Assembly: GCA_945874895.1 (NCBI GenBank) | Contig: CAMCIC010000014.1 | Span: 1 to 64,000 of the forward strand | Length of the DNA: 64,000 bases | DNA from: Akkermansia muciniphila | Lineage (GTDB): Bacteria; Verrucomicrobiota; Verrucomicrobiia; Verrucomicrobiales; Akkermansiaceae | Direction of reading: 5' to 3' | Shown: positions 1 through 64,000 of the stretch, in pieces | How the letters are laid out: each line of letters starts with the position of its first letter | Position numbering within the stretch: the first letter of the stretch is position 1 | The notes under the pieces: generated by a model | Told to the model about the DNA's origin: nothing | Database searches by the model: none | Seen by the model: only the letters and a program-made list of their open reading frames with translations | Made by a program: the position numbers and the translations under genes

Positions 1-531
1 CGCTGGAGCAGTTATGGCGAGGCCGTGGGCGGCGGGGCGAAGGGCAATGGCAAGAAAGCTCGCGAGGGTCTGGTGCGTGCTTGTCTGGGCCATAAGGGCG
101 TGGGATTTGAATCGGAGAAATGGCAGGAAGTGGCGAAGATGTATCGGAAATTGTTAGGCCTCGCGATCGAGCGCAAGAGCGGAGCGGCAAGTGACGAAGT
201 GGCTGCGGCAAAAAGCAAGCGCCTACATGCGGTGACGCAGAAATCTCGCACTCCGAGCGAAAAGCCCGACCCGAATGCGGTGAAGTTTGGTGACAATGAT
301 ACCGTCTATCAAGAACTGAACATGGCAGCGATGCTGTGTCATCGCGTGCGCTATTTCACGGCGGGAGCGGTGATTGGCAGTAAGGCGTTTGTGAATGAAG
401 CATTTGCCAGCGCGCGCGCGCGTTTTGGTCCGAAACGAAAAGATGGCGCGCGCGCGATGAAAGGAAAAGCCCAAGAGGCAAGAGGAGTGCTCTGGAGCAT
501 GCGAGATTTGAGTGAGTCGGTGAGAACATAA
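1..531 (+). CDS. RAYT / IS200-like (Y1) transposase-family protein, C-terminal part (truncated by window edge)
   Basis: Frame open from base 1 (RWSSYGEAVGGGAKGNGKKAREGLVRACLGH...); motif RYFTAGAVIGSKAFVNEAFASARARFGPKRKDGARAMKG is typical of the C-terminal part of REP-associated tyrosine transposases. Confidence 0.7.
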   Translation, partial: RWSSYGEAVGGGAKGNGKKAREGLVRACLGHKGVGFESEKWQEVAKMYRKLLGLAIERKSGAASDEVAAAKSKRLHAVTQKSRTPSEKPDPNAVKFGDNDTVYQELNMAAMLCHRVRYFTAGAVIGSKAFVNEAFASARARFGPKRKDGARAMKGKAQEARGVLWSMRDLSESVRT

Positions 532-534
532 AAA

Positions 535-601
535 GGGTCTCTGCATTTCAGTGATTTTGTCGACGGTTCGTCTAACAAAATCATGAGTCTGTCTCTGACC
601 C
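535..601. repeat. Imperfect stem-loop immediately 3' of the RAYT-like gene (possible REP-type element or terminator)
   Basis: GGGTC(535-539)...GACCC(597-601) outer arms; GTGATTTTGT(551-560)/ACAAAATCAT(574-583) inner arms. Confidence 0.5.
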
Positions 602-606
602 AAGGA

Positions 607-1827
607 TTACTGCGCGCTCGGTTGATAGGTGTTGCCTAACAAGTGCGCTCGAGCCTGACCGACGAGGTAGAGGCTACCCGCGATGAGGATAGGGTCTTCA
701 TGTGTTTGGGCGGCGGCGATCGCTTGTTCAAAAGTGTCGAGGGTTTGCACGACATAGTCACCAAGGGGCATAGCTTCTAACAATTCCTCATGGCTGAGAG
801 TGCGGGGACTGTTCACCGGGCATAGCAGAATGCGGCAGGCGAGGGGGGCGATCCATTCCAGCACGCCGCGCACGTCCTTCGATGCTACGGCGGAAAAGAT
901 GAGGGTCGGGCGTTTTCCGGGATATTGCTGTTGCCAGGTTTCCGCCAGGACCTTGGCAGCGTGGGGATTGTGCGCGCCATCAAGGATGATTTTGTGATCG
1001 CCGGAAGAGATGACTTCAAATCGACCGGGCCACTGGGTGTGGGAGAGGCCGTAACTCACGGCATCGTAGCGCAAACAGATTCCGGCGGCGTGGAGCGCAG
1101 CGAGAGCTACAGCCGCATTCCATGGTTGGTGTATGCCGATGAGAGAGAGGGTGTAGCCGTGAAGAGGTTGGCTGACCACCGTGAGCGGGGCGCGCATTTC
1201 ATTGGCTTGCTCCGCGATCACACGCTCGGCATCTGCTTCCTGGGGGGCAGAAATGACGGGCTTTTCCGCGCAGATGATACCGGCCTTTTCTCCGGCGATG
1301 GCGGCGATGGTATCGCCCAACCATTGCATGTGATCGAGTCCGATGGGGGTGATTACGGCTACATCGGCGGGCACGGCTGTCGTGGCATCGAGGCGACCAC
1401 CCATGCCTGTTTCCAGCACAATCAGTTCGCATTCCTTTTCGGTGAAATAACGCATCGCCAGAGCGAGAGTGATTTCAAAAAATGTTGGATGTGTATCCAA
1501 ACTCTCGCACAGCTCGCGCAAAGCAATGAGATGGCGTGTGCAATCGTCCTCGGAAATTTCCGCACCTGCGACCTTGATGCGCTCACGATAGTCGATGAGA
1601 TGCGGTGAGGTGAAAAGTCCGGTGCGCATACCGGAAGCGCGGGCAACAGAGTCGATGAATGCACAGGTAGAGCCCTTGCCGTTGGTGCCCGCCACGTGGA
1701 TCACTTTCACGCCGCAGGCAGGAAAAGCGAGATACTTGCGTAGGAGTTCGCGTGGGCCGTCGAGGCCGAGTTTGATGCCAAACAGTTGCGTGGAAAACAA
1801 CCAGTGGATCGCCTCCTTGTAGGTCAT
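607..1827 (-). CDS. folC: Bifunctional folylpolyglutamate synthase/dihydrofolate synthase
   Basis: VIHVAGTNGKGSTCAFIDSV, TSPHLIDYRERI, ETGMGGRLDATTAV, LDGAHNPHA motifs. Confidence 0.93.
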   Translation of the reverse strand: MTYKEAIHWLFSTQLFGIKLGLDGPRELLRKYLAFPACGVKVIHVAGTNGKGSTCAFIDSVARASGMRTGLFTSPHLIDYRERIKVAGAEISEDDCTRHLIALRELCESLDTHPTFFEITLALAMRYFTEKECELIVLETGMGGRLDATTAVPADVAVITPIGLDHMQWLGDTIAAIAGEKAGIICAEKPVISAPQEADAERVIAEQANEMRAPLTVVSQPLHGYTLSLIGIHQPWNAAVALAALHAAGICLRYDAVSYGLSHTQWPGRFEVISSGDHKIILDGAHNPHAAKVLAETWQQQYPGKRPTLIFSAVASKDVRGVLEWIAPLACRILLCPVNSPRTLSHEELLEAMPLGDYVVQTLDTFEQAIAAAQTHEDPILIAGSLYLVGQARAHLLGNTYQPSAQ

Positions 1828-2666
1828 GGGCGCGGAGATGAAGTCAGGAGGTAGCCGAGAAGAGTGCCGAGCTTGTGGCGAAGCGCCTTGCGGTGGACGA
1901 TGTCATCCAGTAGGCCGTGGTCTTTCATAAACTCGGCGGTCTGGAAGCCGGGCGGCAGATTTTGGTGGGTGGTTTCCTTGACGACACGCGGACCGGCGAA
2001 GCCGATCATGCATTTCGGCTCGGCCAGATTGACATCGCCAATGGTGGCAAACGAGGCTGTGACGCCGCCCGTGGTTGGATGGGTCATGACGGAAATGTAA
2101 GGCAAGCCTGCCTCGCTGTGTTGGGCCAGAGCGCCGCAGGTTTTTGCCATTTGCATCAGCGATAGCATGCCTTCCTGCATGCGAGCACCAGACGAGGCGG
2201 AAATGATGACGACGCCGCGTTTTTCAGCGGTGGCGAGTTCAATCGCACGGGTGATCTTTTCTCCGACCACTGAGCCCATGGATCCGGCGAAAAATTTGAA
2301 GTCCATCACCGCGATTACCGCCGGTTGCCCTTCGATGCTCAGTCGACCCGTCACCACGGCATCATTCAACTCAGACACCGTGCGCTGTTGTTCGATTTTT
2401 TCAGGATACTTGGCGAAGCCCAGTGGGTTGGCGGAAATGAGGTCGGCATCGATCTCCTCAAAGCTGCCTTCATCGGCCAGATTGGCGATGCGTTCCCGTG
2501 AACCAAGCAGGAAATGATGGCCGCAGGGCGGGCAGACGTTGAGGTTTTGTTTGAGGTCCAACTGATGCAGCATGGCATCACAAGACGGACATTTCGTCCA
2601 CATGCCCTCGGGCATGTCGTCGCGTTTCTCTTGTGGTCGGAGCCGTGGTCTATCGAAAATTCCCAT
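1824..2666 (-). CDS. accD: Acetyl-CoA carboxylase carboxyltransferase subunit beta
   Basis: N-terminal zinc finger CPSCDAMLHQLDLKQNLNVCPPCGHH; SSGARMQEGMLSLMQMAKT; MTHPTTGGVTASFA. Confidence 0.95.
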   Translation of the reverse strand: MGIFDRPRLRPQEKRDDMPEGMWTKCPSCDAMLHQLDLKQNLNVCPPCGHHFLLGSRERIANLADEGSFEEIDADLISANPLGFAKYPEKIEQQRTVSELNDAVVTGRLSIEGQPAVIAVMDFKFFAGSMGSVVGEKITRAIELATAEKRGVVIISASSGARMQEGMLSLMQMAKTCGALAQHSEAGLPYISVMTHPTTGGVTASFATIGDVNLAEPKCMIGFAGPRVVKETTHQNLPPGFQTAEFMKDHGLLDDIVHRKALRHKLGTLLGYLLTSSPRP

Positions 2667-2716
2667 ATGTCGAGCGTATTGGATGGAGCCGCAGGGGGGG
2701 GCGCGGCGGAATCAGC

Positions 2717-3520
2717 TTAGCCTCTCATCACGGTTACGACAACAATGTTTTCATGCAGATTCTGGGCGAAAATTCGCGCACATTCCTGCACTGTTGCTCC
2801 GGTGGTGAAGACATCGTCGATGATCAAAATGCCCGCTGTATTGGTGCGATCGAGCTTCCGCCCCGCGCGGGTGAGCTCGATCGCCCCGCGCAGATTCTGC
2901 AAGCGCTGGCGTCGGCTCAGATGAGTTTGTGTCGGAGTAGCTCGCGCCCGTTTGAGTGCTTTCACCACAGGGAGATTGAGAAATCTTCCGATGTGGCGGG
3001 CAATTTCTTCCGATTGATTGTAATGACGGTTCTGCTGGCGCTTCCAATGCAAGGGCACAGGGACTAGAGTCCACCGTTCCTCTAGGGCTTGTTTCAAGCG
3101 GTCGTCAGAAAAAGCCTCGGTCGCGATCCGTGCCAGTTCACATGCCAAGTAGAGATTTCGTTGATACTTCAGGCCGTGAATCAGTGTTCGCGCCGATTCG
3201 CTGCTCTTCAATACAGGACGAGCGAAACGAAAATCATAGCTCAGGCCGCGGCAGTTGGGGCAACGGAAATTCGAATCGATATTTCCTTCATACATCTCTC
3301 CGCACGATTCACAAAATGGCGCCTTGATGCGAGGCAGTTGATCTCGGCAGCTATCACAAAGATAGCGACCCTCTTGCAGCGACTCCTGGCATAGCTCACA
3401 GGAGGGCACATAAATGATATCGCACACTCGTTGCCAGCAGCGGCGATGCCATGGCTCTCGCAGCGCTGGCATTGCCGTAAGACGTGATGAAATTTCTCTT
3501 CCGATGCATGAGAATCGCAA
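2717..3520 (-). CDS. ComF family protein (amidophosphoribosyltransferase-like)
   Basis: N-terminal double CxxC zinc finger (CELCQESL...CDSCRDQLP...CESCGEMY...CPNCRG) and C-terminal PRTase motif GILIIDDVFTTGATVQECA. Confidence 0.88.
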   Translation of the reverse strand: MRFSCIGREISSRLTAMPALREPWHRRCWQRVCDIIYVPSCELCQESLQEGRYLCDSCRDQLPRIKAPFCESCGEMYEGNIDSNFRCPNCRGLSYDFRFARPVLKSSESARTLIHGLKYQRNLYLACELARIATEAFSDDRLKQALEERWTLVPVPLHWKRQQNRHYNQSEEIARHIGRFLNLPVVKALKRARATPTQTHLSRRQRLQNLRGAIELTRAGRKLDRTNTAGILIIDDVFTTGATVQECARIFAQNLHENIVVVTVMRG

Positions 3521-3563
3521 ATTTCATGGTGGATTGACAAGCAAATCTGTCGCGCGCGCCTGC

Positions 3564-5369
3564 TTACCACGTCATGGTAATTCCACCATAGATCGCGGAT
3601 CCAGCAGCCCGAATGGCTTGGCCATAAAAATAAGATAGTAAATACGATTCATCCGTGAAATTTTCCCAACGTGCATGCAAACGAATGGTTTCCGTTGCTT
3701 GATACGATGCATGAATCCTGCCGACAGCGTAGGCTTCGATCGGTGCGCCGCCCCAAGAGTGATCCGATAAGGCATTCAGCCCGATGCCGAGCAAAAAGCG
3801 GTCGGTCGCTTGCCAATCGAGACCTGCGTTGATGTGATGCCGTGGTTGTTCGCTAAGGCCGCTCGGCAGATATGTCCATGCCAACCGATAATGCAAGACC
3901 CTGTCCAAAAAATTTCCGCTGAGGCCCGTTTCGAGTCCTTGCGTGTGAACATTTCCCGCCAGATTGATCGGTCGCGGTTGAGCAAACGAATTGATGCGAT
4001 CCTCGATGCTGTTCTGAAACATCGTAAACAGCAGAACATGGTTTTCCGTGAGACTCTGTTCGATACCGAAATCCCAACCCATCGATGACTCCGCCTGCAA
4101 ACTAGGATTGCCCTCGCCGAAGGAGGATCCGAAAAGATCGAGGTAGGTCGGCGCACGGAATGAAGATCCCACACCTGAGCGAATCATGGTCTGGGTGGCA
4201 TCGATTTCATAGCAACTTCCAATGCGCCAGGTGCTTTCTTCGCCGTAGGCATCGTAATCCTCCCATCGCCATGCGACATAGTTTTTCCAATGTTTCATGG
4301 TTTCCCAATCGACACCGAGATGCAGTCCATAGCGGTCTCGAGTCTGATCCGTGCCGATGGTGTTGACGAAGTCGCTGCGATGCCCAAAAACCCCGCCCAA
4401 AAAAACCCAATTGTCTCGCAGCGACCACTCATGATCAAGGAGCAGATTGATGGCCCGCATGTCCGTGCCGTAGTTGCCGTAACTCGAATCGCTATCGTAC
4501 ATTTCCTGATGGAATCCGCCGATAAAGCTCGTTTTCCAATCAGGACGCAACTGGCCGTTTAGATGAATCGTGAAAAGTGATCCATCCACGCGATCCTCTG
4601 AATTTCCTTGGTTGTTGTAGTAGGCGTCCACTCCACGGAAACTGAGCCCCGCCTGCCAATCCTTGTTGATTTTTTGTTCCAGTCGCAATGCCGCGTTGCC
4701 TTGGTGAAACTCTTCATGAGGGCTATCGTTGTTCGTTTCCTCCATCGAACTAGAAAGAAAAAACGATCCATTGTTTTTTTCACCTTGATATCGAATACCA
4801 GTGGAAAACGAGTCGAAGGAACCGACTTCAGCAAACAGGGTGCCCTGGGGCTTGCCGCTGCCGCGCGCGGTTTCTAACCAGAGCACACCGCCGATGGACT
4901 CACCGCCATACGCTGCGCCTTGTGCACCGCGCAGCACTTCTACACGACCCAAATCAAAGGAACGAGCCGCACCTAACATGTTGCCGAGAGGAGTCGTGGA
5001 GTCGCTGAGCCGTATTCCATCGACCACCAACTGTGAGTAGGCGGTATTCGTGCCGCGAATGAACACGGAGCCGAGGGCACCGGTTTGTCCACCCGTTGAG
5101 GTCGAAATCACTCCCGGCGACTCGTTCAAAGCATCGCGCAACTGGAACAACCCACGCTTTTCCCACTCTCGCGCGTCGAAAACCGCGACGCTCGATGCAA
5201 TGTCGCTAGCCTGACGCGGAGTTCGCAGCGCGGAGACCACGATGCTATCCCATTCTTGATCGACTTCCGCATGGCTCACCGCCGTGGCGAACGCGCCGAT
5301 CATCCCTCGTGCCACGACGGCACGCCAATGCTGACCTCTCAGAGAGGTCGTTTTCTTTTGTTTCATCAA
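3564..5369 (-). CDS. TonB-dependent receptor (BtuB-like, probable cobalamin/corrinoid receptor)
   Basis: Plug domain (REWEKRGLFQLRDALNESPGVI...GALGSVFIRGTNTAYSQLVVDGIRL...VEVLRGAQGAAYGGESIGGV); downstream of a cobalamin riboswitch. Confidence 0.88.
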   Translation of the reverse strand: MMKQKKTTSLRGQHWRAVVARGMIGAFATAVSHAEVDQEWDSIVVSALRTPRQASDIASSVAVFDAREWEKRGLFQLRDALNESPGVISTSTGGQTGALGSVFIRGTNTAYSQLVVDGIRLSDSTTPLGNMLGAARSFDLGRVEVLRGAQGAAYGGESIGGVLWLETARGSGKPQGTLFAEVGSFDSFSTGIRYQGEKNNGSFFLSSSMEETNNDSPHEEFHQGNAALRLEQKINKDWQAGLSFRGVDAYYNNQGNSEDRVDGSLFTIHLNGQLRPDWKTSFIGGFHQEMYDSDSSYGNYGTDMRAINLLLDHEWSLRDNWVFLGGVFGHRSDFVNTIGTDQTRDRYGLHLGVDWETMKHWKNYVAWRWEDYDAYGEESTWRIGSCYEIDATQTMIRSGVGSSFRAPTYLDLFGSSFGEGNPSLQAESSMGWDFGIEQSLTENHVLLFTMFQNSIEDRINSFAQPRPINLAGNVHTQGLETGLSGNFLDRVLHYRLAWTYLPSGLSEQPRHHINAGLDWQATDRFLLGIGLNALSDHSWGGAPIEAYAVGRIHASYQATETIRLHARWENFTDESYLLSYFYGQAIRAAGSAIYGGITMTW

Positions 5370-5399
5370 TCTGGTATCTCACAACCTGAACTCCGCAGG

Positions 5400-5562
5400 T
5401 TTTTCGAACGCATGACGAGGCTGGCGATCTGACTTTTTTCCTTTGTTTCCAAAACAAAATCACAGTGGCGGTACCGCGCCGGAATCACACCGGCTTCCCC
5501 AACAATTTCCTGCTCCATCCAAGAGCTTCCCCATCAGGACCGGTTGCCCGGCGAAAGGTTCA
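5400..5562 (-). ncRNA. Cobalamin (AdoCbl) riboswitch upstream of the TonB-dependent receptor
   Basis: Reverse complement reads GGGGAAGCCGGTGTGATTCCGGCGCGGTACCGCCACTGTGATTTTG...AGTCAGATCGCCAGCCT, matching the conserved GGGAA-CCGGTG-aTCCGG-GCGGTcCCGCCACTGTGA core and the AGtCAGAt/GCC element. Confidence 0.92.
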
Positions 5563-5627
5563 TAACGAATCACGCGCCAAATGACAAGGCGCTTGTTGTC
5601 TCGTGAAACAAAAGTTCGGTGGCTCGA

Positions 5628-6941
5628 TCAGCTATCGATCAGTGCGAACTTGAGTTCGCCTTCGGAAACAACCTCGCCATTGACCAAGCAACGGACTTTC
5701 GTTTGTCCAATGGAACCACGGATCTTGATGACTTCGGCTTCGATGAACAGAGTGTCACCCGGTAGCACAGGTCGACGCCATTTCACACTATCCGCACTCA
5801 TGAAATACCCGATTTTTCCTTGGTTTTCCGGTTTGCGCAACATCAGCACGGAGGAAACTTGGGCCATGGCTTCGAGTTGTAGCACGCCCGGCATCACGGG
5901 ATGACCGGGGAAGTGCCCCGGGAAAAACGGCTCGTTGATCGTAACGTTTTTTACGCCGGTGCATTTGCTGTCACCTTCGAAATCCACGATGCGATCGACC
6001 AGCAGGAACGGATAGCGGTGGGGAAGGATTTTGAGAACGTCGTTGATGTCCAATACCGCCTCGCCGCTGGGGATCTTGATCGGTGGCACCATCGAACGCA
6101 TGCGGCTGTATTCGCGTTTCACCGCAGCGGCCATTTGGGTGTTAGGTCCGTGACCCGGTTTCACGGCGATGACGTGACCGAGAATGCGTTTGCCCGAGAG
6201 CATGAGATCGCCGATCAGATCCAGCGCTTTGTGTCGGGCGAATTCGTTCGAAAAACGCAAGGCTTCCTTCGACATGACCTCGTTGCCACGCACGACCACG
6301 GCGTTTTCCAACGAGCCGCCTTTGATGAGCCCTTTATCCAGCAATGGTTTCACGTCCTCGTAGTAAACAAATGTGCGTGCAGGGGCGATTTCCTTCTCGT
6401 AGAGCTCTGGAGTTACTTCGCTAGAAAAATATTGGGTAAAGCGACCATCGGGACCGACGTTGGTAACGGAGACGCGGAAGGTCTTGCTGGGAACGATGGT
6501 GATGATGCTGCCATCGCCACTCTCTTGGTGGATGGGCTCGCGAATGGCCCATATGCGACGTGCGGCTTTTTGAGCCACGATGCCAGCTTTTTTGATCAGC
6601 TCCACAAATGGCCGCGAAGAACCATCGCCGATCGGAGGTTCGTTGGCATTCATTTCGATGATGGCATTGTCCACGCCCATGCCTGTCAGAGCGGAAATCA
6701 CATGCTCCACCGTGTGCACTTTCACCGAACCTTCCGCCAGAGTGGTGGCGCGCTCCACGGTTTTCACCTTGTCCACATCGGCATCGATGAAGGGTTGATC
6801 GGCGAGGTCGATACGGCGGAACTTGAAACCATGTCCTTCTGGCGCGGGTTTGATGGTCAGTGAGACTTTTTCCCCCGTGTGCAGTGAGGTTCCTTCCAGT
6901 GTGGCGGAGGAGGCAAGCGTGTGTTCGTATTCGGTGGCCAT
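5628..6941 (-). CDS. lpxC-fabZ: Fused UDP-3-O-acyl-N-acetylglucosamine deacetylase / 3-hydroxyacyl-ACP dehydratase
   Basis: LpxC half (TSLHTGEKVSLTIKPA, VHTVEHVISALTGMGVDNA, RHKALDLIGDLML) followed by FabZ half (ILPHRYPFLLVDRIVDFE, NEPFFPGHFPGHPVMPGVLQLEAMAQ); start taken at MATEYEHT. Confidence 0.94.
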   Translation of the reverse strand: MATEYEHTLASSATLEGTSLHTGEKVSLTIKPAPEGHGFKFRRIDLADQPFIDADVDKVKTVERATTLAEGSVKVHTVEHVISALTGMGVDNAIIEMNANEPPIGDGSSRPFVELIKKAGIVAQKAARRIWAIREPIHQESGDGSIITIVPSKTFRVSVTNVGPDGRFTQYFSSEVTPELYEKEIAPARTFVYYEDVKPLLDKGLIKGGSLENAVVVRGNEVMSKEALRFSNEFARHKALDLIGDLMLSGKRILGHVIAVKPGHGPNTQMAAAVKREYSRMRSMVPPIKIPSGEAVLDINDVLKILPHRYPFLLVDRIVDFEGDSKCTGVKNVTINEPFFPGHFPGHPVMPGVLQLEAMAQVSSVLMLRKPENQGKIGYFMSADSVKWRRPVLPGDTLFIEAEVIKIRGSIGQTKVRCLVNGEVVSEGELKFALIDS

Positions 6942-7117
6942 GTCGCGCAGGGGTTGTAGGAGGAAAACCAGAGTGTGCCAAGCATGTTTTTGCTTCACGT
7001 CTTCCTCGTGTGCGCGTTTTCATAAGACACAATTTCCATCTGGAAAATCCATTTTCTGATTCATTGACGAAACGCATTCCCGCGTCTACGCTGCGCGCCC
7101 GAGCGCGGGACAAGAGC

Positions 7118-8044
7118 ATGGCAGCAAGAACGATCATACGAGTGGGGACGCGAGGAAGCGAACTAGCCTTGTGGCAGGCAAACGCGACCGAGGAGTTGCT
7201 GCGTGCGGCGTTTCCCGAGGTGGAGGTCGTCCGTTGCGTCATCAAAACCACCGGAGACCGCCGCACGGATGTTTCCCTCAGTGAAGTGGCTAAAAGCGAA
7301 GGGACTCTTGATAAAGGGGTTTTTACCAAGGAACTGGAAATCGCGCTCGAGGCCGATGACATCGATGTCGCGGTTCATAGTTTGAAGGACGTGCCCACTG
7401 TTTTGGCCGATCATTTTTGCATTCCTGCCACCTTGGAACGCGCGGGAGTGCGGGATGTGCTCGTTAGCAAAATCCCTGGAGGCCTTGAGGCCCTGCCCGA
7501 AGGTGCACGCGTAGGCACCAGCAGCGTGCGTCGAGCTCGACAACTCGCTTGGTTGCGACCTGACCTGCAGATCTCTGATCTCCGGGGCAACGTGCCGACC
7601 CGATTGAAAAAACTGCGTGATGCCGAGGACTACGATGCCATCATGTTGGCTGAGGCCGGGCTCGTGCGTCTGGGCTACCTGCCCAATTCAGACGAACGTT
7701 TGTTTTTTGAGGTGATGGACGAACAAGTGTTTTATCCCGCAGCCGGGCAGGGTGCGATTGGATTGGAAATTCGTCGCGACGATGTCTGGATGCAGCAAGT
7801 AGTCGAAGCCATTGGGGATGGTGATACATACTTGAGGGTCAGTGCGGAACGTGAATTTTTACGTTTATTGGATGCAGGGTGTCACACGCCAGTGGGAGTC
7901 TATTCTTCGCTGGCAAATGAAGAGCTTTGTATGAGTGCGCGGGTATTTCCTGAAGCGGGGGGAGAGCCGCGATTGGCCTCCGTTCAGGGTTCTGTGCAAA
8001 CTCCCCTCGAAGTGGCAAAACAATTGTTTGAATCGTTAGTATGA
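7118..8044 (+). CDS. hemC: Hydroxymethylbilane synthase (porphobilinogen deaminase)
   Basis: MAARTIIRVGTRGSELALWQANATEELL, VHSLKDVPT, GTSSVRRARQL, LRGNVPTRLKKL, FLRLLDAGCHTPVG; start trimmed from the ORF-track start. Confidence 0.95.
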   Translation: MAARTIIRVGTRGSELALWQANATEELLRAAFPEVEVVRCVIKTTGDRRTDVSLSEVAKSEGTLDKGVFTKELEIALEADDIDVAVHSLKDVPTVLADHFCIPATLERAGVRDVLVSKIPGGLEALPEGARVGTSSVRRARQLAWLRPDLQISDLRGNVPTRLKKLRDAEDYDAIMLAEAGLVRLGYLPNSDERLFFEVMDEQVFYPAAGQGAIGLEIRRDDVWMQQVVEAIGDGDTYLRVSAEREFLRLLDAGCHTPVGVYSSLANEELCMSARVFPEAGGEPRLASVQGSVQTPLEVAKQLFESLV

Positions 8045-9549
8045 GCAAAAAAGGAATTTGTTATTTGGTCGGCGCTGGTCCGGGGGATCTGGGTTTGGTG
8101 ACCTTGCGGGCGAAGGAGTGCATTGAGTTTGCCGATGTGCTGGTCTACGATGCTCTGAGCAGTGGTGAGTTGCTGCGATGGACGAAGCCGGACTGCGAAA
8201 AAATCTATGTTGGCAAACGTGCCAAAAATCATGCGCTGACTCAAGATCAGATCAACGCGCTGATCGTTGCGCGCACCAAGGACGGGAAAAGTGTGGTTCG
8301 CCTCAAGGGGGGAGATCCGATGATCTTCGGGCGCGGCGGTGAAGAGGCCGCCGAACTGGCGGAGGCGGGTGTGGCATTTGAGATTGTGCCAGGCATCAGC
8401 TCTACCATCGCTGGACCCTGTTACGCGGGGATTCCTGTGACGCATCGCGATCATTGCTCGCAACTGACCATTTTCACAGGTCACGAGGATCCGACCAAGG
8501 GGGAGAGTTCCATCGATTACCAGCATCTAGCGAAGGCTCCGGGGACGAAGGTTTTTGTGATGGGGGTGGCACGCTTGCGTGAAATCTGCGATCAATTCAT
8601 TCTCCATGGCGCTGAGCCTGCCACTCCGATCGCTCTCACGCGTTGGGCGACGACGGGGTCACACCGCACGATTGTCGGGACGCTTGCCACGATTGCCGGT
8701 ATCGCGGAGAGTCAGAACTTTTCCTCGCCTGCGGTGGCGGTCATTGGCGATGTGGTGAAGGAAAGAGCGAAAATTTCCTGGTTTGAGACCAGACCGCTCT
8801 TCGGCAAGCGCATCATCGTCACACGCACTCGCGAGCAAGCGGGCACCTTGAGCAAAGAGTTGGCTCAGTTGGGAGCAGATGTGATTGAACTGCCCGTCAT
8901 TCGCATCGAAGATCCCGTGGATAAACTGGGATTTGCCGAGTTGGTGGCAACGGCTCATGAGTATGACTGGCTTGTTTTCACCTCACCCAACGGCGTTTCA
9001 CGTTTCTTCGATGCCTTTTTCTCGATCCACGATGATGCCCGCTGCCTCGGCAAGCCGAAAATCGCTGCGATTGGACCCGGAACTGTGAAAAAACTGCGAG
9101 AGTATCACATCGGCTGCGATCTGTTGCCGGAAAAATTTGTGGCAGAGGGATTGGTCGAGGCGTTCAAAAAAGAAGACATCGAAAACCTCACCGTCATGGT
9201 CGTGAAGCCCGAGGTTTCACGCGATGTGGTATCGATGGGCTTGCAGGCCATGGGGGCGATTGTTGATGACTGCATTGCCTACCGCACCGTGGCTGAAACG
9301 GAAGATCCTACGGGAGCGGTGGCTCGCTTGCGCGAGGAAGGTGCGGACATCGTCACCTTTACTTCGGCATCGACCGCAGAGCATTTCTTCGCGCTTGGCA
9401 TCCCTTGGCCTGATCATTGCGTTGCGGGAAGCATCGGGCCTGTGACGTCGCAAGCGCTCGTGGAATTGGGGCAAGCTCCTTCTTTTGAGGCGAAGGAGCA
9501 CGACATCCCCGGTTTGGTCAAAGCAATTCGTAAGTATCTTAAAGTTTGA
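8041..9549 (+). CDS. cobA-hemD: Fused uroporphyrinogen-III C-methyltransferase / uroporphyrinogen-III synthase
   Basis: SUMT domain (YLVGAGPGDLGLVTLRAKE, VVRLKGGDPMIFGRGGEEA, GIPVTHRDHCSQLTIFTGHE) then HemD domain (GKRIIVTRTREQAGTLSKELAQLGADVIELPVIRI); ATGA overlap with hemC. Confidence 0.93.
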   Translation: MSKKGICYLVGAGPGDLGLVTLRAKECIEFADVLVYDALSSGELLRWTKPDCEKIYVGKRAKNHALTQDQINALIVARTKDGKSVVRLKGGDPMIFGRGGEEAAELAEAGVAFEIVPGISSTIAGPCYAGIPVTHRDHCSQLTIFTGHEDPTKGESSIDYQHLAKAPGTKVFVMGVARLREICDQFILHGAEPATPIALTRWATTGSHRTIVGTLATIAGIAESQNFSSPAVAVIGDVVKERAKISWFETRPLFGKRIIVTRTREQAGTLSKELAQLGADVIELPVIRIEDPVDKLGFAELVATAHEYDWLVFTSPNGVSRFFDAFFSIHDDARCLGKPKIAAIGPGTVKKLREYHIGCDLLPEKFVAEGLVEAFKKEDIENLTVMVVKPEVSRDVVSMGLQAMGAIVDDCIAYRTVAETEDPTGAVARLREEGADIVTFTSASTAEHFFALGIPWPDHCVAGSIGPVTSQALVELGQAPSFEAKEHDIPGLVKAIRKYLKV

Positions 9550-9703
9550 TCTTTGGTCATCGAGGTCGCAATAAGCTTAGGAAAGCTTGATGTTTTTCGG
9601 CGCTATCGTCATTCAAATGAACGTTGGTTTTATCGGGTTTTGGCATTTTTTTCGAGCGCTTGTTTGACAATCTCTGAGGTCCTCCGATGAAGTCGCGTCC
9701 GAT

Positions 9704-10597
9704 ATGATCGATTTGCGCGTAAAAGGAGATGGGACAAAGAGTCGTCTGATGGAGGCGACGGAGCGTTTGATTGCAGAAAAGGGTTTTGATGCGGTATCCG
9801 TACGCGATATTACAGGTTTGGCTAAGGCGAATGTGGCGGCGGTCAATTACCACTTTGGCAGTCGTGAGGGATTGCTTGGCGCTCTGCTTGAGCAGCGCAT
9901 GAAACAGGTCTTTGCCGACCGCGCACAAGGGCTTGAGTCGCTGAGCGATGCCGCAAGTGTCCGGCAAATGTTCGAGGTTTGGGCAGGCCCCTTGTTTCAT
10001 CTGGCACCCCGAGCGGGGATGGACGAAGCGACACAGGCTCGCGTGCTGGGTCGTTGCCTTGAAGCGACTGCAGCGGATTTGTATGAAAGCGTCAGATTCG
10101 ACGGAGCGCGAGTCGATTTCCTCATGAAGCGCATGCTGGAGTCAAGGTTGCGGGGATGGGAGTCCACGAGCATTGCTTGGCGCTTCCATTTTGTCCAAGG
10201 TGCCTTGATTCACGCTCTGATTCATGGTTCCGCAGTTCATGCGGAATTCAGCCTCGCAAGCCTTCTAGGGCAATGGGTGGATGCCGCCGCGGCGCAATTT
10301 TCTCAGGCAGGTGATGGGGACGCGAGAGATGCATCGATCGGAAATCATGCGAAAAATCCACGCAAAAACGTATCATCTGCCCCTCTGCGGCAGATAGCTG
10401 AAGTGGTTGCCGCCGCGATGGAAGTCGCAGAAACGCCGACGCCGCAGCCTCCTGTTGCGGCTTTTTCCGAGGAGCTTGCACCGAGTGTGACTCCCCATCA
10501 TGACGTTCCGGTAGAGTCGCCCACCAAAGGGAGAAAATCCTCTCGTTCCAAGAAGGCCAAAGTCGATGACGGCATGGAAGAGCTTTTTTTGCTCTGA
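9704..10597 (+). CDS. TetR/AcrR family transcriptional regulator
   Basis: N-terminal HTH: GTKSRLMEATERLIAEKGFDAVSVRDITGLAKANVAAVNYHFGSREGLLGALLEQRM. Confidence 0.88.
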   Translation: MIDLRVKGDGTKSRLMEATERLIAEKGFDAVSVRDITGLAKANVAAVNYHFGSREGLLGALLEQRMKQVFADRAQGLESLSDAASVRQMFEVWAGPLFHLAPRAGMDEATQARVLGRCLEATAADLYESVRFDGARVDFLMKRMLESRLRGWESTSIAWRFHFVQGALIHALIHGSAVHAEFSLASLLGQWVDAAAAQFSQAGDGDARDASIGNHAKNPRKNVSSAPLRQIAEVVAAAMEVAETPTPQPPVAAFSEELAPSVTPHHDVPVESPTKGRKSSRSKKAKVDDGMEELFLL

Positions 10598-10661
10598 GTT
10601 GTAGGAGGATCTGCTCGGTCTTTTTTTGATAGAAATCCCACAGGTTTTCGTAACCGCCGCC

Positions 10662-13600
10662 ATGCGATGGATGCTCGGTATGCTTTGTTTTGCTGCGCAA
10701 GCCGCGGAAAAGGTTGATTACAACATGCCAGATGCGGTGACGGAGATTGCATCGCCTGATGCCGTTGCGCAAAAAATGTCCCGCGCGGTGAATCCGGCTG
10801 TGTTGGCAGATTTCCAGAAAAAACATCCAGCGGCGTTTTGGGTCTTTGGCGAGGATCGGCAATATGCACTGCGCAAGGGAGTCACACCGGCGCACTGGTT
10901 CGAAGAGGGGGCTCATCAGTATCGAAAGTTTTCTGGTGTAGCCCAACCGGGTGAGTTTTACGTGTTTCAGGTAGGGCTCATCGGGGCGCCTGAACTGACC
11001 GCTCAAATTCGCATGGATTCGTTGCCAGGTGCTGAGATGCGCGTGATTTCACCACAAGGGCGCAAGTTGGATGTCTTGTGGCTGGGGATACAGATTCCCG
11101 CTCATGCCCCGCCCGGTCGCTATGCGGGAAAAGTGCAATTCAATCCGATCATCACGGATTCAAAAAAAACCGGGCCAACGTTTGCTGAATCACTCGATTT
11201 CATCATCGAAGTCAAAGGGCATTTCGTCCCTGATGGTGGCACACACGATGCTTGGCGTCTGGCTCGCCTGCAGTGGCTGGACTCAACGATTGCCGATAGC
11301 GATCAGCAAGTGACACTTCCCTTTCAGCCGATAGGGGTGGATGAGGAAAAACGAGTCCTGTCAATACTGGGTAGATCCTTGACGCTGGGAGTGAATGGAA
11401 TTCCCTCTCAAATTACCAGTCGTTTTTCTAAGAGTAATACAAAAATTTTAACCACAGGTCGGGATGCTTTTGCAGAGCCACCACACTTGCAGTGCTTGTT
11501 CCAGGGCAAGCCGGTGGTGTGGCGGACTGTCGATTTTTCTTTCGGGAAACGCACGCCCGTCGCGGTGACATGGACGTCTCACAGCGTTGCTGAGAATTTG
11601 CGACTTACCGTGATGGGAGCCTTGGAGTTCGATGGCAATCTCCAGTTGCGCATGCAGCTCGATCCTACCGCGCTGGGCGAGGTCACTCTCGATGATGTGC
11701 GTTTTGTCGTGCCATGGCGCACGGAAGCGGTGCCGTATGCGATGGGGCTAGGAGGGCAAGGGGGCAAGTGTCCGCCACGGCACGATTGGAAATGGGACGT
11801 CAGCAAACACCAGGATGCGATCTGGATGGGCGACGTCAATATCGGCGCGATGCTGCGATTCAAGGATTCGTCGAACTTCCGCCGTCCGCTGATCAATGCC
11901 TACTATGACTTTTCCCCACTGAATCTTCCGACCTCCTGGGGCACAGGCGGTGTGAAGTGGGAAAAGGGAGAAACCATCACCCATCTGGTCGCCTACTCCG
12001 GTAGAAAAACCATCGGCACAACAAAGACACCTTTGCACTTCGATATCGATGGGTATCTCACTCCCTTCAAGTCCCTCGATCTGAAAAAGCACTTCGGTGA
12101 TCGCTACTTTCACAGCGGGCAGGGGAGTCCCGTCGAGAATACGGCGCATTTGAAAAAAGAAGGAGCCACGATTCTGGAAGTCCACCACAATCGCCTCTGC
12201 AATCCTTATATCAACTACCCTTACAACGACGACTCGATCACACACCTCAAGGACTTTGTCAAACAGGCGCACCGCGATGATATGCGGGTGGCGGTCTATT
12301 ACACCACGCGCGAGCTGACGCAGAATCTACCCGAATTTTTCGCTCTCAAGAGCATGGGCGGCGAGCTCATTCTCCCGCGCAAGCCCGGTGTGGCATGGCC
12401 CGTGACCAACCGCAGCGGTCCGCACCCATGGTTGTTGGAAAATGTGGGCGAGGATATCGTTCCTGCCTGGCGTGAAAACCTGCGTTTTGCCGAGTATCCC
12501 GCGAAGCTCGACCTCGCCGTCATCACCACACCAGATTCGCGCTGGAACAATTTCTACCTCGAGGGCTTGCAGTATCTCATCAAAAACGTCGGCATCGATG
12601 GCCTCTACATCGATGATACCGCACTCGATCGCAAGTCGATGCAGCGCGCACGGCGCTTGCTTGATGCCGATGGCAACACGGGTCGCCGTGTCAGCATGCA
12701 CTCGTGGAGCCATTTCAACGGCCTCGCGAAATGGAGCAACAGCTCGATTGCCTTCATGGAGCTTTACCCCTACTACGATGGCCTCTGGCACGGCGAGGGC
12801 TTTCATGCCCATGCGTCGCCGGATTTCATGCTGGTGGAAATGTCCGGCATTCCCTACGGCCTCATGAGCGAGATGCCGGATCACCCGAATGCCTGGCACG
12901 GCATGGTCTTCGGCATGCGCACCCGCTGGCCCTGGAGCGGTGATCCGCGCGCGCAGTGGCGATTCGAAAAAATGTTCGGCATCGAGGACTCCGAGTTCAT
13001 CGGCTGGTGGGATGAATCCTGCCCGGTGAAAGTCGATCATCCCGAGTGCAAAGTGTCGGTCTATCGGAAAAACGGCAAGACACTCATCGCCCTGTCCAGC
13101 TGGGCGAAAACGAATGCGAAAGTGAAATTGCAAATCGATTGGAAAGCCCTCGGGCTCTCGCCGCAAAAAGCCATGCTGTGGGCACCCGCCTGTGAGAAAT
13201 TCCAGAATGAAGCCGTCTTCGCTGCCGATAGCGAAATCCGCGTGGAAGCGAACAAGGGCTGGATGTTCATCGTCGATGAAACACCGCGCGAAATCTTGCT
13301 GCCTCTTGCCATGAAAAATCCCAGCGAGGGCCTGCGGGAACTGGCGTCTGCTCCTGCTCTGGACCTGAACATCCCGGCCAACACCGTCAGCACCAAGGAC
13401 CTCGCGTGGGTCAAAGGCGCTACCGTCGCCATGGCGCAGCTCGATCCCAAAAAAGATGCCGGTCAGTCGTGGGGCCTGGGTCTCGCCCTTGGCTGGAATA
13501 ATGGCAAATCCCTGCAAATCAACGCCCGCACCGATGGCCGCTGGAGCATCCGCCGCAACGGTCAGGAAATGCTGGAAGGCGAACACCCCGCCGGTCAGCC

Positions 13601-13820
13601 CGCCACCGTTGCATTCCGCCTCTCCGCCGATCAGGTGCAACTCCTCGCCAGCAGGAAGGACGGCGAGTGGGAGCTGGTCAAAGCCTTCCCGCGCAGCGAC
13701 TTCCCCGGCGAACCCGTCACCGTGCGCTACGGCAAAATCGGCACCACCTGGAATGGCCACCCCCACTCCGATCTCGGCAATGCAACCCCCTGCCGCGTGG
13801 AGTGGGTGAAATTGTATTGA
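10662..13820 (+). CDS. Secreted glycoside-hydrolase-like protein (DUF6067-type domain)
   Basis: Signal-peptide-like N-terminus MRWMLGMLCFAAQAAE; TIM-barrel-like central part (GATILEVHHNRL...MRVAVYYTTREL...NVGIDGLYIDDTALDRKSMQRARRLLDADG); ORF track starts at an upstream TTG. Confidence 0.6.
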   Translation: MRWMLGMLCFAAQAAEKVDYNMPDAVTEIASPDAVAQKMSRAVNPAVLADFQKKHPAAFWVFGEDRQYALRKGVTPAHWFEEGAHQYRKFSGVAQPGEFYVFQVGLIGAPELTAQIRMDSLPGAEMRVISPQGRKLDVLWLGIQIPAHAPPGRYAGKVQFNPIITDSKKTGPTFAESLDFIIEVKGHFVPDGGTHDAWRLARLQWLDSTIADSDQQVTLPFQPIGVDEEKRVLSILGRSLTLGVNGIPSQITSRFSKSNTKILTTGRDAFAEPPHLQCLFQGKPVVWRTVDFSFGKRTPVAVTWTSHSVAENLRLTVMGALEFDGNLQLRMQLDPTALGEVTLDDVRFVVPWRTEAVPYAMGLGGQGGKCPPRHDWKWDVSKHQDAIWMGDVNIGAMLRFKDSSNFRRPLINAYYDFSPLNLPTSWGTGGVKWEKGETITHLVAYSGRKTIGTTKTPLHFDIDGYLTPFKSLDLKKHFGDRYFHSGQGSPVENTAHLKKEGATILEVHHNRLCNPYINYPYNDDSITHLKDFVKQAHRDDMRVAVYYTTRELTQNLPEFFALKSMGGELILPRKPGVAWPVTNRSGPHPWLLENVGEDIVPAWRENLRFAEYPAKLDLAVITTPDSRWNNFYLEGLQYLIKNVGIDGLYIDDTALDRKSMQRARRLLDADGNTGRRVSMHSWSHFNGLAKWSNSSIAFMELYPYYDGLWHGEGFHAHASPDFMLVEMSGIPYGLMSEMPDHPNAWHGMVFGMRTRWPWSGDPRAQWRFEKMFGIEDSEFIGWWDESCPVKVDHPECKVSVYRKNGKTLIALSSWAKTNAKVKLQIDWKALGLSPQKAMLWAPACEKFQNEAVFAADSEIRVEANKGWMFIVDETPREILLPLAMKNPSEGLRELASAPALDLNIPANTVSTKDLAWVKGATVAMAQLDPKKDAGQSWGLGLALGWNNGKSLQINARTDGRWSIRRNGQEMLEGEHPAGQPATVAFRLSADQVQLLASRKDGEWELVKAFPRSDFPGEPVTVRYGKIGTTWNGHPHSDLGNATPCRVEWVKLY

Positions 13821-13858
13821 TGGGGAGATGCGATCAAGCTAGCCCCCCCTGCCTTGGT

Positions 13859-13930
13859 GTTCGTATATCAGCAATCAGATTTCCCCGCCTTGCTACTCGG
13901 CGCACCGTTCTGATATACGAACGGTTTTTT
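13859..13930. terminator. 13-bp perfect inverted repeat followed by T6; terminator-like hairpin marking the left flank of the cassette array
   Basis: GTTCGTATATCAG (13859-13871) / CTGATATACGAAC (13910-13922), then GGTTTTTT. Confidence 0.6.
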
Positions 13931-14037
13931 CAGAATTTCCTTGTCCTAGCATAGAAAATCTGATGATCTTCTCACTGAAATACCCACTTGATATAAGGGC
14001 CTGTTGGGATACGAACAAGAACTGTTCGCCAATAAAG

Positions 14038-14550
14038 ATGCGCATTCAGACTCCACATGATCCCGAGTATGCAACGTGTCATTACACTCACGCGTGGCTC
14101 CGAATCATGTCGGATGACTTTGATCTTGAGGAGGTAACGTCACTGGTCAAGGCCGAGCCAACAAAGACCCAGAAGAAGGGTGATTTACAATCGGCGGCAA
14201 GGCAGCGGCACTACAAGAAGACAGGATGGTGGATTTCGTCAGAGGGAGTAGTCTCCTCGAAGGACTCGCGAGATCACATCGACTTTATTCTCTCGAAGCT
14301 TGGTGACTCAGATGATGGTTTTAGTGTTCTTCACAGTCGTGGCTATCTGATCGATCTTTGTATTCGCTGGGATTCTTTGTCCGGCCATGGTGGGCCAACG
14401 CTCTCACCAATCCAGATGTCACGTCTTGCAGCCCTCGACATTGAAGTGTGGTTCGACGTTTACTTTCACGGGGACGATTTCGCGTGTGAAGGAGAGCCTC
14501 TGCCACCAAAACCATCAAACGGCGAACAAGACGTCACTCCTAACGCCTGA
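14038..14550 (+). CDS. DUF4279-like domain protein (cassette 1)
   Basis: ATHYTH.WLRIMSDDFDLEEVTSLVKAEPTKTQKKGD...GWWISSEGVVSSKD pattern; start MRIQTPHD, 8 nt after a GTTCGCC boundary. Confidence 0.65.
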   Translation: MRIQTPHDPEYATCHYTHAWLRIMSDDFDLEEVTSLVKAEPTKTQKKGDLQSAARQRHYKKTGWWISSEGVVSSKDSRDHIDFILSKLGDSDDGFSVLHSRGYLIDLCIRWDSLSGHGGPTLSPIQMSRLAALDIEVWFDVYFHGDDFACEGEPLPPKPSNGEQDVTPNA

Positions 14551-14644
14551 CCCGCCGCCAGTTCCAGCCTCCATGACCGTTACAACCTCAACCCCGTGTT
14601 CCAACCTCGCTCCCGGTCAGGCGTAGGAGGACTCGACGTTGGCT
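14521..14644 (+). repeat. attC site 1
   Basis: R''-like GGCGAAC at 14521; arms TCCTAACGCCTGACC / GGTCAGGCGTAGGA (one unpaired A); R'-like GTTGGCT at 14638. Confidence 0.75.
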
Positions 14645-14649
14645 TAAAA

Positions 14650-14907
14650 ATGAAAGCTACCCGCTACGCACATTCGGCAATCTTGCTCACAGTCGGAGCA
14701 ATTGCACTCATCTGGGGAGGTCGCGAGCTCTATTGCGCCCTTACCGCAGATAAACTTGAGCGGATCGCTTTGGAGAATGCACTGGGAGATGGGAATGGAC
14801 CTGAGCTTTTTGCACTGCGATTCATCGGCATTGGACTGCTGGCACTCACTGTTGGTTGGTTTGACTGGCGCTGGACCACAAAGAATATCGGACGACGTTC
14901 TGTGTAG
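14650..14907 (+). CDS. Small hypothetical membrane protein (cassette 2)
   Basis: 85 aa with two hydrophobic segments (SAILLTVGAIALIWGGREL, FIGIGLLALTVGWFDW); lies directly after attC1. Confidence 0.6.
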   Translation: MKATRYAHSAILLTVGAIALIWGGRELYCALTADKLERIALENALGDGNGPELFALRFIGIGLLALTVGWFDWRWTTKNIGRRSV

Positions 14908-14962
14908 GAGATGTTAGCATGAAGATCCTCATTTCGACGAACCATCCTAAATGGATGAAGAA

Positions 14963-15054
14963 AGCCAACAAGCTGAGGCACAGAACCGGCGACAAGGTCT
15001 TTCTTGGTTTTCAGGCTTCCATGGTCGCCGGTCCTGTGCTCTAAAACGTTCGCC
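14963..15054 (+). repeat. attC site 2
   Basis: AGCCAAC...GCACAGAACCGGCGAC / GTCGCCGGTCCTGTGC...GTTCGCC. Confidence 0.8.
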
Positions 15055-15075
15055 CAACCCAAGCAATATTCTGCA

Positions 15076-15726
15076 ATGATTTGGACTCACATTTACGATC
15101 TTCTCTGCAAGCTTGCAGCTATTGGCATTGTTGTAGCCGTAGTAGTCATAGGGATTGAGCGCCAGGGAGTGCTTCCAATATATCAGTTCTGCATCGCTGC
15201 CATTGTGAGTATTGCCGTTTGGTATTTAGTCCTTAGACCGTTTTCGTCTTGGTGTTACGGAAGGATCAGCCTGAAGGCATCTTTGACATTCGCTCAGTCC
15301 AGACGTGCTTCCGCTCTATTTTCACCACTCCTGAACCTCGCACAGTGGGATCCCATGAGACATGTGAGAGATATTCCCCGTGAAGAGAAATGTCTAGCGA
15401 TCATGTCTGCAGCAGATGATCTGTTGTCCTACCATGACGCACGATCTCGGGAGTGGCGAGCAGCACCCTTGCACGCCAAGATTCTTCGAGTGTTACTGTG
15501 GTCTTCCATACTTGGAGTCATTGTTATGACTGAGATGAACTTGCCCCCACTTAGCTGGGTTTCACAGTTGCAGGCCCTTGTGTCGGGGGGAAGTTATCTT
15601 CCGATCATTACGATTATCGTCGGCTGCATTCCTGTCGGCATTGCTATTGCCATGCTTGAAAGAAGATATGGAGTGCGCTCTATTGATCCCCATGCACAGG
15701 CCCTTGAGGTATCTAAGAAGCCATGA
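15076..15726 (+). CDS. Hypothetical multi-TM membrane protein (cassette 3)
   Basis: 216 aa, hydrophobic segments at both ends; no family recognised; flanked by attC2 and attC3. Confidence 0.6.
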   Translation: MIWTHIYDLLCKLAAIGIVVAVVVIGIERQGVLPIYQFCIAAIVSIAVWYLVLRPFSSWCYGRISLKASLTFAQSRRASALFSPLLNLAQWDPMRHVRDIPREEKCLAIMSAADDLLSYHDARSREWRAAPLHAKILRVLLWSSILGVIVMTEMNLPPLSWVSQLQALVSGGSYLPIITIIVGCIPVGIAIAMLERRYGVRSIDPHAQALEVSKKP

Positions 15727-15757
15727 ATCCACCACAGCTAACCACCAGCCACACAAG

Positions 15758-15884
15758 GGCGAACAAGGCGCGGCTGGACAACTGCTGGGGCTGCTCTGCC
15801 GACCATGCTTTCGGTAACTTCAACCCGCCGTCTCGTCTCAACGTTCACCCCCGCCCTAGCGGTGCCAGCGCTTAATCGTTCTGC
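15758..15884 (+). repeat. attC site 3
   Basis: GGCGAACAAGGCG...GCTGGACAACTGCTGGGGC / GCCCTAGCGGTGCCAGC...CGCTTAATCGTTCTGC. Confidence 0.72.
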
Positions 15885-15890
15885 AAGAAA

Positions 15891-16265
15891 ATGAAATGCT
15901 TCAACCATCCTCAATCTGACGGCGTAGCCGTTTGCAAATCCTGCGGCAGAGTCCTATGTCATGACTGTTGTGCCGAAGTTGGAACTGGTAGTGCGTGCAA
16001 GGGTAGATGCGAATCTGACGTGGAGGATTTGAATATCATAATTAAGAGAAGCAAATCGGCTTATCAGAAGACTGGAGGCGCATACAAGAGGAATGGGATT
16101 GTAATGCTTATTTTAGGATTAGCTTTTATCTTCATTGGAATCATTCCAGTCATTACAGGCCAAGGATACGCCACCGTATTCCTTGCTATTATGGGTCTTC
16201 TTTTTGTCATCTGGTCGTATTTTTCATTCGTGAGTGCCAAACAGATTACGAACATTGAAGAGTAA
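15891..16265 (+). CDS. Small Cys/His zinc-binding (B-box-like) protein with C-terminal TM segments (cassette 4)
   Basis: CFNHPQSDGVAVCKSCGRVLCHDCCAEVGTGSACKGRC followed by two hydrophobic helices. Confidence 0.65.
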   Translation: MKCFNHPQSDGVAVCKSCGRVLCHDCCAEVGTGSACKGRCESDVEDLNIIIKRSKSAYQKTGGAYKRNGIVMLILGLAFIFIGIIPVITGQGYATVFLAIMGLLFVIWSYFSFVSAKQITNIEE

Positions 16266-16274
16266 GACGAAGAA

Positions 16275-16398
16275 GCAGAAGCCGCGCCACGCAACCGCTA
16301 GTAGCCGTTCTGTTGAGATGATTTCACGTAACTACGACCCCAAACCCGTGAGCAACTTCCGCCGCAGCTACTAGCGGTGCGTGCGCTATACGTTCTGC
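16275..16398 (+). repeat. attC site 4
   Basis: GCAGAAG (degenerate R'')...CACGCAACCGCTAGTAGC / GCTACTAGCGGTGCGTG (one unpaired A)...GTTCTGC. Confidence 0.8.
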
Positions 16399-16414
16399 CA
16401 AAAATCCGACCGAG

Positions 16415-16765
16415 ATGAATCCTAGAGAAGACCTTCAGCATCTGCTACCTGAGACAGCACGAGAAGAACTGGTTGTTCTCCCCAAGAAGTCCATTCAGTA
16501 TGCCACGATTTCAATATCGACGCTAACCTTGGGTATCGGCATCGCGATTGGGACCTTGGCGATGGGGTCGACAGCGGGGGCGATAGCGCTGGTCGTGTGT
16601 TTGATCCTGTCGCGATTGCTGGGATACTACATCAACAAGCATGAGACCATGGTTGTAAGACGCTTCAAAGGCGGTCCCACCGAGACTCTAGCTTACATCA
16701 TGCACCAGCGAGAACAGAGGCAGAACAAGGCGTGCGAGGCAACCGGCGATAACGTCTCTGACTGA
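16415..16765 (+). CDS. Hypothetical membrane protein (cassette 5)
   Basis: 116 aa; central hydrophobic pair; C-terminus encoded inside attC5. Confidence 0.6.
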   Translation: MNPREDLQHLLPETAREELVVLPKKSIQYATISISTLTLGIGIAIGTLAMGSTAGAIALVVCLILSRLLGYYINKHETMVVRRFKGGPTETLAYIMHQREQRQNKACEATGDNVSD

Positions 16766-16807
16766 ATCGGAGCTTGATCCGCCGGTGCCTCCACATCATC
16801 GTTAGGC
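16720..16807 (+). repeat. attC site 5
   Basis: GCAGAACAAGGCG...GAGGCAACCGGCG / CGCCGGTGCCTC (one unpaired A)...GTTAGGC, matching the canonical GTTRRRY core. Confidence 0.88.
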
Positions 16808-16842
16808 GCGACCGAAGTAGGCCGCTGAGTTCTTTCTCTTTT

Positions 16843-18375
16843 ATGAACCGAACATTCCTGATTCTCTTGGCCTTTCTGCTGGCATCACTCGCCTCTCTTC
16901 ATGCCGCCTCGTATCATCTCGATGCCGAAGGTGGCTCCGATGATGGCGACGGGCTCAGTCCTGCCACCGCCTGGCGCTCGGTGGCCAAGGTGAATGCCTT
17001 CACCTTTCAGCCCGGCGACAGCTTATTGCTAAAGGCGGGTTCGGCTTGGACAGGGCAGTTGCATCCCTTGGGCTCCGGCACCGCCGGGCATCGAATCATA
17101 CTCGATCGCTACGGCGAAGGGCCGAAGCCAGCCATCCACGGTGGCGGTGTCGCTGGCGGAGCGGTGTTGCTGGTGAACCAGCAGCATTGGAGCATTCGCA
17201 ACATCGAGGTCACCAACCAAGGATCACCGGCACCGAAAAAGATGGGTGTCCTGATCCGCAACAACGCAGTCGGCACGCTGTCCGGCATCGAGGTGAAGGA
17301 CTGTGACATCCACGATGTAGTAGGCGATTTGACCGATTACCGCGATGGCAAGGAAAGCGGCGGGATCGTTTTCTATATCAACGTGGACCACCCTGAGCAG
17401 CCGTCCAAGTGGGACGACATCCGCATCGAGAACAACATGCTCCGCGACGTCACGCGCAATGGCATCCTCATGCAATCGCAGTGGATCAACAAGCCGAACG
17501 ACCCGAATTCAAGCTGGAAGGGACACGGTGCCTACACCACATCCACCAACATCCGCGTGGCGGGCAACCGCCTCGAACGGATCGGCGGCGACGGCATCAT
17601 CCTTTGGTGCGTGAAGGGCGCGCTCGTGGAGCGCAATTTCGTTCGGCAGTCGAACAACAATTCGGTGAAACAAGGTCATGCGGCGGTGTGGCCTTATTTC
17701 TGCGAGGACGTGATTTTTCAATACAACGAGGTGTGCGAGACGAAGACCAAGTTCGACGGCATGGCCTTCGATTTCGACAACAGCAACCAGCGCTGCATCT
17801 ACCAATACAATTACAGCCACGACAACGAGGGTGGCTTCCTCAATATGTGTTGTGACGGCAACGCCAACGGCAATATAGTTCGCTACAACGTCAGCCAGAA
17901 CGACGGATGTCTGGCCGGCAGTCGCGTCTTTCTCGTCCATGGTCACGGCAACCATAACTATCAAGTTTACAACAACACGATCTACGTGCGGAACGGTAAC
18001 CCGGCGATGTTCGAGCAAGGTGCGAACAGCAGCGAAAGCTCGATTACCTTCCAAAACAACATCTTCATCAATGACGGCAGCGGAACCTTTCTCGCGCCGA
18101 AGGGCTGCCAATTTGAGCGCAACCTCTACTTCGGTTCCGGCCACATCGAAGCCGATGAGAAGAAGATTCTCTCAGACCCGCGCCTGCGATCTCCCGGCAG
18201 TGGAAAGAGCGGGCTCGACTCGGTGGATGGATACAAACTCATGATAGGATCCCCCGCCTTCGATGCTGGCGTGCTCATCAAAGACAACGGCGGTCGTGAT
18301 TACTGGGGCATTGAGGTTTCCGGGACAGCCTCACTTCATCTGGGTGCATTCAATGGCAGTGCAGTGCAGCCGTAA
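16843..18375 (+). CDS. Secreted right-handed beta-helix (pectate-lyase-like) repeat protein (cassette 6)
   Basis: Signal peptide MNRTFLILLAFLLASLASLHAASYHLDAEGGSDDGDGLSPATAWRSVAKVN; repeated ENNMLRDVTRNGILMQ / VAGNRLERIGGDGIIL / QYNYSHDNEGGFLN type rungs. Confidence 0.82.
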   Translation: MNRTFLILLAFLLASLASLHAASYHLDAEGGSDDGDGLSPATAWRSVAKVNAFTFQPGDSLLLKAGSAWTGQLHPLGSGTAGHRIILDRYGEGPKPAIHGGGVAGGAVLLVNQQHWSIRNIEVTNQGSPAPKKMGVLIRNNAVGTLSGIEVKDCDIHDVVGDLTDYRDGKESGGIVFYINVDHPEQPSKWDDIRIENNMLRDVTRNGILMQSQWINKPNDPNSSWKGHGAYTTSTNIRVAGNRLERIGGDGIILWCVKGALVERNFVRQSNNNSVKQGHAAVWPYFCEDVIFQYNEVCETKTKFDGMAFDFDNSNQRCIYQYNYSHDNEGGFLNMCCDGNANGNIVRYNVSQNDGCLAGSRVFLVHGHGNHNYQVYNNTIYVRNGNPAMFEQGANSSESSITFQNNIFINDGSGTFLAPKGCQFERNLYFGSGHIEADEKKILSDPRLRSPGSGKSGLDSVDGYKLMIGSPAFDAGVLIKDNGGRDYWGIEVSGTASLHLGAFNGSAVQP

Positions 18376-18400
18376 TGCGCCCTACTTCTATGATCGAAAC

Positions 18401-18496
18401 GCCTAACAAAACATTGGTGGCAACGGCGGGTAACATCCCTCGTTCGCTTCGGTCTGGACATCCATTCTCCGCCGTGCTACACCTTTTACGTTCGCA
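18401..18496 (+). repeat. attC site 6
   Basis: GCCTAACAAAAC...GGTGGCAACGGCGG / CCGCCGTGCTACACC...TTTTACGTTCGCA. Confidence 0.82.
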
Positions 18497-18501
18497 AGAG
18501 A

Positions 18502-18933
18502 GTGAGCCAAAAAATCATAACCTTAATGAAGAAACTGCTGGTCGTGTTTGGTGGCGGATTAGGCGGCTTTGTCGTTGGATGTATTCTTTCGCTCTCTTAT
18601 TTCCATGCGAGTAAAGCCTTTGAGATGCATCTGCTTCCGCTGGGGGTGGTCATTCCTGGGACACTGATCTTGTGCATCGTGGCCGGGCTGGTTTACCCAA
18701 GATTTTTCAGCTACTATTTTCTGGTCCTCCTTTTGTTTTTGACGTGCGAAAAGGAGGACAAAGTGAGAAGATGGCGAATGGAGATTTTGACAATCGCTTA
18801 TTTTCTCGGATTTGTGGTTTTTCTTTTTGGTGTCATTACATGTAAGTCTTGGATCGTTGGGGTAGGCTTATTTGGCATGATCGTTTTCACCCTCGGCATC
18901 CCTCGCCTTCAACTCGGTGCGAACAAACCGTGA
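18502..18933 (+). CDS. Hypothetical membrane protein (cassette 7 position, after attC6)
   Basis: GTG start at 18502 (alternative ATG at 18526, MKKLLVVFGG); four hydrophobic segments; C-terminus LGANKP lies within attC7. Confidence 0.6.
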   Translation: MSQKIITLMKKLLVVFGGGLGGFVVGCILSLSYFHASKAFEMHLLPLGVVIPGTLILCIVAGLVYPRFFSYYFLVLLLFLTCEKEDKVRRWRMEILTIAYFLGFVVFLFGVITCKSWIVGVGLFGMIVFTLGIPRLQLGANKP

Positions 18934-18994
18934 GATGCAACCGGCGATTACGTCCCTCGTTGAATTCAGGCTCGCCATCGCTGGTGCATCTGCC
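18918..18994 (+). repeat. attC site 7, truncated (no R' box)
   Basis: TGCGAACAAACCG...GATGCAACCGGCGAT / ATCGCTGGTGCATC, then unrelated sequence instead of a GTT core. Confidence 0.72.
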
Positions 18995-19079
18995 AGATCC
19001 CCCAAAAGTGGTACAGTTTTAAAATAGAGTTTAGGGCTGCTAGGAAAATTGTGTAGTGCCCCCCTGAGATTTGGACAGT
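18995..19079. mobile_element. Two tandem IS-terminus-like sequences (possible IS3/IS150-type scars)
   Basis: AGATCCCCCAAAAGTGGTACAGTTTT (18995-19020) and TGTAGTGCCCCCCTGAGATTTGGACAGT (19052-19079), same orientation, no transposase ORF. Confidence 0.4.
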
Positions 19080-19112
19080 CTCTTTGTTAATTAGGCTGTG
19101 GCAACATGCTGA

Positions 19113-19140
19113 TTGACATCCATAACGCATGCGTTATGGT
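19113..19140 (+). promoter_or_regulatory. Candidate promoter with embedded 20-bp palindromic operator for the toxin-antitoxin module
   Basis: TTGACA (19113-19118), 16-nt spacer, TATGGT (19135-19140); perfect palindrome CCATAACGCATGCGTTATGG at 19120-19139. Confidence 0.6.
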
Positions 19141-19146
19141 TTTTTT

Positions 19147-19398
19147 GTGAATGGAACAACGATTACTCTGAAAAACGTGCCGCCAGAAATTCATCGCTCG
19201 CTCAAGGAGTGCGCGAAGCGGAATAAGCGTTCGCTCAACCAAGAGGCGATTCTTGCCTTGGAGTCATCGCTATTCGGTCGCCGCGAGCAACGCTCCACAC
19301 TGTGCCAGCCTCCTCTCTTAAGGAGCGTGGGCAAGATACTGGTGAGCCGCGAGCAACTCGATGCCCGCGCGGATGATATCATGGAGCGCGGCGCATGA
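19147..19398 (+). CDS. FitA/VapB-like ribbon-helix-helix antitoxin
   Basis: TTITLKNVPPEIHRSLKECAKRNKRSLNQEAILALE is typical of the Arc/FitA-like antitoxin N-terminus; start taken at GTG 19147 (ORF track uses ATG 19129 within the palindrome). Confidence 0.78.
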   Translation: MNGTTITLKNVPPEIHRSLKECAKRNKRSLNQEAILALESSLFGRREQRSTLCQPPLLRSVGKILVSREQLDARADDIMERGA

Positions 19399-19826
19399 TC
19401 GGGATCGATACCAACGTTTTAGTTGCCTTCGTCATTCCGGAGCATCCGGATCATGGCAAGGTGAGGGCGCTAATCGATCAGTTCCAGCGGGAAGGTCGCC
19501 GTCTGGCCGTGACCTCGGGCATTCTCGCCGAATTCGTGCATGTCGTTACCGATGCGCGGCGCTTCGAGAATCCATTGTCCATGGCCGAAGCCCTCACATG
19601 GGCGATATTCTGGAGCGAGGCCGAGGAGGTCGTGATCGTATCCACTGATAGCATCGCGCATGAGCAATGGTTGCTTTGGCTGAGGCAACACCACTTGGGA
19701 CGGAAGCGCCTGCTCGATACACTGATTGCCGCCTCTTGGTGGGCGGTGGGCATCCAGGAAATACTCACTCTGAATCCAGCGGACTTCACCGTGTTTGATG
19801 CATTCCAGTTTCACACCTTGGATTGA
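19395..19826 (+). CDS. PIN-domain toxin ribonuclease (VapC/FitB-like)
   Basis: MIGIDTNVLVAF...(E)FVHVVTD...KRLLDTLIAASWWAVGIQEILTLNPADF; ATGA overlap with the antitoxin. Confidence 0.85.
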   Translation: MIGIDTNVLVAFVIPEHPDHGKVRALIDQFQREGRRLAVTSGILAEFVHVVTDARRFENPLSMAEALTWAIFWSEAEEVVIVSTDSIAHEQWLLWLRQHHLGRKRLLDTLIAASWWAVGIQEILTLNPADFTVFDAFQFHTLD

Positions 19827-19975
19827 TTGATTTCAGCCAGGCAGAGGGGTGCTAGCTGTGAGATGCGTTTTTCGCGTATTCAGACGAGATATTCGAAAAA
19901 ATCCGCTTCGGAATTCGTCTTCGCGGGGACATTTTCCCTTGTCGATCGCGCAGAATCCTCGTAATCCTATCGCAC

Positions 19976-20581
19976 ATGAAATCGCTTCTCTTGATGGTTG
20001 GTGCCTGTTTCGCCTCTTGCCTGCTGGCTGCCGGGGTGGAGGAAGGTTTTGTCTCCCTGTTTGATGGGAAAACCTTCGACGGCTGGAAAATCAACCGTGT
20101 GCCAGAATCGTTCGCGATCGAGGATGGTGCCATCCGCGCTAATGGCGATTGCAGCCACATCTTTTACGAGGGCAAAGTCAACGGTGGGAAATTCAAGAAC
20201 TTCGAACTTCGCATGGATGTCATGACCCGCAAGAACTCGAATGGCGGTGTGTTCATTCACACCGTCTTCCAAGACAAAGGCTGGCCCAGCGGTTACGAAA
20301 TCCAAGTGAACAATACGCAAAAAGATCCGCAGAAATCCGGTGGCCTCTACAACACCGTAAAAAATCTTGTACCTTTCGAAGATGACAGGTGGATGAAATA
20401 CGTGATCCTCGTCAAGGACGGTCATGTTACCGTCACGGTCAATGAAAAGGAATTGGTCAACTACAAAACCGAGGCCTCCACCACCAAGCTTCTGCCCGAG
20501 GGCGGCACCTTCGCCATCCAGGCCCACGACAAGGGCAGCACGACGCTTTACAAAAACATCCGCGTCAAGGTGCTACCATAA
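19976..20581 (+). CDS. Secreted DUF1080 (3-keto-disaccharide hydrolase-like) protein
   Basis: GFVSLFDGKTFDGWKINR...FELRMDVMTRKNSNGGVFIHT...GYEIQVNNT...GTFAIQAHDKGSTTLYKNIRVK. Confidence 0.85.
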   Translation: MKSLLLMVGACFASCLLAAGVEEGFVSLFDGKTFDGWKINRVPESFAIEDGAIRANGDCSHIFYEGKVNGGKFKNFELRMDVMTRKNSNGGVFIHTVFQDKGWPSGYEIQVNNTQKDPQKSGGLYNTVKNLVPFEDDRWMKYVILVKDGHVTVTVNEKELVNYKTEASTTKLLPEGGTFAIQAHDKGSTTLYKNIRVKVLP

Positions 20582-20600
20582 GAAATATCCTTCCACTCCA

Positions 20601-21452
20601 ATGAAAACAAGCATCCTTCCACTCACCCTGATCGGGCTCACATGCCTGCCACTTACCTCCGCATTGGCCGAGGACAAAAAAGCTCCATTCACCATGACTA
20701 CTGAAACACCCGCTGACGTCAAAGCAGCACCCGCAGATGCCGAGAAAACCAAGACGGGCCTGGCCTCGAAGGTTTTGAAACCAGGAACCGGAACCGAAAA
20801 ACCTGCCGCCGCGGATACGGTGACGGTGCACTATTGTGGCTGGACCACGGATGGGAAAAAATTCGATAGCTCGTTGGATCGTGGTCAACCCACCAGTTTC
20901 CCGCTGAATCAGGTGATCAAGGGCTGGACCGAAGGTCTGCAATTGATGACCCAGGGAGAAATCCGTCGATTCTGGATTCCTGCCGATCTGGCATACGGTG
21001 AAAATCCTGGCGGTGGCCGTCCTGGTGGCACGCTGGTGTTTGATGTGGAGTTGCTGTCCATCAAGGTGGCACCTAAGCCACCACCGGTGCCAGAAGATGT
21101 GAAGGCAGCACCTGCCGATGCGGAAAAAACAACATCCGGATTGGCATCGAAAGTCCTGACCAAGGGAACTGGCGAGGTTCGCCCGAAAGTGACGGACAAT
21201 GTGACGGTTCACTACACCGGATGGACCACGGATGGCCAAATGTTTGATAGCTCTGTGGTTCGTGGTCAATCAGCCACCTTTCCGCTCAATCGTGTGATCC
21301 CCGGTTGGAGTGAAGGCGTGCAATTGATGGTAGAGGGCGAAAAACGCCGATTCTGGATTCCCGCTGAGTTAGCCTACGGCAAAAACCCGCCTCCCGGTGC
21401 CCCTGCTGGTCTGCTCGTATTTGATGTGGAATTGCTGAACATCGCAAAATAA
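20601..21452 (+). CDS. Secreted peptidyl-prolyl isomerase with two tandem FKBP domains
   Basis: Two copies of TVTVHYxGWTTDGxxFDSSxxRGQ...FPLNxVIxGWxEGxQLMxxGExRRFWIPAxLAYGxNP. Confidence 0.92.
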   Translation: MKTSILPLTLIGLTCLPLTSALAEDKKAPFTMTTETPADVKAAPADAEKTKTGLASKVLKPGTGTEKPAAADTVTVHYCGWTTDGKKFDSSLDRGQPTSFPLNQVIKGWTEGLQLMTQGEIRRFWIPADLAYGENPGGGRPGGTLVFDVELLSIKVAPKPPPVPEDVKAAPADAEKTTSGLASKVLTKGTGEVRPKVTDNVTVHYTGWTTDGQMFDSSVVRGQSATFPLNRVIPGWSEGVQLMVEGEKRRFWIPAELAYGKNPPPGAPAGLLVFDVELLNIAK

Positions 21453-21472
21453 ATATCAATCCCTAGCTACAA

Positions 21473-21508
21473 CGGAGAGGAAACATGCGTTTCCTCTCTG
21501 TTTTTTTT
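21473..21508 (+). terminator. Rho-independent terminator after the FKBP gene
   Basis: GGAGAGGAAAC ATGC GTTTCCTCTC TGTTTTTTTT. Confidence 0.85.
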
Positions 21509-21513
21509 CCCTC

Positions 21514-24500
21514 ATGATTCGAAACCGAAGTTTCACCGTCTGCGCATCGATTTTGTATGTTGCGATCGTATCTGTGGTGTCGGGTGTTTCCTCCCATTCT
21601 CTATTCGCGCAGGGGCTAGAAGCCCTCAAGCGGAAAGATGCCACCGTATTGTTTTACGGAAATTCTTTGGTGGAACGATTGCTGGAGCATGGGGAAATGC
21701 AGGCGCGCGTTCATCTCGCTTTGCCGAACCACAACTTGCATTTTCGCAGTCTCGCATGGACGGGGGATGAAGTGGCCAACCGCATGAGAGCTGAGGGCTA
21801 TGCGGCTCACATGAAAGAATTGCTCGCCGCATGGCCGGCCGACGTCGTGGTGCTTGGTTATGGATTGAACGAATCATTTGACGGTGCGGCAGGCTTGCCC
21901 GCGTTTCGTAAGGCGCTCGAGGGGCATCTGGATCAATTGGCTAGACTTCATCCGCGCGCGTCATTCGTGCTGCTGTCTCCCGTGGCAACGGAGTGTGATG
22001 CGGCGCCTGCGGCTGTGACCGCTACGATGCCTTGCTCCTGCTGCGGTAAGGGTGCGGCACTAAGAGAGGATGTGAAACTCTATGCCGATGCCATTGCCGC
22101 GATCGCTACGATGCGGGGTATCGGTTTTGTCGATTTGTTCGGACCTACCTCGCGGAGTTCTGTGGCATTGACTTCGAATGGCATTCATCTCCATGAGGCG
22201 GGGCATGCCATGGTGGCACGCATTTTGGCCGTTGCACTAGCGGGCGAGAAGGCGGCTTCTGTCGATGCGGCCCGCCTGAAAGAAGTCGCTGCCGCGGCAT
22301 CGCAGTTGGCGTATTACACAGCGGAGGTCGTGAGACCAAAAAACGGGGTGTTGTATTACGGTGTTCGCAAGCGTCCCGAGGAGCGTGCCGCAGAAATGCC
22401 GCTGTATCTCAAACGCATCGAGAAGGCCGATGCTCTCGTGCATGAATTGGCGAGGCACTCTTCTGCGAAATTCTCCGAGGCGCCCTTCCTATCTCTCGCG
22501 CCTTTGCCGCCGGTCACCAAGCCGGGCTACAATCGTGGCGTGGGCGTTGTGAAATCACCGTCCGAAATGCAAAAAGACCTGAAAGTCGCCGATGGCTACG
22601 CGCTCAATCTTTTTGCGTCTGAGGAGCAATTCCCCGAATTGAGGGCACCGGTGCAGATCGCCTTCGATGCGCGTGGCAGACTGTGGGTAGTTACGATGCC
22701 GAGTTTTCCTCACACGGTGCCCGGTCAACCGCAGGAGGATCGAATCATCGTGCTGGAAGACACGGATCGGGACGGCAAAGCCGACAAATGCACGACTTTT
22801 GCCGAAGGCTTTGATGCTCTCGATGGCATTGCTTTCACCGAGCATGGCGTGCTGATTGGAGAGCAGTCACGCCACTGGCTCATGCGGGATACGAATGGCG
22901 ACGGGCGTGCTGATACCAAAAAAGAGTCGCTGCGTGGTCTCGATGTAACTGATTCCCATCATGGAGGAATGGTAGCTACGGATCCGGTGGGCGGAGTATG
23001 GTTTGCCGATGGCGTTTTCCATCGTTCTCAATTCGAGACACCGTATGGCGTGCATCGCGGATTTGACTCTACCACCTATCGACAAGATCCGAAAAGCGGG
23101 CGCATCGAATCGATGTGGCAGAGTGAGACACCGAACCCATGGCGTGTCACCTTCGATCGCACTGGGAACGTGTTTCAGATGTATGGCGGTGGTCATGTGC
23201 TCGATGGTTTGGCGCTTCCATGGACCCCGCTGGGCGTCTATCACAAATACGGTTTGGGAAATGTCATCAACTACAGCAAGGGGAGCGGTGTAACGAGTGT
23301 TTCGAGCCCGAACTTTCCTGATGAATACCAGCAGGGGCTCGCGAACGGGGTGCTGCTGGGACCCTACGTGGTGACGCTCACCAAGTGCGACTACAGCAAG
23401 GGACTGGTGACGGGTAGCGGGCGATTGGATTTGGTTTCCTCAGAGAATCCCGCGTTCCGGCCCGTCGATATGAATTTCGGCTTCGACGGCGCGCTCTATG
23501 TTTCCGATTTTTCCAGTGCCATCATCGGTCATGCGCAAAACCCGATGCGTGATCAACGGTGGAACCACACGAAAGGACGCATCTGGCGTGTCGTCCATCA
23601 GGGCAAACCTGTGGTCAAGGAATGGCCGAAGATCGAAGGAGCGAGCGCGGCGGAGCTGTGCGAATTGCTATCAAACCCGCAGGACATCGTAAGACATCAC
23701 GCAAGGATCGCGCTGCGGAAAATCGGTCGTCCTGCATTGGCTGCCGTGGATGCTTGGATTTCCCGAAGGAAGAATGAGGACCAGTCGGTATTGGAAGCCT
23801 TGTTCGTATGCGAGGGACTGGGAGAAACTCGTCCCGCGCTATTGCGTGAGTTGCTTTCATCCCGATCTCCGCTCCACCGTGCGGCAGCTGTGAGACTGGT
23901 GGCGTGGCAAGTGCGGAAATTGCCCGATTTTTCCGAGCTGCTACAATCATCCGCTAAGGACCCCGATCCGCGTGTGCGCATGGAAGTGGTCAACGCCATC
24001 GCCCGCCTCAGGCGCGATTTTTCGCAGGTCGAGCCGCTGATTCGCTTTTTCGATGCCGAGAATAACCCGCACGTCAAAGCCATGCTTGCGTCACTTACGC
24101 ACGGCACGGCTGCCCGTCTTGGCAGCAGTGTTCCTGTGCTCGAGATTCAGCCTGAAACGCAGATCAAGCATTGGGAAAACCTCGGCGGTGGCAAATTCCG
24201 CACCTTTGTCAGCAGTGCCAGCGATCAACCTGCGATACTCTCGGTGAAACACAGTTTTCTTGATGTTTCGCTCAATGGCGTTCAGGTGCTTTCGTTTGAT
24301 TCGCAGTGGTCGAGCCAGCAACAGGTTCGATTGGCTTTGCAATCCGGGCTGAATACTGTGGAAATCACTTATCGCAAGCTCCGTGGTGCGCCGCCTGCGG
24401 TGTATCTTTTCACTCCTCTGGGCCGTTTGCTGGAGGGCGCTCAGATCGCGGCAAATGAAGCGCAACTCGTCGCTTTCACCGAAGAATGGAAGAAACAACA

Positions 24501-24891
24501 TGCCGGAGATCACGACGCGCATCGGGTTCAGGCGGTGCCGAACCAGATGCAGTTCGCGCCGCGCGAGTTGAGGGTGAAGAGTGGTGCAAAAGTGCGAATC
24601 ATTTTCGAGAATCCCGATCTCATGACGCACAACCTCGTGTTGATCGAGCGAGGCGCGGAAAAGGAAGTGGGGGAGCTCGCGGACAAACTCGCTGCAGATC
24701 CGAAGGGCATGGCTCAATCGTATCTGCCCGCCTCGCCGAAAATTCTTCACGCCACCCCGCTTGTGGAGCCCAATGGCAAAGCCGAACTCAACTTCGTAGC
24801 ACCTGCGACTCCAGGCTCATACCCCTACATCTGCACATTTCCCGGTCACTGGCGGGTGATGAAAGGGGTGCTCATCGTTGAGGCTCCGTAA
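21514..24891 (+). CDS. Multidomain secreted protein: SGNH hydrolase + PVC-type dehydrogenase (beta-propeller) + HEAT-like + cupredoxin domain
   Basis: VLFYGNSLVERL...GIHLHEAGHAMVA (SGNH); DLKVADGYALNLFASEEQFPELRAPVQIAFDARGRLWVVTMPSFPH (PVC dehydrogenase); HEAT-like repeats; C-terminal THNLV...YICTFPGHWRVMKG (type I copper ligand pattern). Confidence 0.85.
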   Translation: MIRNRSFTVCASILYVAIVSVVSGVSSHSLFAQGLEALKRKDATVLFYGNSLVERLLEHGEMQARVHLALPNHNLHFRSLAWTGDEVANRMRAEGYAAHMKELLAAWPADVVVLGYGLNESFDGAAGLPAFRKALEGHLDQLARLHPRASFVLLSPVATECDAAPAAVTATMPCSCCGKGAALREDVKLYADAIAAIATMRGIGFVDLFGPTSRSSVALTSNGIHLHEAGHAMVARILAVALAGEKAASVDAARLKEVAAAASQLAYYTAEVVRPKNGVLYYGVRKRPEERAAEMPLYLKRIEKADALVHELARHSSAKFSEAPFLSLAPLPPVTKPGYNRGVGVVKSPSEMQKDLKVADGYALNLFASEEQFPELRAPVQIAFDARGRLWVVTMPSFPHTVPGQPQEDRIIVLEDTDRDGKADKCTTFAEGFDALDGIAFTEHGVLIGEQSRHWLMRDTNGDGRADTKKESLRGLDVTDSHHGGMVATDPVGGVWFADGVFHRSQFETPYGVHRGFDSTTYRQDPKSGRIESMWQSETPNPWRVTFDRTGNVFQMYGGGHVLDGLALPWTPLGVYHKYGLGNVINYSKGSGVTSVSSPNFPDEYQQGLANGVLLGPYVVTLTKCDYSKGLVTGSGRLDLVSSENPAFRPVDMNFGFDGALYVSDFSSAIIGHAQNPMRDQRWNHTKGRIWRVVHQGKPVVKEWPKIEGASAAELCELLSNPQDIVRHHARIALRKIGRPALAAVDAWISRRKNEDQSVLEALFVCEGLGETRPALLRELLSSRSPLHRAAAVRLVAWQVRKLPDFSELLQSSAKDPDPRVRMEVVNAIARLRRDFSQVEPLIRFFDAENNPHVKAMLASLTHGTAARLGSSVPVLEIQPETQIKHWENLGGGKFRTFVSSASDQPAILSVKHSFLDVSLNGVQVLSFDSQWSSQQQVRLALQSGLNTVEITYRKLRGAPPAVYLFTPLGRLLEGAQIAANEAQLVAFTEEWKKQHAGDHDAHRVQAVPNQMQFAPRELRVKSGAKVRIIFENPDLMTHNLVLIERGAEKEVGELADKLAADPKGMAQSYLPASPKILHATPLVEPNGKAELNFVAPATPGSYPYICTFPGHWRVMKGVLIVEAP

Positions 24892-25287
24892 ATGGCGGAG
24901 CCATGCGATACAACATCTTTTTTTAGGGATCTGATGTTATGCCAGACAAACAGCGGTGCGATGATCATACGCGAAGCATGAGGCCTAGGAAGTTGGATCG
25001 GGATCCGACGGATACACGGATGGATGAATCATTCTCGATCACTCTCATTTCTCAGCGGAATCCCCATCACCTGGAACTTCTTCCATTTCCTTCGTGCCCG
25101 TTTCCGCTTTTTCATCCGTGAAATCCTTCGTGAAACAATGCCTTTTTTGCCTCAAACGTCACTCTTGCGGGAAATCATCGGCATCGGATTCGTGAAGGTT
25201 CGTTGATCTCTAGGCATCTGCGAAGACTCCGATGGATTTGTAAAACATGACATCATGTCCCTAACTTGATCGCCATGGGATTCAATG

Positions 25288-26535
25288 TCATGGGCGAAGC
25301 ACTTTCAATGCCTCGCGCAGACAAGGATCCTGCCAGGCCTCGAGCGCTTTCTGTTGCTCGACAGAGAGAGTGTTCTTCACCAGGCTGAGAGGGAAGTTTT
25401 GGCGATCGACTTCGCTGAAGCCAATGGCGACATCTGGTGTGATACCAACACCATGCGGGGTTCGCCCAGAGGGGGTGTGATAGGTGGCAATGGTCAGACG
25501 TAGCGCCGTGCCGTTGTTCATCGGGATGATGTGTTGCACGGATCCTTTGCCGTAAGAAGTTTCGCCGATGACGGTAGCGCGCTTTAGATCCTGCAAACTA
25601 CCGGCGGTCAGTTCTGATGCTGAAGCGGACATGCGATCGATCAGCACCACGATGGGATAGTTCCGCTCCCGGCGTTTCTGCTCAGGCGTGACATGGGTTT
25701 CCCAGTCTTTCGGATCACGAGTGCGGACGGTGACGACCGTGGTTTTTGGTGGCAGGAAAAGACCTAACAACTGTATGGTGGCGTGGAGATCACCGCCTCC
25801 ATTGCCACGAAGATCGAGAATCATGCCTTTTGCTCCCTGATCTTCCAGATCGTCTAACGCTTTTTCGACCAAGTTGTGGCAGTCACTGGAAAACTGGGCG
25901 AGACGCAGGTAGGCGATCTTCGGTTCGCCTTCGAGCAACTGGGCATGTGTGAGGGCTTTTTCCTCGACGCGCACATGGGTTACGGAAATCTCGTAGGGCT
26001 TCGGCTCGGTGAGGGATTTGAGCTTCATTGTGGTGGTCTCACCAGGGGCTTTCTGCAGTAGTTTGACCCACTGCGCGAGATCCATGCCTGCTGGATCCTT
26101 GCCATCGATGAGCAAGATCTGCGCGTTGAGCGTGGCATTGGCTTTCGCAGCAGGGCCTTGGGTGGTGAGAGCGGATAGGTAAGGTCCTCCGTCCCTTACG
26201 CCAATGGTGATCCCCAAGGAAGCGATGTGGGGATCAATGTTCTCATGAGCTTTCATGGCCGCCGCCATTTCAGGATGAATGTAGGAGGAGTGCGGATCGA
26301 GGGAAGAGAGCATGCCTTCCAGCGCATGATTGACCAAACGATCGTAGGTGAGTTGATCCACGTCGGGATGCCGCTGGCGTATGGTCTCCATCACCTCGAT
26401 CATGCGTTCGATCGCGGGGTAGGCAGCTTCATCAGAATCGGATGGCTTTGCGGTCGCAGCGCGTTCTTCGGCATGCAGAAGATGAACCGTGAGCAGCAGT
26501 AGGGGCCATTTCATAACAAAGAAGAAAAAAGTCAC
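25288..26535 (-). CDS. S41 family C-terminal processing peptidase (PDZ domain)
   Basis: MLSSLDPHSSYIHPE, PDZ region, GMILDLRGNGGGDLHATIQLLGLFLP, SASASELTAGSLQDLKRATVIGETSYGKGSVQ. Confidence 0.92.
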   Translation of the reverse strand: MTFFFFVMKWPLLLLTVHLLHAEERAATAKPSDSDEAAYPAIERMIEVMETIRQRHPDVDQLTYDRLVNHALEGMLSSLDPHSSYIHPEMAAAMKAHENIDPHIASLGITIGVRDGGPYLSALTTQGPAAKANATLNAQILLIDGKDPAGMDLAQWVKLLQKAPGETTTMKLKSLTEPKPYEISVTHVRVEEKALTHAQLLEGEPKIAYLRLAQFSSDCHNLVEKALDDLEDQGAKGMILDLRGNGGGDLHATIQLLGLFLPPKTTVVTVRTRDPKDWETHVTPEQKRRERNYPIVVLIDRMSASASELTAGSLQDLKRATVIGETSYGKGSVQHIIPMNNGTALRLTIATYHTPSGRTPHGVGITPDVAIGFSEVDRQNFPLSLVKNTLSVEQQKALEAWQDPCLREALKVLRP

Positions 26536-28301
26536 TCGAACAGATCAGAGTAATACTTCTGCGCCATGTCCTTGGTAAGGCGGAGAATATCGGCACTGTA
26601 GGATGCTTTGAGGGCATCGTCCGCCATGACGGAACATTCCGCGTGCGATAGCGAACGGATCGCCTTGCGCACGCTTGGCACCTGATGCGGCCCCACGGAG
26701 AGCTCCTCGACACCAAGACCGATCAGCAATGGGGTGAGGCGGATGTCGCCCGCCATTTCTCCACAAATGCCGGTCCAGATCCCTTCCTTGGCTCCCGCCT
26801 GGATGGTCCGGTGGATCAAGCGGATTACGGCGGGATGAGTGGGGCGATACAGGTCTGCCACGTAGGGATTCACGCGATCGACGGCCAACGTGTATTGGAT
26901 CAAGTCGTTCGTGCCGATCGAGAAGAAGTCCACTTCTTTCGCCAATACATCGGCGATGAGGGCGGCGGAGGGGATTTCGATCATCGCGCCCGTCTGGATG
27001 TTAGGATCAAAAGGAATGTTTTCTCGGTCCAGTTCATCCATGCACTCGCGCAGCATGGCTTTGGCTCGCATCACTTCCGAGAGTCCCGAAACGAGCGGGA
27101 ACATCAAGGCGACCTTGCCCTCGGCGGAGGCGCGCAGTGCGGCACGAAGTTGAGGTTTGAAAATCTCGGGGCGATCTAACGAAACCCGGATGCCGCGCCA
27201 GCCAAGGAAGGGATTGGGCTCGGGCTCGCTGAGGGGCTCGGCGGGCAACTTGTCTCCACCGGAATCCAGAGTGCGAATGATCACGAGATGCGGTGATACC
27301 GCCTTCGAAATCGTGCTGTAAGCCTGCACTTGTTCCATCTCGCCGGGGATGGCATCTTGCTCTTCACTGAGCAGCAGAAATTCTGTCCGATAGAGCCCGA
27401 TGCCAGTGGCTCCCGAATGTTTCACAGCGGGCAGTTCTTCCAGTAGTCCGATGTTTGCCGAGAGCGTGATCCCGCGTCCATCACGTGTGACCGATTCCGC
27501 ATCGCGCAATGATTCCAGCGCTGATCGTGCGCGCAGTTTTTTCTGCTCGATCATCCGGTAGGTATTCAACGTGGCCTCGGTGGGGTGGAGGATGAGCTTT
27601 CCGGTGTAGCCATCGAGAATCGCATGCGTAAGTGCGGTGATGTCGATCACGGCTTCTTCCAGACCGACGACTGCTGGAATGCCCAGCGAGCGGGCGATGA
27701 TGGCGGTGTGTGAGTTGACACTGCCCATTTCCGTGGCGAATCCCAATACCAAACTGCGATCCATGGTCGCGGTGTCTGATGGGTTGAGATCGTAGGCGAT
27801 GAGAATGTGGCGGTCTTCCGGCCGGATGTTCTTGCGCGCGTGACCAGAGTCGAAGGAATTCAGCACTCGCTCGCACACGTCCTCGATATCTGCTGTGCGT
27901 TCGCGCAGATAAGGATCGGGAATTCGGCGCATGGCCTCGAGAAAGTTTTGCATCACCGCATAGAAGGCATATTCGGCATTCTGGCTGCGTTCATCGATGG
28001 CGAGATGTACGCGCTTGAGCAGTGCTTGATCCTCGAGCACCATGATGTGAGCCTCAAAGATCCGCGATTCCTCATCAGACGAAAGTTCCGCCAGACGGTT
28101 CTGGATCTCGGCGAGTTCCTCCTTGGCCCGATGCACCGCATCATCGAAACGCGTGTGCTCGATGGCTACGTTGACCTCGCTGACCTCATACACCTCTGGT
28201 GCGGAAAACCCACGTGCAGTCACATGGATCGGGGCGATGGCGATGCCGGGAGATACGGGGATCCCCTGGATGATCGTCTCGACGGGTGAAGTGCAGGGCA
28301 T
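26532..28301 (-). CDS. ptsI: Phosphoenolpyruvate-protein phosphotransferase (PTS enzyme I)
   Basis: GIPVSPGIAIAP, SHTAIIARSLGIPAVVG, GIGLYRTEFLLL, FFSIGTNDLIQYTLAVDRVN, ICGEMAGD. Confidence 0.95.
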   Translation of the reverse strand: MPCTSPVETIIQGIPVSPGIAIAPIHVTARGFSAPEVYEVSEVNVAIEHTRFDDAVHRAKEELAEIQNRLAELSSDEESRIFEAHIMVLEDQALLKRVHLAIDERSQNAEYAFYAVMQNFLEAMRRIPDPYLRERTADIEDVCERVLNSFDSGHARKNIRPEDRHILIAYDLNPSDTATMDRSLVLGFATEMGSVNSHTAIIARSLGIPAVVGLEEAVIDITALTHAILDGYTGKLILHPTEATLNTYRMIEQKKLRARSALESLRDAESVTRDGRGITLSANIGLLEELPAVKHSGATGIGLYRTEFLLLSEEQDAIPGEMEQVQAYSTISKAVSPHLVIIRTLDSGGDKLPAEPLSEPEPNPFLGWRGIRVSLDRPEIFKPQLRAALRASAEGKVALMFPLVSGLSEVMRAKAMLRECMDELDRENIPFDPNIQTGAMIEIPSAALIADVLAKEVDFFSIGTNDLIQYTLAVDRVNPYVADLYRPTHPAVIRLIHRTIQAGAKEGIWTGICGEMAGDIRLTPLLIGLGVEELSVGPHQVPSVRKAIRSLSHAECSVMADDALKASYSADILRLTKDMAQKYYSDLFE

Positions 28302-28375
28302 TGTGATGGAGATTCTGTCGGCACGAGGCTTTGACTGTCAAGCTGATTCGGCTCAAATGGGACGGTCGAAACGCA

Positions 28376-29710
28376 TCATGGCATCCCCTGTTCAAACCGC
28401 GCGCGCAGGGAATCGAGGCGCTCCTTGATTTTTTTCTCGTGGCCATTGCTACTAGGAGTGTAGTAGTTTTTTCCTTCCGGTAGGTAGGCTTGGGGCACGT
28501 AGTTTTCTGGATAGTCGTGGCTGTAGAGGTATTCCAACTCGGCGTCTTGGGTGCCGGAGCGGGAGGCGAGGGACTTGCGGCTTTTGGTGCGCAGGTGCTG
28601 GGGCACGGCAAGCGTGCGGCCTTGCGCCACATCTTCCATCGCGCGGTTGAGGCCCATGTAGGCGGCATTCGATTTCGCAGCGGCGGCGAGATAGACGGCG
28701 GCGTGGGCGAGGGGAATGCGGCCCTCGGGCATGCCGATGAATTCGAGGGCGTGGTGGGCATCGATGGCGATGCGCAGCGCCGCGGGATCGGCAAGTCCCA
28801 CGTCCTCGCTGGCGAGAATCACCAGACGGCGGGAGATGAATCGCGGGTCCTCTCCGGCATGCAGCATTTTTGCCAGCCAATACAGGGCAGCATCTGGATC
28901 GGAGCCACGGATGGATTTGATGAAGGCAGAAATGGTATCGTAGTGGTTGTCCTCATCATAGGCGATGGACTTTTTCTGGATCGATTCTTCCGCCACTTCT
29001 AACGAAAGATGGATGCTGCCGTCATCCTCCGCTACTGTGGTGAGAACGGCGAGTTCCAGAGCTGTGAGAGCCTTGCGCACGTCGCCATCCGATTTCTCGG
29101 CGATGTGGTGCAAAGCGGCTTCCTCTACTACGATGGCCAGATGCCCCAGACCTCGTTCGGTATCAGTGAGCGCCGCACGCATCACCGGCAGAAGTTCCGC
29201 TGTTGCAACCGGTTCCAGTTGGAAAATCTGCGAACGCGAGGTCAGCGGGGAATTGATGTGAAAAAACGGGTTGTGGGTCGTGGCTCCGATGAAGCGGATA
29301 GCGCCGCGCTCAATGTGGGGCAGCAGCACATCCTGCTGCGATTTGTTGAAACGGTGGATTTCATCGATGAACAGGATCGTCGTCTGTCCGCGCATCTCGC
29401 GGTAGTGACGAGCCTGATCGATCTTCGCGCGGATTTCCGCGACATTGGACTCCACGCCGTTGAGCGACTCGAATCGCGATCCCGTCATGCGTGCCACCAC
29501 GGTGGCAAGTGAGGTTTTCCCTGTGCCCGGTGGTCCGTAAAAAATGAGTGAAGTAAAACGATCCGATTCGATGGCGCGCCGCAACAGTTTGCCAGGTGCG
29601 AGGATGTGTTGCTGCCCAGCGATTTCATCCAGATGCCGTGGCCGCATGCGCGAAGCGAGGGGCTCGCGGTGCGGGTCCTGCGGTATGGGCTGGGAAAAAA
29701 GGTCGGACAT
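28376..29710 (-). CDS. rarA: Replication-associated recombination protein A (AAA ATPase)
   Basis: ASRMRPRHLDEIAGQQHILAPGKLLRRAIESDR, YGPPGTGKTSLA, LFIDEIHRFNKSQQD, IGATTHNPFFHINSPLTSRSQIF. Confidence 0.94.
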   Translation of the reverse strand: MSDLFSQPIPQDPHREPLASRMRPRHLDEIAGQQHILAPGKLLRRAIESDRFTSLIFYGPPGTGKTSLATVVARMTGSRFESLNGVESNVAEIRAKIDQARHYREMRGQTTILFIDEIHRFNKSQQDVLLPHIERGAIRFIGATTHNPFFHINSPLTSRSQIFQLEPVATAELLPVMRAALTDTERGLGHLAIVVEEAALHHIAEKSDGDVRKALTALELAVLTTVAEDDGSIHLSLEVAEESIQKKSIAYDEDNHYDTISAFIKSIRGSDPDAALYWLAKMLHAGEDPRFISRRLVILASEDVGLADPAALRIAIDAHHALEFIGMPEGRIPLAHAAVYLAAAAKSNAAYMGLNRAMEDVAQGRTLAVPQHLRTKSRKSLASRSGTQDAELEYLYSHDYPENYVPQAYLPEGKNYYTPSSNGHEKKIKERLDSLRARFEQGMP

Positions 29711-29789
29711 GGAACGAAATATTGCGAATGAGTGTGAAACAGAGTGACCCAGTGCTGGGATCATGGCAAATCCCAATTTCCTCGCCAAA

Positions 29790-32700
29790 TCATCGCGGTG
29801 CGCCCCGCTGGATCCATTCCAGCACTGCCTTCTGGAGGCTGGGTGATACGCTGGGCAATGGATACGGAGGCATGCTGCCACTTTGAATCATCCCATAGAG
29901 CATGCTTCTGCGGGCGTCATTCGGGCGCACCTTGCTGATCAATCCTTCGTAGGTGCTGTAGTCGTGCTGAGTGCCGGGGCCGTGGCACATGAGGCAGTGT
30001 GTTTCTAACAAATTTTTGCGGATCCATGGGTAATTCAGGTCTTCCACACGGTAAGTGACTTCGGACGTCACGGCGCGATTCCTGATTTCTCGTCCGGCCA
30101 ACCGATCAAAATGCTCGATGATTTTCTGATAGGTGTCGCCATTGTTCGTCACGGTAGGAACCGTGAGAGTCACCGGTCGTTCCGCAGCGGTGGGTTTTCC
30201 CCAAGGTGCATCAGGGTGGAGCCTTTGCACCGTGGCGTAGACATCAACGGGCACCTGACTGCCATCGCTAGCCAGCAATGTCAGGTGAAGGTGCAGACAC
30301 ATGGCGGGTAGCAGGTCGCTGATCGCGATGAAGACTTCATTCTTGCTCTCGGCGGAAACGATGGTTTCCACTTGCAAGCGGTCGTGACCGATGGCATCGG
30401 GTTTTTTCACCGAGTATTCTGCCGAGCCGTAGGTTTGGGGTGAGTCGATGTAATTCCACTCTTGGACAAAGCACTGCGAGGCATCGGGCAATCGACCAAG
30501 GGGCTTGTTGAACGATAGCAGGATGCCATTGCGATGCGCCCGCCACCCTGTCACGTGCATCGCTTTTTTTCCCGTGTAGCGAATCCGGTGCAGGCAGCCT
30601 TCTGCGACTCCGTAATCACCCCAACCGTCGAGGCCGGCGACGAAAACCTGTCCGTCTCGCGGTTGTTGAGCCACACGGCACGCACCACTGCGAAAGATCC
30701 CCGAATGAGGAATGAGCATCGCCTGAGGTGTGCCATCGCAGACATCGCGCAGCAGGGTATACCAGGTCCCGTTTCCGAAGCTCACTCCGAGAATCGATCT
30801 CCCCAAGGGGCCGAAACGGTCGTCGGCGAGAAACAAACGGCTGCCGGGTGAGTTGTCTATGCCTCGCGGCAGGTAGATGAGCCTCTTGTGCTTGGCAACG
30901 CTCTGTCCGTTTTCCGGGTGATCGGATTCAAAGATCGTGCAGGTGCCATTTTCCAGATTGCCTTCTGAGGAATCGGAAAGGGTCAGACCATCGGACCGCA
31001 CACCGATGCCTAACGGATTCCTCGCGCCCTGACCGATCTGTTGGAGATGCTCTCCATCGGCACTGAGACGATAGATGCCACCGTTGGTGTTGAAGATGAA
31101 ATCGCCCATGCTGTCGCACCGCAAATCGCGCCCGTTCTCACAGTTGTTGGGCAGTATCATGCGGTTGACCCGCTGATAGTGATCGGCCTCGCCATTCTGA
31201 TCACGATCGCTCAGGCGGATGAGATGATGGCGCACATGAACGTGCGGTTCCCCCCCCACAACCACCAAGCCCATGGGCAGATCCAATCCTGCGGCTAATC
31301 GTTGCCAGCGTATTTCCGTTAGATCGCCATGAAGTCCAGTCACACGCCAGACATCACCGACCAAGGTGCAGACATAAGCGATGCCGGTTTCGTCGAAACC
31401 GATGCCGCTGATGGTCATCGGCGCACGATCGGGATTGGTGAAGGGGACAGGGATGTCATCGATTTCATAATCGCTGCCACGGGCTTCTGGGTCGGCATTT
31501 AGATGTCCTTTGACGATGATTTCTCCACTGAACTCCTTGGCCGTGGGCACTGTTTGATCCGTCGGATTCTGTTGCGTGAAGGAATGTTCTTTCAGTAAGG
31601 CCATGGCAACTTCGATTTCATCGACGTGGCCGATCCAGGAGGTGAGTCGCAGTTGGTCTTCTGCATGGATGCTTTGCAGGGAGAGGGATGCGCCATTTTC
31701 CGCTACCTCGGCACGCAGTTGGCCCAAGGTTCCCAGATGATGGATCGACGCCTGCTTGCCGCAACGCTGAAGAATCAACATTGCGCCTTTGATCTTTTCG
31801 ATTCTTGTCTCGGTCGATTTTGCATCCCATGGGATGACTGGCTGCGGGAAATGCAGCTGCAGGGGCTTCACAATCGGAGCGGTAAAGTCCCATCGGCGTT
31901 GCAGGGCGTTGATTTTATCGTCGCTGGAAGACAGCAACTCTGGCTGGTCCTTCACGAGTGTGCCATCGATCTCCCAACAAAACACCGCGCGGTTGTTTTC
32001 CCAAGAGTAGCTGCGCCATGAGGCGATGGATTGCCCTTCGCGGCTCCATTCGTGATCCGCACCGCGCAGCACAGGTGTGCCGTCGATCTTCATGCGCATG
32101 CCAAACCGATCGACTGCCAACCCAAATGGGTGCTCTTCGCTGCATAGTCGGGCGGATGGAAAAAAGCGCCGAAGTCCGGCGTTGCGGGTATCGAAGGCGA
32201 TCAATGCCGTATCATTTTTTCTCGCGATGCGATAGAGCAATTCGCCGCTGCCCGCTCTGCTGGTGACTCGCGTGAATTCGGGTCCGGTCGCACGCACAGC
32301 CTGGCTGCTGGTTTTTTCATTCGTGGCACCCCAGTGTCCGCGGCGTCCACCGTCCAGGCCGGGGTAGGGCGGGAGCAAACGCTGCGCTGCGTTTTCTGGT
32401 TTGAGATGATGCATTGCTTGCCGACGGTAGAAGTCGTAGATCCGGTATTGATTGAGGTCTCCTTCGCTGAATCGTTTGTTGGTCCGACCCTCCTCGGTTC
32501 TGCAATAAGGTTCCGCACTGAGGTTGGTGCGCAGTGGCGCAGCATCGTAGGGTCCAGCCATCGCCGTGTTCAAGATTACTGCTTGAACCAAGAGCATGCT
32601 GCGCTGAAGAGGTGCACCGATCATGATGTTACCTTCATCTAACGCTGGGTGCGCTCTCATGTTTTCAGGAAACGAAACGATTTCCCTGATGAGGCGGCGG

Positions 32701-32954
32701 TGGGATTCGATTGACGAACACCCTAGGGTTCGTGCTACCATGCGTCGCGATGCCGAAAAACCGATCCACGCCAGCAAAAAATGTGTTGTTTGTCTGCACC
32801 GGAAATACTTGCCGCAGCCCCATGGCGGAGGGCCTTTTCCGCAAGGCGCTCGGCACTCGTCAGGACTGGGTCGTGTGCTCTGCCGGAGTCGCGGCGAGCG
32901 TGGGAAGCCGCGAGAGTCGCGATACCGCCAAGGTGCTGTCCGATCGCGCGGCAT
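29790..32954 (-). CDS. DUF6797-like / PVC-type c-type cytochrome domain protein (true start likely downstream of the ORF start)
   Basis: PYDAAPLRTNLSAEPYCRTEEGRTNKRFS..., propeller-like segment (ISGIGFDETGIAYVCTLVGDVWRVTGL...), C-terminal heme motif CLMCHGPG...MPPYPLPSVSPSLQKAVLEWIQRGAP. Confidence 0.72.
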   Translation of the reverse strand: MPRDRTAPWRYRDSRGFPRSPRLRQSTRPSPDECRAPCGKGPPPWGCGKYFRCRQTTHFLLAWIGFSASRRMVARTLGCSSIESHRRLIREIVSFPENMRAHPALDEGNIMIGAPLQRSMLLVQAVILNTAMAGPYDAAPLRTNLSAEPYCRTEEGRTNKRFSEGDLNQYRIYDFYRRQAMHHLKPENAAQRLLPPYPGLDGGRRGHWGATNEKTSSQAVRATGPEFTRVTSRAGSGELLYRIARKNDTALIAFDTRNAGLRRFFPSARLCSEEHPFGLAVDRFGMRMKIDGTPVLRGADHEWSREGQSIASWRSYSWENNRAVFCWEIDGTLVKDQPELLSSSDDKINALQRRWDFTAPIVKPLQLHFPQPVIPWDAKSTETRIEKIKGAMLILQRCGKQASIHHLGTLGQLRAEVAENGASLSLQSIHAEDQLRLTSWIGHVDEIEVAMALLKEHSFTQQNPTDQTVPTAKEFSGEIIVKGHLNADPEARGSDYEIDDIPVPFTNPDRAPMTISGIGFDETGIAYVCTLVGDVWRVTGLHGDLTEIRWQRLAAGLDLPMGLVVVGGEPHVHVRHHLIRLSDRDQNGEADHYQRVNRMILPNNCENGRDLRCDSMGDFIFNTNGGIYRLSADGEHLQQIGQGARNPLGIGVRSDGLTLSDSSEGNLENGTCTIFESDHPENGQSVAKHKRLIYLPRGIDNSPGSRLFLADDRFGPLGRSILGVSFGNGTWYTLLRDVCDGTPQAMLIPHSGIFRSGACRVAQQPRDGQVFVAGLDGWGDYGVAEGCLHRIRYTGKKAMHVTGWRAHRNGILLSFNKPLGRLPDASQCFVQEWNYIDSPQTYGSAEYSVKKPDAIGHDRLQVETIVSAESKNEVFIAISDLLPAMCLHLHLTLLASDGSQVPVDVYATVQRLHPDAPWGKPTAAERPVTLTVPTVTNNGDTYQKIIEHFDRLAGREIRNRAVTSEVTYRVEDLNYPWIRKNLLETHCLMCHGPGTQHDYSTYEGLISKVRPNDARRSMLYGMIQSGSMPPYPLPSVSPSLQKAVLEWIQRGAPR

Positions 32955-33247
32955 CCTTGACGAATTTCCGCAGCCAACAAGTCAGCGAGAGGATGATCGA
33001 AGAGGCCGATGCCGTGTTTGCCATGACACTGGGTCACTTGTCGGCATTGGAGTATGATTTTCCTGATCACACCGATAAATTTTACCTGTTAGGCGATTTT
33101 GTGGATGACCCGGCCTTGGCGGGGGATGTGCCGGATCCGATCGGGCAGGGATCGCGCGCTTATCAAGAAGTGGCGCAGGTTCTTGAGGCTGCTTTTCCCG
33201 GAGTGTTACGGTTTTTGGAGGCTGACGGGTCCCAAGAGACAAAATAA
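32750..33247 (+). CDS. Low-molecular-weight protein tyrosine/arginine phosphatase
   Basis: NVLFVCTGNTCRSPMAEGLFRKAL P-loop at the N-terminus; DDPALAGDVPDP. Confidence 0.9.
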   Translation: MPKNRSTPAKNVLFVCTGNTCRSPMAEGLFRKALGTRQDWVVCSAGVAASVGSRESRDTAKVLSDRAASLTNFRSQQVSERMIEEADAVFAMTLGHLSALEYDFPDHTDKFYLLGDFVDDPALAGDVPDPIGQGSRAYQEVAQVLEAAFPGVLRFLEADGSQETK

Positions 33248-33324
33248 TCACTGCGACCGCAATTCGTGGTTGAAAATCAGTGCATCGCAGTGCATCTCTT
33301 GCACGTCCTTCAAGACTTAACCTG

Positions 33325-34998
33325 ATGAGCCAAAAAACAGTGCGCGTAGCAGTCGGTGCCGATCACGGCGGAGTGGAAATCAAGAATGCGGTTGTGGCCG
33401 CGCTGACCCAATGTGGTTGCGATGTCCAGGATCTGGGCACCCACGGTCACGACTCCGTGAACTACGCCGATTACGGCAATCTGGTTGCCATTGGCGTGGC
33501 CGATGGTAGCTATGATTTCGGTGTCCTGTGCTGCACCTCTGGTGTAGGCATGTCCATCACCGCAAACCGTCACCGCGGAGTTCGCGCCGCTAACGTTTCC
33601 TCGATCGAAGACGCCGTCACCACCCGTGAGCACAACGATGCGAATGTGCTTTGCTTGGGAGCCAAGTCCGTGGATGCCGAGACCGCCCAAGCCATGGCCG
33701 AGGCTTTTGTGAAAGCAGCCTTCGCCGAAGGACGCCACAGCTGCCGCGTTGCGGCCAGCTCGGGCAGTCGCATCGAGGTCACCGATCCAGCGGTATTTGA
33801 CGCGATCCGCGCTGAAGAAAAACGCCAGCGCAATAACATTGAGCTCATCGCCTCGGAAAATTTTGCCTCTCCCGCTGTGATGGAGGCCCAAGGGTCTGTG
33901 CTTACCAACAAATATGCCGAGGGCTACCCCGGTCGCCGCTGGTATGGTGGTTGCGAAAATGTGGATGTGATCGAGCAACTGGCCATCGATCGCCTGAAGG
34001 AGGTTTTCGGCGCGGAACATGCCAACGTGCAACCACATTCGGGCTCCCAAGCAAATACGGCTGTCTACTTCTCCGTGCTCAAGCCCGGCGATCGAATCCT
34101 CACCATGGATCTCGCTCACGGTGGTCACTTGACTCACGGTCATAAAGCGAACTTCTCCGGTAAATTCTACGATGTCGTCCACTACGGTGTGAGTCAGGAA
34201 GATGAGCGTATCGACTACGATTTGCTGGAAAAAATGGCACACGAATCCAAACCGGCTCTCCTCACCTGTGGCGCCAGTGCATACTCCCGCATCATCGATT
34301 TCGAACGCATGAGCAAAATCGCTCGCGACGTGGGGGCTTATCTTTTTGTTGATATGGCTCACATTGCCGGTCTGGTAGCGGGCGGCGTGCATCCGAATCC
34401 CGTGCCCTATGCCGACTTCGTCACCTCCACCACCCATAAATCCCTGCGCGGACCTCGCGGTGGTGTGATTCTCTGCAAAGAGGAATTTGCGAAAAAAATC
34501 GATGCTCAGGTTTTCCCCGGCATCCAAGGCGGTCCGCTCATGCACGTCATCGCTGCCAAGGCAATCTGCTTCGGTGAGGCGCTTAAGCCCGAGTTCAAAT
34601 CATACCAACAACAGGTCGTGAAGAACGCCCAGGCCATGGCGACGCGCCTCACGGAACACGGCTTTCGTATCGTTTCCGGTGGCACCGATAACCACGTCAT
34701 GCTGGTCGACCTGCGTGGCAAAAAATTGAACGGAACTCTCGCTTCGCATGCGCTCGATGAAGCGGGCATCACCGTGAACAAAAACTCGATTCCCTTCGAT
34801 ACCGGCACACCCATGAAACCCAGCGGCATCCGCATCGGTACTCCCGCCGTTACGACCCGTGGCATGAAGGAGGCCGATATCGTGAAAGTAGCCGACTTCA
34901 TCAACGAGGCTCTGAATACGCCCGAAGACGAAGCCAAGCTCCATGCCCTGCGCGACGAGGTCTTTGCCTTCAATCGCTCTTTCCCCATGCCCTGGTGA
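33325..34998 (+). CDS. rpiB-glyA: Fused ribose-5-phosphate isomerase B / serine hydroxymethyltransferase
   Basis: Rpi[17 protein letters not shown]...[23 protein letters not shown]...[64 protein letters not shown]...[12 protein letters not shown]. Confidence 0.95.
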
Positions 34999-35207
34999 TT
35001 AGGGGGGGGCGGACATCCGTTCGTCTTTTCCATGGATCGAGGTTCTGAACGCGGTGAAGTGATGGATGTTTCGCTGTTCCGTTCTGCTTGACTCCTTCGC
35101 GGCGCTGATGTGTCAAAGGGAGAAGCTTGAAGATTTTTGATCATACGAAATAACGTCACATTTTGCACGTGCGCCGTGTCGTTCACCCATAGAAAAAGCA
35201 AAGAGTC

Positions 35208-35975
35208 ATGATGAATAGAAGAAATTTCATTTCCAACAGCGTTGCCGGTATGGGTGTTGCAGCGCTTTCTTCCAGCGCCAGTGGGGAACTCCCAGCTCGC
35301 ATCCATGGGAACAACGACTCTTGGCCCTCTTTTCCAAAAGGCAGTCGCCTATTGTTTCAGGGCGATTCCATCACGGACATGAACCGTGGACGGAACCTGA
35401 GTGATCGCAATCATTACCTCGGTCACAGTTATGTTTATCTTATCGCGGCAAGGCTTGGGGTAGAAATGCCGGAAGCCCAATTGGATATCCATAACAGAGG
35501 AATCAGCGGTCATACGGTCGCAGATCTTCGAAAACGTTGGAATACTGATGCCATCGATATCAAACCAGACCTGCTCAGTATTCTCATCGGCACCAATGAT
35601 GTGGGACGCAGAGTGAAGGCGGAACTTTTTGAGTCGGACTACCGTGCGATTCTTGATGCGAGTATGAAATCGAATCCTGATCTGAGGTTGGTGTTGCTGG
35701 ATCCCTTTGTGCTGCGGACGGGTATCCTACTCGAGGAGTCTGCTTGGTCTTACCGGCGCGAAGCCACAGATCAGATGCGCATGATTGTAGCTCGCCTGGC
35801 CAAGGACTACCAAGCGGTCCATGTCAAAACCCAGGAAATTTTTGACGTTGCCGCAAAAACAGTGGCTCCCGAACATTGGATCTGGGATGGGGTGCATCCT
35901 CTTCCTCAGGGACATGAACTCATAGCTCGCAACTGGCTGAGGGAAGTTGGCGCGCGCTGGCCTTCGTCGAAGTAA
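35208..35975 (+). CDS. SGNH/GDSL hydrolase family protein with Tat-like signal
   Basis: MMNRRNFISNSVAGMGVAAL; RLLFQGDSITDMNR; ILIGTNDVG; DGVHPLPQGHELIA. Confidence 0.88.
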   Translation: MMNRRNFISNSVAGMGVAALSSSASGELPARIHGNNDSWPSFPKGSRLLFQGDSITDMNRGRNLSDRNHYLGHSYVYLIAARLGVEMPEAQLDIHNRGISGHTVADLRKRWNTDAIDIKPDLLSILIGTNDVGRRVKAELFESDYRAILDASMKSNPDLRLVLLDPFVLRTGILLEESAWSYRREATDQMRMIVARLAKDYQAVHVKTQEIFDVAAKTVAPEHWIWDGVHPLPQGHELIARNWLREVGARWPSSK

Positions 35976-36075
35976 CGACAGCACATGCTCGGTTGAGCGC
36001 AAGGTCACGGCAGGTGATGGCGCCTAGTCGATCATCATGATTTTCATAGGGGCAGATCAGAACACCCTGTCTCGA

Positions 36076-36117
36076 AAAAAAAAACGCGCCCTGCTGCGAA
36101 GCGGGACGCGTTTTTTT
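36076..36117. terminator. Bidirectional intrinsic terminator
   Basis: AAAAAACGCGCCCTGCTGCGAAGCGGGACGCGTTTTTTT. Confidence 0.8.
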
Positions 36118-36140
36118 GGAGAAAGAAGGGGGAGTGATGA

Positions 36141-36443
36141 TCACTCTTCCGCGTTGGCGAAGTCCGAGTGAGCCTCGTTGACTCGTTTGCCACCCTTGTA
36201 TTCCTTGCCGATTTTTTCCACCAAGCCGCGGGTGACGAGGTTTTGCAGTTTCTCGTAGGCGCGCAAACGAAGCATTTCTTCACCACCAGAGACTGCATTG
36301 CGCAGTTTGAGTCTCTCAAACGTACGCTCGAACAACTCGTTGAATGGGAAGATTTTGTCTTCCATAAGGACACTGACAAGTTCATCGGTAACATGGTCAG
36401 GGAGGCGTCGTGAGAAGCGTGTGCGTTTCGTTGTGGTTGCCAT
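36141..36443 (-). CDS. Conserved hypothetical small protein
   Basis: MATTTKRTRFSRRLPDHVTDELVSVLMEDKIFPFNELFERTFERLKLRN; between a terminator and an AT-rich upstream region. Confidence 0.6.
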   Translation of the reverse strand: MATTTKRTRFSRRLPDHVTDELVSVLMEDKIFPFNELFERTFERLKLRNAVSGGEEMLRLRAYEKLQNLVTRGLVEKIGKEYKGGKRVNEAHSDFANAEE

Positions 36444-36568
36444 AACGCGGTTATCATAGCACACATGCTCTGGAAAGCGAGGGAAAAAATTGCCGGATCA
36501 GCACAAATGCCATGGTTTTGTCAAGACTAAATGATTAATTTTTGCGAAATAAATGGCAATCATTGCCT

Positions 36569-37990
36569 TCAATGCAGGCAGTAGAGGTATCCATCACGGC
36601 TTGCGATGTAGGCTTTGCCGTCCCAAACAATCGGCGTGGCATCAAACATTTTCCCGCGAATGCGATCGATGCGGCGCAACTTTCCTTGATCGCTGACGCG
36701 GTAGAGATCGAGACCGTCATCGTAGCCGATGAGGATGCTGTCATTGGCAAAAACCGGAGTGGAAATCGTGCCAGCGGGTAGTAGAACGGAGTCGAGCACG
36801 AGAGGCTGGGCGAAATCACCATCGAGCCGAGGGCCTCGGCTCCGATCGTTGCCGAGGCGGGTATGGTCGAATACACGCAGGGTGCCATCGACACTGACGG
36901 CGCAGGCCAAGCGTCCGCCACCGGGGGCATCGCTGCCGTAGCGGGCATTGAGCGTCACCGAACCGACGATCCCGCCTTGCCATTCGTAAAAGGCCTGATC
37001 TGGCCAGGGAAGATACCAGACGACGGCAGCGGAGCCGTATTTTTGCGGGTTGATTTTCATGACACCGCCTTGACCGGCCATGAATTGCTTCTCGATTCCA
37101 AGCAAAAGGCATCCGTCCTGCGTGAGAGGCATGGTGCTTTCGAGGTCGCCACCCACATCCAGCGACCAGTAGGTGGATGATGTTTTGGTGGATTGGGCGT
37201 AGATGCGTCCGCAACCAGCGGCGACATAGGCCGTGGTGCCGAGCAGCGTGGGTGACGATTCACAAGAAAGTTCATTGCCGTAAACCCGCAAGTCGTTTTT
37301 GTGATAGAGCATGCTGGTGTGATCGATACGAGGACAATGCCAGGCTCCATGGCTGCGACTGTGGAGAGGGTCGGGCGAAAAAAGCAGAAACTTCCCGTTT
37401 TCCAGCGGTAGGGCCGCTCTATCGCCGACGATGACTGCGGAGGCATCGCAGTCGCGGCTATTGGAATCGGTGAGAACGGTATCGTGACGCCAAAATTCCC
37501 GCCCGTCATCAAAAGAAATGCCGCGAAGTGACCAAGCCGGGTCCTGGCGAAGGTTGATGCCGAAACCGTGACGCGAACCGGTGATAAGAACGCGGCGAGT
37601 GCTTTCATCGCCTGAGCCTCGATCGAAGTAAGTAGGAGTGCCCTTGATCGAGTCATCCAAGCGCGTGGCCCAGAGGACCTTGCCGGTGGCGGCATCGATC
37701 TTACGAAGGTGGTAGTCGAGCGATCCTTGGATCAGAACGAGTTTGCCGTTTTCCTGAAACAGCAGAGGTTGCCCAGTCCAACCCGCGCCGGACATGTGAT
37801 TGACTCGTTCTTTGAAAAAGGTTTTGCCAGTGCCGAGGTGGGTGCGCCAGAGCACACGCAATTTTCGGGGAGCCTGGTTGCCGTAGTAATTGCGCTCGAA
37901 ATTTCCCAAATAGGTGGGCAACAAAGGCACGACTTCGGCTTCGATCACAGGAAATGCGAGACTAAGCAGAAAGATCAACGTGCGTTTCAT
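36569..37990 (-). CDS. Secreted PQQ-binding-like beta-propeller repeat protein
   Basis: Signal peptide; repeats such as GSLDYHLRKIDAATGKVLWATRLDDSIKGTPTYFD and WDGKAYIASRDGYLYCLH. Confidence 0.8.
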   Translation of the reverse strand: MKRTLIFLLSLAFPVIEAEVVPLLPTYLGNFERNYYGNQAPRKLRVLWRTHLGTGKTFFKERVNHMSGAGWTGQPLLFQENGKLVLIQGSLDYHLRKIDAATGKVLWATRLDDSIKGTPTYFDRGSGDESTRRVLITGSRHGFGINLRQDPAWSLRGISFDDGREFWRHDTVLTDSNSRDCDASAVIVGDRAALPLENGKFLLFSPDPLHSRSHGAWHCPRIDHTSMLYHKNDLRVYGNELSCESSPTLLGTTAYVAAGCGRIYAQSTKTSSTYWSLDVGGDLESTMPLTQDGCLLLGIEKQFMAGQGGVMKINPQKYGSAAVVWYLPWPDQAFYEWQGGIVGSVTLNARYGSDAPGGGRLACAVSVDGTLRVFDHTRLGNDRSRGPRLDGDFAQPLVLDSVLLPAGTISTPVFANDSILIGYDDGLDLYRVSDQGKLRRIDRIRGKMFDATPIVWDGKAYIASRDGYLYCLH

Positions 37991-38664
37991 GGAAGCGGGG
38001 AGCGAATCATGGTTTGCAATTCGGAGGGCAGGGTTTCAGTCGCAATGAAGGGCAGTTTACGATAATCCTTGTCCATAAAATGCCACCATTCATGGGGTAA
38101 TGTGCCAAATCCCGCTGCCCACATGGCCTCTTTGAGCTGTTTCATGTTTTCACGAACGGCGGGGTTCGGATGATGATGGTCTGATGCCGCCAGCGGAGAG
38201 AATTCGTCGAACTTCGTCGGCATCGCTGCAGGCGTGCCGTCGAGATGTTCGAGGCTGACATCCACAGCGCAGCCGTGGGAGTGCAAGGACGGTTGTCGCA
38301 TGGGATTGGCCACGTAGCGATCATCATGTCCGCAGGCGTCCCAGAGTGCGAGTTGGGTTTCGTGCGGGCGGTAGGCATCCCAAATGACCAGACGCAGGTT
38401 CTTTTTCCCCAGCAGACGATTGGCTGTTTTCAACCGCTTGGCGGTGTTACGGTGAAGCAGAGCGGGGAAACTCCGGTGATACAACGGATTTCCGGTGAAG
38501 TTGTGAGCTTCTTTGTATTGCAGGGCAATGCGCAGCGTGGGGTCGAAGCTTGTTAGATGGATGAGATCGGTGCCCGCGAGATCCGTGCGTCGATCGGTAG
38601 CCCACCACGAATGGCAAGCTACCAATGCGAGCAGAAGCCAAGGCAACGTGAGACGCAGAAACAT
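37987..38664 (-). CDS. M15 family D-alanyl-D-alanine dipeptidase (VanX/DdpX-like) lipoprotein
   Basis: Lipobox-like LLLALVACHS; LVIWDAYRPHETQLALW; SLHSHGCAVDVSLEHLDG; HEWWHF. Confidence 0.85.
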   Translation of the reverse strand: MFLRLTLPWLLLALVACHSWWATDRRTDLAGTDLIHLTSFDPTLRIALQYKEAHNFTGNPLYHRSFPALLHRNTAKRLKTANRLLGKKNLRLVIWDAYRPHETQLALWDACGHDDRYVANPMRQPSLHSHGCAVDVSLEHLDGTPAAMPTKFDEFSPLAASDHHHPNPAVRENMKQLKEAMWAAGFGTLPHEWWHFMDKDYRKLPFIATETLPSELQTMIRSPLP

Positions 38665-38754
38665 GCGTTTGTGGAAAGGTGTTTGCCGTGAACGATAGAA
38701 CACGGCTTTCAGACCCCGTGATATGAGGATCACAGGCACTGCTACGATTTATGC

Positions 38755-39192
38755 TTAGGCTAGCTCTTGACTGTGAAAACTGTTCCAGTCGTCGAGATTG
38801 TTCAGGTTGATGGCATCGCGGATGCTGCCATCGTCGGCACGGCCGATCGCTTGGCAAATCGCGGCGCGGGTTTCATCTCTGTGGATGTATCCCGTGATGG
38901 CAGCGTTCAGCGCGTCGATCGCTTCGGCGTTGAGCTTGGTGGCGTTAGCCTTGACCCATGACTCAGTTTGCACATATGTGGGTTTGGTGGCGATGAAAGC
39001 AAGAAACGCCTCGCGATCGATGCCGATGCCGTCGAGGACCATTTGGTCGTAACCTTGACCGCAGCCTGGGTAATCCGCATGGAGTTTGCCGGCGGCGGCA
39101 AGAGAGGCTTTTTGCCAGAGGCGGGGAAGATGAAGGACGCCGAGAGGACCTGCGGTGCCGCTGCTGATGGTAGGAACGATGGTTTGGCTCAT
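38755..39192 (-). CDS. DUF5069 domain protein
   Basis: LGVLHLPRLWQKASLAAAGKLHADYPGCGQGYDQMVLDGIGIDREAFLAFI. Confidence 0.75.
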   Translation of the reverse strand: MSQTIVPTISSGTAGPLGVLHLPRLWQKASLAAAGKLHADYPGCGQGYDQMVLDGIGIDREAFLAFIATKPTYVQTESWVKANATKLNAEAIDALNAAITGYIHRDETRAAICQAIGRADDGSIRDAINLNNLDDWNSFHSQELA

Positions 39193-39370
39193 GGTAATAG
39201 GATGAAGTGGCGGAGCGACGAGATCTTATCAGAAATCCGAAAATGTGCAAACAAACTCGGTCCAAGGCAGGAAAAACTACACGCGATTTTTTTCGATTTG
39301 GTGCTTCTTTTGACCGAAAAATCAGTTATGCTTTCTTACCCGATACCGACAAAAGCGATGCTGGTGCAGG

Positions 39371-39748
39371 GTGCAAGAAGTTATGAGTGAGCAAGTGAAG
39401 GGAATGGAGTTGGCGATGGCCTGTGCGAAGGCGGCCGATGAAATGCAGGCGGAAAACATCCAAGTATGGGATGTGCGAGGGCAATCGACGATCACCGACT
39501 TTGTCGTTCTGTGCTCGGGTTCCTCGATGCCGCACTTGCGCGCGATTATGCGCGATGTGGCCGGTCATGTGATCGAGTGGCACGGCGTGAAGCCGATCTT
39601 GTCAGAGGGCAATGCGGACAGCCGCTGGGTGGTTTTGGATTACATCGATGTGATGGTGCACGTCCTGCATACGGAAATGCGCGAGTTTTATGATCTCGAA
39701 TCGATGTGGGCCAAGGCCGCTCCGATCGAGTGGAACAAGGGCCAATGA
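39371..39748 (+). CDS. rsfS: Ribosomal silencing factor RsfS
   Basis: AKAADEMQAENIQVWDVRGQSTITDFVVLCSGSSMPHLRAI...ADSRWVVLDYIDVMVHVLHTEMREFYDLESMW. Confidence 0.92.
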   Translation: MQEVMSEQVKGMELAMACAKAADEMQAENIQVWDVRGQSTITDFVVLCSGSSMPHLRAIMRDVAGHVIEWHGVKPILSEGNADSRWVVLDYIDVMVHVLHTEMREFYDLESMWAKAAPIEWNKGQ

Positions 39749-39749
39749 C

Positions 39750-40388
39750 TCAGGGGCTGAGTCGATCGATGCTCCATGTCTCCGCGTCGGCGCGACGGTA
39801 GAGGAATCGGTCATGAATGCGAGCCGGACCTCCTTGCCAGAATTCTAGGGTCTCAGGTACGACGCGAAATCCACCCCAGAACGAGGGAAGGGGAATCTCA
39901 CCGTGCTGGAATTTATCGCCGATTTCCTGAAGCTTTTGCATCAGAAGTTTGCGCGAGCTGATGACCGAACTTTGCTGTGAAACCCAAGCCCCGAGTTGCG
40001 ATTCCCGCGGACGCGAGGTGAAGTATTTCAGTGACTCCGCGGTCGAGATTTTTTCCGCATGACCCTGAATGATCACTTGCCGCTCCAGTGTGATCCAGGG
40101 AAAAAGGAGACAGACCTGAGGATTTTTCTCAATTTGACGAGCCTTGCGGCTTTCGTAGTTGGTGAAAAAAACAAACCCCTTGGCATCAAAATATTTCAGC
40201 AGAACGGTCCGCTGCAGAGGCATGCCTCGTTCGTCCACGCTGGCGAGTGTCATGGCGTTGGGCTCATGCACTTCGAGTTCGATCGCCTGTTGAAACCATT
40301 TCGTGAATTGCAGGACGGGATGGGCGTCCAAATCGTTGCGGTGAAGTCCCTTAGCGGAGTATTCTTTGCGGAAATCGGAAAGATCCAT
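39750..40388 (-). CDS. pdxH: Pyridoxamine 5'-phosphate oxidase
   Basis: MTLASVDERGMPLQRTVLLKYFDAKGFVFFTNYESRKARQIEKNP; C-term FWQGGPARIHDRFLYRR...WSIDRLSP. Confidence 0.95.
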   Translation of the reverse strand: MDLSDFRKEYSAKGLHRNDLDAHPVLQFTKWFQQAIELEVHEPNAMTLASVDERGMPLQRTVLLKYFDAKGFVFFTNYESRKARQIEKNPQVCLLFPWITLERQVIIQGHAEKISTAESLKYFTSRPRESQLGAWVSQQSSVISSRKLLMQKLQEIGDKFQHGEIPLPSFWGGFRVVPETLEFWQGGPARIHDRFLYRRADAETWSIDRLSP

Positions 40389-40486
40389 GACGGGGCAACA
40401 TAGCATGCGCTCCTCTTCTGTCGAAGCGAAATACGACAAACGCTGATCGAATCCCGTCAGCAAGAGAAATCGGGATGTCCTCGATA

Positions 40487-41719
40487 TCAGGCAAGAAGTG
40501 CGCTGATGCGTCGGCAGACTTCCTCGACGTTTTCACGCGAGTTGAACGCGGAGATGCGGAACCATCCTTCGCCAGCGGCGCCGAAGCCAGAACCTGGCGT
40601 AATCACCACTTGGGCGTCGTGAAGCATGGTGTCGAACATTTCCCATGAGGTCTTACCACTGGGGCAGCCAACCCAGACGTACGGTGCGTTTTCACCACCA
40701 AACACAGGCAGACCGGCGGCCTTGCAAGCCTTGCGCAGCAATGTAGCGTTGCCCATGTAATGCTGGATGAGTTCGGCAACTTGGGCTTTGCCCTCGGGTG
40801 TGAATAGTGCGGCGGCGGCTTTTTGCACGGGATAGCTGGCACCGTTGAACTTGGTGCTGTGGCGACGCGACCACAATTGGTGAAGAGCAACTTTTTGACC
40901 TCCAGTCGTGGAACCCATTAGAGTCTTAGGAATGACGGTGTAGGCGCAACGCACGCCAGTGAAGCCACCGTGTTTGGAGAAGGAGCGGAACTCCATCGCG
41001 CACTGGTGGGCACCGGGGATTTCGTAAATCGAACGTGGCACATTGCCATCTTGCACAAAGGCTTCGTAGGCGGAATCAAAGAGGATGATGGTGTCGTTGG
41101 CGAGGGCGTAGTTGACCCACTCTGTCAGTTGCTCGCGGGTGGCAACGGCGCCAGTGGGGTTGTTCGGGAAGCACAGGTAGACGAGATCGACTTTCTCTGC
41201 AGGCGGCGCGGCGACAAAGCCATTGGATGCATCGCAACGCAAATAGACCAGTCCCTCGTAGGCGCCGGATTCATCGGCATCGCCAGTATTGCCCGCCATG
41301 ACGTTGGTGTCAACATACACAGGATAGACGGGATCGGTAATGGCGATGCGATTGCCCTTGCCGAAAATATCAAGGATGTTGCCGGTATCGCACTTCGATC
41401 CGTCTGAGATGAAAATTTCATCGGCCCCGATGTTGAGTCCGGCGTATGGGTGTTCTGCGATTGCCTCGCGCAGGAAGGCATAGCCTTGCTCAGGGCCGTA
41501 GCCTTTGAAACTGCTGCGGTGGGCCAGTTCATCAACGCCCTCGTGCATCGCTTGGATGACGGCGGGAGGGAGCGCCTCGGTCACATCGCCAATGCCACAA
41601 CGGATGAGTCGCGCTGCTTTTTCTGGGTTCTCTTGCTGAAAAGCAGTGACTCGACGACCGATTTCAGGAAACAGGTATCCTGCTTTGAGTTTGAGGAAAT
41701 TTTCGTTGATGAATGCCAT
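40487..41719 (-). CDS. dapL: LL-diaminopimelate aminotransferase
   Basis: [77 protein letters not shown]. Confidence 0.95.
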
Positions 41720-41789
41720 GGCGAAGCAGGCATAGAGAAGGACGCCATGGCTGACAAGTGAGAAATGTTACTCGGCAAAAAGCTGCCTT

Positions 41790-42368
41790 CTACGTTGCGT
41801 CCGAGTAGAGACCTTTTTCTTGAATCCAAGCCCTCACACGATGAGGCAACCAGTTCGCGTCGAGGTAGTGGGGATCGACTGGATCTCGCAGGGCGCTGGC
41901 GGAGGCTGGGTGAACGCCGCGCAAGTGCATCATGCGATATCCTTCACGTGCCTCAGGAGCTTCGCCTCGAGTGAAGACCAAAAAGGTGAGATGTTCTGCG
42001 AGGATTTCCGGATGTTTCCAGCGAGGGAGCGCCTGCCATTGGTCGTGTCCCATCAACCAGAACCAATCTGCGTCGGGAGCAAGAGCGAGAAAGTGTTGCA
42101 AGGTTTGATAGCTGTAAGACGGCGGAGGTTGAGTGGTTTCCCAATCCTCGACCTGCATCCATGGCTCGGTCACGGCAAGTCTCAACATCGCCAAACGATC
42201 TTCTGCGCTGGCCTGGGTGGGCGCTGTTTTGTGAGGCGACTGCTGGCAAGGCAGAAAGAGGACGGCATCGAGTTCCGCTTGTTGATGAGCGAGCCGTGCG
42301 ATGTGAAGATGCCCTTCGTGAACCGGGTCGAAGGTGCCGCCAAAAAGTGCGATGCGCGCGCCCGCTTT
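41790..42368 (-). CDS. nadD: Nicotinate-nucleotide adenylyltransferase
   Basis: IALFGGTFDPVHEGHLHIARLA; FLPCQQSPHK; WFWLMGHDQWQALPRWKHPEIL. Confidence 0.9.
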   Translation of the reverse strand, partial: KAGARIALFGGTFDPVHEGHLHIARLAHQQAELDAVLFLPCQQSPHKTAPTQASAEDRLAMLRLAVTEPWMQVEDWETTQPPPSYSYQTLQHFLALAPDADWFWLMGHDQWQALPRWKHPEILAEHLTFLVFTRGEAPEAREGYRMMHLRGVHPASASALRDPVDPHYLDANWLPHRVRAWIQEKGLYSDAT

Positions 42369-43042
42369 CATGACGAAGCTTTGGCCTCGAATTCGCGCTT
42401 GGATACCTTGCGGCATTCGGCCACGAAATGATTGCAGGCTTCGCGACAGAGCAGAGGGATGGCCAGAGGTTCGGGGAGTCCGCTGCTCACGCCATTGAAG
42501 CGGGATGCTTCACTGTCGGCCAGTGGCGTGTTCTCATCGATCCTCCAGAGAATTTTTTTCGCACACTGGTGGGCAGGCCCGCAGACTTTCTGCACGAGTT
42601 CTTGTGCACCCTCGTCACTGATGCTACGGGCGAAACGATACATGCCAGTCTGGCGGTTGAGTTTGTCGCGCAGCGTTTGCACTTCGAGTGTGTCTCGCTG
42701 TTGTGCCACCCACAGCCCGAAACATGCTGGGTAGAAGCCATCCAGTGCTGCCAGCAGCGCACAGGTGTCTTTCAGTTTCATCATCCAGCCGCGGCGCAGA
42801 TTGGTTTGCCCCTTGGTGAAACGGTATTCGTTGTCCGCCGAGTAGGTGGAAATTTCTCGCGCTTGATAGGGATCTGCGGTGATCAAAAAATCCGCAGGCG
42901 CTCCAGCACTCTGAAGTATGACATCGCGGTCGTCTTCATGGCAGAGCCAATAGGATCCATTCGTGGCAGGAATGATTTCCAATTGTCCCATGCGATGGAA
43001 TCCACGGTCGAGTAGTTGTTTGAGCCAATCCAGTTGTGTCAT
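42368..43042 (-). CDS. DR2241-like 4Fe-4S domain protein, partner of the downstream-encoded CbiX-like chelatase
   Basis: Cys spacing VCGPAHQCAKKILW ... LLCREACNHFVAECRK; overlaps the CbiX-like ORF by 4 bp. Confidence 0.65.
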   Translation of the reverse strand: MTQLDWLKQLLDRGFHRMGQLEIIPATNGSYWLCHEDDRDVILQSAGAPADFLITADPYQAREISTYSADNEYRFTKGQTNLRRGWMMKLKDTCALLAALDGFYPACFGLWVAQQRDTLEVQTLRDKLNRQTGMYRFARSISDEGAQELVQKVCGPAHQCAKKILWRIDENTPLADSEASRFNGVSSGLPEPLAIPLLCREACNHFVAECRKVSKREFEAKASS

Positions 43043-43863
43043 GAGTGCGCGGGGTATTGTTGATCGAAGTCGTGGATTTGATCCAGTATCACATCGGCAA
43101 TGAGTCTCTCGGTGCCGATGGCGGAGGAGTAGTAAAGCTTGCGACCGTGGAGTTCGTGCGGGTTGTGTCGAAACACTTCACGCTGACTGGCGGCTGCTCC
43201 TACCTCTGACTCCATGCCTAACAGAACGGGGATGTCCTGAAACGAGTGGAGGCCATCCGCTATGAAAAAGGGCACCACAATTACGGTCTCGGTGGTGGCC
43301 ATTTGATGCCAATCGGCAATGAAAGGCTGCTCTTCCATGTAGGCATCGACCACCGTGGCATAGCCTGCAGCGCGCAGTTGTTCGCACTGGTCTTTGATCG
43401 CCTTGGTGCTGTTGGCATTGAGGTTCGTGCCGTGGCCCACGATGATCAGTGTGGTTTCGGCAGGATTGATATCCGGTGCCACCTCGCGCGCCCGGCGCAG
43501 CAAAAGTTGGGTCATCGATGGGTGGATGCCTACGGGTGAGCAGTAGTGGAATGTTTTGCCGCGCACCTCCGTGGTGGGACCGGTGAGTTCGAGTTCGCGC
43601 GGGATCACGTCTTGGGTGAAATATCCTTCACTGATGAAATCAGGCACCACGTAGATTTCCTCGCAGTCGGTGAGATAGCGTGCCTCACGGAACGACGGTT
43701 CTTCTTTCCAGAAAATGCAGTGGACTTCAGCAAATAATCCGCGGCGACGGATTTCATCAGCGTGATCGAAATAGGGCACGGAAGAATCCGGGTTTTCCGT
43801 GGATCCGTGACCGGCAATGAACAGAGCGGCGTGTGGCTTGGGTGCGAAAGGCATCTGAAACAT
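43039..43863 (-). CDS. CbiX-like sirohydrochlorin chelatase family protein
   Basis: LFIAGHGSTENPDSS; IYVVPDFISEGYFTQDVIPREL; LIIVGHGTNLNANS; VIVVPFFIADGLHSFQDIP. Confidence 0.82.
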   Translation of the reverse strand: MFQMPFAPKPHAALFIAGHGSTENPDSSVPYFDHADEIRRRGLFAEVHCIFWKEEPSFREARYLTDCEEIYVVPDFISEGYFTQDVIPRELELTGPTTEVRGKTFHYCSPVGIHPSMTQLLLRRAREVAPDINPAETTLIIVGHGTNLNANSTKAIKDQCEQLRAAGYATVVDAYMEEQPFIADWHQMATTETVIVVPFFIADGLHSFQDIPVLLGMESEVGAAASQREVFRHNPHELHGRKLYYSSAIGTERLIADVILDQIHDFDQQYPAHS

Positions 43864-43925
43864 ACTGGAGAGAGAATTCCGGATTTGTAAAATGATAATT
43901 GCGACAATGCGGAAAAAGGTATCTG

Positions 43926-44588
43926 ATGCGCCCCGTGTTGTCCGAACTGCATGTGTGGAATGATCCTGTGGCGCGTGACGGGCCCACGAACATGGCGGTA
44001 GATGAGTGGCTGTGGCGCAGTGCAGAAAAACCGATCCTCCGTTTGTATTGCTGGACAGCAGAGTGGATCAGCATCGGATATTTCAGCAAATCATCGGCTG
44101 TTCCAGTCGGTAGAAATTTTGTGCGTCGTCCCACTGGAGGCGGAATGGTCGATCATGGCGGTGACTGGACATACACCTTGGTCGTTCCCCGTGGTCACGA
44201 ATTAGCGGAGATGCCCGGCGCTTTGAGTTACGAGGTCATTCATCAGGCCCTTTGCGATGCACTGATGGCTGAAAGGATGAATTGTCGTTTGCTGGTGGAG
44301 GAGTCTGACATGTCCAACGACTTCTGCTTCCAGCGACCCGTGCGGCATGATCTTGTGCGGCAGGACGGTGAAAAAATCGCAGGGGCCGGACAACGGCGCG
44401 GCAAACAAGGGTTATTGCATCAGGGCTCGGTCCAGGCCGTAGCGAAATGCCCTCTGCAACGCGGATGGGCTATGGCTCGGTGCTTGGCTCATTCAGTCAT
44501 GCAAGCGCAGATCGTCATCGATGAAAACGAGGTCAGGCGTTTGTCTGATGAAGTCTATCGCCTCACTTCATGGAATCAGCGACGATAA
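43926..44588 (+). CDS. Lipoate-protein ligase A / biotin-lipoyl ligase family protein
   Basis: GPTNMAVDEWLWRSA...LRLYCWTAEWISIGYFSKSS...VRRPTGGGMVDHGGDWTYTLVVP...KIAGAGQRRGKQGLLHQGSV. Confidence 0.85.
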   Translation: MRPVLSELHVWNDPVARDGPTNMAVDEWLWRSAEKPILRLYCWTAEWISIGYFSKSSAVPVGRNFVRRPTGGGMVDHGGDWTYTLVVPRGHELAEMPGALSYEVIHQALCDALMAERMNCRLLVEESDMSNDFCFQRPVRHDLVRQDGEKIAGAGQRRGKQGLLHQGSVQAVAKCPLQRGWAMARCLAHSVMQAQIVIDENEVRRLSDEVYRLTSWNQRR

Positions 44589-44663
44589 GCACGCACAGTC
44601 TCCACGCATGTTTTCCGGATTGCTTCTTTTCCTGTGAGATGTTAGTCTAATCTTCGATCGCGA

Positions 44664-45581
44664 ATGAGTGGGAGAGAAATCAAAAAAAGGAAATCTGAGC
44701 ATTACAGTGGATTGCTCCCGTCCAAAGGTTGGCCGCAGAGAAATTTGAAAATGCTGCGTCATCACGTAGTTCCTGGATTGTTTCGCAAACGCCAAGGCGA
44801 AACCAAGTCTCTGTCCCGCGAGGCGTTAGGAGAAAAGGAAGTGCGCGTCACATGGATCGGTCACTCGGGCTTTTTCGTTGAGATCGGCGCGAGATCCGTG
44901 GTCATCGATCCGAACTGGGCGAATTGGCTCGGTTTTTTGAAGCGCATTCGCGAACCTGGTCTCCATCTGCACGAATTGCCGGAAGTGGATTTGGTTCTGG
45001 TCAGTCACGCGCATCATGATCACATGCACAAAAAAAGCCTGAAAACCCTTCAATCCAGCGCAGGCGTCGTGGTGCCTACTGGCAGTGCTACGTTGGTCAA
45101 AGGGCTTGGTTTTTCCGCCGTCCACGAGATGCAGGTATGGGATCAATTGGAATTCGACGGGCTCGAAGTGATCCACACGCCGGCTCTGCACTGGGGCGCG
45201 CGATTCATTCATGACACGCACAGAGATTACGGCGGATACATCGTCAAGGCTGGCGGGCGCACGGTCTATCACTGCGGAGACAGCGCGTATTTTCCAGGCT
45301 TTGTCGAGATCGGTCAACGGCACAATATCGATGTGGCCATGATGCCGATCGGAGCCTACGAGGCGCCCAGTGGTCGTGACGTTCACATGAATCCGGAAGA
45401 GGCCGTGCGCGCGTTTATGGAACTCGGTGCCAAAACTCTCATTCCTATGCATTATGGCACGTTTCCTCTAGGCAATGAGCCTATCGACGAACCCGTGAGA
45501 AGATTGTTGGTAGAAGCCGAGCGCAGGGGCGTCGCAGATTGTGTTGTGATACCGATGGAAGGGGAGTCGATTCTCTGTTAG
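44664..45581 (+). CDS. MBL-fold metallohydrolase (NAPE-PLD/UlaG-like)
   Basis: VTWIGHSGFFVEIGARSVVIDPNW; LVLVSHAHHDHMHKKSL; TVYHCGDSAYFPGF; LIPMHYGTFPLGNEP. Confidence 0.9.
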   Translation: MSGREIKKRKSEHYSGLLPSKGWPQRNLKMLRHHVVPGLFRKRQGETKSLSREALGEKEVRVTWIGHSGFFVEIGARSVVIDPNWANWLGFLKRIREPGLHLHELPEVDLVLVSHAHHDHMHKKSLKTLQSSAGVVVPTGSATLVKGLGFSAVHEMQVWDQLEFDGLEVIHTPALHWGARFIHDTHRDYGGYIVKAGGRTVYHCGDSAYFPGFVEIGQRHNIDVAMMPIGAYEAPSGRDVHMNPEEAVRAFMELGAKTLIPMHYGTFPLGNEPIDEPVRRLLVEAERRGVADCVVIPMEGESILC

Positions 45582-45689
45582 ATCGATGGACATGGCGAAG
45601 CGTGTGGGCGATTCTTTGACATCGCCGTCCGATGCATTGAAAAATTTCCGCAACTGCAGCGTATCTGTTGTATTGTAAGCAATCGACTC

Positions 45690-47198
45690 ATGCGAAAAAT
45701 CCTTTTTCTTCTCTCTTTGGCCCTGCCGCTTGCTGCGCAGGATGGCGGGCAACTCTATGGACTGTACTGTTCCGCTTGTCATGGTGCCGATGGCAAGGGC
45801 GCCACGGGTGGTCAGTTTCCGCCTCTCGCCGGTTCACCATGGCCGATGGGAAATCCCGACCGTGGCATCAAAATCGTCCTGCACGGACTGCACCAACCGG
45901 TGGAGGTCAATGGCAAGACCTACAACCTTGAAATGCCACCCCAAGGGGCGGCTCTGCCCGATGACCAGATCGCTGCCATCCTCACACATGTTCGCAGTTC
46001 CTGGGGGAACAAAGCAGCCGCAGTATCGGTCGATCAGGTGAAAAAAGTCCGTGCTGCCACGATGCAGCGCAAGGAGCACTGGACAGCTGCCGAATTGTTG
46101 AAACAGCATCCGCTAGAGAATGCCAAACCAGCACTGGCAAATCTCATTTCCCATCACTACAAGGGTTCCTTCACATCCATGCCCGACTTCAGCAAATTGA
46201 AGCCTGATGCCGTAGAGGAGGAACCATCGGGCCTGATTGATTACAGCTCCTATGCTAAGACCGACCACTTCGCGATGACGTGGGAAGGTGATCTGGAAAC
46301 GCCAGGTGGCAAGCACGAGTTTTATCTCGATTCCGATGATGGCTCGCGTCTGTGGGTGGATGGCAAAGTGGTGGCCGAAATCAAGACTTTGGGTCCTGTG
46401 GGTCGGACCGTGAAAAAAGGGGTCGATTTGAAAGCGGGCACACACAAAATTCGTTTGGAATATTTCGAATTCACGGCCAATGAGGGATTGAGCGTCGGTG
46501 TGAAGTTCGCCAAACAGCGATCGATCCTCTGGCTGAGCAAGGAAAAAGGAAGCAGTGCCGTGAAGACTTGGCCGGAAATCATGCTGAAACCGAGCGCAGA
46601 CCGCCCCATCATCTATCGCAACTTCATTCAAGGAACGACGGCACGAGGCATTGGGGTCGGATTCCCCGGCGGGATCAATATCGCCTACAGCGCCGATCAT
46701 CTCAGTGCCGAGTTGTTGTGGACGGGGGATTTCATCGACGCCGGTCACCACTGGACCGATCGGGGTGTGGGCTATGAACCTCCTGCTAGCAAAAAGGTTT
46801 TTGCGCTCAGCAAAGTCGGAGCCTTCTCGTTTGCGAGTGAGTCGACGACTGCCTGGCCCGCGACATCTGAGATTCCTGTTCGATTCCGCGGTTATCAACT
46901 CAGCCCTGAGGGGAATCCAACATTTCTTGTGGATGCTGCGAAAGCCCGCGTGTTGGATGGTTACGAAGCGGTGACTCATCCGGGACCTGCCATGCTCCGC
47001 ACCTTGCGCGTCGAGGGCAAACCCACGCAGACAATCAGCTTGTTGGTCTATGAAGGAAATCTGCAGACCAAGCAGCCGGATCGTTTTTCCGCCGAAGGGC
47101 TCTCTGTTACGGTCACTGGTGGTCAGTTCCGCTACAGCAATAACACCGTGGTCTTGGACCTGACCGCTGCACAAAGCCAACTCCGCTACAACTGGTAA
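45690..47198 (+). CDS. Secreted c-type cytochrome with PA14-like domain
   Basis: LYGLYCSACHGADGKGATGGQFPPLAGSPW; DDGSRLWVDGKVVAEIKTLGPVGRTVKKGVDLKAGTHKIRLEYFE (PA14). Confidence 0.82.
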   Translation: MRKILFLLSLALPLAAQDGGQLYGLYCSACHGADGKGATGGQFPPLAGSPWPMGNPDRGIKIVLHGLHQPVEVNGKTYNLEMPPQGAALPDDQIAAILTHVRSSWGNKAAAVSVDQVKKVRAATMQRKEHWTAAELLKQHPLENAKPALANLISHHYKGSFTSMPDFSKLKPDAVEEEPSGLIDYSSYAKTDHFAMTWEGDLETPGGKHEFYLDSDDGSRLWVDGKVVAEIKTLGPVGRTVKKGVDLKAGTHKIRLEYFEFTANEGLSVGVKFAKQRSILWLSKEKGSSAVKTWPEIMLKPSADRPIIYRNFIQGTTARGIGVGFPGGINIAYSADHLSAELLWTGDFIDAGHHWTDRGVGYEPPASKKVFALSKVGAFSFASESTTAWPATSEIPVRFRGYQLSPEGNPTFLVDAAKARVLDGYEAVTHPGPAMLRTLRVEGKPTQTISLLVYEGNLQTKQPDRFSAEGLSVTVTGGQFRYSNNTVVLDLTAAQSQLRYNW

Positions 47199-47215
47199 TT
47201 CTTCTTTTTTGATCC

Positions 47216-48655
47216 ATGAAATTTCTGTTCGCATCCTTACTGACTCTCGGAGCCCTTCATGCGGCTCCCCTTCAATCCGATTACTATCTGCGCGAGGAAA
47301 TCCCTTTGCCGCCTGGCGAAGTGATGGAAATCGGTTCGGTGGCCCTGCTGCCTGGGCAGAAAGTGGCCGTGTCAACACGACGTGGCGACATCTGGATTTG
47401 CGATGGAGCATACGGCGCAGATCTAACGAAAGTGACCTGGAAAAAATTCGCCCAAGGTCAGCACGAGCCATTCGGCATGTTCTGGAAAGACGGATGGTTG
47501 TGGATGACGCAGCGCCCCGAAGTCAGTCGCATCAAGGACACCGATGGCGATGGTCTCGCGGATGCTTTTGAAACGGTATGCTCGGAGTGGGGCATCAACG
47601 GCGACTACCACGAATACGCCTTTGGCACTGAGCCCGATCTGGAAGGAAACATCTGGGTCACTCTCTGTCTCACCGGTTCTGGTTCGGCCAAGTCGAACTG
47701 GCGTGGTTGGTGCGTGCGTGTCACTCCAGACGGAAAAATGATTCCCACCTGCTCGGGCATCCGATCTCCTGGCGGTATGGGTTTCAATGCCAAAGGGGAT
47801 GTTTTTTATTGCGACAACCAAGGCCTGTGGAACGGATCGTCATCGGTCAAGTGGCTGAAGCCTGGCTCGTTTCAAGGGAATCCTACCGGCAATGCCTATC
47901 ACAAGTTGGCCAATCTTCCTGCCCCTCCTGAACCCGTTTCAGGATCCCGTGTGGAAACTGAGAGAGCAAAGTTTCCCACCTACATTCCGCCCGCTGTCGT
48001 ATTGCCTCATGGCAAGGTGGGTCAATCGCCCACTGGCATCGTCTCTGATACCACCAATGGAAAGTTCGGACCGTGGAAAGACCAGTTGTATGTCGCGGAA
48101 CAATGCCACTCCCAAATCCAACGCGTCTGTTTGGAACAAATCAATGGCATCTATCAAGGAGCAGTGTTTCATTTTCTGGAGGGGTTTGAAGCCGGACTGA
48201 TCCCCCTGCGACTCGATCCCAGCGGCATCATTTTCACCGGTGGTTCGAATCGAGGTTGGGCATCGCGGGGCAGCAAGCGCTTTACCTTTGAGCGGGTGCG
48301 CTGGTCGGGCAAGACACCTTTTGAAATGCTAACGATGTATGCCACGCCTGATGGTTTTGAAATCACCTTCACTGAACCTGTCGATCAAAAGTCGGCAGCG
48401 GATGTGAAGAACTACACGATGGCGGCATGGACTTACATTTTGCAATCGAGCTACGGCAGTCCTGAGGTGGATAAAGTTACGCCTGTGATCAAGTCGGCCA
48501 AGGTTTCGGCCGATGGGAAAAAAGTTCGTTTGCAAGTCGAAGGTCGTGTCAAAGGTCATGTGCACCACCTGCAACTGAGCAACATTCATGCCGCGAGCGG
48601 AGCGCAACTCTGGCATCCACAGGCGTTCTATACTCTGAACGAAATCCCACACTGA
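47216..48655 (+). CDS. Secreted PVC-type sorbosone-dehydrogenase-like beta-propeller protein
   Basis: YYLREEIPLPPGEVMEIGSVALLPGQKVAVSTRRGDIWICDGA; IKDTDGDGLADAFETVCSEWGINGDYHEYAFG. Confidence 0.8.
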   Translation: MKFLFASLLTLGALHAAPLQSDYYLREEIPLPPGEVMEIGSVALLPGQKVAVSTRRGDIWICDGAYGADLTKVTWKKFAQGQHEPFGMFWKDGWLWMTQRPEVSRIKDTDGDGLADAFETVCSEWGINGDYHEYAFGTEPDLEGNIWVTLCLTGSGSAKSNWRGWCVRVTPDGKMIPTCSGIRSPGGMGFNAKGDVFYCDNQGLWNGSSSVKWLKPGSFQGNPTGNAYHKLANLPAPPEPVSGSRVETERAKFPTYIPPAVVLPHGKVGQSPTGIVSDTTNGKFGPWKDQLYVAEQCHSQIQRVCLEQINGIYQGAVFHFLEGFEAGLIPLRLDPSGIIFTGGSNRGWASRGSKRFTFERVRWSGKTPFEMLTMYATPDGFEITFTEPVDQKSAADVKNYTMAAWTYILQSSYGSPEVDKVTPVIKSAKVSADGKKVRLQVEGRVKGHVHHLQLSNIHAASGAQLWHPQAFYTLNEIPH

Positions 48656-48751
48656 TGCGATCAGCCTGATTTTTCCGCGTGAAAGGATTCTGAAGTGGAT
48701 TTTTTCGACTCAGGATTGAAGCGGGGGGGAATTGCGGCTAATCTTACTGCG

Positions 48752-49909
48752 ATGTATCTCGATGCAAACGCGACGAGTCCTCTAGCGGAGGAAGTGTGGG
48801 AGGCCATGATGCCATGGTGGCGTGATGGATTTCACAATCCTTCCAGCGTTCATACGGGTGGCAAAAAAGCACGTGCGGCACTCGAACAGGCTCGCGGTCA
48901 GGTAGCGGACTTGATCGGGGCACAGGAAGACGAGATTGTGTTCACCAGCGGCGGCACCGAGTCCATCAATGCCCTGTTGCGCAGTTGGGATGGCCTCGGC
49001 GCGGAAGGGCATTTTCTCACCACGGCAGTAGAGCACAGCGCTGTTTTACGCAGTGGCGAGGCACTGTCGCGGCTGATGCTGGCTTGCGGAGTGAATGAGG
49101 TGGGAGCACTGGACTTGTCGACTTGGCAGCAGCACTTATCCAGTGCGGCCTTTGCCTCTGCCATGGCAGTGAATAACGAAACGGGGGTGATCATGGATTG
49201 GCAACAAGCATCCACACTCGCGCAGCAGTATGGCGTTCCCTTTTTTTGTGACGCTGTGCAAGCGTTGGGAAAAATTCCCTTCTCGGTGCAAGAGGGCGCG
49301 GTCGATGCAATGGCTCTCTCCGCGCACAAGTTCCATGGCCCCAAAGGCGTGGGGGCTCTCTACGTTCGGCGCGGCACGAGATTTGCACCTCTGCTCCATG
49401 GAGGTGGTCAGGAGCGTGGATTGCGCAGCGGCACGGAGGCATTGCCCTTGATCGTGGGCATGGGCGCTGCGGCAGTTCTCGCGAAAGGCCGGTTAAGTGA
49501 GGGGACGATGGCGAACGTCTCACGGATGCGAGATGCCTTCGAACAAGCGGTTCTGGCTGGTGTGATGGGTGTGCGTGTCAACGGCGATCCATCATCGCGA
49601 GTGCCCAATACCAGTCATCTTTCGTTCGATCAATGCGAGGCAGCAGGATTGCTTATCCTGTTGGATGAAAAGGGCGTGGCCTGCTCGGCCGGATCGGCCT
49701 GCATGTCGGGCAAGCAGCATCCCTCGCACGTGCAGAAGGCGATGGGATTTTCCGATGCTCGTGCGAAAAGCAGCCTGCGCTTTAGTTTAAGCGCCCAAAA
49801 CACCATGGAGGAAGCCATGCAAGCGGCGGCCATGGTTTGCCAAGCGGTCAAAAAATTGCGCAGTGTACAAGGCGATGGTGTCGGCCCTGTGGTCATTTAC
49901 ACGCCCTGA
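48752..49909 (+). CDS. Cysteine desulfurase (NifS/IscS-like)
   Basis: MYLDANATSPLAEEV; FTSGGTESINALL; SAHKFHGPKGVGALYVRRG; GGGQERGLRSGTEALPLIVGMG; CSAGSACMSGKQHPSHV. Confidence 0.92.
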   Translation: MYLDANATSPLAEEVWEAMMPWWRDGFHNPSSVHTGGKKARAALEQARGQVADLIGAQEDEIVFTSGGTESINALLRSWDGLGAEGHFLTTAVEHSAVLRSGEALSRLMLACGVNEVGALDLSTWQQHLSSAAFASAMAVNNETGVIMDWQQASTLAQQYGVPFFCDAVQALGKIPFSVQEGAVDAMALSAHKFHGPKGVGALYVRRGTRFAPLLHGGGQERGLRSGTEALPLIVGMGAAAVLAKGRLSEGTMANVSRMRDAFEQAVLAGVMGVRVNGDPSSRVPNTSHLSFDQCEAAGLLILLDEKGVACSAGSACMSGKQHPSHVQKAMGFSDARAKSSLRFSLSAQNTMEEAMQAAAMVCQAVKKLRSVQGDGVGPVVIYTP

Positions 49910-49959
49910 ACATTGACTTTGGCATTGCGATTTTTGTCTGATCCTTGCATGATGCGACC

Positions 49960-52308
49960 ATGAAATTGAACGAACAGGCGGTATTGCGCTTCATGACCGC
50001 CAAGGAATATCGCCCCATGGATTCTTCCGAACTGGCGAGGGCGATGGAGATTCATTCGAACGACCGTGCGGCACTGCGCAACATTCTGCACAAACTGGCC
50101 TCGGCAGGGAAAATTGCTCAGGGAAAAAAATCCCGCTACGAGCTGGTAAAAGCGACTGTATCGACAAAAACGCCTCATCAATTGGTGGGAACCATTCGTT
50201 TTGCACCTAAGGGATTTGCCTGGGTCTATGCCGATCTCTCTGCGCCGGAAAACAAGGATTGGGACTTTACGCAGTTCGATCGCTTTCGCGCCGAGCAACG
50301 CGATTGCGGCACGGCACTCGATGGCGATCGCGTTTTGGTGCAGGTGCTGCAGACACCCAAGTTTTCACGCCCACGCGGACGATTCAGCGAGTCTGAGTTG
50401 GAAGAAGTGGCGCCCAAGGTGCGAGTGGAGCAGGTGATCTCGCGCCGCAGCGGCAAGGTGGTGGGGATTTTCCGGCGCAAGGCAAAATTTAGTTGGGTCG
50501 ATGTCGATGATGTGGCTCTCAAAGGTGCCGTGGACCTCAGTGTGGATACCACCGCGCAGAACGGTCAGTTGGTGGTGCTGGAGTTGGAGCGCTGGGATCA
50601 GGCGAACAAGGCTCCGAAGGGACGAGTCGTTGAAGTGTTGGGCTGGCCCGGCGACCCAGGAGTGGATATCTTGGCGGTGATCCATCGCAATGGTCTGCGC
50701 ACCGCGTTTGCGGATTCCGTGATGGCCGAGGCCCACGCGACAGCAGAAACGATTTCGTCAGAGGAAATGAAACGACGCGAGGACTGGCGCGATCGCCTCG
50801 TGATGACCATCGACCCTGCCGATGCGAAAGACCACGATGATGCCATTTGGGTCGAGCGCATTTCCTCTGGTTGGCGTCTTGCCGTGCACATCGCCGATGT
50901 ATCCCATTACGTCAAACCAGGTAGCGCCATGGATGGCGAGGCCCAGAAACGTGGAAACTCGACGTATCTTGTCGATCGCGTTCTGCCCATGTTACCCCCA
51001 GAACTGAGCAATGGCATCTGCTCGCTTAAGCCAGATGTCGATCGCCTCACCAAATGCGCGCTGATGGAGATCGATCACAGCGGTCGCATCGCGAAGTCGG
51101 AATTTTTCGATGCTGTGATTCACAGCCGAGCCAAGCTTTCCTACGAGGAGGCTCAGACCATGCTTGATGGTGATGACAGTGGTGACGCGGCGTTCACGGC
51201 AATGGTGAGAGAGGCGTGGAAGATGGCATCGCGCATGCGCGAGCTGCGTTTCAAGATGGGCTCGCTCGACCTTGAGTTTCCGGAGTTCCGTGTTATTCTC
51301 GATGACAAAGGCCAAGCCTGTGAGGTCCGCGAGGTGATTCATACCAGCAGTCACCAACTCATCGAGGAATGCATGCTTGCTGCCAATGACGCTGTCGCTC
51401 TGGCCTTGAAGCGCAAACAAAAACCGGTGGTGCACCGCGTCCACGAGGATCCAGACTTCGAGAAACTTCATTCCTTCGCCGAGACCGCGCGTTCCTTCGG
51501 CTACCAAGTCGGCGATCTCAGCAATCGCGCCCATGTTCAACAATTGTTGGATGCCGCCAAGGGCAATCCCGATGAACACGTGATTAAACTCGGATTGCTC
51601 AAAAGTCTGAAACGCGCGCAGTATGATGTCGATCCATTAGGCCATTACGGCTTGGCGAAGACGGACTACTGCCATTTCACCAGTCCGATCCGTCGTTATG
51701 CCGATCTCATCGTGCATCGCGCCCTGCAACCGCTGTTGCGCAATGCCCCGAAGGTCTGCGACCGCACACCGCCACAGCGCGAGTTGATCGAGATCGCTCA
51801 ACACATTTCCACCACTGAGCGCACCTCGGCGGGTGCGGAGAGCGAGACGAAACAACTCAAACTCATGGAGTGGTTGGCGAAGGCAGGGGAGATGAAAGAC
51901 GCTCCTACCTTCGAGGGCATGATCACCGAAGTGAGACCGATGGGCTTGTTTGTCGAGGCAATCGCCATTGGCATGAAAGGCGTAGTCAAACGTGAGGATC
52001 TGCCGCCTGGTGATTGGTATTTCGATGCGGCGCGCCTGCGTTTCAACAGTCGCAGTGGCCAAGAGTTTCGCGCCGGTCAAGCCGTGCCGCTGCGTGTGGG
52101 TAAGGTGGATTTCGCGAGGAAATTCGTGGATTTCACCATTGCTGGAGAAACACGCGAACCGCGTGGCATGAGCGAACGATCGGGCAAAAAAGGCGCTAGC
52201 AAAAAGGGGAATCGCAAAAAAGAATCGCCACGCCCTGCTGCAAAAAAATCAGCAAAAAGCGAAGCTCCTCCATCACAGAAACCTGCGAGAAATCGTCGCA
52301 GGCGCTGA
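49960..52308 (+). CDS. rnr: Ribonuclease R
   Basis: RLVMTIDPADAKDHDDAIWVERISSGWRLAVHIADVSHYV; DRVLPMLPPELSNGICSLKPDVDRL; YCHFTSPIRRYADLIVHRAL; S1 domain and Lys-rich C-terminal tail. Confidence 0.95.
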   Translation: MKLNEQAVLRFMTAKEYRPMDSSELARAMEIHSNDRAALRNILHKLASAGKIAQGKKSRYELVKATVSTKTPHQLVGTIRFAPKGFAWVYADLSAPENKDWDFTQFDRFRAEQRDCGTALDGDRVLVQVLQTPKFSRPRGRFSESELEEVAPKVRVEQVISRRSGKVVGIFRRKAKFSWVDVDDVALKGAVDLSVDTTAQNGQLVVLELERWDQANKAPKGRVVEVLGWPGDPGVDILAVIHRNGLRTAFADSVMAEAHATAETISSEEMKRREDWRDRLVMTIDPADAKDHDDAIWVERISSGWRLAVHIADVSHYVKPGSAMDGEAQKRGNSTYLVDRVLPMLPPELSNGICSLKPDVDRLTKCALMEIDHSGRIAKSEFFDAVIHSRAKLSYEEAQTMLDGDDSGDAAFTAMVREAWKMASRMRELRFKMGSLDLEFPEFRVILDDKGQACEVREVIHTSSHQLIEECMLAANDAVALALKRKQKPVVHRVHEDPDFEKLHSFAETARSFGYQVGDLSNRAHVQQLLDAAKGNPDEHVIKLGLLKSLKRAQYDVDPLGHYGLAKTDYCHFTSPIRRYADLIVHRALQPLLRNAPKVCDRTPPQRELIEIAQHISTTERTSAGAESETKQLKLMEWLAKAGEMKDAPTFEGMITEVRPMGLFVEAIAIGMKGVVKREDLPPGDWYFDAARLRFNSRSGQEFRAGQAVPLRVGKVDFARKFVDFTIAGETREPRGMSERSGKKGASKKGNRKKESPRPAAKKSAKSEAPPSQKPARNRRRR

Positions 52309-52367
52309 GGGTTGAGGTGTTTTGCGACGTGCGATTATGGATGATGGCAGAGACATGCTTACGAACT

Positions 52368-53291
52368 CTACCATAACATTGCCTCGGCGAGACAACGGAA
52401 GACAGTGGCTCGGGACACCTTGATGCGCTGCTGCATTTGGGGCCACGTGGCTTGCTCTATGGCTTCAATGGTCTCCAGTGCCAACAGAGCGGGCAAAGCG
52501 GTGGCACAACGCAATCGTCTGCCGTGCAAGGCGCGGGCATACGCCATGCCTTCATGCACCCAAACTTTCGCTCGTGCCAGCCAGCGATCTTGGGCATGCA
52601 GGTAGGCATCTTCGTCGCACAAATCCCGAGTTCCGGGCAGATAGAAGCGTCCATGCACCATGTCTTCCGGTCGATCGCGCAGGATATTGACGAGTTGGAG
52701 GGCGCAGCCAAAGTGGCGCCCCCAGCGCACCATGGTTTCCATGCCTTCGTCGCTGAATCTCTCGCCTTCACCGAGAAAACCGAGTTTGGTCCAAAATTCT
52801 CCCACCGATCCCGCCACGCGTTGGCAGTAGTCGATGAGCTCGGCATCATTCGCCAATTCCATACGACAACCATCATGGGCATTAGCAAAACGGAGCAAAT
52901 CAAGTCGTTGCCCGGAAATGATTTCATCCAACACTTCGTGCACCAACCATCGCTCCGCATCGGTCAGTTTTTCCAACCATCCCAGATGCTCCTGAACGTG
53001 GGTCATGAGAATTTTTTCACCATCATTGCATTGTTCTAATAAATCGTTTGGTGTGGAAAAAACGATGGTTCCTTGAATCGCGCGATGAAATTGTTCAAGG
53101 CACTGCAACCGAGCGTTGATATCCCAGTGCGGAGTATCCGCGATGGTGTCGCTGCTACGTGCCAGCAGATAAGCAAGTCCCGCTGCATCCCGCATGCTGG
53201 TAGGCAGCAGTCGCAGGCTCAGGTAAAACGAGCGCGAGACTCCCTTGAGAATCGTAGTGCCCGCGATGGATTGGGAAAACTTATCGGCCAT
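52368..53291 (-). CDS. Squalene/phytoene synthase family protein
   Basis: SRSFYLSLRLLPTSMRDAAGLAYLLARSSDTIADT (DxxxD-type); ALQLVNILRDRPEDMVHGRFYLP. Confidence 0.9.
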   Translation of the reverse strand: MADKFSQSIAGTTILKGVSRSFYLSLRLLPTSMRDAAGLAYLLARSSDTIADTPHWDINARLQCLEQFHRAIQGTIVFSTPNDLLEQCNDGEKILMTHVQEHLGWLEKLTDAERWLVHEVLDEIISGQRLDLLRFANAHDGCRMELANDAELIDYCQRVAGSVGEFWTKLGFLGEGERFSDEGMETMVRWGRHFGCALQLVNILRDRPEDMVHGRFYLPGTRDLCDEDAYLHAQDRWLARAKVWVHEGMAYARALHGRRLRCATALPALLALETIEAIEQATWPQMQQRIKVSRATVFRCLAEAMLW

Positions 53292-53295
53292 GCGG

Positions 53296-54162
53296 TCAGG
53301 TCCAGGAGGCGTGCAGGAGTTCGCGTAGGCGATCAACATCGGTCGCCGAGGTCTTGGCTACAAATCCGCGCGGGTGAGCGAAGTGAACGTCCTCGTGATG
53401 TTCGATCAAGGTGAAGTTCAGTCGCGGATGGTCGTTGTGACGGCTGAGTCCGTAGCCCTGTCCGCGGCGGTCGGGATAGATCATCGCCACGATTTCTTCG
53501 TCCTTGCCGATGCTGCGAAGGTAGCGGCTCATGGCGCCGGACGGATCATCGATGGAGGCATCCATGCGCGGCAGGAATACGGCGTGAAAGTTTTCGCCAT
53601 TTTTTTCCATTTCCCAGAAATGCAAATGTTCTTCCAATACCTGAATGCGCTCGCGCATGGTGCGCAGGTAGTAAAGAAGATCGTTGCCGATGAGTTGCAT
53701 CAATTCCCAAATGAGTTGCCCGGGTTCCAGACGCTGACTTGTAGCAAAGCGGCGGAGAATGGTGACATCGATGGTCGACTGGAGTTTGCTCAGAGTCTCT
53801 CGTTTCACCCCTAACCACTCTGCGGTTTTCACGGGTCCTTTGGTGTCGAACCACTCTGCGGGCTCTAGCCATTCGCAGAACAACCTTGCATCTTCGTAAA
53901 TGCCAAGGTGTTGCATGACCAGACTCAGTGCGCAGATGGGTTCGGCATCGGCGGGGAATTGGTGGTGATCGAAGTTCATCCGCGCCGGATCGTGTTCACC
54001 GCCCACATCGACGACGATGGTCAATGGATCGTTTAAGTCATCGGATGTTGGTTCTCGCCTGACGAGAACCACCTTGTGAACGGCGATCAAAAGACAGCAT
54101 GCGAGGAACTCATCTTTGTGCGCGCTGCCGGGGTGGGTGAGAATTTGTTGAATCATCTGCAA
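53296..54162 (-). CDS. MYG1/UPF0160 family protein (DHH-like hydrolase)
   Basis: LTHPGSAHKDEFLACCLLI...TIVVDVGGEHDPARMNFDHHQF. Confidence 0.72.
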   Translation of the reverse strand: MQMIQQILTHPGSAHKDEFLACCLLIAVHKVVLVRREPTSDDLNDPLTIVVDVGGEHDPARMNFDHHQFPADAEPICALSLVMQHLGIYEDARLFCEWLEPAEWFDTKGPVKTAEWLGVKRETLSKLQSTIDVTILRRFATSQRLEPGQLIWELMQLIGNDLLYYLRTMRERIQVLEEHLHFWEMEKNGENFHAVFLPRMDASIDDPSGAMSRYLRSIGKDEEIVAMIYPDRRGQGYGLSRHNDHPRLNFTLIEHHEDVHFAHPRGFVAKTSATDVDRLRELLHASWT

Positions 54163-54181
54163 CGAGTTTCCACAGCTTTGG

Positions 54182-54583
54182 CTACTTCGTCAATCCGCGT
54201 TCTCTGGCTTCCGCGAAAGGAATGGCCTTCGCCTCGCAGACCTGACGCCATCCTGGAAAATTCCACTTGTTTGGAAAACCCGCGCATTGTGAGGGTTTGA
54301 CCGGATGAATCACGCAGGAGTTGCCGTCCAGCATGATGCACTCGTGATTCTCTTTTTCTAACAAAGAAAGCCCCTGTCTGTTGGTGCGTAGTCTGGTAAA
54401 ACGTGCAAGGAATTCTTCTTCCGTTAGATCGAGAAAAGCGGCGATGCGTGGGACTTCCTCGGTTTCCAAGCGCACGTCACCGGGCCACTTGCAGCAGGCA
54501 GTGCAGCGTTGGCACAGGAAATAGGTATCGGGATCGAGAATGGTCTCACGATTGCCAGGACTGCCATGGGAGATGGGATTCAT
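54182..54583 (-). CDS. YkgJ family cysteine cluster protein
   Basis: YFLCQRCTACCKWPGDVRL...CIMLDGNSCVIHPVKPSQCAGFPNKW. Confidence 0.85.
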   Translation of the reverse strand: MNPISHGSPGNRETILDPDTYFLCQRCTACCKWPGDVRLETEEVPRIAAFLDLTEEEFLARFTRLRTNRQGLSLLEKENHECIMLDGNSCVIHPVKPSQCAGFPNKWNFPGWRQVCEAKAIPFAEARERGLTK

Positions 54584-55314
54584 CAGAGACGCATTTGACG
54601 GTAGTGTGAATCAACTCTAGCCAGAAATGTGCGCCACTTTCGTCCAGGCCTGCCATTTTCCAAGAGAAAATGCGGGCAATTTTTGTTTGGCGGCTTCGCG
54701 CCCCGGCGCGGCCAATGGTAATGAGGCACCACATTGCGCAAGGGGATACCGTGTTTGATCATCAAGTAGGCAGCCAGTTTGGCGGTGCGATCGATGGTGG
54801 CGCCCAGATTGCTGCCGCGGTGTTCGCACATTTCGATGCCGATGCTGTAGCGGTTCCCTGGTCCATCGAAGTCGGCGTGCTCGCCTTGTTCAGTGGTGGG
54901 CATGTGCTGCAGTGCCACCTTATCATCCACTGTGAAATGCCAGATCAAGTATCCGATACGATTGCCGCCCTTGCGTTTGGGTGCGCGGAGAGCGCCGTTT
55001 TTCAAGGCCTGGGAATGTTGCCATGCATTTGCCGTCCAGTTCTGTGTGCTGTGGATGGTGATAAAGCGCGGAGTCATGGGGCGATAGACCTTGCGTCCAT
55101 GTCTGCCGCGGGGCACAAGGTCTTGGCGGAGATTGACACCTCGCATGATCTGCCCCATCGATGCTCCGCCGGAAATGGGAGCGGATCCTGATGCCCAACT
55201 CACCGCTTGATCGGGACCGCCGCCGATGGGGGAGATGGGTGCACAACAGACGCCGATGATCACGAGCATCAGCAAGCAGACAGGCAGTGCAAGAACCTTT
55301 GCTTTCACCACCAA
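54583..55314 (-). CDS. N-acetylmuramoyl-L-alanine amidase (Amidase_2 family)
   Basis: TPRFITIHSTQNW; IGYLIWHFTVDDKVALQHMPTTEQGEHAD; IGIEMCEHRG; VVPHYHWPRRGAKPPNKNCPHFLLEN. Confidence 0.85.
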   Translation of the reverse strand: MVVKAKVLALPVCLLMLVIIGVCCAPISPIGGGPDQAVSWASGSAPISGGASMGQIMRGVNLRQDLVPRGRHGRKVYRPMTPRFITIHSTQNWTANAWQHSQALKNGALRAPKRKGGNRIGYLIWHFTVDDKVALQHMPTTEQGEHADFDGPGNRYSIGIEMCEHRGSNLGATIDRTAKLAAYLMIKHGIPLRNVVPHYHWPRRGAKPPNKNCPHFLLENGRPGRKWRTFLARVDSHYRQMRL

Positions 55315-55385
55315 GAGAGTAGCTTGATTCGCTTTGATGAAAAGAGAAATCGGAGATTCTCCCGTGCTGCTGGCTGAGCGATCGG

Positions 55386-55841
55386 TTAGAGGTATCTCGA
55401 GACAGCCGAGTGGAAATGGCTAGCGCCATCGCCGCCGAGAGCTCGGTCGATGTCCTCTAGCCTTTGAATGAGATCACGCACGAGGTGGCGAGGCGTCTGT
55501 CCGCCCGCAGCATCGCAAAAATGCGTGCGACAGCCGAAGGGTCGTGATTCGTAAATCTGACACAATCCGTTTTTTAAAAAAGGGCACGCGCCATCTGATG
55601 AGGCGGGCATGTTCTTTCTCCCGCTGGCCCGCCACGCATGTGCTGCGAGCAGAGCCTCACCGCGGGTGAGGTAGGGAGTTTTTCCCGTCAGTTGGAAACG
55701 ACAGCAAGTCGATCGTCCGATGCAGTTGCCCTGCAACGGTCGAGCGGCAAGTTCCTGATAGATTTCTCGAACCTGGGGCATCCATGTCTGGGGGTCCGGC
55801 TCATTTTTGCCAGTAGCGGAGCGCGATGGTTTCTTGGACAT
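55386..55841 (-). CDS. YkgJ family cysteine cluster protein
   Basis: NCIGRSTCCRFQLTGKTPYL...ACPFLKNGLCQIYESRPFGCRTHFCD; start placed at MSKKPSRS. Confidence 0.8.
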   Translation of the reverse strand: MSKKPSRSATGKNEPDPQTWMPQVREIYQELAARPLQGNCIGRSTCCRFQLTGKTPYLTRGEALLAAHAWRASGRKNMPASSDGACPFLKNGLCQIYESRPFGCRTHFCDAAGGQTPRHLVRDLIQRLEDIDRALGGDGASHFHSAVSRYL

Positions 55842-55963
55842 GGGCACGAGTGGATCAGCCCGCATCGTAAGCTTGCGGCTCTCACGCGCAATAGAAATCC
55901 GGTGGTAGCGCGATGTGGATTTTTGCATTGGCATCCGCTGGCAACCCAGTAACCTCGTGGCAC

Positions 55964-57022
55964 ATGACAGGTGAAGCACGGCAGGACTTTGCATTTGCGT
56001 TTTTGAGTATTCTTTTTGAAGGTGCTCCTTTCATTCTGTTAGGAACCCTGATCAGCGGATTCATCGACATTTACATGCCGCCGGGCATGATGGATCGATT
56101 TTTGCCGCGCAACAAAACGCTGGCGGTGATGATGGCAGGTCTCATGGGAGCTGTGTTTCCCGTATGTGAATGTGCGGTTGTCCCTGTGATCCGCCGATTG
56201 GTTCGCAAAGGGTTGCCGGTTTCTTGTGCGCTGACGTATATGCTAGCCGCTCCCATCGTGAATCCCATCACGGCCCTCAGCACATGGAAGGCCTTCACGG
56301 GACCGGTGATGACAGTGCATGGCGAGCCTATGGCAGCCCATGTGGTCATGACGGGAAGTAGGCTGGGTCTAGGCTTTGCAGTGGCTGTTTTGTTCGGCTT
56401 GGTGGTTGCGCGTTTGCCTTTGGCGTGGATCCTGCGCAAACGGCTTGTAGAGGAAATTCACGGCAAACCGGAGCCCGCACTCAGCCACTCGCACGAACAT
56501 TGCTGCGGTCATGGTCATGCTCATGAATCGGACTCCGATGAAAAGCACCATTGTTGCGACCACCATCACGATCACTCTCCTGCTGTTGAGGGCAATCCCC
56601 GCTTGGTCGCGGCTTTCCGCTCGGCGATCAAGGACTTCGTCGATGTGGGCGTGTATTTTTCGATTGGCGTGGCGATCACCGCCCTATTCAATACTGGGAT
56701 TGCTCCCGGCGCGGCATGGTTGGACACGTTGGCCAATCGTCAGGTTCTCGCTCCTTCCGCTCTGATGGTATTGGCCTTCATTCTCAGTCTCTGTAGCACT
56801 TCGGATGCGTTCATCGCTGCGACTTTGGACAAGTTCACCTATGGCGCCAAATTGGCATTCTTGGTGTTTGGTCCCATGCTCGATCTGAAATTGTTGTTTC
56901 TCTATCAGACCGTCCTGCGCCGCAAGTTTATCGCCGGTATGGCTCTCGGGCTCTTCGTGGTGATTGGCGCGGCTGCGATCTATTTTCAATGGTATCTTAA
57001 CAGCCAATCTGCTTTGCCCTGA
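55964..57022 (+). CDS. Permease (SO_0444 / UPF0718-like putative metal efflux transporter) with His/Cys-rich loop
   Basis: FEGAPFILLGTLISGFIDIYMP...GAVFPVCECAVVPVIRRLVRKGLPVSCALTYMLAAPIVNPITALST; loop HSHEHCCGHGHAHESDSDEKHHCCDHHHDHS. Confidence 0.88.
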   Translation: MTGEARQDFAFAFLSILFEGAPFILLGTLISGFIDIYMPPGMMDRFLPRNKTLAVMMAGLMGAVFPVCECAVVPVIRRLVRKGLPVSCALTYMLAAPIVNPITALSTWKAFTGPVMTVHGEPMAAHVVMTGSRLGLGFAVAVLFGLVVARLPLAWILRKRLVEEIHGKPEPALSHSHEHCCGHGHAHESDSDEKHHCCDHHHDHSPAVEGNPRLVAAFRSAIKDFVDVGVYFSIGVAITALFNTGIAPGAAWLDTLANRQVLAPSALMVLAFILSLCSTSDAFIAATLDKFTYGAKLAFLVFGPMLDLKLLFLYQTVLRRKFIAGMALGLFVVIGAAAIYFQWYLNSQSALP

Positions 57023-57024
57023 TC

Positions 57025-57837
57025 ATGAAATTCCAACGCATTCTCTTTTCGTTGATCGTTCTCAGTTGGTCGGGGGTGATGTTGTATTTTTTTGCCAGCG
57101 GTCGAATCAACAAATATCTGGCTCCTGATTTCCGTCCCTTAGCTCTGTATGGCGGGTTGGGGCTCGCGGTGATGGGATTGTTCGTGCTTCTCACCGCAGG
57201 GGAAAAAGCCGCTTGCGGACACGATCACACCGAGGGTGATCCGCATGATCACGAGGCCAGTGAAATGCATCCTCTCACATCGATGTGTTTCATGCTCGCT
57301 CCCTTGTTTTTTGCTGTGGCATCCACCAAGGACGGATTCTCAGTGCAGGCCCTTTCACGCAAAGCGTTGTTCGACGCGCCCCTGAACAATTCTGTTTTTC
57401 TGTCGAAAGACCTGCCGCCTCTCACCATCGAGGAGATCGAAAAAACACACCGCAAAAATGAAGCGGGATTTTATGAATTCAATCTCATGGAATTGTATTT
57501 TGCCGTGGGGGATCCTGAACTTCAAAAGCTGATCAACGGCATGAAGGTCGAGACGGAAGGGCGTCTCGTGATGGAGAAGGAAAACAATGAGTCGGGCAAG
57601 AGACGTCGTCTCTATCGGCTTTTCATCACTTGCTGTGCGGCGGATGCCCGTGCAGTGCCGATCATTCTTGACTTCGGCGATCAGGAGATCCCTTCGATCA
57701 AGGACAATGATTGGGTGAAAGTTTCAGGAAAAGTGACATTTCCGATCGAACGCGGTGCGTCCCAAGTGGTGCTGGAAACGAGCATTTGTGAGCCTAAGGA
57801 AGCACCGTGGGAGGAGAGCTTCATGCGGAACTACTGA
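57025..57837 (+). CDS. TIGR03943/DUF1980 family membrane protein (YcgQ-like)
   Basis: Two N-terminal TM, His-rich CGHDHTEGDPHDHEASEMH; C-terminal RLFITCCAADARAVPIILDFG...WVKVSGKV. Confidence 0.82.
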   Translation: MKFQRILFSLIVLSWSGVMLYFFASGRINKYLAPDFRPLALYGGLGLAVMGLFVLLTAGEKAACGHDHTEGDPHDHEASEMHPLTSMCFMLAPLFFAVASTKDGFSVQALSRKALFDAPLNNSVFLSKDLPPLTIEEIEKTHRKNEAGFYEFNLMELYFAVGDPELQKLINGMKVETEGRLVMEKENNESGKRRRLYRLFITCCAADARAVPIILDFGDQEIPSIKDNDWVKVSGKVTFPIERGASQVVLETSICEPKEAPWEESFMRNY

Positions 57838-57853
57838 TGCTCCCCTCAAGTTA

Positions 57854-58159
57854 TTAGGGATGCTGGTATTTGTCGGGGCGTAGCACCTCTACGTCCTGCG
57901 AGTAGACCACTACGGACCAGTTTTCAAAGTAATGGCGGGCGATGTCTTCCATGATGGCGTCAGCCACCGTCTCTGGGACGAGCGTGTAGATTTGCACATT
58001 GCTGCCCTCCCATTCGGAGGCACGCAGGCCGCGCGATCCCTCGCCCGTGACGTTTTGTGCAGTCCAACCGCTGACCTGATGGCGCTTTAGGAGCTCGACT
58101 ACTTGCTCTTGCAGGACGCGTTCCGCCACGATGGTGATTTTTTTGAATCGGACTTTCAT
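57854..58159 (-). CDS. sbtB: PII-like signal protein, SbtB-type
   Basis: MKVRFKKITIVAERVLQEQVVELLKRHQVSGWTAQNVTGEGSRGLRASEWEGSNVQIYTLVPETVADAIMEDIARHYF; ATGA overlap with sbtA. Confidence 0.85.
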   Translation of the reverse strand: MKVRFKKITIVAERVLQEQVVELLKRHQVSGWTAQNVTGEGSRGLRASEWEGSNVQIYTLVPETVADAIMEDIARHYFENWSVVVYSQDVEVLRPDKYQHP

Positions 58160-59112
58160 AACCAGATATTGAGTGTGCGTGAGAGATAGATGTAGAGAGG
58201 AATGCCGAGCGCTAGATTGAAGGGAAATGTGATGCCCAAAGCGAGTGTGAGGTAATACGCGGGGTTCGCTTGCGGTAAAGCAATACGAACTGCTGCAGGT
58301 GCGGCGATGTAGGAGGCGGAACCTGCCATGGCTCCGAGGATGGCAGATCCCCCTTCGCTCATGCCTGAGGCTAACCCTGCTGCTACGCCGAGGCCTCCTA
58401 GCACTGGCGGCAAGGCAATGCCCATGGCCAACAAACGCAGGCCGGCGCGTCCGGCATCGCGCAAGCGTTTGCCCGCCACGAGCCCTAATTCCAGCATGAA
58501 AAGACAAAGAGCCCCCTTGAATGCGGCACCAAAAAAGGGCTGCACATCTGTGAGTTTTTGTGTTCCACAAAGAGCCCCGATGCACAAACCTCCGATCAAC
58601 AGCACGATGCTTTTGCCAGTAATCACTTCGTGCAGAGCCTTGGACCAACTGGACTCGCCGTCCGTTCTCACAAACATGAGGGCTACAATGATGCCGGGGA
58701 CTTCTAGAACCGCGACCAGAGCGGGTAGGTAACCTTCGGGTTGCAAGCCGAGGCGTTTGACGGCCTCTGAAGCGGCGAGAAAGGTGACCACGGAAACGGA
58801 GCCGTAGTGCGCTGCGATCGCTGCCGCATCAATGCTCGTGCGTTTGCCGAACTTGCGCAACATCGCGTAAGCGATCACGGGGCTGAGCATCCCGATGAGC
58901 AAAGTGGCGATCGCTGGTTTTGCAAACACGTGCAGCGGGGTATCCGACAAAGCGGCTCCACCTTTTAAACCGATGGCCAGTAAAAGATAGATGGAAATCC
59001 CCTGATACATTGCCTCCGGCAAAGACAGATCACTTTTGATCCAGCGAGCCACCATTCCCATGAGGAAACACAGCACTACGGGGGTGAGGATGTTATCGAT
59101 GAGCAAGGACAT
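58156..59112 (-). CDS. sbtA: Sodium-dependent bicarbonate transport family permease SbtA
   Basis: FLMGMVARWIKSDLSLPEAMYQGISIYLLLAIGLKGG...AAHYGSVSVVTFLAA...GSASYIAAPAAVRIALPQANPAYYLTLALGITFPFNL. Confidence 0.93.
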   Translation of the reverse strand: MSLLIDNILTPVVLCFLMGMVARWIKSDLSLPEAMYQGISIYLLLAIGLKGGAALSDTPLHVFAKPAIATLLIGMLSPVIAYAMLRKFGKRTSIDAAAIAAHYGSVSVVTFLAASEAVKRLGLQPEGYLPALVAVLEVPGIIVALMFVRTDGESSWSKALHEVITGKSIVLLIGGLCIGALCGTQKLTDVQPFFGAAFKGALCLFMLELGLVAGKRLRDAGRAGLRLLAMGIALPPVLGGLGVAAGLASGMSEGGSAILGAMAGSASYIAAPAAVRIALPQANPAYYLTLALGITFPFNLALGIPLYIYLSRTLNIWL

Positions 59113-59603
59113 GAACGAGAAGATAGTAAATGACCTCCTGCCCGAGGCAACTCCGAATTGCGCTTCATGGAGGCGATCAAGCGAGAGCAATGATGTCATG
59201 CAGGAGACATCCCCCTGACTCGTGAAAGATCATGGGAGATCGGTGAAATGGAAAAGATTCCCGCGCGACTCAAGTTCGTATGACGTAAAGCAAGAGCGGC
59301 TATCCTAGTCAAAACGATCCGCTTTTTCACGACGGATTTACGGAGGAAAAGATGAAAGCCGAAATGATGCATCTGTTGTCTTCATGATAGGGTTTGTGCT
59401 ACGAGGATTGGGATTCACACCCTGATCCCCTGGCTTGATCGCCCTGCCATGGAATACGGATTTTCCTCCACGGCGATGAGAGTTCTGCTGTGATTCAATC
59501 TTCTCTCTCGAATGAAGATCCATTCCGGAAACCATGTGGCTGATAGATGAGGAAGAATGCGCTGGATTTTTCATGTGGGCACGGACAGATTCTTTCTCGC
59601 CTC

Positions 59604-60746
59604 ATGACTTACGATTTCGATACCATCATCCCGCGTCGCGGCACGGGAAACATCAAGTATGACCGCCGCCCTGAGCTCGATCCCTTTTGGGTCGCGGACA
59701 TGGATTTCGCATCGGTACCAGAAATCACGGAGGCGATCATCGCGCGGGCTAAGCATCCGATCTATGGCTACGCCCAAGCCCACGAAGGTCTGGTGGAAGC
59801 CACTCTCGCGTATTTGCAGTCGCGCCATCGGGTCCAAGTGGCGGCGGAAGATATCGTCTGGCTGGGTGGTTTGGTGCCAGCTTTGTCATTGGCGGTGAAG
59901 GCATTTTGTCGTCCCGGTGAGGAGGTTATGACCTGCACTCCTTCCTATCCGCCTTTTTTGAATGTTCATCACGATTCTCGTGACGTTGTTCTGATTTCCC
60001 TGCCTCACGCGAAAGTCGACGGACGCTGGACCTTTGACTTTGCTGCCATGGAAGCCGCGGTCACTCCACAAACCCGTATATTTTTACTGAGCAATCCACA
60101 AAATCCATTGGGTCGTGTTTTTAGTCGTGAGGAAATGGTAGCTCTGGCGCAGTTTTGCCAACGGCATGATCTGATCCTGGTTTCCGATGAAATCCACTGC
60201 GATCTTATTTTCGATGAGGCAAAGACGCCACACGTCTGCGGTCATTCCTTGCCGGAGGAATTCCACGATCGCATCATTACCCTGCTATCGCCATCGAAGA
60301 CCTACAACATCGCAGGCATAGGCATCGCATACGCCTTGATCACGGATGATTCCCTCAAACGCCGATTCACGGCGGCACGCGGTCACACCTTGGCGGAGAT
60401 CAACACCTTTGGCTACTACGCCGCGGAGGCCGCCTACCGTCATGGCGAACCGTGGCGGCAGCAGTTGCTTGCGTATTTGTCAGAAAACCAAAGGGTGCTG
60501 CATGCTTTCCTTGCCGATAAGGCCTCTGGGCTTGTCGTGAACAGCAATGAGGCGACGTATCTGACATGGATCGATTGTAGGGGATATGCTCTGGAACATC
60601 CTGCGCTGCATTTCGAAAAGCAAGCCGGGCTATTCCTCTCGGATGGGGCATTTTTTGGTGTGCCAAAGCATGTCCGTTTCAACTTCGGTTGCCAGCGCGC
60701 ACGCATGATCGAGGGACTGGAAAAAATGGTCAAAGTCCTGTCTTGA
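59604..60746 (+). CDS. PLP-dependent aminotransferase, MalY/PatB family (C-S beta-lyase)
   Basis: RRGTGNIKYDRRPELDPFWVADMDFASVPEI; LLSNPQNPLGRVFSREE; VSDEIHCDLIFDEAKTPHV; LLSPSKTYNIAGIG. Confidence 0.92.
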   Translation: MTYDFDTIIPRRGTGNIKYDRRPELDPFWVADMDFASVPEITEAIIARAKHPIYGYAQAHEGLVEATLAYLQSRHRVQVAAEDIVWLGGLVPALSLAVKAFCRPGEEVMTCTPSYPPFLNVHHDSRDVVLISLPHAKVDGRWTFDFAAMEAAVTPQTRIFLLSNPQNPLGRVFSREEMVALAQFCQRHDLILVSDEIHCDLIFDEAKTPHVCGHSLPEEFHDRIITLLSPSKTYNIAGIGIAYALITDDSLKRRFTAARGHTLAEINTFGYYAAEAAYRHGEPWRQQLLAYLSENQRVLHAFLADKASGLVVNSNEATYLTWIDCRGYALEHPALHFEKQAGLFLSDGAFFGVPKHVRFNFGCQRARMIEGLEKMVKVLS

Positions 60747-60779
60747 TCCCCATCGCCGCTGACATAGACTGTGAGCAGC

Positions 60780-61787
60780 ATGAAATTCATAACTCTCGTT
60801 TCCTCTGTCGTTTTCGCCTGTCTTGCGCAGGCCCAGTTGGTCTACCCTGGTGGCGAAGGCATGGGCAAGGGCAAGCACATTGTCTTCTTGGCATCCGACC
60901 ACGAATACCGCAGTGAGGAAACTTGCCCGATGCTGGCGCGTTTGCTATCGAAACATCACGGCTTCAAGTGCACGGTGGTATTTGGCGTGGATGGGCAAGG
61001 CAACATCGAGGCTGGCTCGTCGAACATTCCGGGCATTGAGTCGCTTAAGGACGCGGATCTCTTTTTCATCTTCGCGCGTTTCCTCAGTCCCACTCCCGAG
61101 CAGATGCAGCCCATCATGGATTACCTCGCGCGCGGTGGTCCCGTCGTAGGACTCCGCACTTCCTCTCACGCCTTCAAAATGAACAAGGATCATGCCTGTT
61201 CGAAATTCAGTTTTGATTCAAAAACTGCTGGCTATGAGAAAGGGTTTGGGCATCAAGTCTTGGGCAATACGTGGGTCGGGCACTACGGCAAAAATCATCA
61301 ACAAGGCACACGCATCCAGTTGATTCCGTCGCAGCGTGAGCACCCGATTCTCCGTGGTGTGGGAGATGGCGCCTTTGTGCACGCAGGAGCTTACGTGGGC
61401 GAAGCCGCAGCAGACTTTACGGTGTTGGCGAATAGCCAACCGATGGTATCGATGGATCCTCAGGCGGCTCTCGATACCACCAAGCCTCCCATGCCTTGCA
61501 CTTGGACACGCGAATACGCGACGCCCTCGGGTCAAAAAGGTCGGGTCTTTCATAGCACGCAAGGAGCCTCGGAAGATATGCTGGACGAACGCTACCGCCG
61601 TATGATTGTCAATGGCACCTTGTGGGCCATGGGCATGGAAGAGATGATCAAGCCTCATCTCGATGTTTCTTTTGTCGGCCCCTATCAACCGCGAACTTTC
61701 TCCTTCAACGGTTTTGCCAAAAACGTGAAACCAGGGGATTTGCAGGGCTACGATTCTCCCATTCTACCGAATGCCCCGAAAAAGTGA
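60780..61787 (+). CDS. Secreted ThuA-like domain protein
   Basis: KHIVFLASDHEYRSEETCPMLARLLSKHHGFKCTVVFGVD...YLARGGPVVGLRTSSHAF...GNTWVGHYGKNHQQGTRIQL. Confidence 0.82.
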   Translation: MKFITLVSSVVFACLAQAQLVYPGGEGMGKGKHIVFLASDHEYRSEETCPMLARLLSKHHGFKCTVVFGVDGQGNIEAGSSNIPGIESLKDADLFFIFARFLSPTPEQMQPIMDYLARGGPVVGLRTSSHAFKMNKDHACSKFSFDSKTAGYEKGFGHQVLGNTWVGHYGKNHQQGTRIQLIPSQREHPILRGVGDGAFVHAGAYVGEAAADFTVLANSQPMVSMDPQAALDTTKPPMPCTWTREYATPSGQKGRVFHSTQGASEDMLDERYRRMIVNGTLWAMGMEEMIKPHLDVSFVGPYQPRTFSFNGFAKNVKPGDLQGYDSPILPNAPKK

Positions 61788-61806
61788 AGGTTTTCGCTAA
61801 GAAAGC

Positions 61807-62295
61807 ATGCGGACTGGTGTCGTAATCATCATGAAATCCATTTTTCTCACACTGCTGTTTTTGGCAACAAGTGCACTGGCGCAACCGAGTCCGCTGAAAG
61901 CATTTCCGGAGGCCAAAGAGGGGCAGCAGCGTTTTGTCATTGCTGTGCCCCAGGAAGAGCGTGAGGACGCGTTCAAGGTCGAACTCGTCTTGGGTAAAAC
62001 GGTGCCTACCGATGGCGTCAACCGTCATTTTTTTGGGGGAAAGCTTGAGGAAGTCGAGTTGAAAGGATGGGGCTACTGTTATTTCGAGCTAACGGAATTG
62101 GGACCCATGGCGGGCACTCTGATGGGAGTTTCTGGTGATGAGAAACCAGTGGATACCTTCGTGCCCATTCACCACACGCTGCCTCTGTTGCGCTACAACT
62201 CGCGCATGCCCATCGTGGTTTATGTTCCTGCAGTTGTCGAAGTCCGCTACCGCATCTGGAAGGCTACGGAGGAACGCAAAGGCAACAAGGGCTAG
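61807..62295 (+). CDS. eco: Ecotin-family serine protease inhibitor
   Basis: PLKAFPEAKEGQQRFVIAVPQEEREDAFKVELVLGKTVPTDGVNRHFFGGKLEEVELKGWGYCYFEL...LLRYNSRMPIVVYVPAVVEVRYRIWKA aligns along its length with E. coli ecotin; likely start MKSIFLTLLFLATSALAQ. Confidence 0.88.
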   Translation: MRTGVVIIMKSIFLTLLFLATSALAQPSPLKAFPEAKEGQQRFVIAVPQEEREDAFKVELVLGKTVPTDGVNRHFFGGKLEEVELKGWGYCYFELTELGPMAGTLMGVSGDEKPVDTFVPIHHTLPLLRYNSRMPIVVYVPAVVEVRYRIWKATEERKGNKG

Positions 62296-62361
62296 GCCCC
62301 ATGTCTTTACGGTTCCACCGAAGGTCATCGGGATTTGCAGACGATCTAGCTTGGAGGCTGA

Positions 62362-63150
62362 TCAGATGCGCATGGCGTTGAAGCCACCATCGACAATCAT
62401 TTCGTGGCCGGTGATGAAGGAACCGGCGTTGGCGGAGGAAAGCAGCAGAGTAGCTCCGATCAGTTCCTCGGCGTTGCCGAAACGGGAAGCGGGCGTCTGG
62501 CGAAGGATGTCGAGCACACGTGATTCATCGAGCACTTTGCGGTTTTGCTCGGCAGGGAAAAATCCTGGCACCAGCGTGTTGACGCGGATGTCCTTATCGG
62601 CCCACTCGCGGGCAAGGTTTTTCGTGAGATTGTGCACAGCGGCCTTGGAAGCGGAGTAGGTGAACACACGCGACAGCGGGCTAAGACCGGAAATGGAACC
62701 GAGATTGATGATCGAAGCTGCTTGACCTTTTTCGATGAAGTAGGAACCGAATACCTGGCAAGCACGGAAGACAGCGCTGAGGTTGGTATCGATGATGCGA
62801 GCATATTCTTCCTCGCTCACTTCGAGAAATGGGGTGGGGGAGTTGGTGCCGGCACCATTGATGAGAATGTCCACCTGACCCGAGCGCTCGAGAACGGTAT
62901 CTAACAAGTTTTGCAAAGACTCGCGTGAGGTGACGTCCACCGGCACGAAGTAGCCCTTGCCGCCGTGCGATTCGATTTCAGCAAGCCGACGCTCGGCTTT
63001 TTCAGGAATGCGACCGCCGAGCACCACTTCTGCACCGGCACGCGCGAGACCCACGGCCATGGTGCCACAGAGTTCACCAGTGCCGCCGATGACGACAGCG
63101 ACTTTACCGGACAGATCGAAGAGAGACTTGAGGAAATTGGCAGTTTGCAT
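62362..63150 (-). CDS. SDR family oxidoreductase
   Basis: [96 protein letters not shown]. Confidence 0.93.
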
Positions 63151-63430
63151 AGAAAAAAAGATACAGGTTGCACGCAAACTATGGCGATGGAATGGCACGA
63201 TGGAAAGGGCAAATCCTGTTCGACCATCAAGTTTTTTCTTCCTTGGCGTGGGGGGGGCGCCCACAAAGGGGCCAACGCTGATAGCGTAAGGGCTCACGCA
63301 GACTCAGGTGAATGAGATCCAAAAAATTCCGTGCCCTAAAAGGGTATGCCGAATCTCCTTTCCACTACCACATACTAGGCGACAATGATTCGTGGGATAC
63401 CTACATGTTAGGCGGATTTTCTCATGAAAA

Positions 63431-64000
63431 TTAGCGATCTTTATCGTCGTTGCCACTTGGGCTTGTGGGGGAAATGGAATGATTCGGCATCTTGCTGAGG
63501 CTTTCGGCGAGGCCCTTACCGATGCCACCGAGGATTTTCGCGCAGCCTAAATAGTGGTATTCGAGATTGGAAATGCCCTTAGCGAGAATGGATTGTTCGC
63601 GTTCGGTCATTTTTTCTTTGCGCAAGGCTTCGAACACCACTTTCTCATCGGCGGCGGCGAGTTTTTTCTCTTTGGCTGTTTTGTTGGCCTGCTGTTTCAG
63701 TTCATTTTCTTTCGCCTTGGCGGCGCTGAGCTCGAGATCCCAGTATTGTTCGGTGAGAACGGCGGACACATTGCCTTGGAACTCGGGCATTTTCGCAGGG
63801 GCGGCCATAGCATCGCGCAGGTTTTGGTGGGTCGCTTGGTAGCGCTTTTCGCTTGGTCCGTAGAGCATGGTGGGCCCGCCGACTCCGATCACGCCGATCG
63901 CGAATGGCAGTTTTGGAGCTTGGAGATCTTTGCGAATGTCACGGATGAAGTGCGTGAGAACCTCGGTGTAGGCATCGTAGCCACCGGGCTTGTCGCGCTG
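63431..64000 (-). CDS. Sialate O-acetylesterase-like (SASA/DUF303) protein, C-terminal part, truncated by window edge
   Basis: Reverse frame open to base 64000: QRDKPGGYDAYTEVLTHFIRDIRKDLQAPKLPFAIGVIGVGGPTM...; C-term LEYHYLGCAKILGGIGKGLAESL. Confidence 0.7.
   Translation of the reverse strand, partial: QRDKPGGYDAYTEVLTHFIRDIRKDLQAPKLPFAIGVIGVGGPTMLYGPSEKRYQATHQNLRDAMAAPAKMPEFQGNVSAVLTEQYWDLELSAAKAKENELKQQANKTAKEKKLAAADEKVVFEALRKEKMTEREQSILAKGISNLEYHYLGCAKILGGIGKGLAESLSKMPNHSISPTSPSGNDDKDR

Follow-up and report, generated by a model that had tools for sequence, protein, structure and literature searches.

The DNA analysed here, referred to as the window, is a stretch of 64,000 nucleotides from a genome of Akkermansia muciniphila. 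Positions 14024 to 18996 are occupied by seven consecutive head-to-tail integron cassettes; six of their attC sites are complete and one is truncated (Table 1). A preliminary description of this DNA had placed a cassette array of integron type in a Verrucomicrobiota-type chromosome and counted six ORFs and seven repeats. The array was confirmed by its boxes, bottom-strand folds, a covariance model and a cassette-end test, and the left boxes, read directly in the sequence, occur exactly at the seven positions claimed. The count of seven repeats also stands, although the seventh attC has no R' box, but the cassettes and ORFs number seven rather than six.

Table 1. Features of the array and its flanks, and IS110-type sites in other arrays. 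Positions are those of the window unless a locus (L) is named; numbers in brackets after boxes are box positions, and a slash before TT marks the crossover.
Feature	Coordinates	Strand	Start box / end box, or sequence	Remarks
Left flanking gene, outside array	10626..13820	+		from ORF list; about 1,050-1,064 aa, function not assigned
attI module	13859..14024 (166 bp)	+		about 80% identical to G226 attI modules
attI outer inverted repeat	13859-13871 / 13910-13922		GTTCGTATATCAG / CTGATATACGAAC	
attI direct motif	13988-13997		TTGATATAAG	
attI core	14010-14026		TACGAACAAGAACTG/TT	crossover between 14024 and 14025
Cassette 1, with attC1	14025..14638	+	GTTCGCC (14024) / GGCGAAC (14521)	ORF 14038-14550; DUF4279 protein, PF14106 E=4.5e-16
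attC1	14521..14644	+		boxes, covariance model
Cassette 2	14639..15048	+	GTTGGCT (14638) / AGCCAAC (14963)	ORF 14650-14907; 85 aa, membrane-like by inspection
attC2	14963..15054	+		boxes, covariance model
Cassette 3	15049..15878	+	GTTCGCC (15048) / GGCGAAC (15758)	ORF 15076-15726; 216 aa, membrane-like by inspection
attC3	15758..15884	+		boxes, covariance model
Cassette 4	15879..16392	+	GTTCTGC (15878) / GCAGAAG (16275)	ORF 15891-16265; 124 aa
attC4	16275..16398	+		boxes, covariance model
Cassette 5	16393..16801	+	GTTCTGC (16392) / GCAGAAC (16720)	ORF 16415-16765; 116 aa, membrane-like by inspection
attC5	16720..16807	+		boxes, covariance model
Cassette 6	16802..18490	+	GTTAGGC (16801) / GCCTAAC (18401)	ORF 16843-18375; 510 aa, probably secreted
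attC6	18401..18496	+		boxes, covariance model
Cassette 7	18491..18996	+	GTTCGCA (18490) / TGCGAAC (18918)	ORF 18526-18933; 135 aa, membrane-like by inspection
attC7, truncated	18918..18996	+		R' (GTT side) missing; 19.8 bits
Right flank, DUF1080-like and FKBP-like genes	19870..21444	+		by inspection; syntenic with G226
IS110-type sites, this genome	L048 ~3430-3510; L049 ~4500-4584; L051 1-80			
IS110-type gene beside first cassette of G121 array	L138 9966-11033			

A homologue of cassette 1 stands first in an intI-bearing integron of genome G172. Family searches gave a DUF202 match below the cut-off for the protein of cassette 2 and no match for that of cassette 3. The cassette 4 protein has hydrophobic stretches after a Cys-rich N-terminus and a weak zf-B_box match, below cut-off, and that of cassette 6 is beta-helix-like by inspection, with a partial match to lacto-N-biosidase NF047897 far below cut-off. 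PADLOC assigned no defence family to the cassette proteins. Directly after the array, without attC, lies a VapBC-like pair of RHH antitoxin and PIN toxin genes (19129-19826). Between the truncated attC7 and this pair (18994-19090) are two CCCCC-rich stretches that resemble insertion-sequence ends and are perhaps a remnant of whatever truncated attC7.

The strongest test of the identity of the array is the complementarity of cassette ends. Each start box is complementary to the end box of its own cassette at 7/7 bases in six cassettes and 6/7 in one, whereas the boxes inside each physical repeat pair at merely 4 to 6 bases. For the variable bases of the window (R' against its own R''), 28/28 were complementary, a result equalled by 4 of 5,040 permutations; among 150 cassettes, mostly from relatives, the mean was 3.38 of 4 against a shuffled mean of 2.08 and maximum of 2.32. 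Cassette ends pair with each other and not with their neighbours in the repeat, as is characteristic of units that have moved as circles. The repeats also have R''/R' boxes of the form NNNNAAC / GTTNNNN and imperfect palindromic arms (six complete, one truncated), and their bottom strands fold into the attC hairpin. A scan of the window for paired arms was attempted as a sole criterion and rejected: five of the six complete repeats reach -30 to -39 kcal/mol, but attC6 (-23) falls within the background, where most pairs are near -23, and two intragenic pairs attain -32; the energy of a hairpin is thus no proof by itself. An Rfam scan of the array gave no family, after which our own attC and attI models were built. 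On the attC covariance model (R2) the complete sites scored 40-51 bits and the truncated seventh 19.8, far above background (the next best in the window was 10.6). The training set of this model included the six complete attC of the window, and the independent tests are therefore the seventh site and the loci of relatives. The stretch is thus a real integron gene-cassette array.

The absence of a tyrosine recombinase from the window, noted in the preliminary description, was upheld by a PF00589 search, which gave five matches in this genome and none on the contig of the window. These five were rejected as IntI, all being far below the TIGR02249 cut-off (265 bits). No IntI was detected above that cut-off in the assembled part of the 2.9-Mb genome (97% complete), where the best score was 86 bits, from split matches of Xer type, nor was any within 3 kb upstream of the window attI. 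Two N-terminal stubs of intI are present, both at loci other than that of the window. In the order, IntI exceeded the cut-off in 141/387 genomes, and within the genus a full-length match occurred in four genomes. Where congeners bear intI, the IntI scored 339 bits on TIGR02249, and the genus IntI matched nearly the whole chain of the solved integron integrase 2a3v (E 7e-70). The IntI of this clade (L026 6764-8074, minus strand) carries ~118 extra N-terminal amino acids with no Pfam domain, and it is from this extra part that the stubs beside orphan attI sites derive.

In congener G226, intI is separated from the first cassette by DNA that is homologous to the stretch preceding cassette 1 of the window, and the window module is ~80% identical to the attI modules of that genome, one of which adjoins its intI. 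By this homology, the 166 bp that precede cassette 1 are an attI site. Of a complete integron, the array accordingly has the attI at its head (13859-14024) and lacks the intI beside it. The preliminary description had proposed either a CALIN or the distal part of an integron. That the cassettes have no adjoining intI holds; given the attI, which had gone unrecognised, the window holds the proximal end, headed by attI, of an array that lacks intI. An ATG at 13963, inside attI, is in frame with the cassette 1 gene (13963-14550), and attI could supply this gene with a translated leader.

In searches of the genus, this genome yielded four more attI copies and G226 yielded seven. The aligned copies have in common the outer inverted repeat, TGATATA motifs and the core TACGAATAAATACTGTT. 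A sequence model (R1) was made from 12 copies including that of the window, which scored 126.9 bits as a member of its own training set. R1 matched 44/260 genomes of the family, including modules adjoining intI in several genera; in one genus (g2) with many genomes, none listed with IntI, merely two weak partial matches were obtained. Beside intI, the module is conserved in divergent orientation in congeners and other genera, with the intI start ~60-210 bp away in most. A deeper search of five genomes gave 6 matches in this genome (5 strong), 12 in G226, 9 in G202, 15 in G299 and 15 in G350, the weakest being near threshold and the copy numbers model-dependent. Intact IntI genes number 0, 1, 0, 0 and 1, respectively; nearly all genomes are metagenome assemblies in which many arrays reach contig ends, and a gap could hide an intI. 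The closed genome G121 (a single 5.68-Mb contig) has modules at 1.281, 1.952 and 3.456 Mb. IntI adjoins the 3.456-Mb module only, and the three intact IntI genes of that genome equal the modules found. Family-wide, the attI site has been copied to up to 15 places per genome, with the integrase single or missing in most. A sixth, decayed attI-like module without recognisable core or attC was also observed in this genome (G000:C9:46388-46535, L132).

Orphan modules are used as insertion junctions. Same-strand attC (model R2) were found within 2 kb downstream of 47/60 modules and not within that distance of the other 13, and no opposite-strand attC was found within 3 kb of the 60. At 44 orphan attI sites, a few of which could have intI beyond the contig or locus end because the upstream sequence is short, the boxes of the first cassette match perfectly in 34, with a mean of 3.57 of 4 against a shuffled mean of 2.17 and maximum of 2.68 (5,000 shuffles). 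Among modules with at least 1.4 kb of upstream sequence, most have no intI and some have N-terminal stubs. The 1.952-Mb array of G121 gave no match to the attC model, and an IS110-type gene adjoins its first cassette.

Cassettes have also turned over at these sites. The arrays of the window and of G226:C7 have the same flanking genes (83% and 82% DNA identity) and the same attI (80%), but no cassette protein in common; conservation of the flanks around replaced cassettes is also not what a stable operon, an alternative raised in the preliminary description, would give. The orthologue of the left flanking gene is followed by the same attI in G226 but not in G138 and G256. As the latter two have the left gene and not the right flank, no clean comparison with an empty site was obtained at the window locus, and no clean empty site was found beside the orphan modules. 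One 440-bp cassette recurs in two orphan arrays of G299 with 97.5% identity, the shared segment running precisely from R' to R', and arrays of different genera, G226:C7 and G299:C21, have one cassette in common at 93.6% identity. Turnover at an orphan locus, together with cassettes common to separate arrays, indicates that site-specific insertion occurred without a neighbouring intI, and the simplest inference is that a distant IntI did this in trans.

Other elements were noted near these sites. In three arrays of this genome, transposase genes of IS110 type (by inspection) follow an attC box of AAC(AAG) type, and the three insertions have the same junction, GAACAAG/ATTAGATGAG. The IS1111-attC group targets attC, and by analogy the IS110-type element looks like one that does so. 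An attC pair without attI (G000:C7:151916-152589, L140; L005 1189-1878) lies beside a degenerate non-IntI tyrosine recombinase, and a similar recombinase adjoins intI in G138 by inspection (L027 1-1193).

We consider it likely that attI multiplied within lineages, with a few integrases acting on the copies in trans, and that in this genome these integrases have since been lost. An ancestral integron with intI, attI and cassettes would have given rise to copies at many chromosomal places in lineages of the family. In most or all copies intI would have decayed, leaving short N-terminal stubs in some, and attI would have been kept as a landing pad. One IntI, encoded at a different place in the cell, would then act in trans on all attI, inserting circular cassettes at the G/TT of each and excising them through folded bottom-strand attC, with each attI heading its own array. 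This stretch would be one arm of such a distributed integron. As only stubs and no IntI gene were found in this genome, its array is now probably frozen.

Similar arrays could have arisen from several independent complete integrons, each active in cis, that lost intI one by one without any action in trans. Stubs of the intI N-terminus adjoin attI at six loci, two of them in this genome, and several orphan modules share a leader of 100-400 bp on their left side. These features suggest that an intI-attI end was copied and intI then lost, which would explain at least part of the copies, and repeated loss of this kind could give similar arrays. The module tree, however, places all G299 modules together, all G350 modules included in it together and all G321 modules together, and those of this genome with most of G226's. 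Such grouping by genome points to copying within lineages. At the orthologous locus the G226 flank has no trace of intI, so that the orphan state is common to both genomes while the cassettes are wholly different, and in IntI-bearing G226 7/9 cores still equal the consensus, compared with 2/5 in this genome (9 against 5 sites). Loss in cis without trans action is improbable.

Another reading concerns the module itself. Its first bases are GTTCGTA and its last, before G/TT, are TACGAA(C/T), like cassette ends; some orphan modules have abruptly differing left flanks; and modules occur inside arrays (three in one G299:C3 array, two each in loci L068 and L081). These are hints that the attI module is itself mobile, spread by IntI to new chromosomal sites and into arrays and seeding arrays there, a reading we regard as unlikely. 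If true, it would describe a self-propagating, multi-port integron.

An ordinary CALIN, with attC cassettes seeded at attG or left by rearrangement and no attI, would fit the lack of a nearby intI, and the attI-less attC pair on C7 is an example of such a state in this genome. At the window locus, where the 166-bp module ends exactly at the G/TT of the first cassette, this explanation is refuted and very improbable. That the repeats are terminators between the genes of a stable operon, for which hairpins between co-oriented genes and the two strong background hairpins might speak, is refuted by cassette-end complementarity across ORFs, the covariance scores and a syntenic locus without conserved gene content, and we give it practically no credence.

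The usual picture of an integron shows one integrase with one neighbouring attI and a single array. In the family described here, copies of the landing site are spread over the chromosome and the integrase is single or lost, which provides a natural series for measuring attI decay, running from an intact intI to stubs and then to complete loss. If this is confirmed, many Verrucomicrobiota arrays filed as CALINs would be attI-headed, a genome would offer several first positions simultaneously, and perhaps several promoters, and trans action by IntI would reach sites megabases distant.

Sedentary chromosomal integrons have the attI-IntI arrangement that is seen at the intI-bearing loci of congeners; the difference is that attI is here multiplied and apart from intI, with at most 15 modules per zero or one intact intI. 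CALINs, the IntegronFinder class of attC clusters lacking an integron integrase, are likewise cassettes without adjoining intI (PMC9024848), and the window array has two or more attC with no integrase next to them. CALINs are defined by attC alone, however, and the window array is headed by a full attI with a consensus-type core, a feature that the use of the term implies to be absent, though formally this is not required. The description of IntegronFinder 2.0 places attI near the integrase and states that it goes undetected except in class 1 (PMC9024848). In Xanthomonas, CALINs are described at several loci with progressive loss of intI, and IntI is stated to be able to mobilise CALINs in trans (PMC12444791). 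Loss of intI and arrays at several chromosomal places are thus common to both, but the accessible portion of that account describes the dispersed Xanthomonas arrays by attC only, without attI copies (PMC12444791). In the open-access literature, to the extent that its text was available, we found no description of many full attI modules heading separate arrays. Delta-attI-type cassettes are reported from class 1 and 2 (mobile) integrons, and in these attI is likewise inside arrays, downstream of an ORF, and recombines with IntI1 (PMC12901181). They consist mostly of attI fragments, or of a single complete copy of 65 bp, within mobile integrons, whereas in the family described here full attI modules head separate chromosomal arrays.
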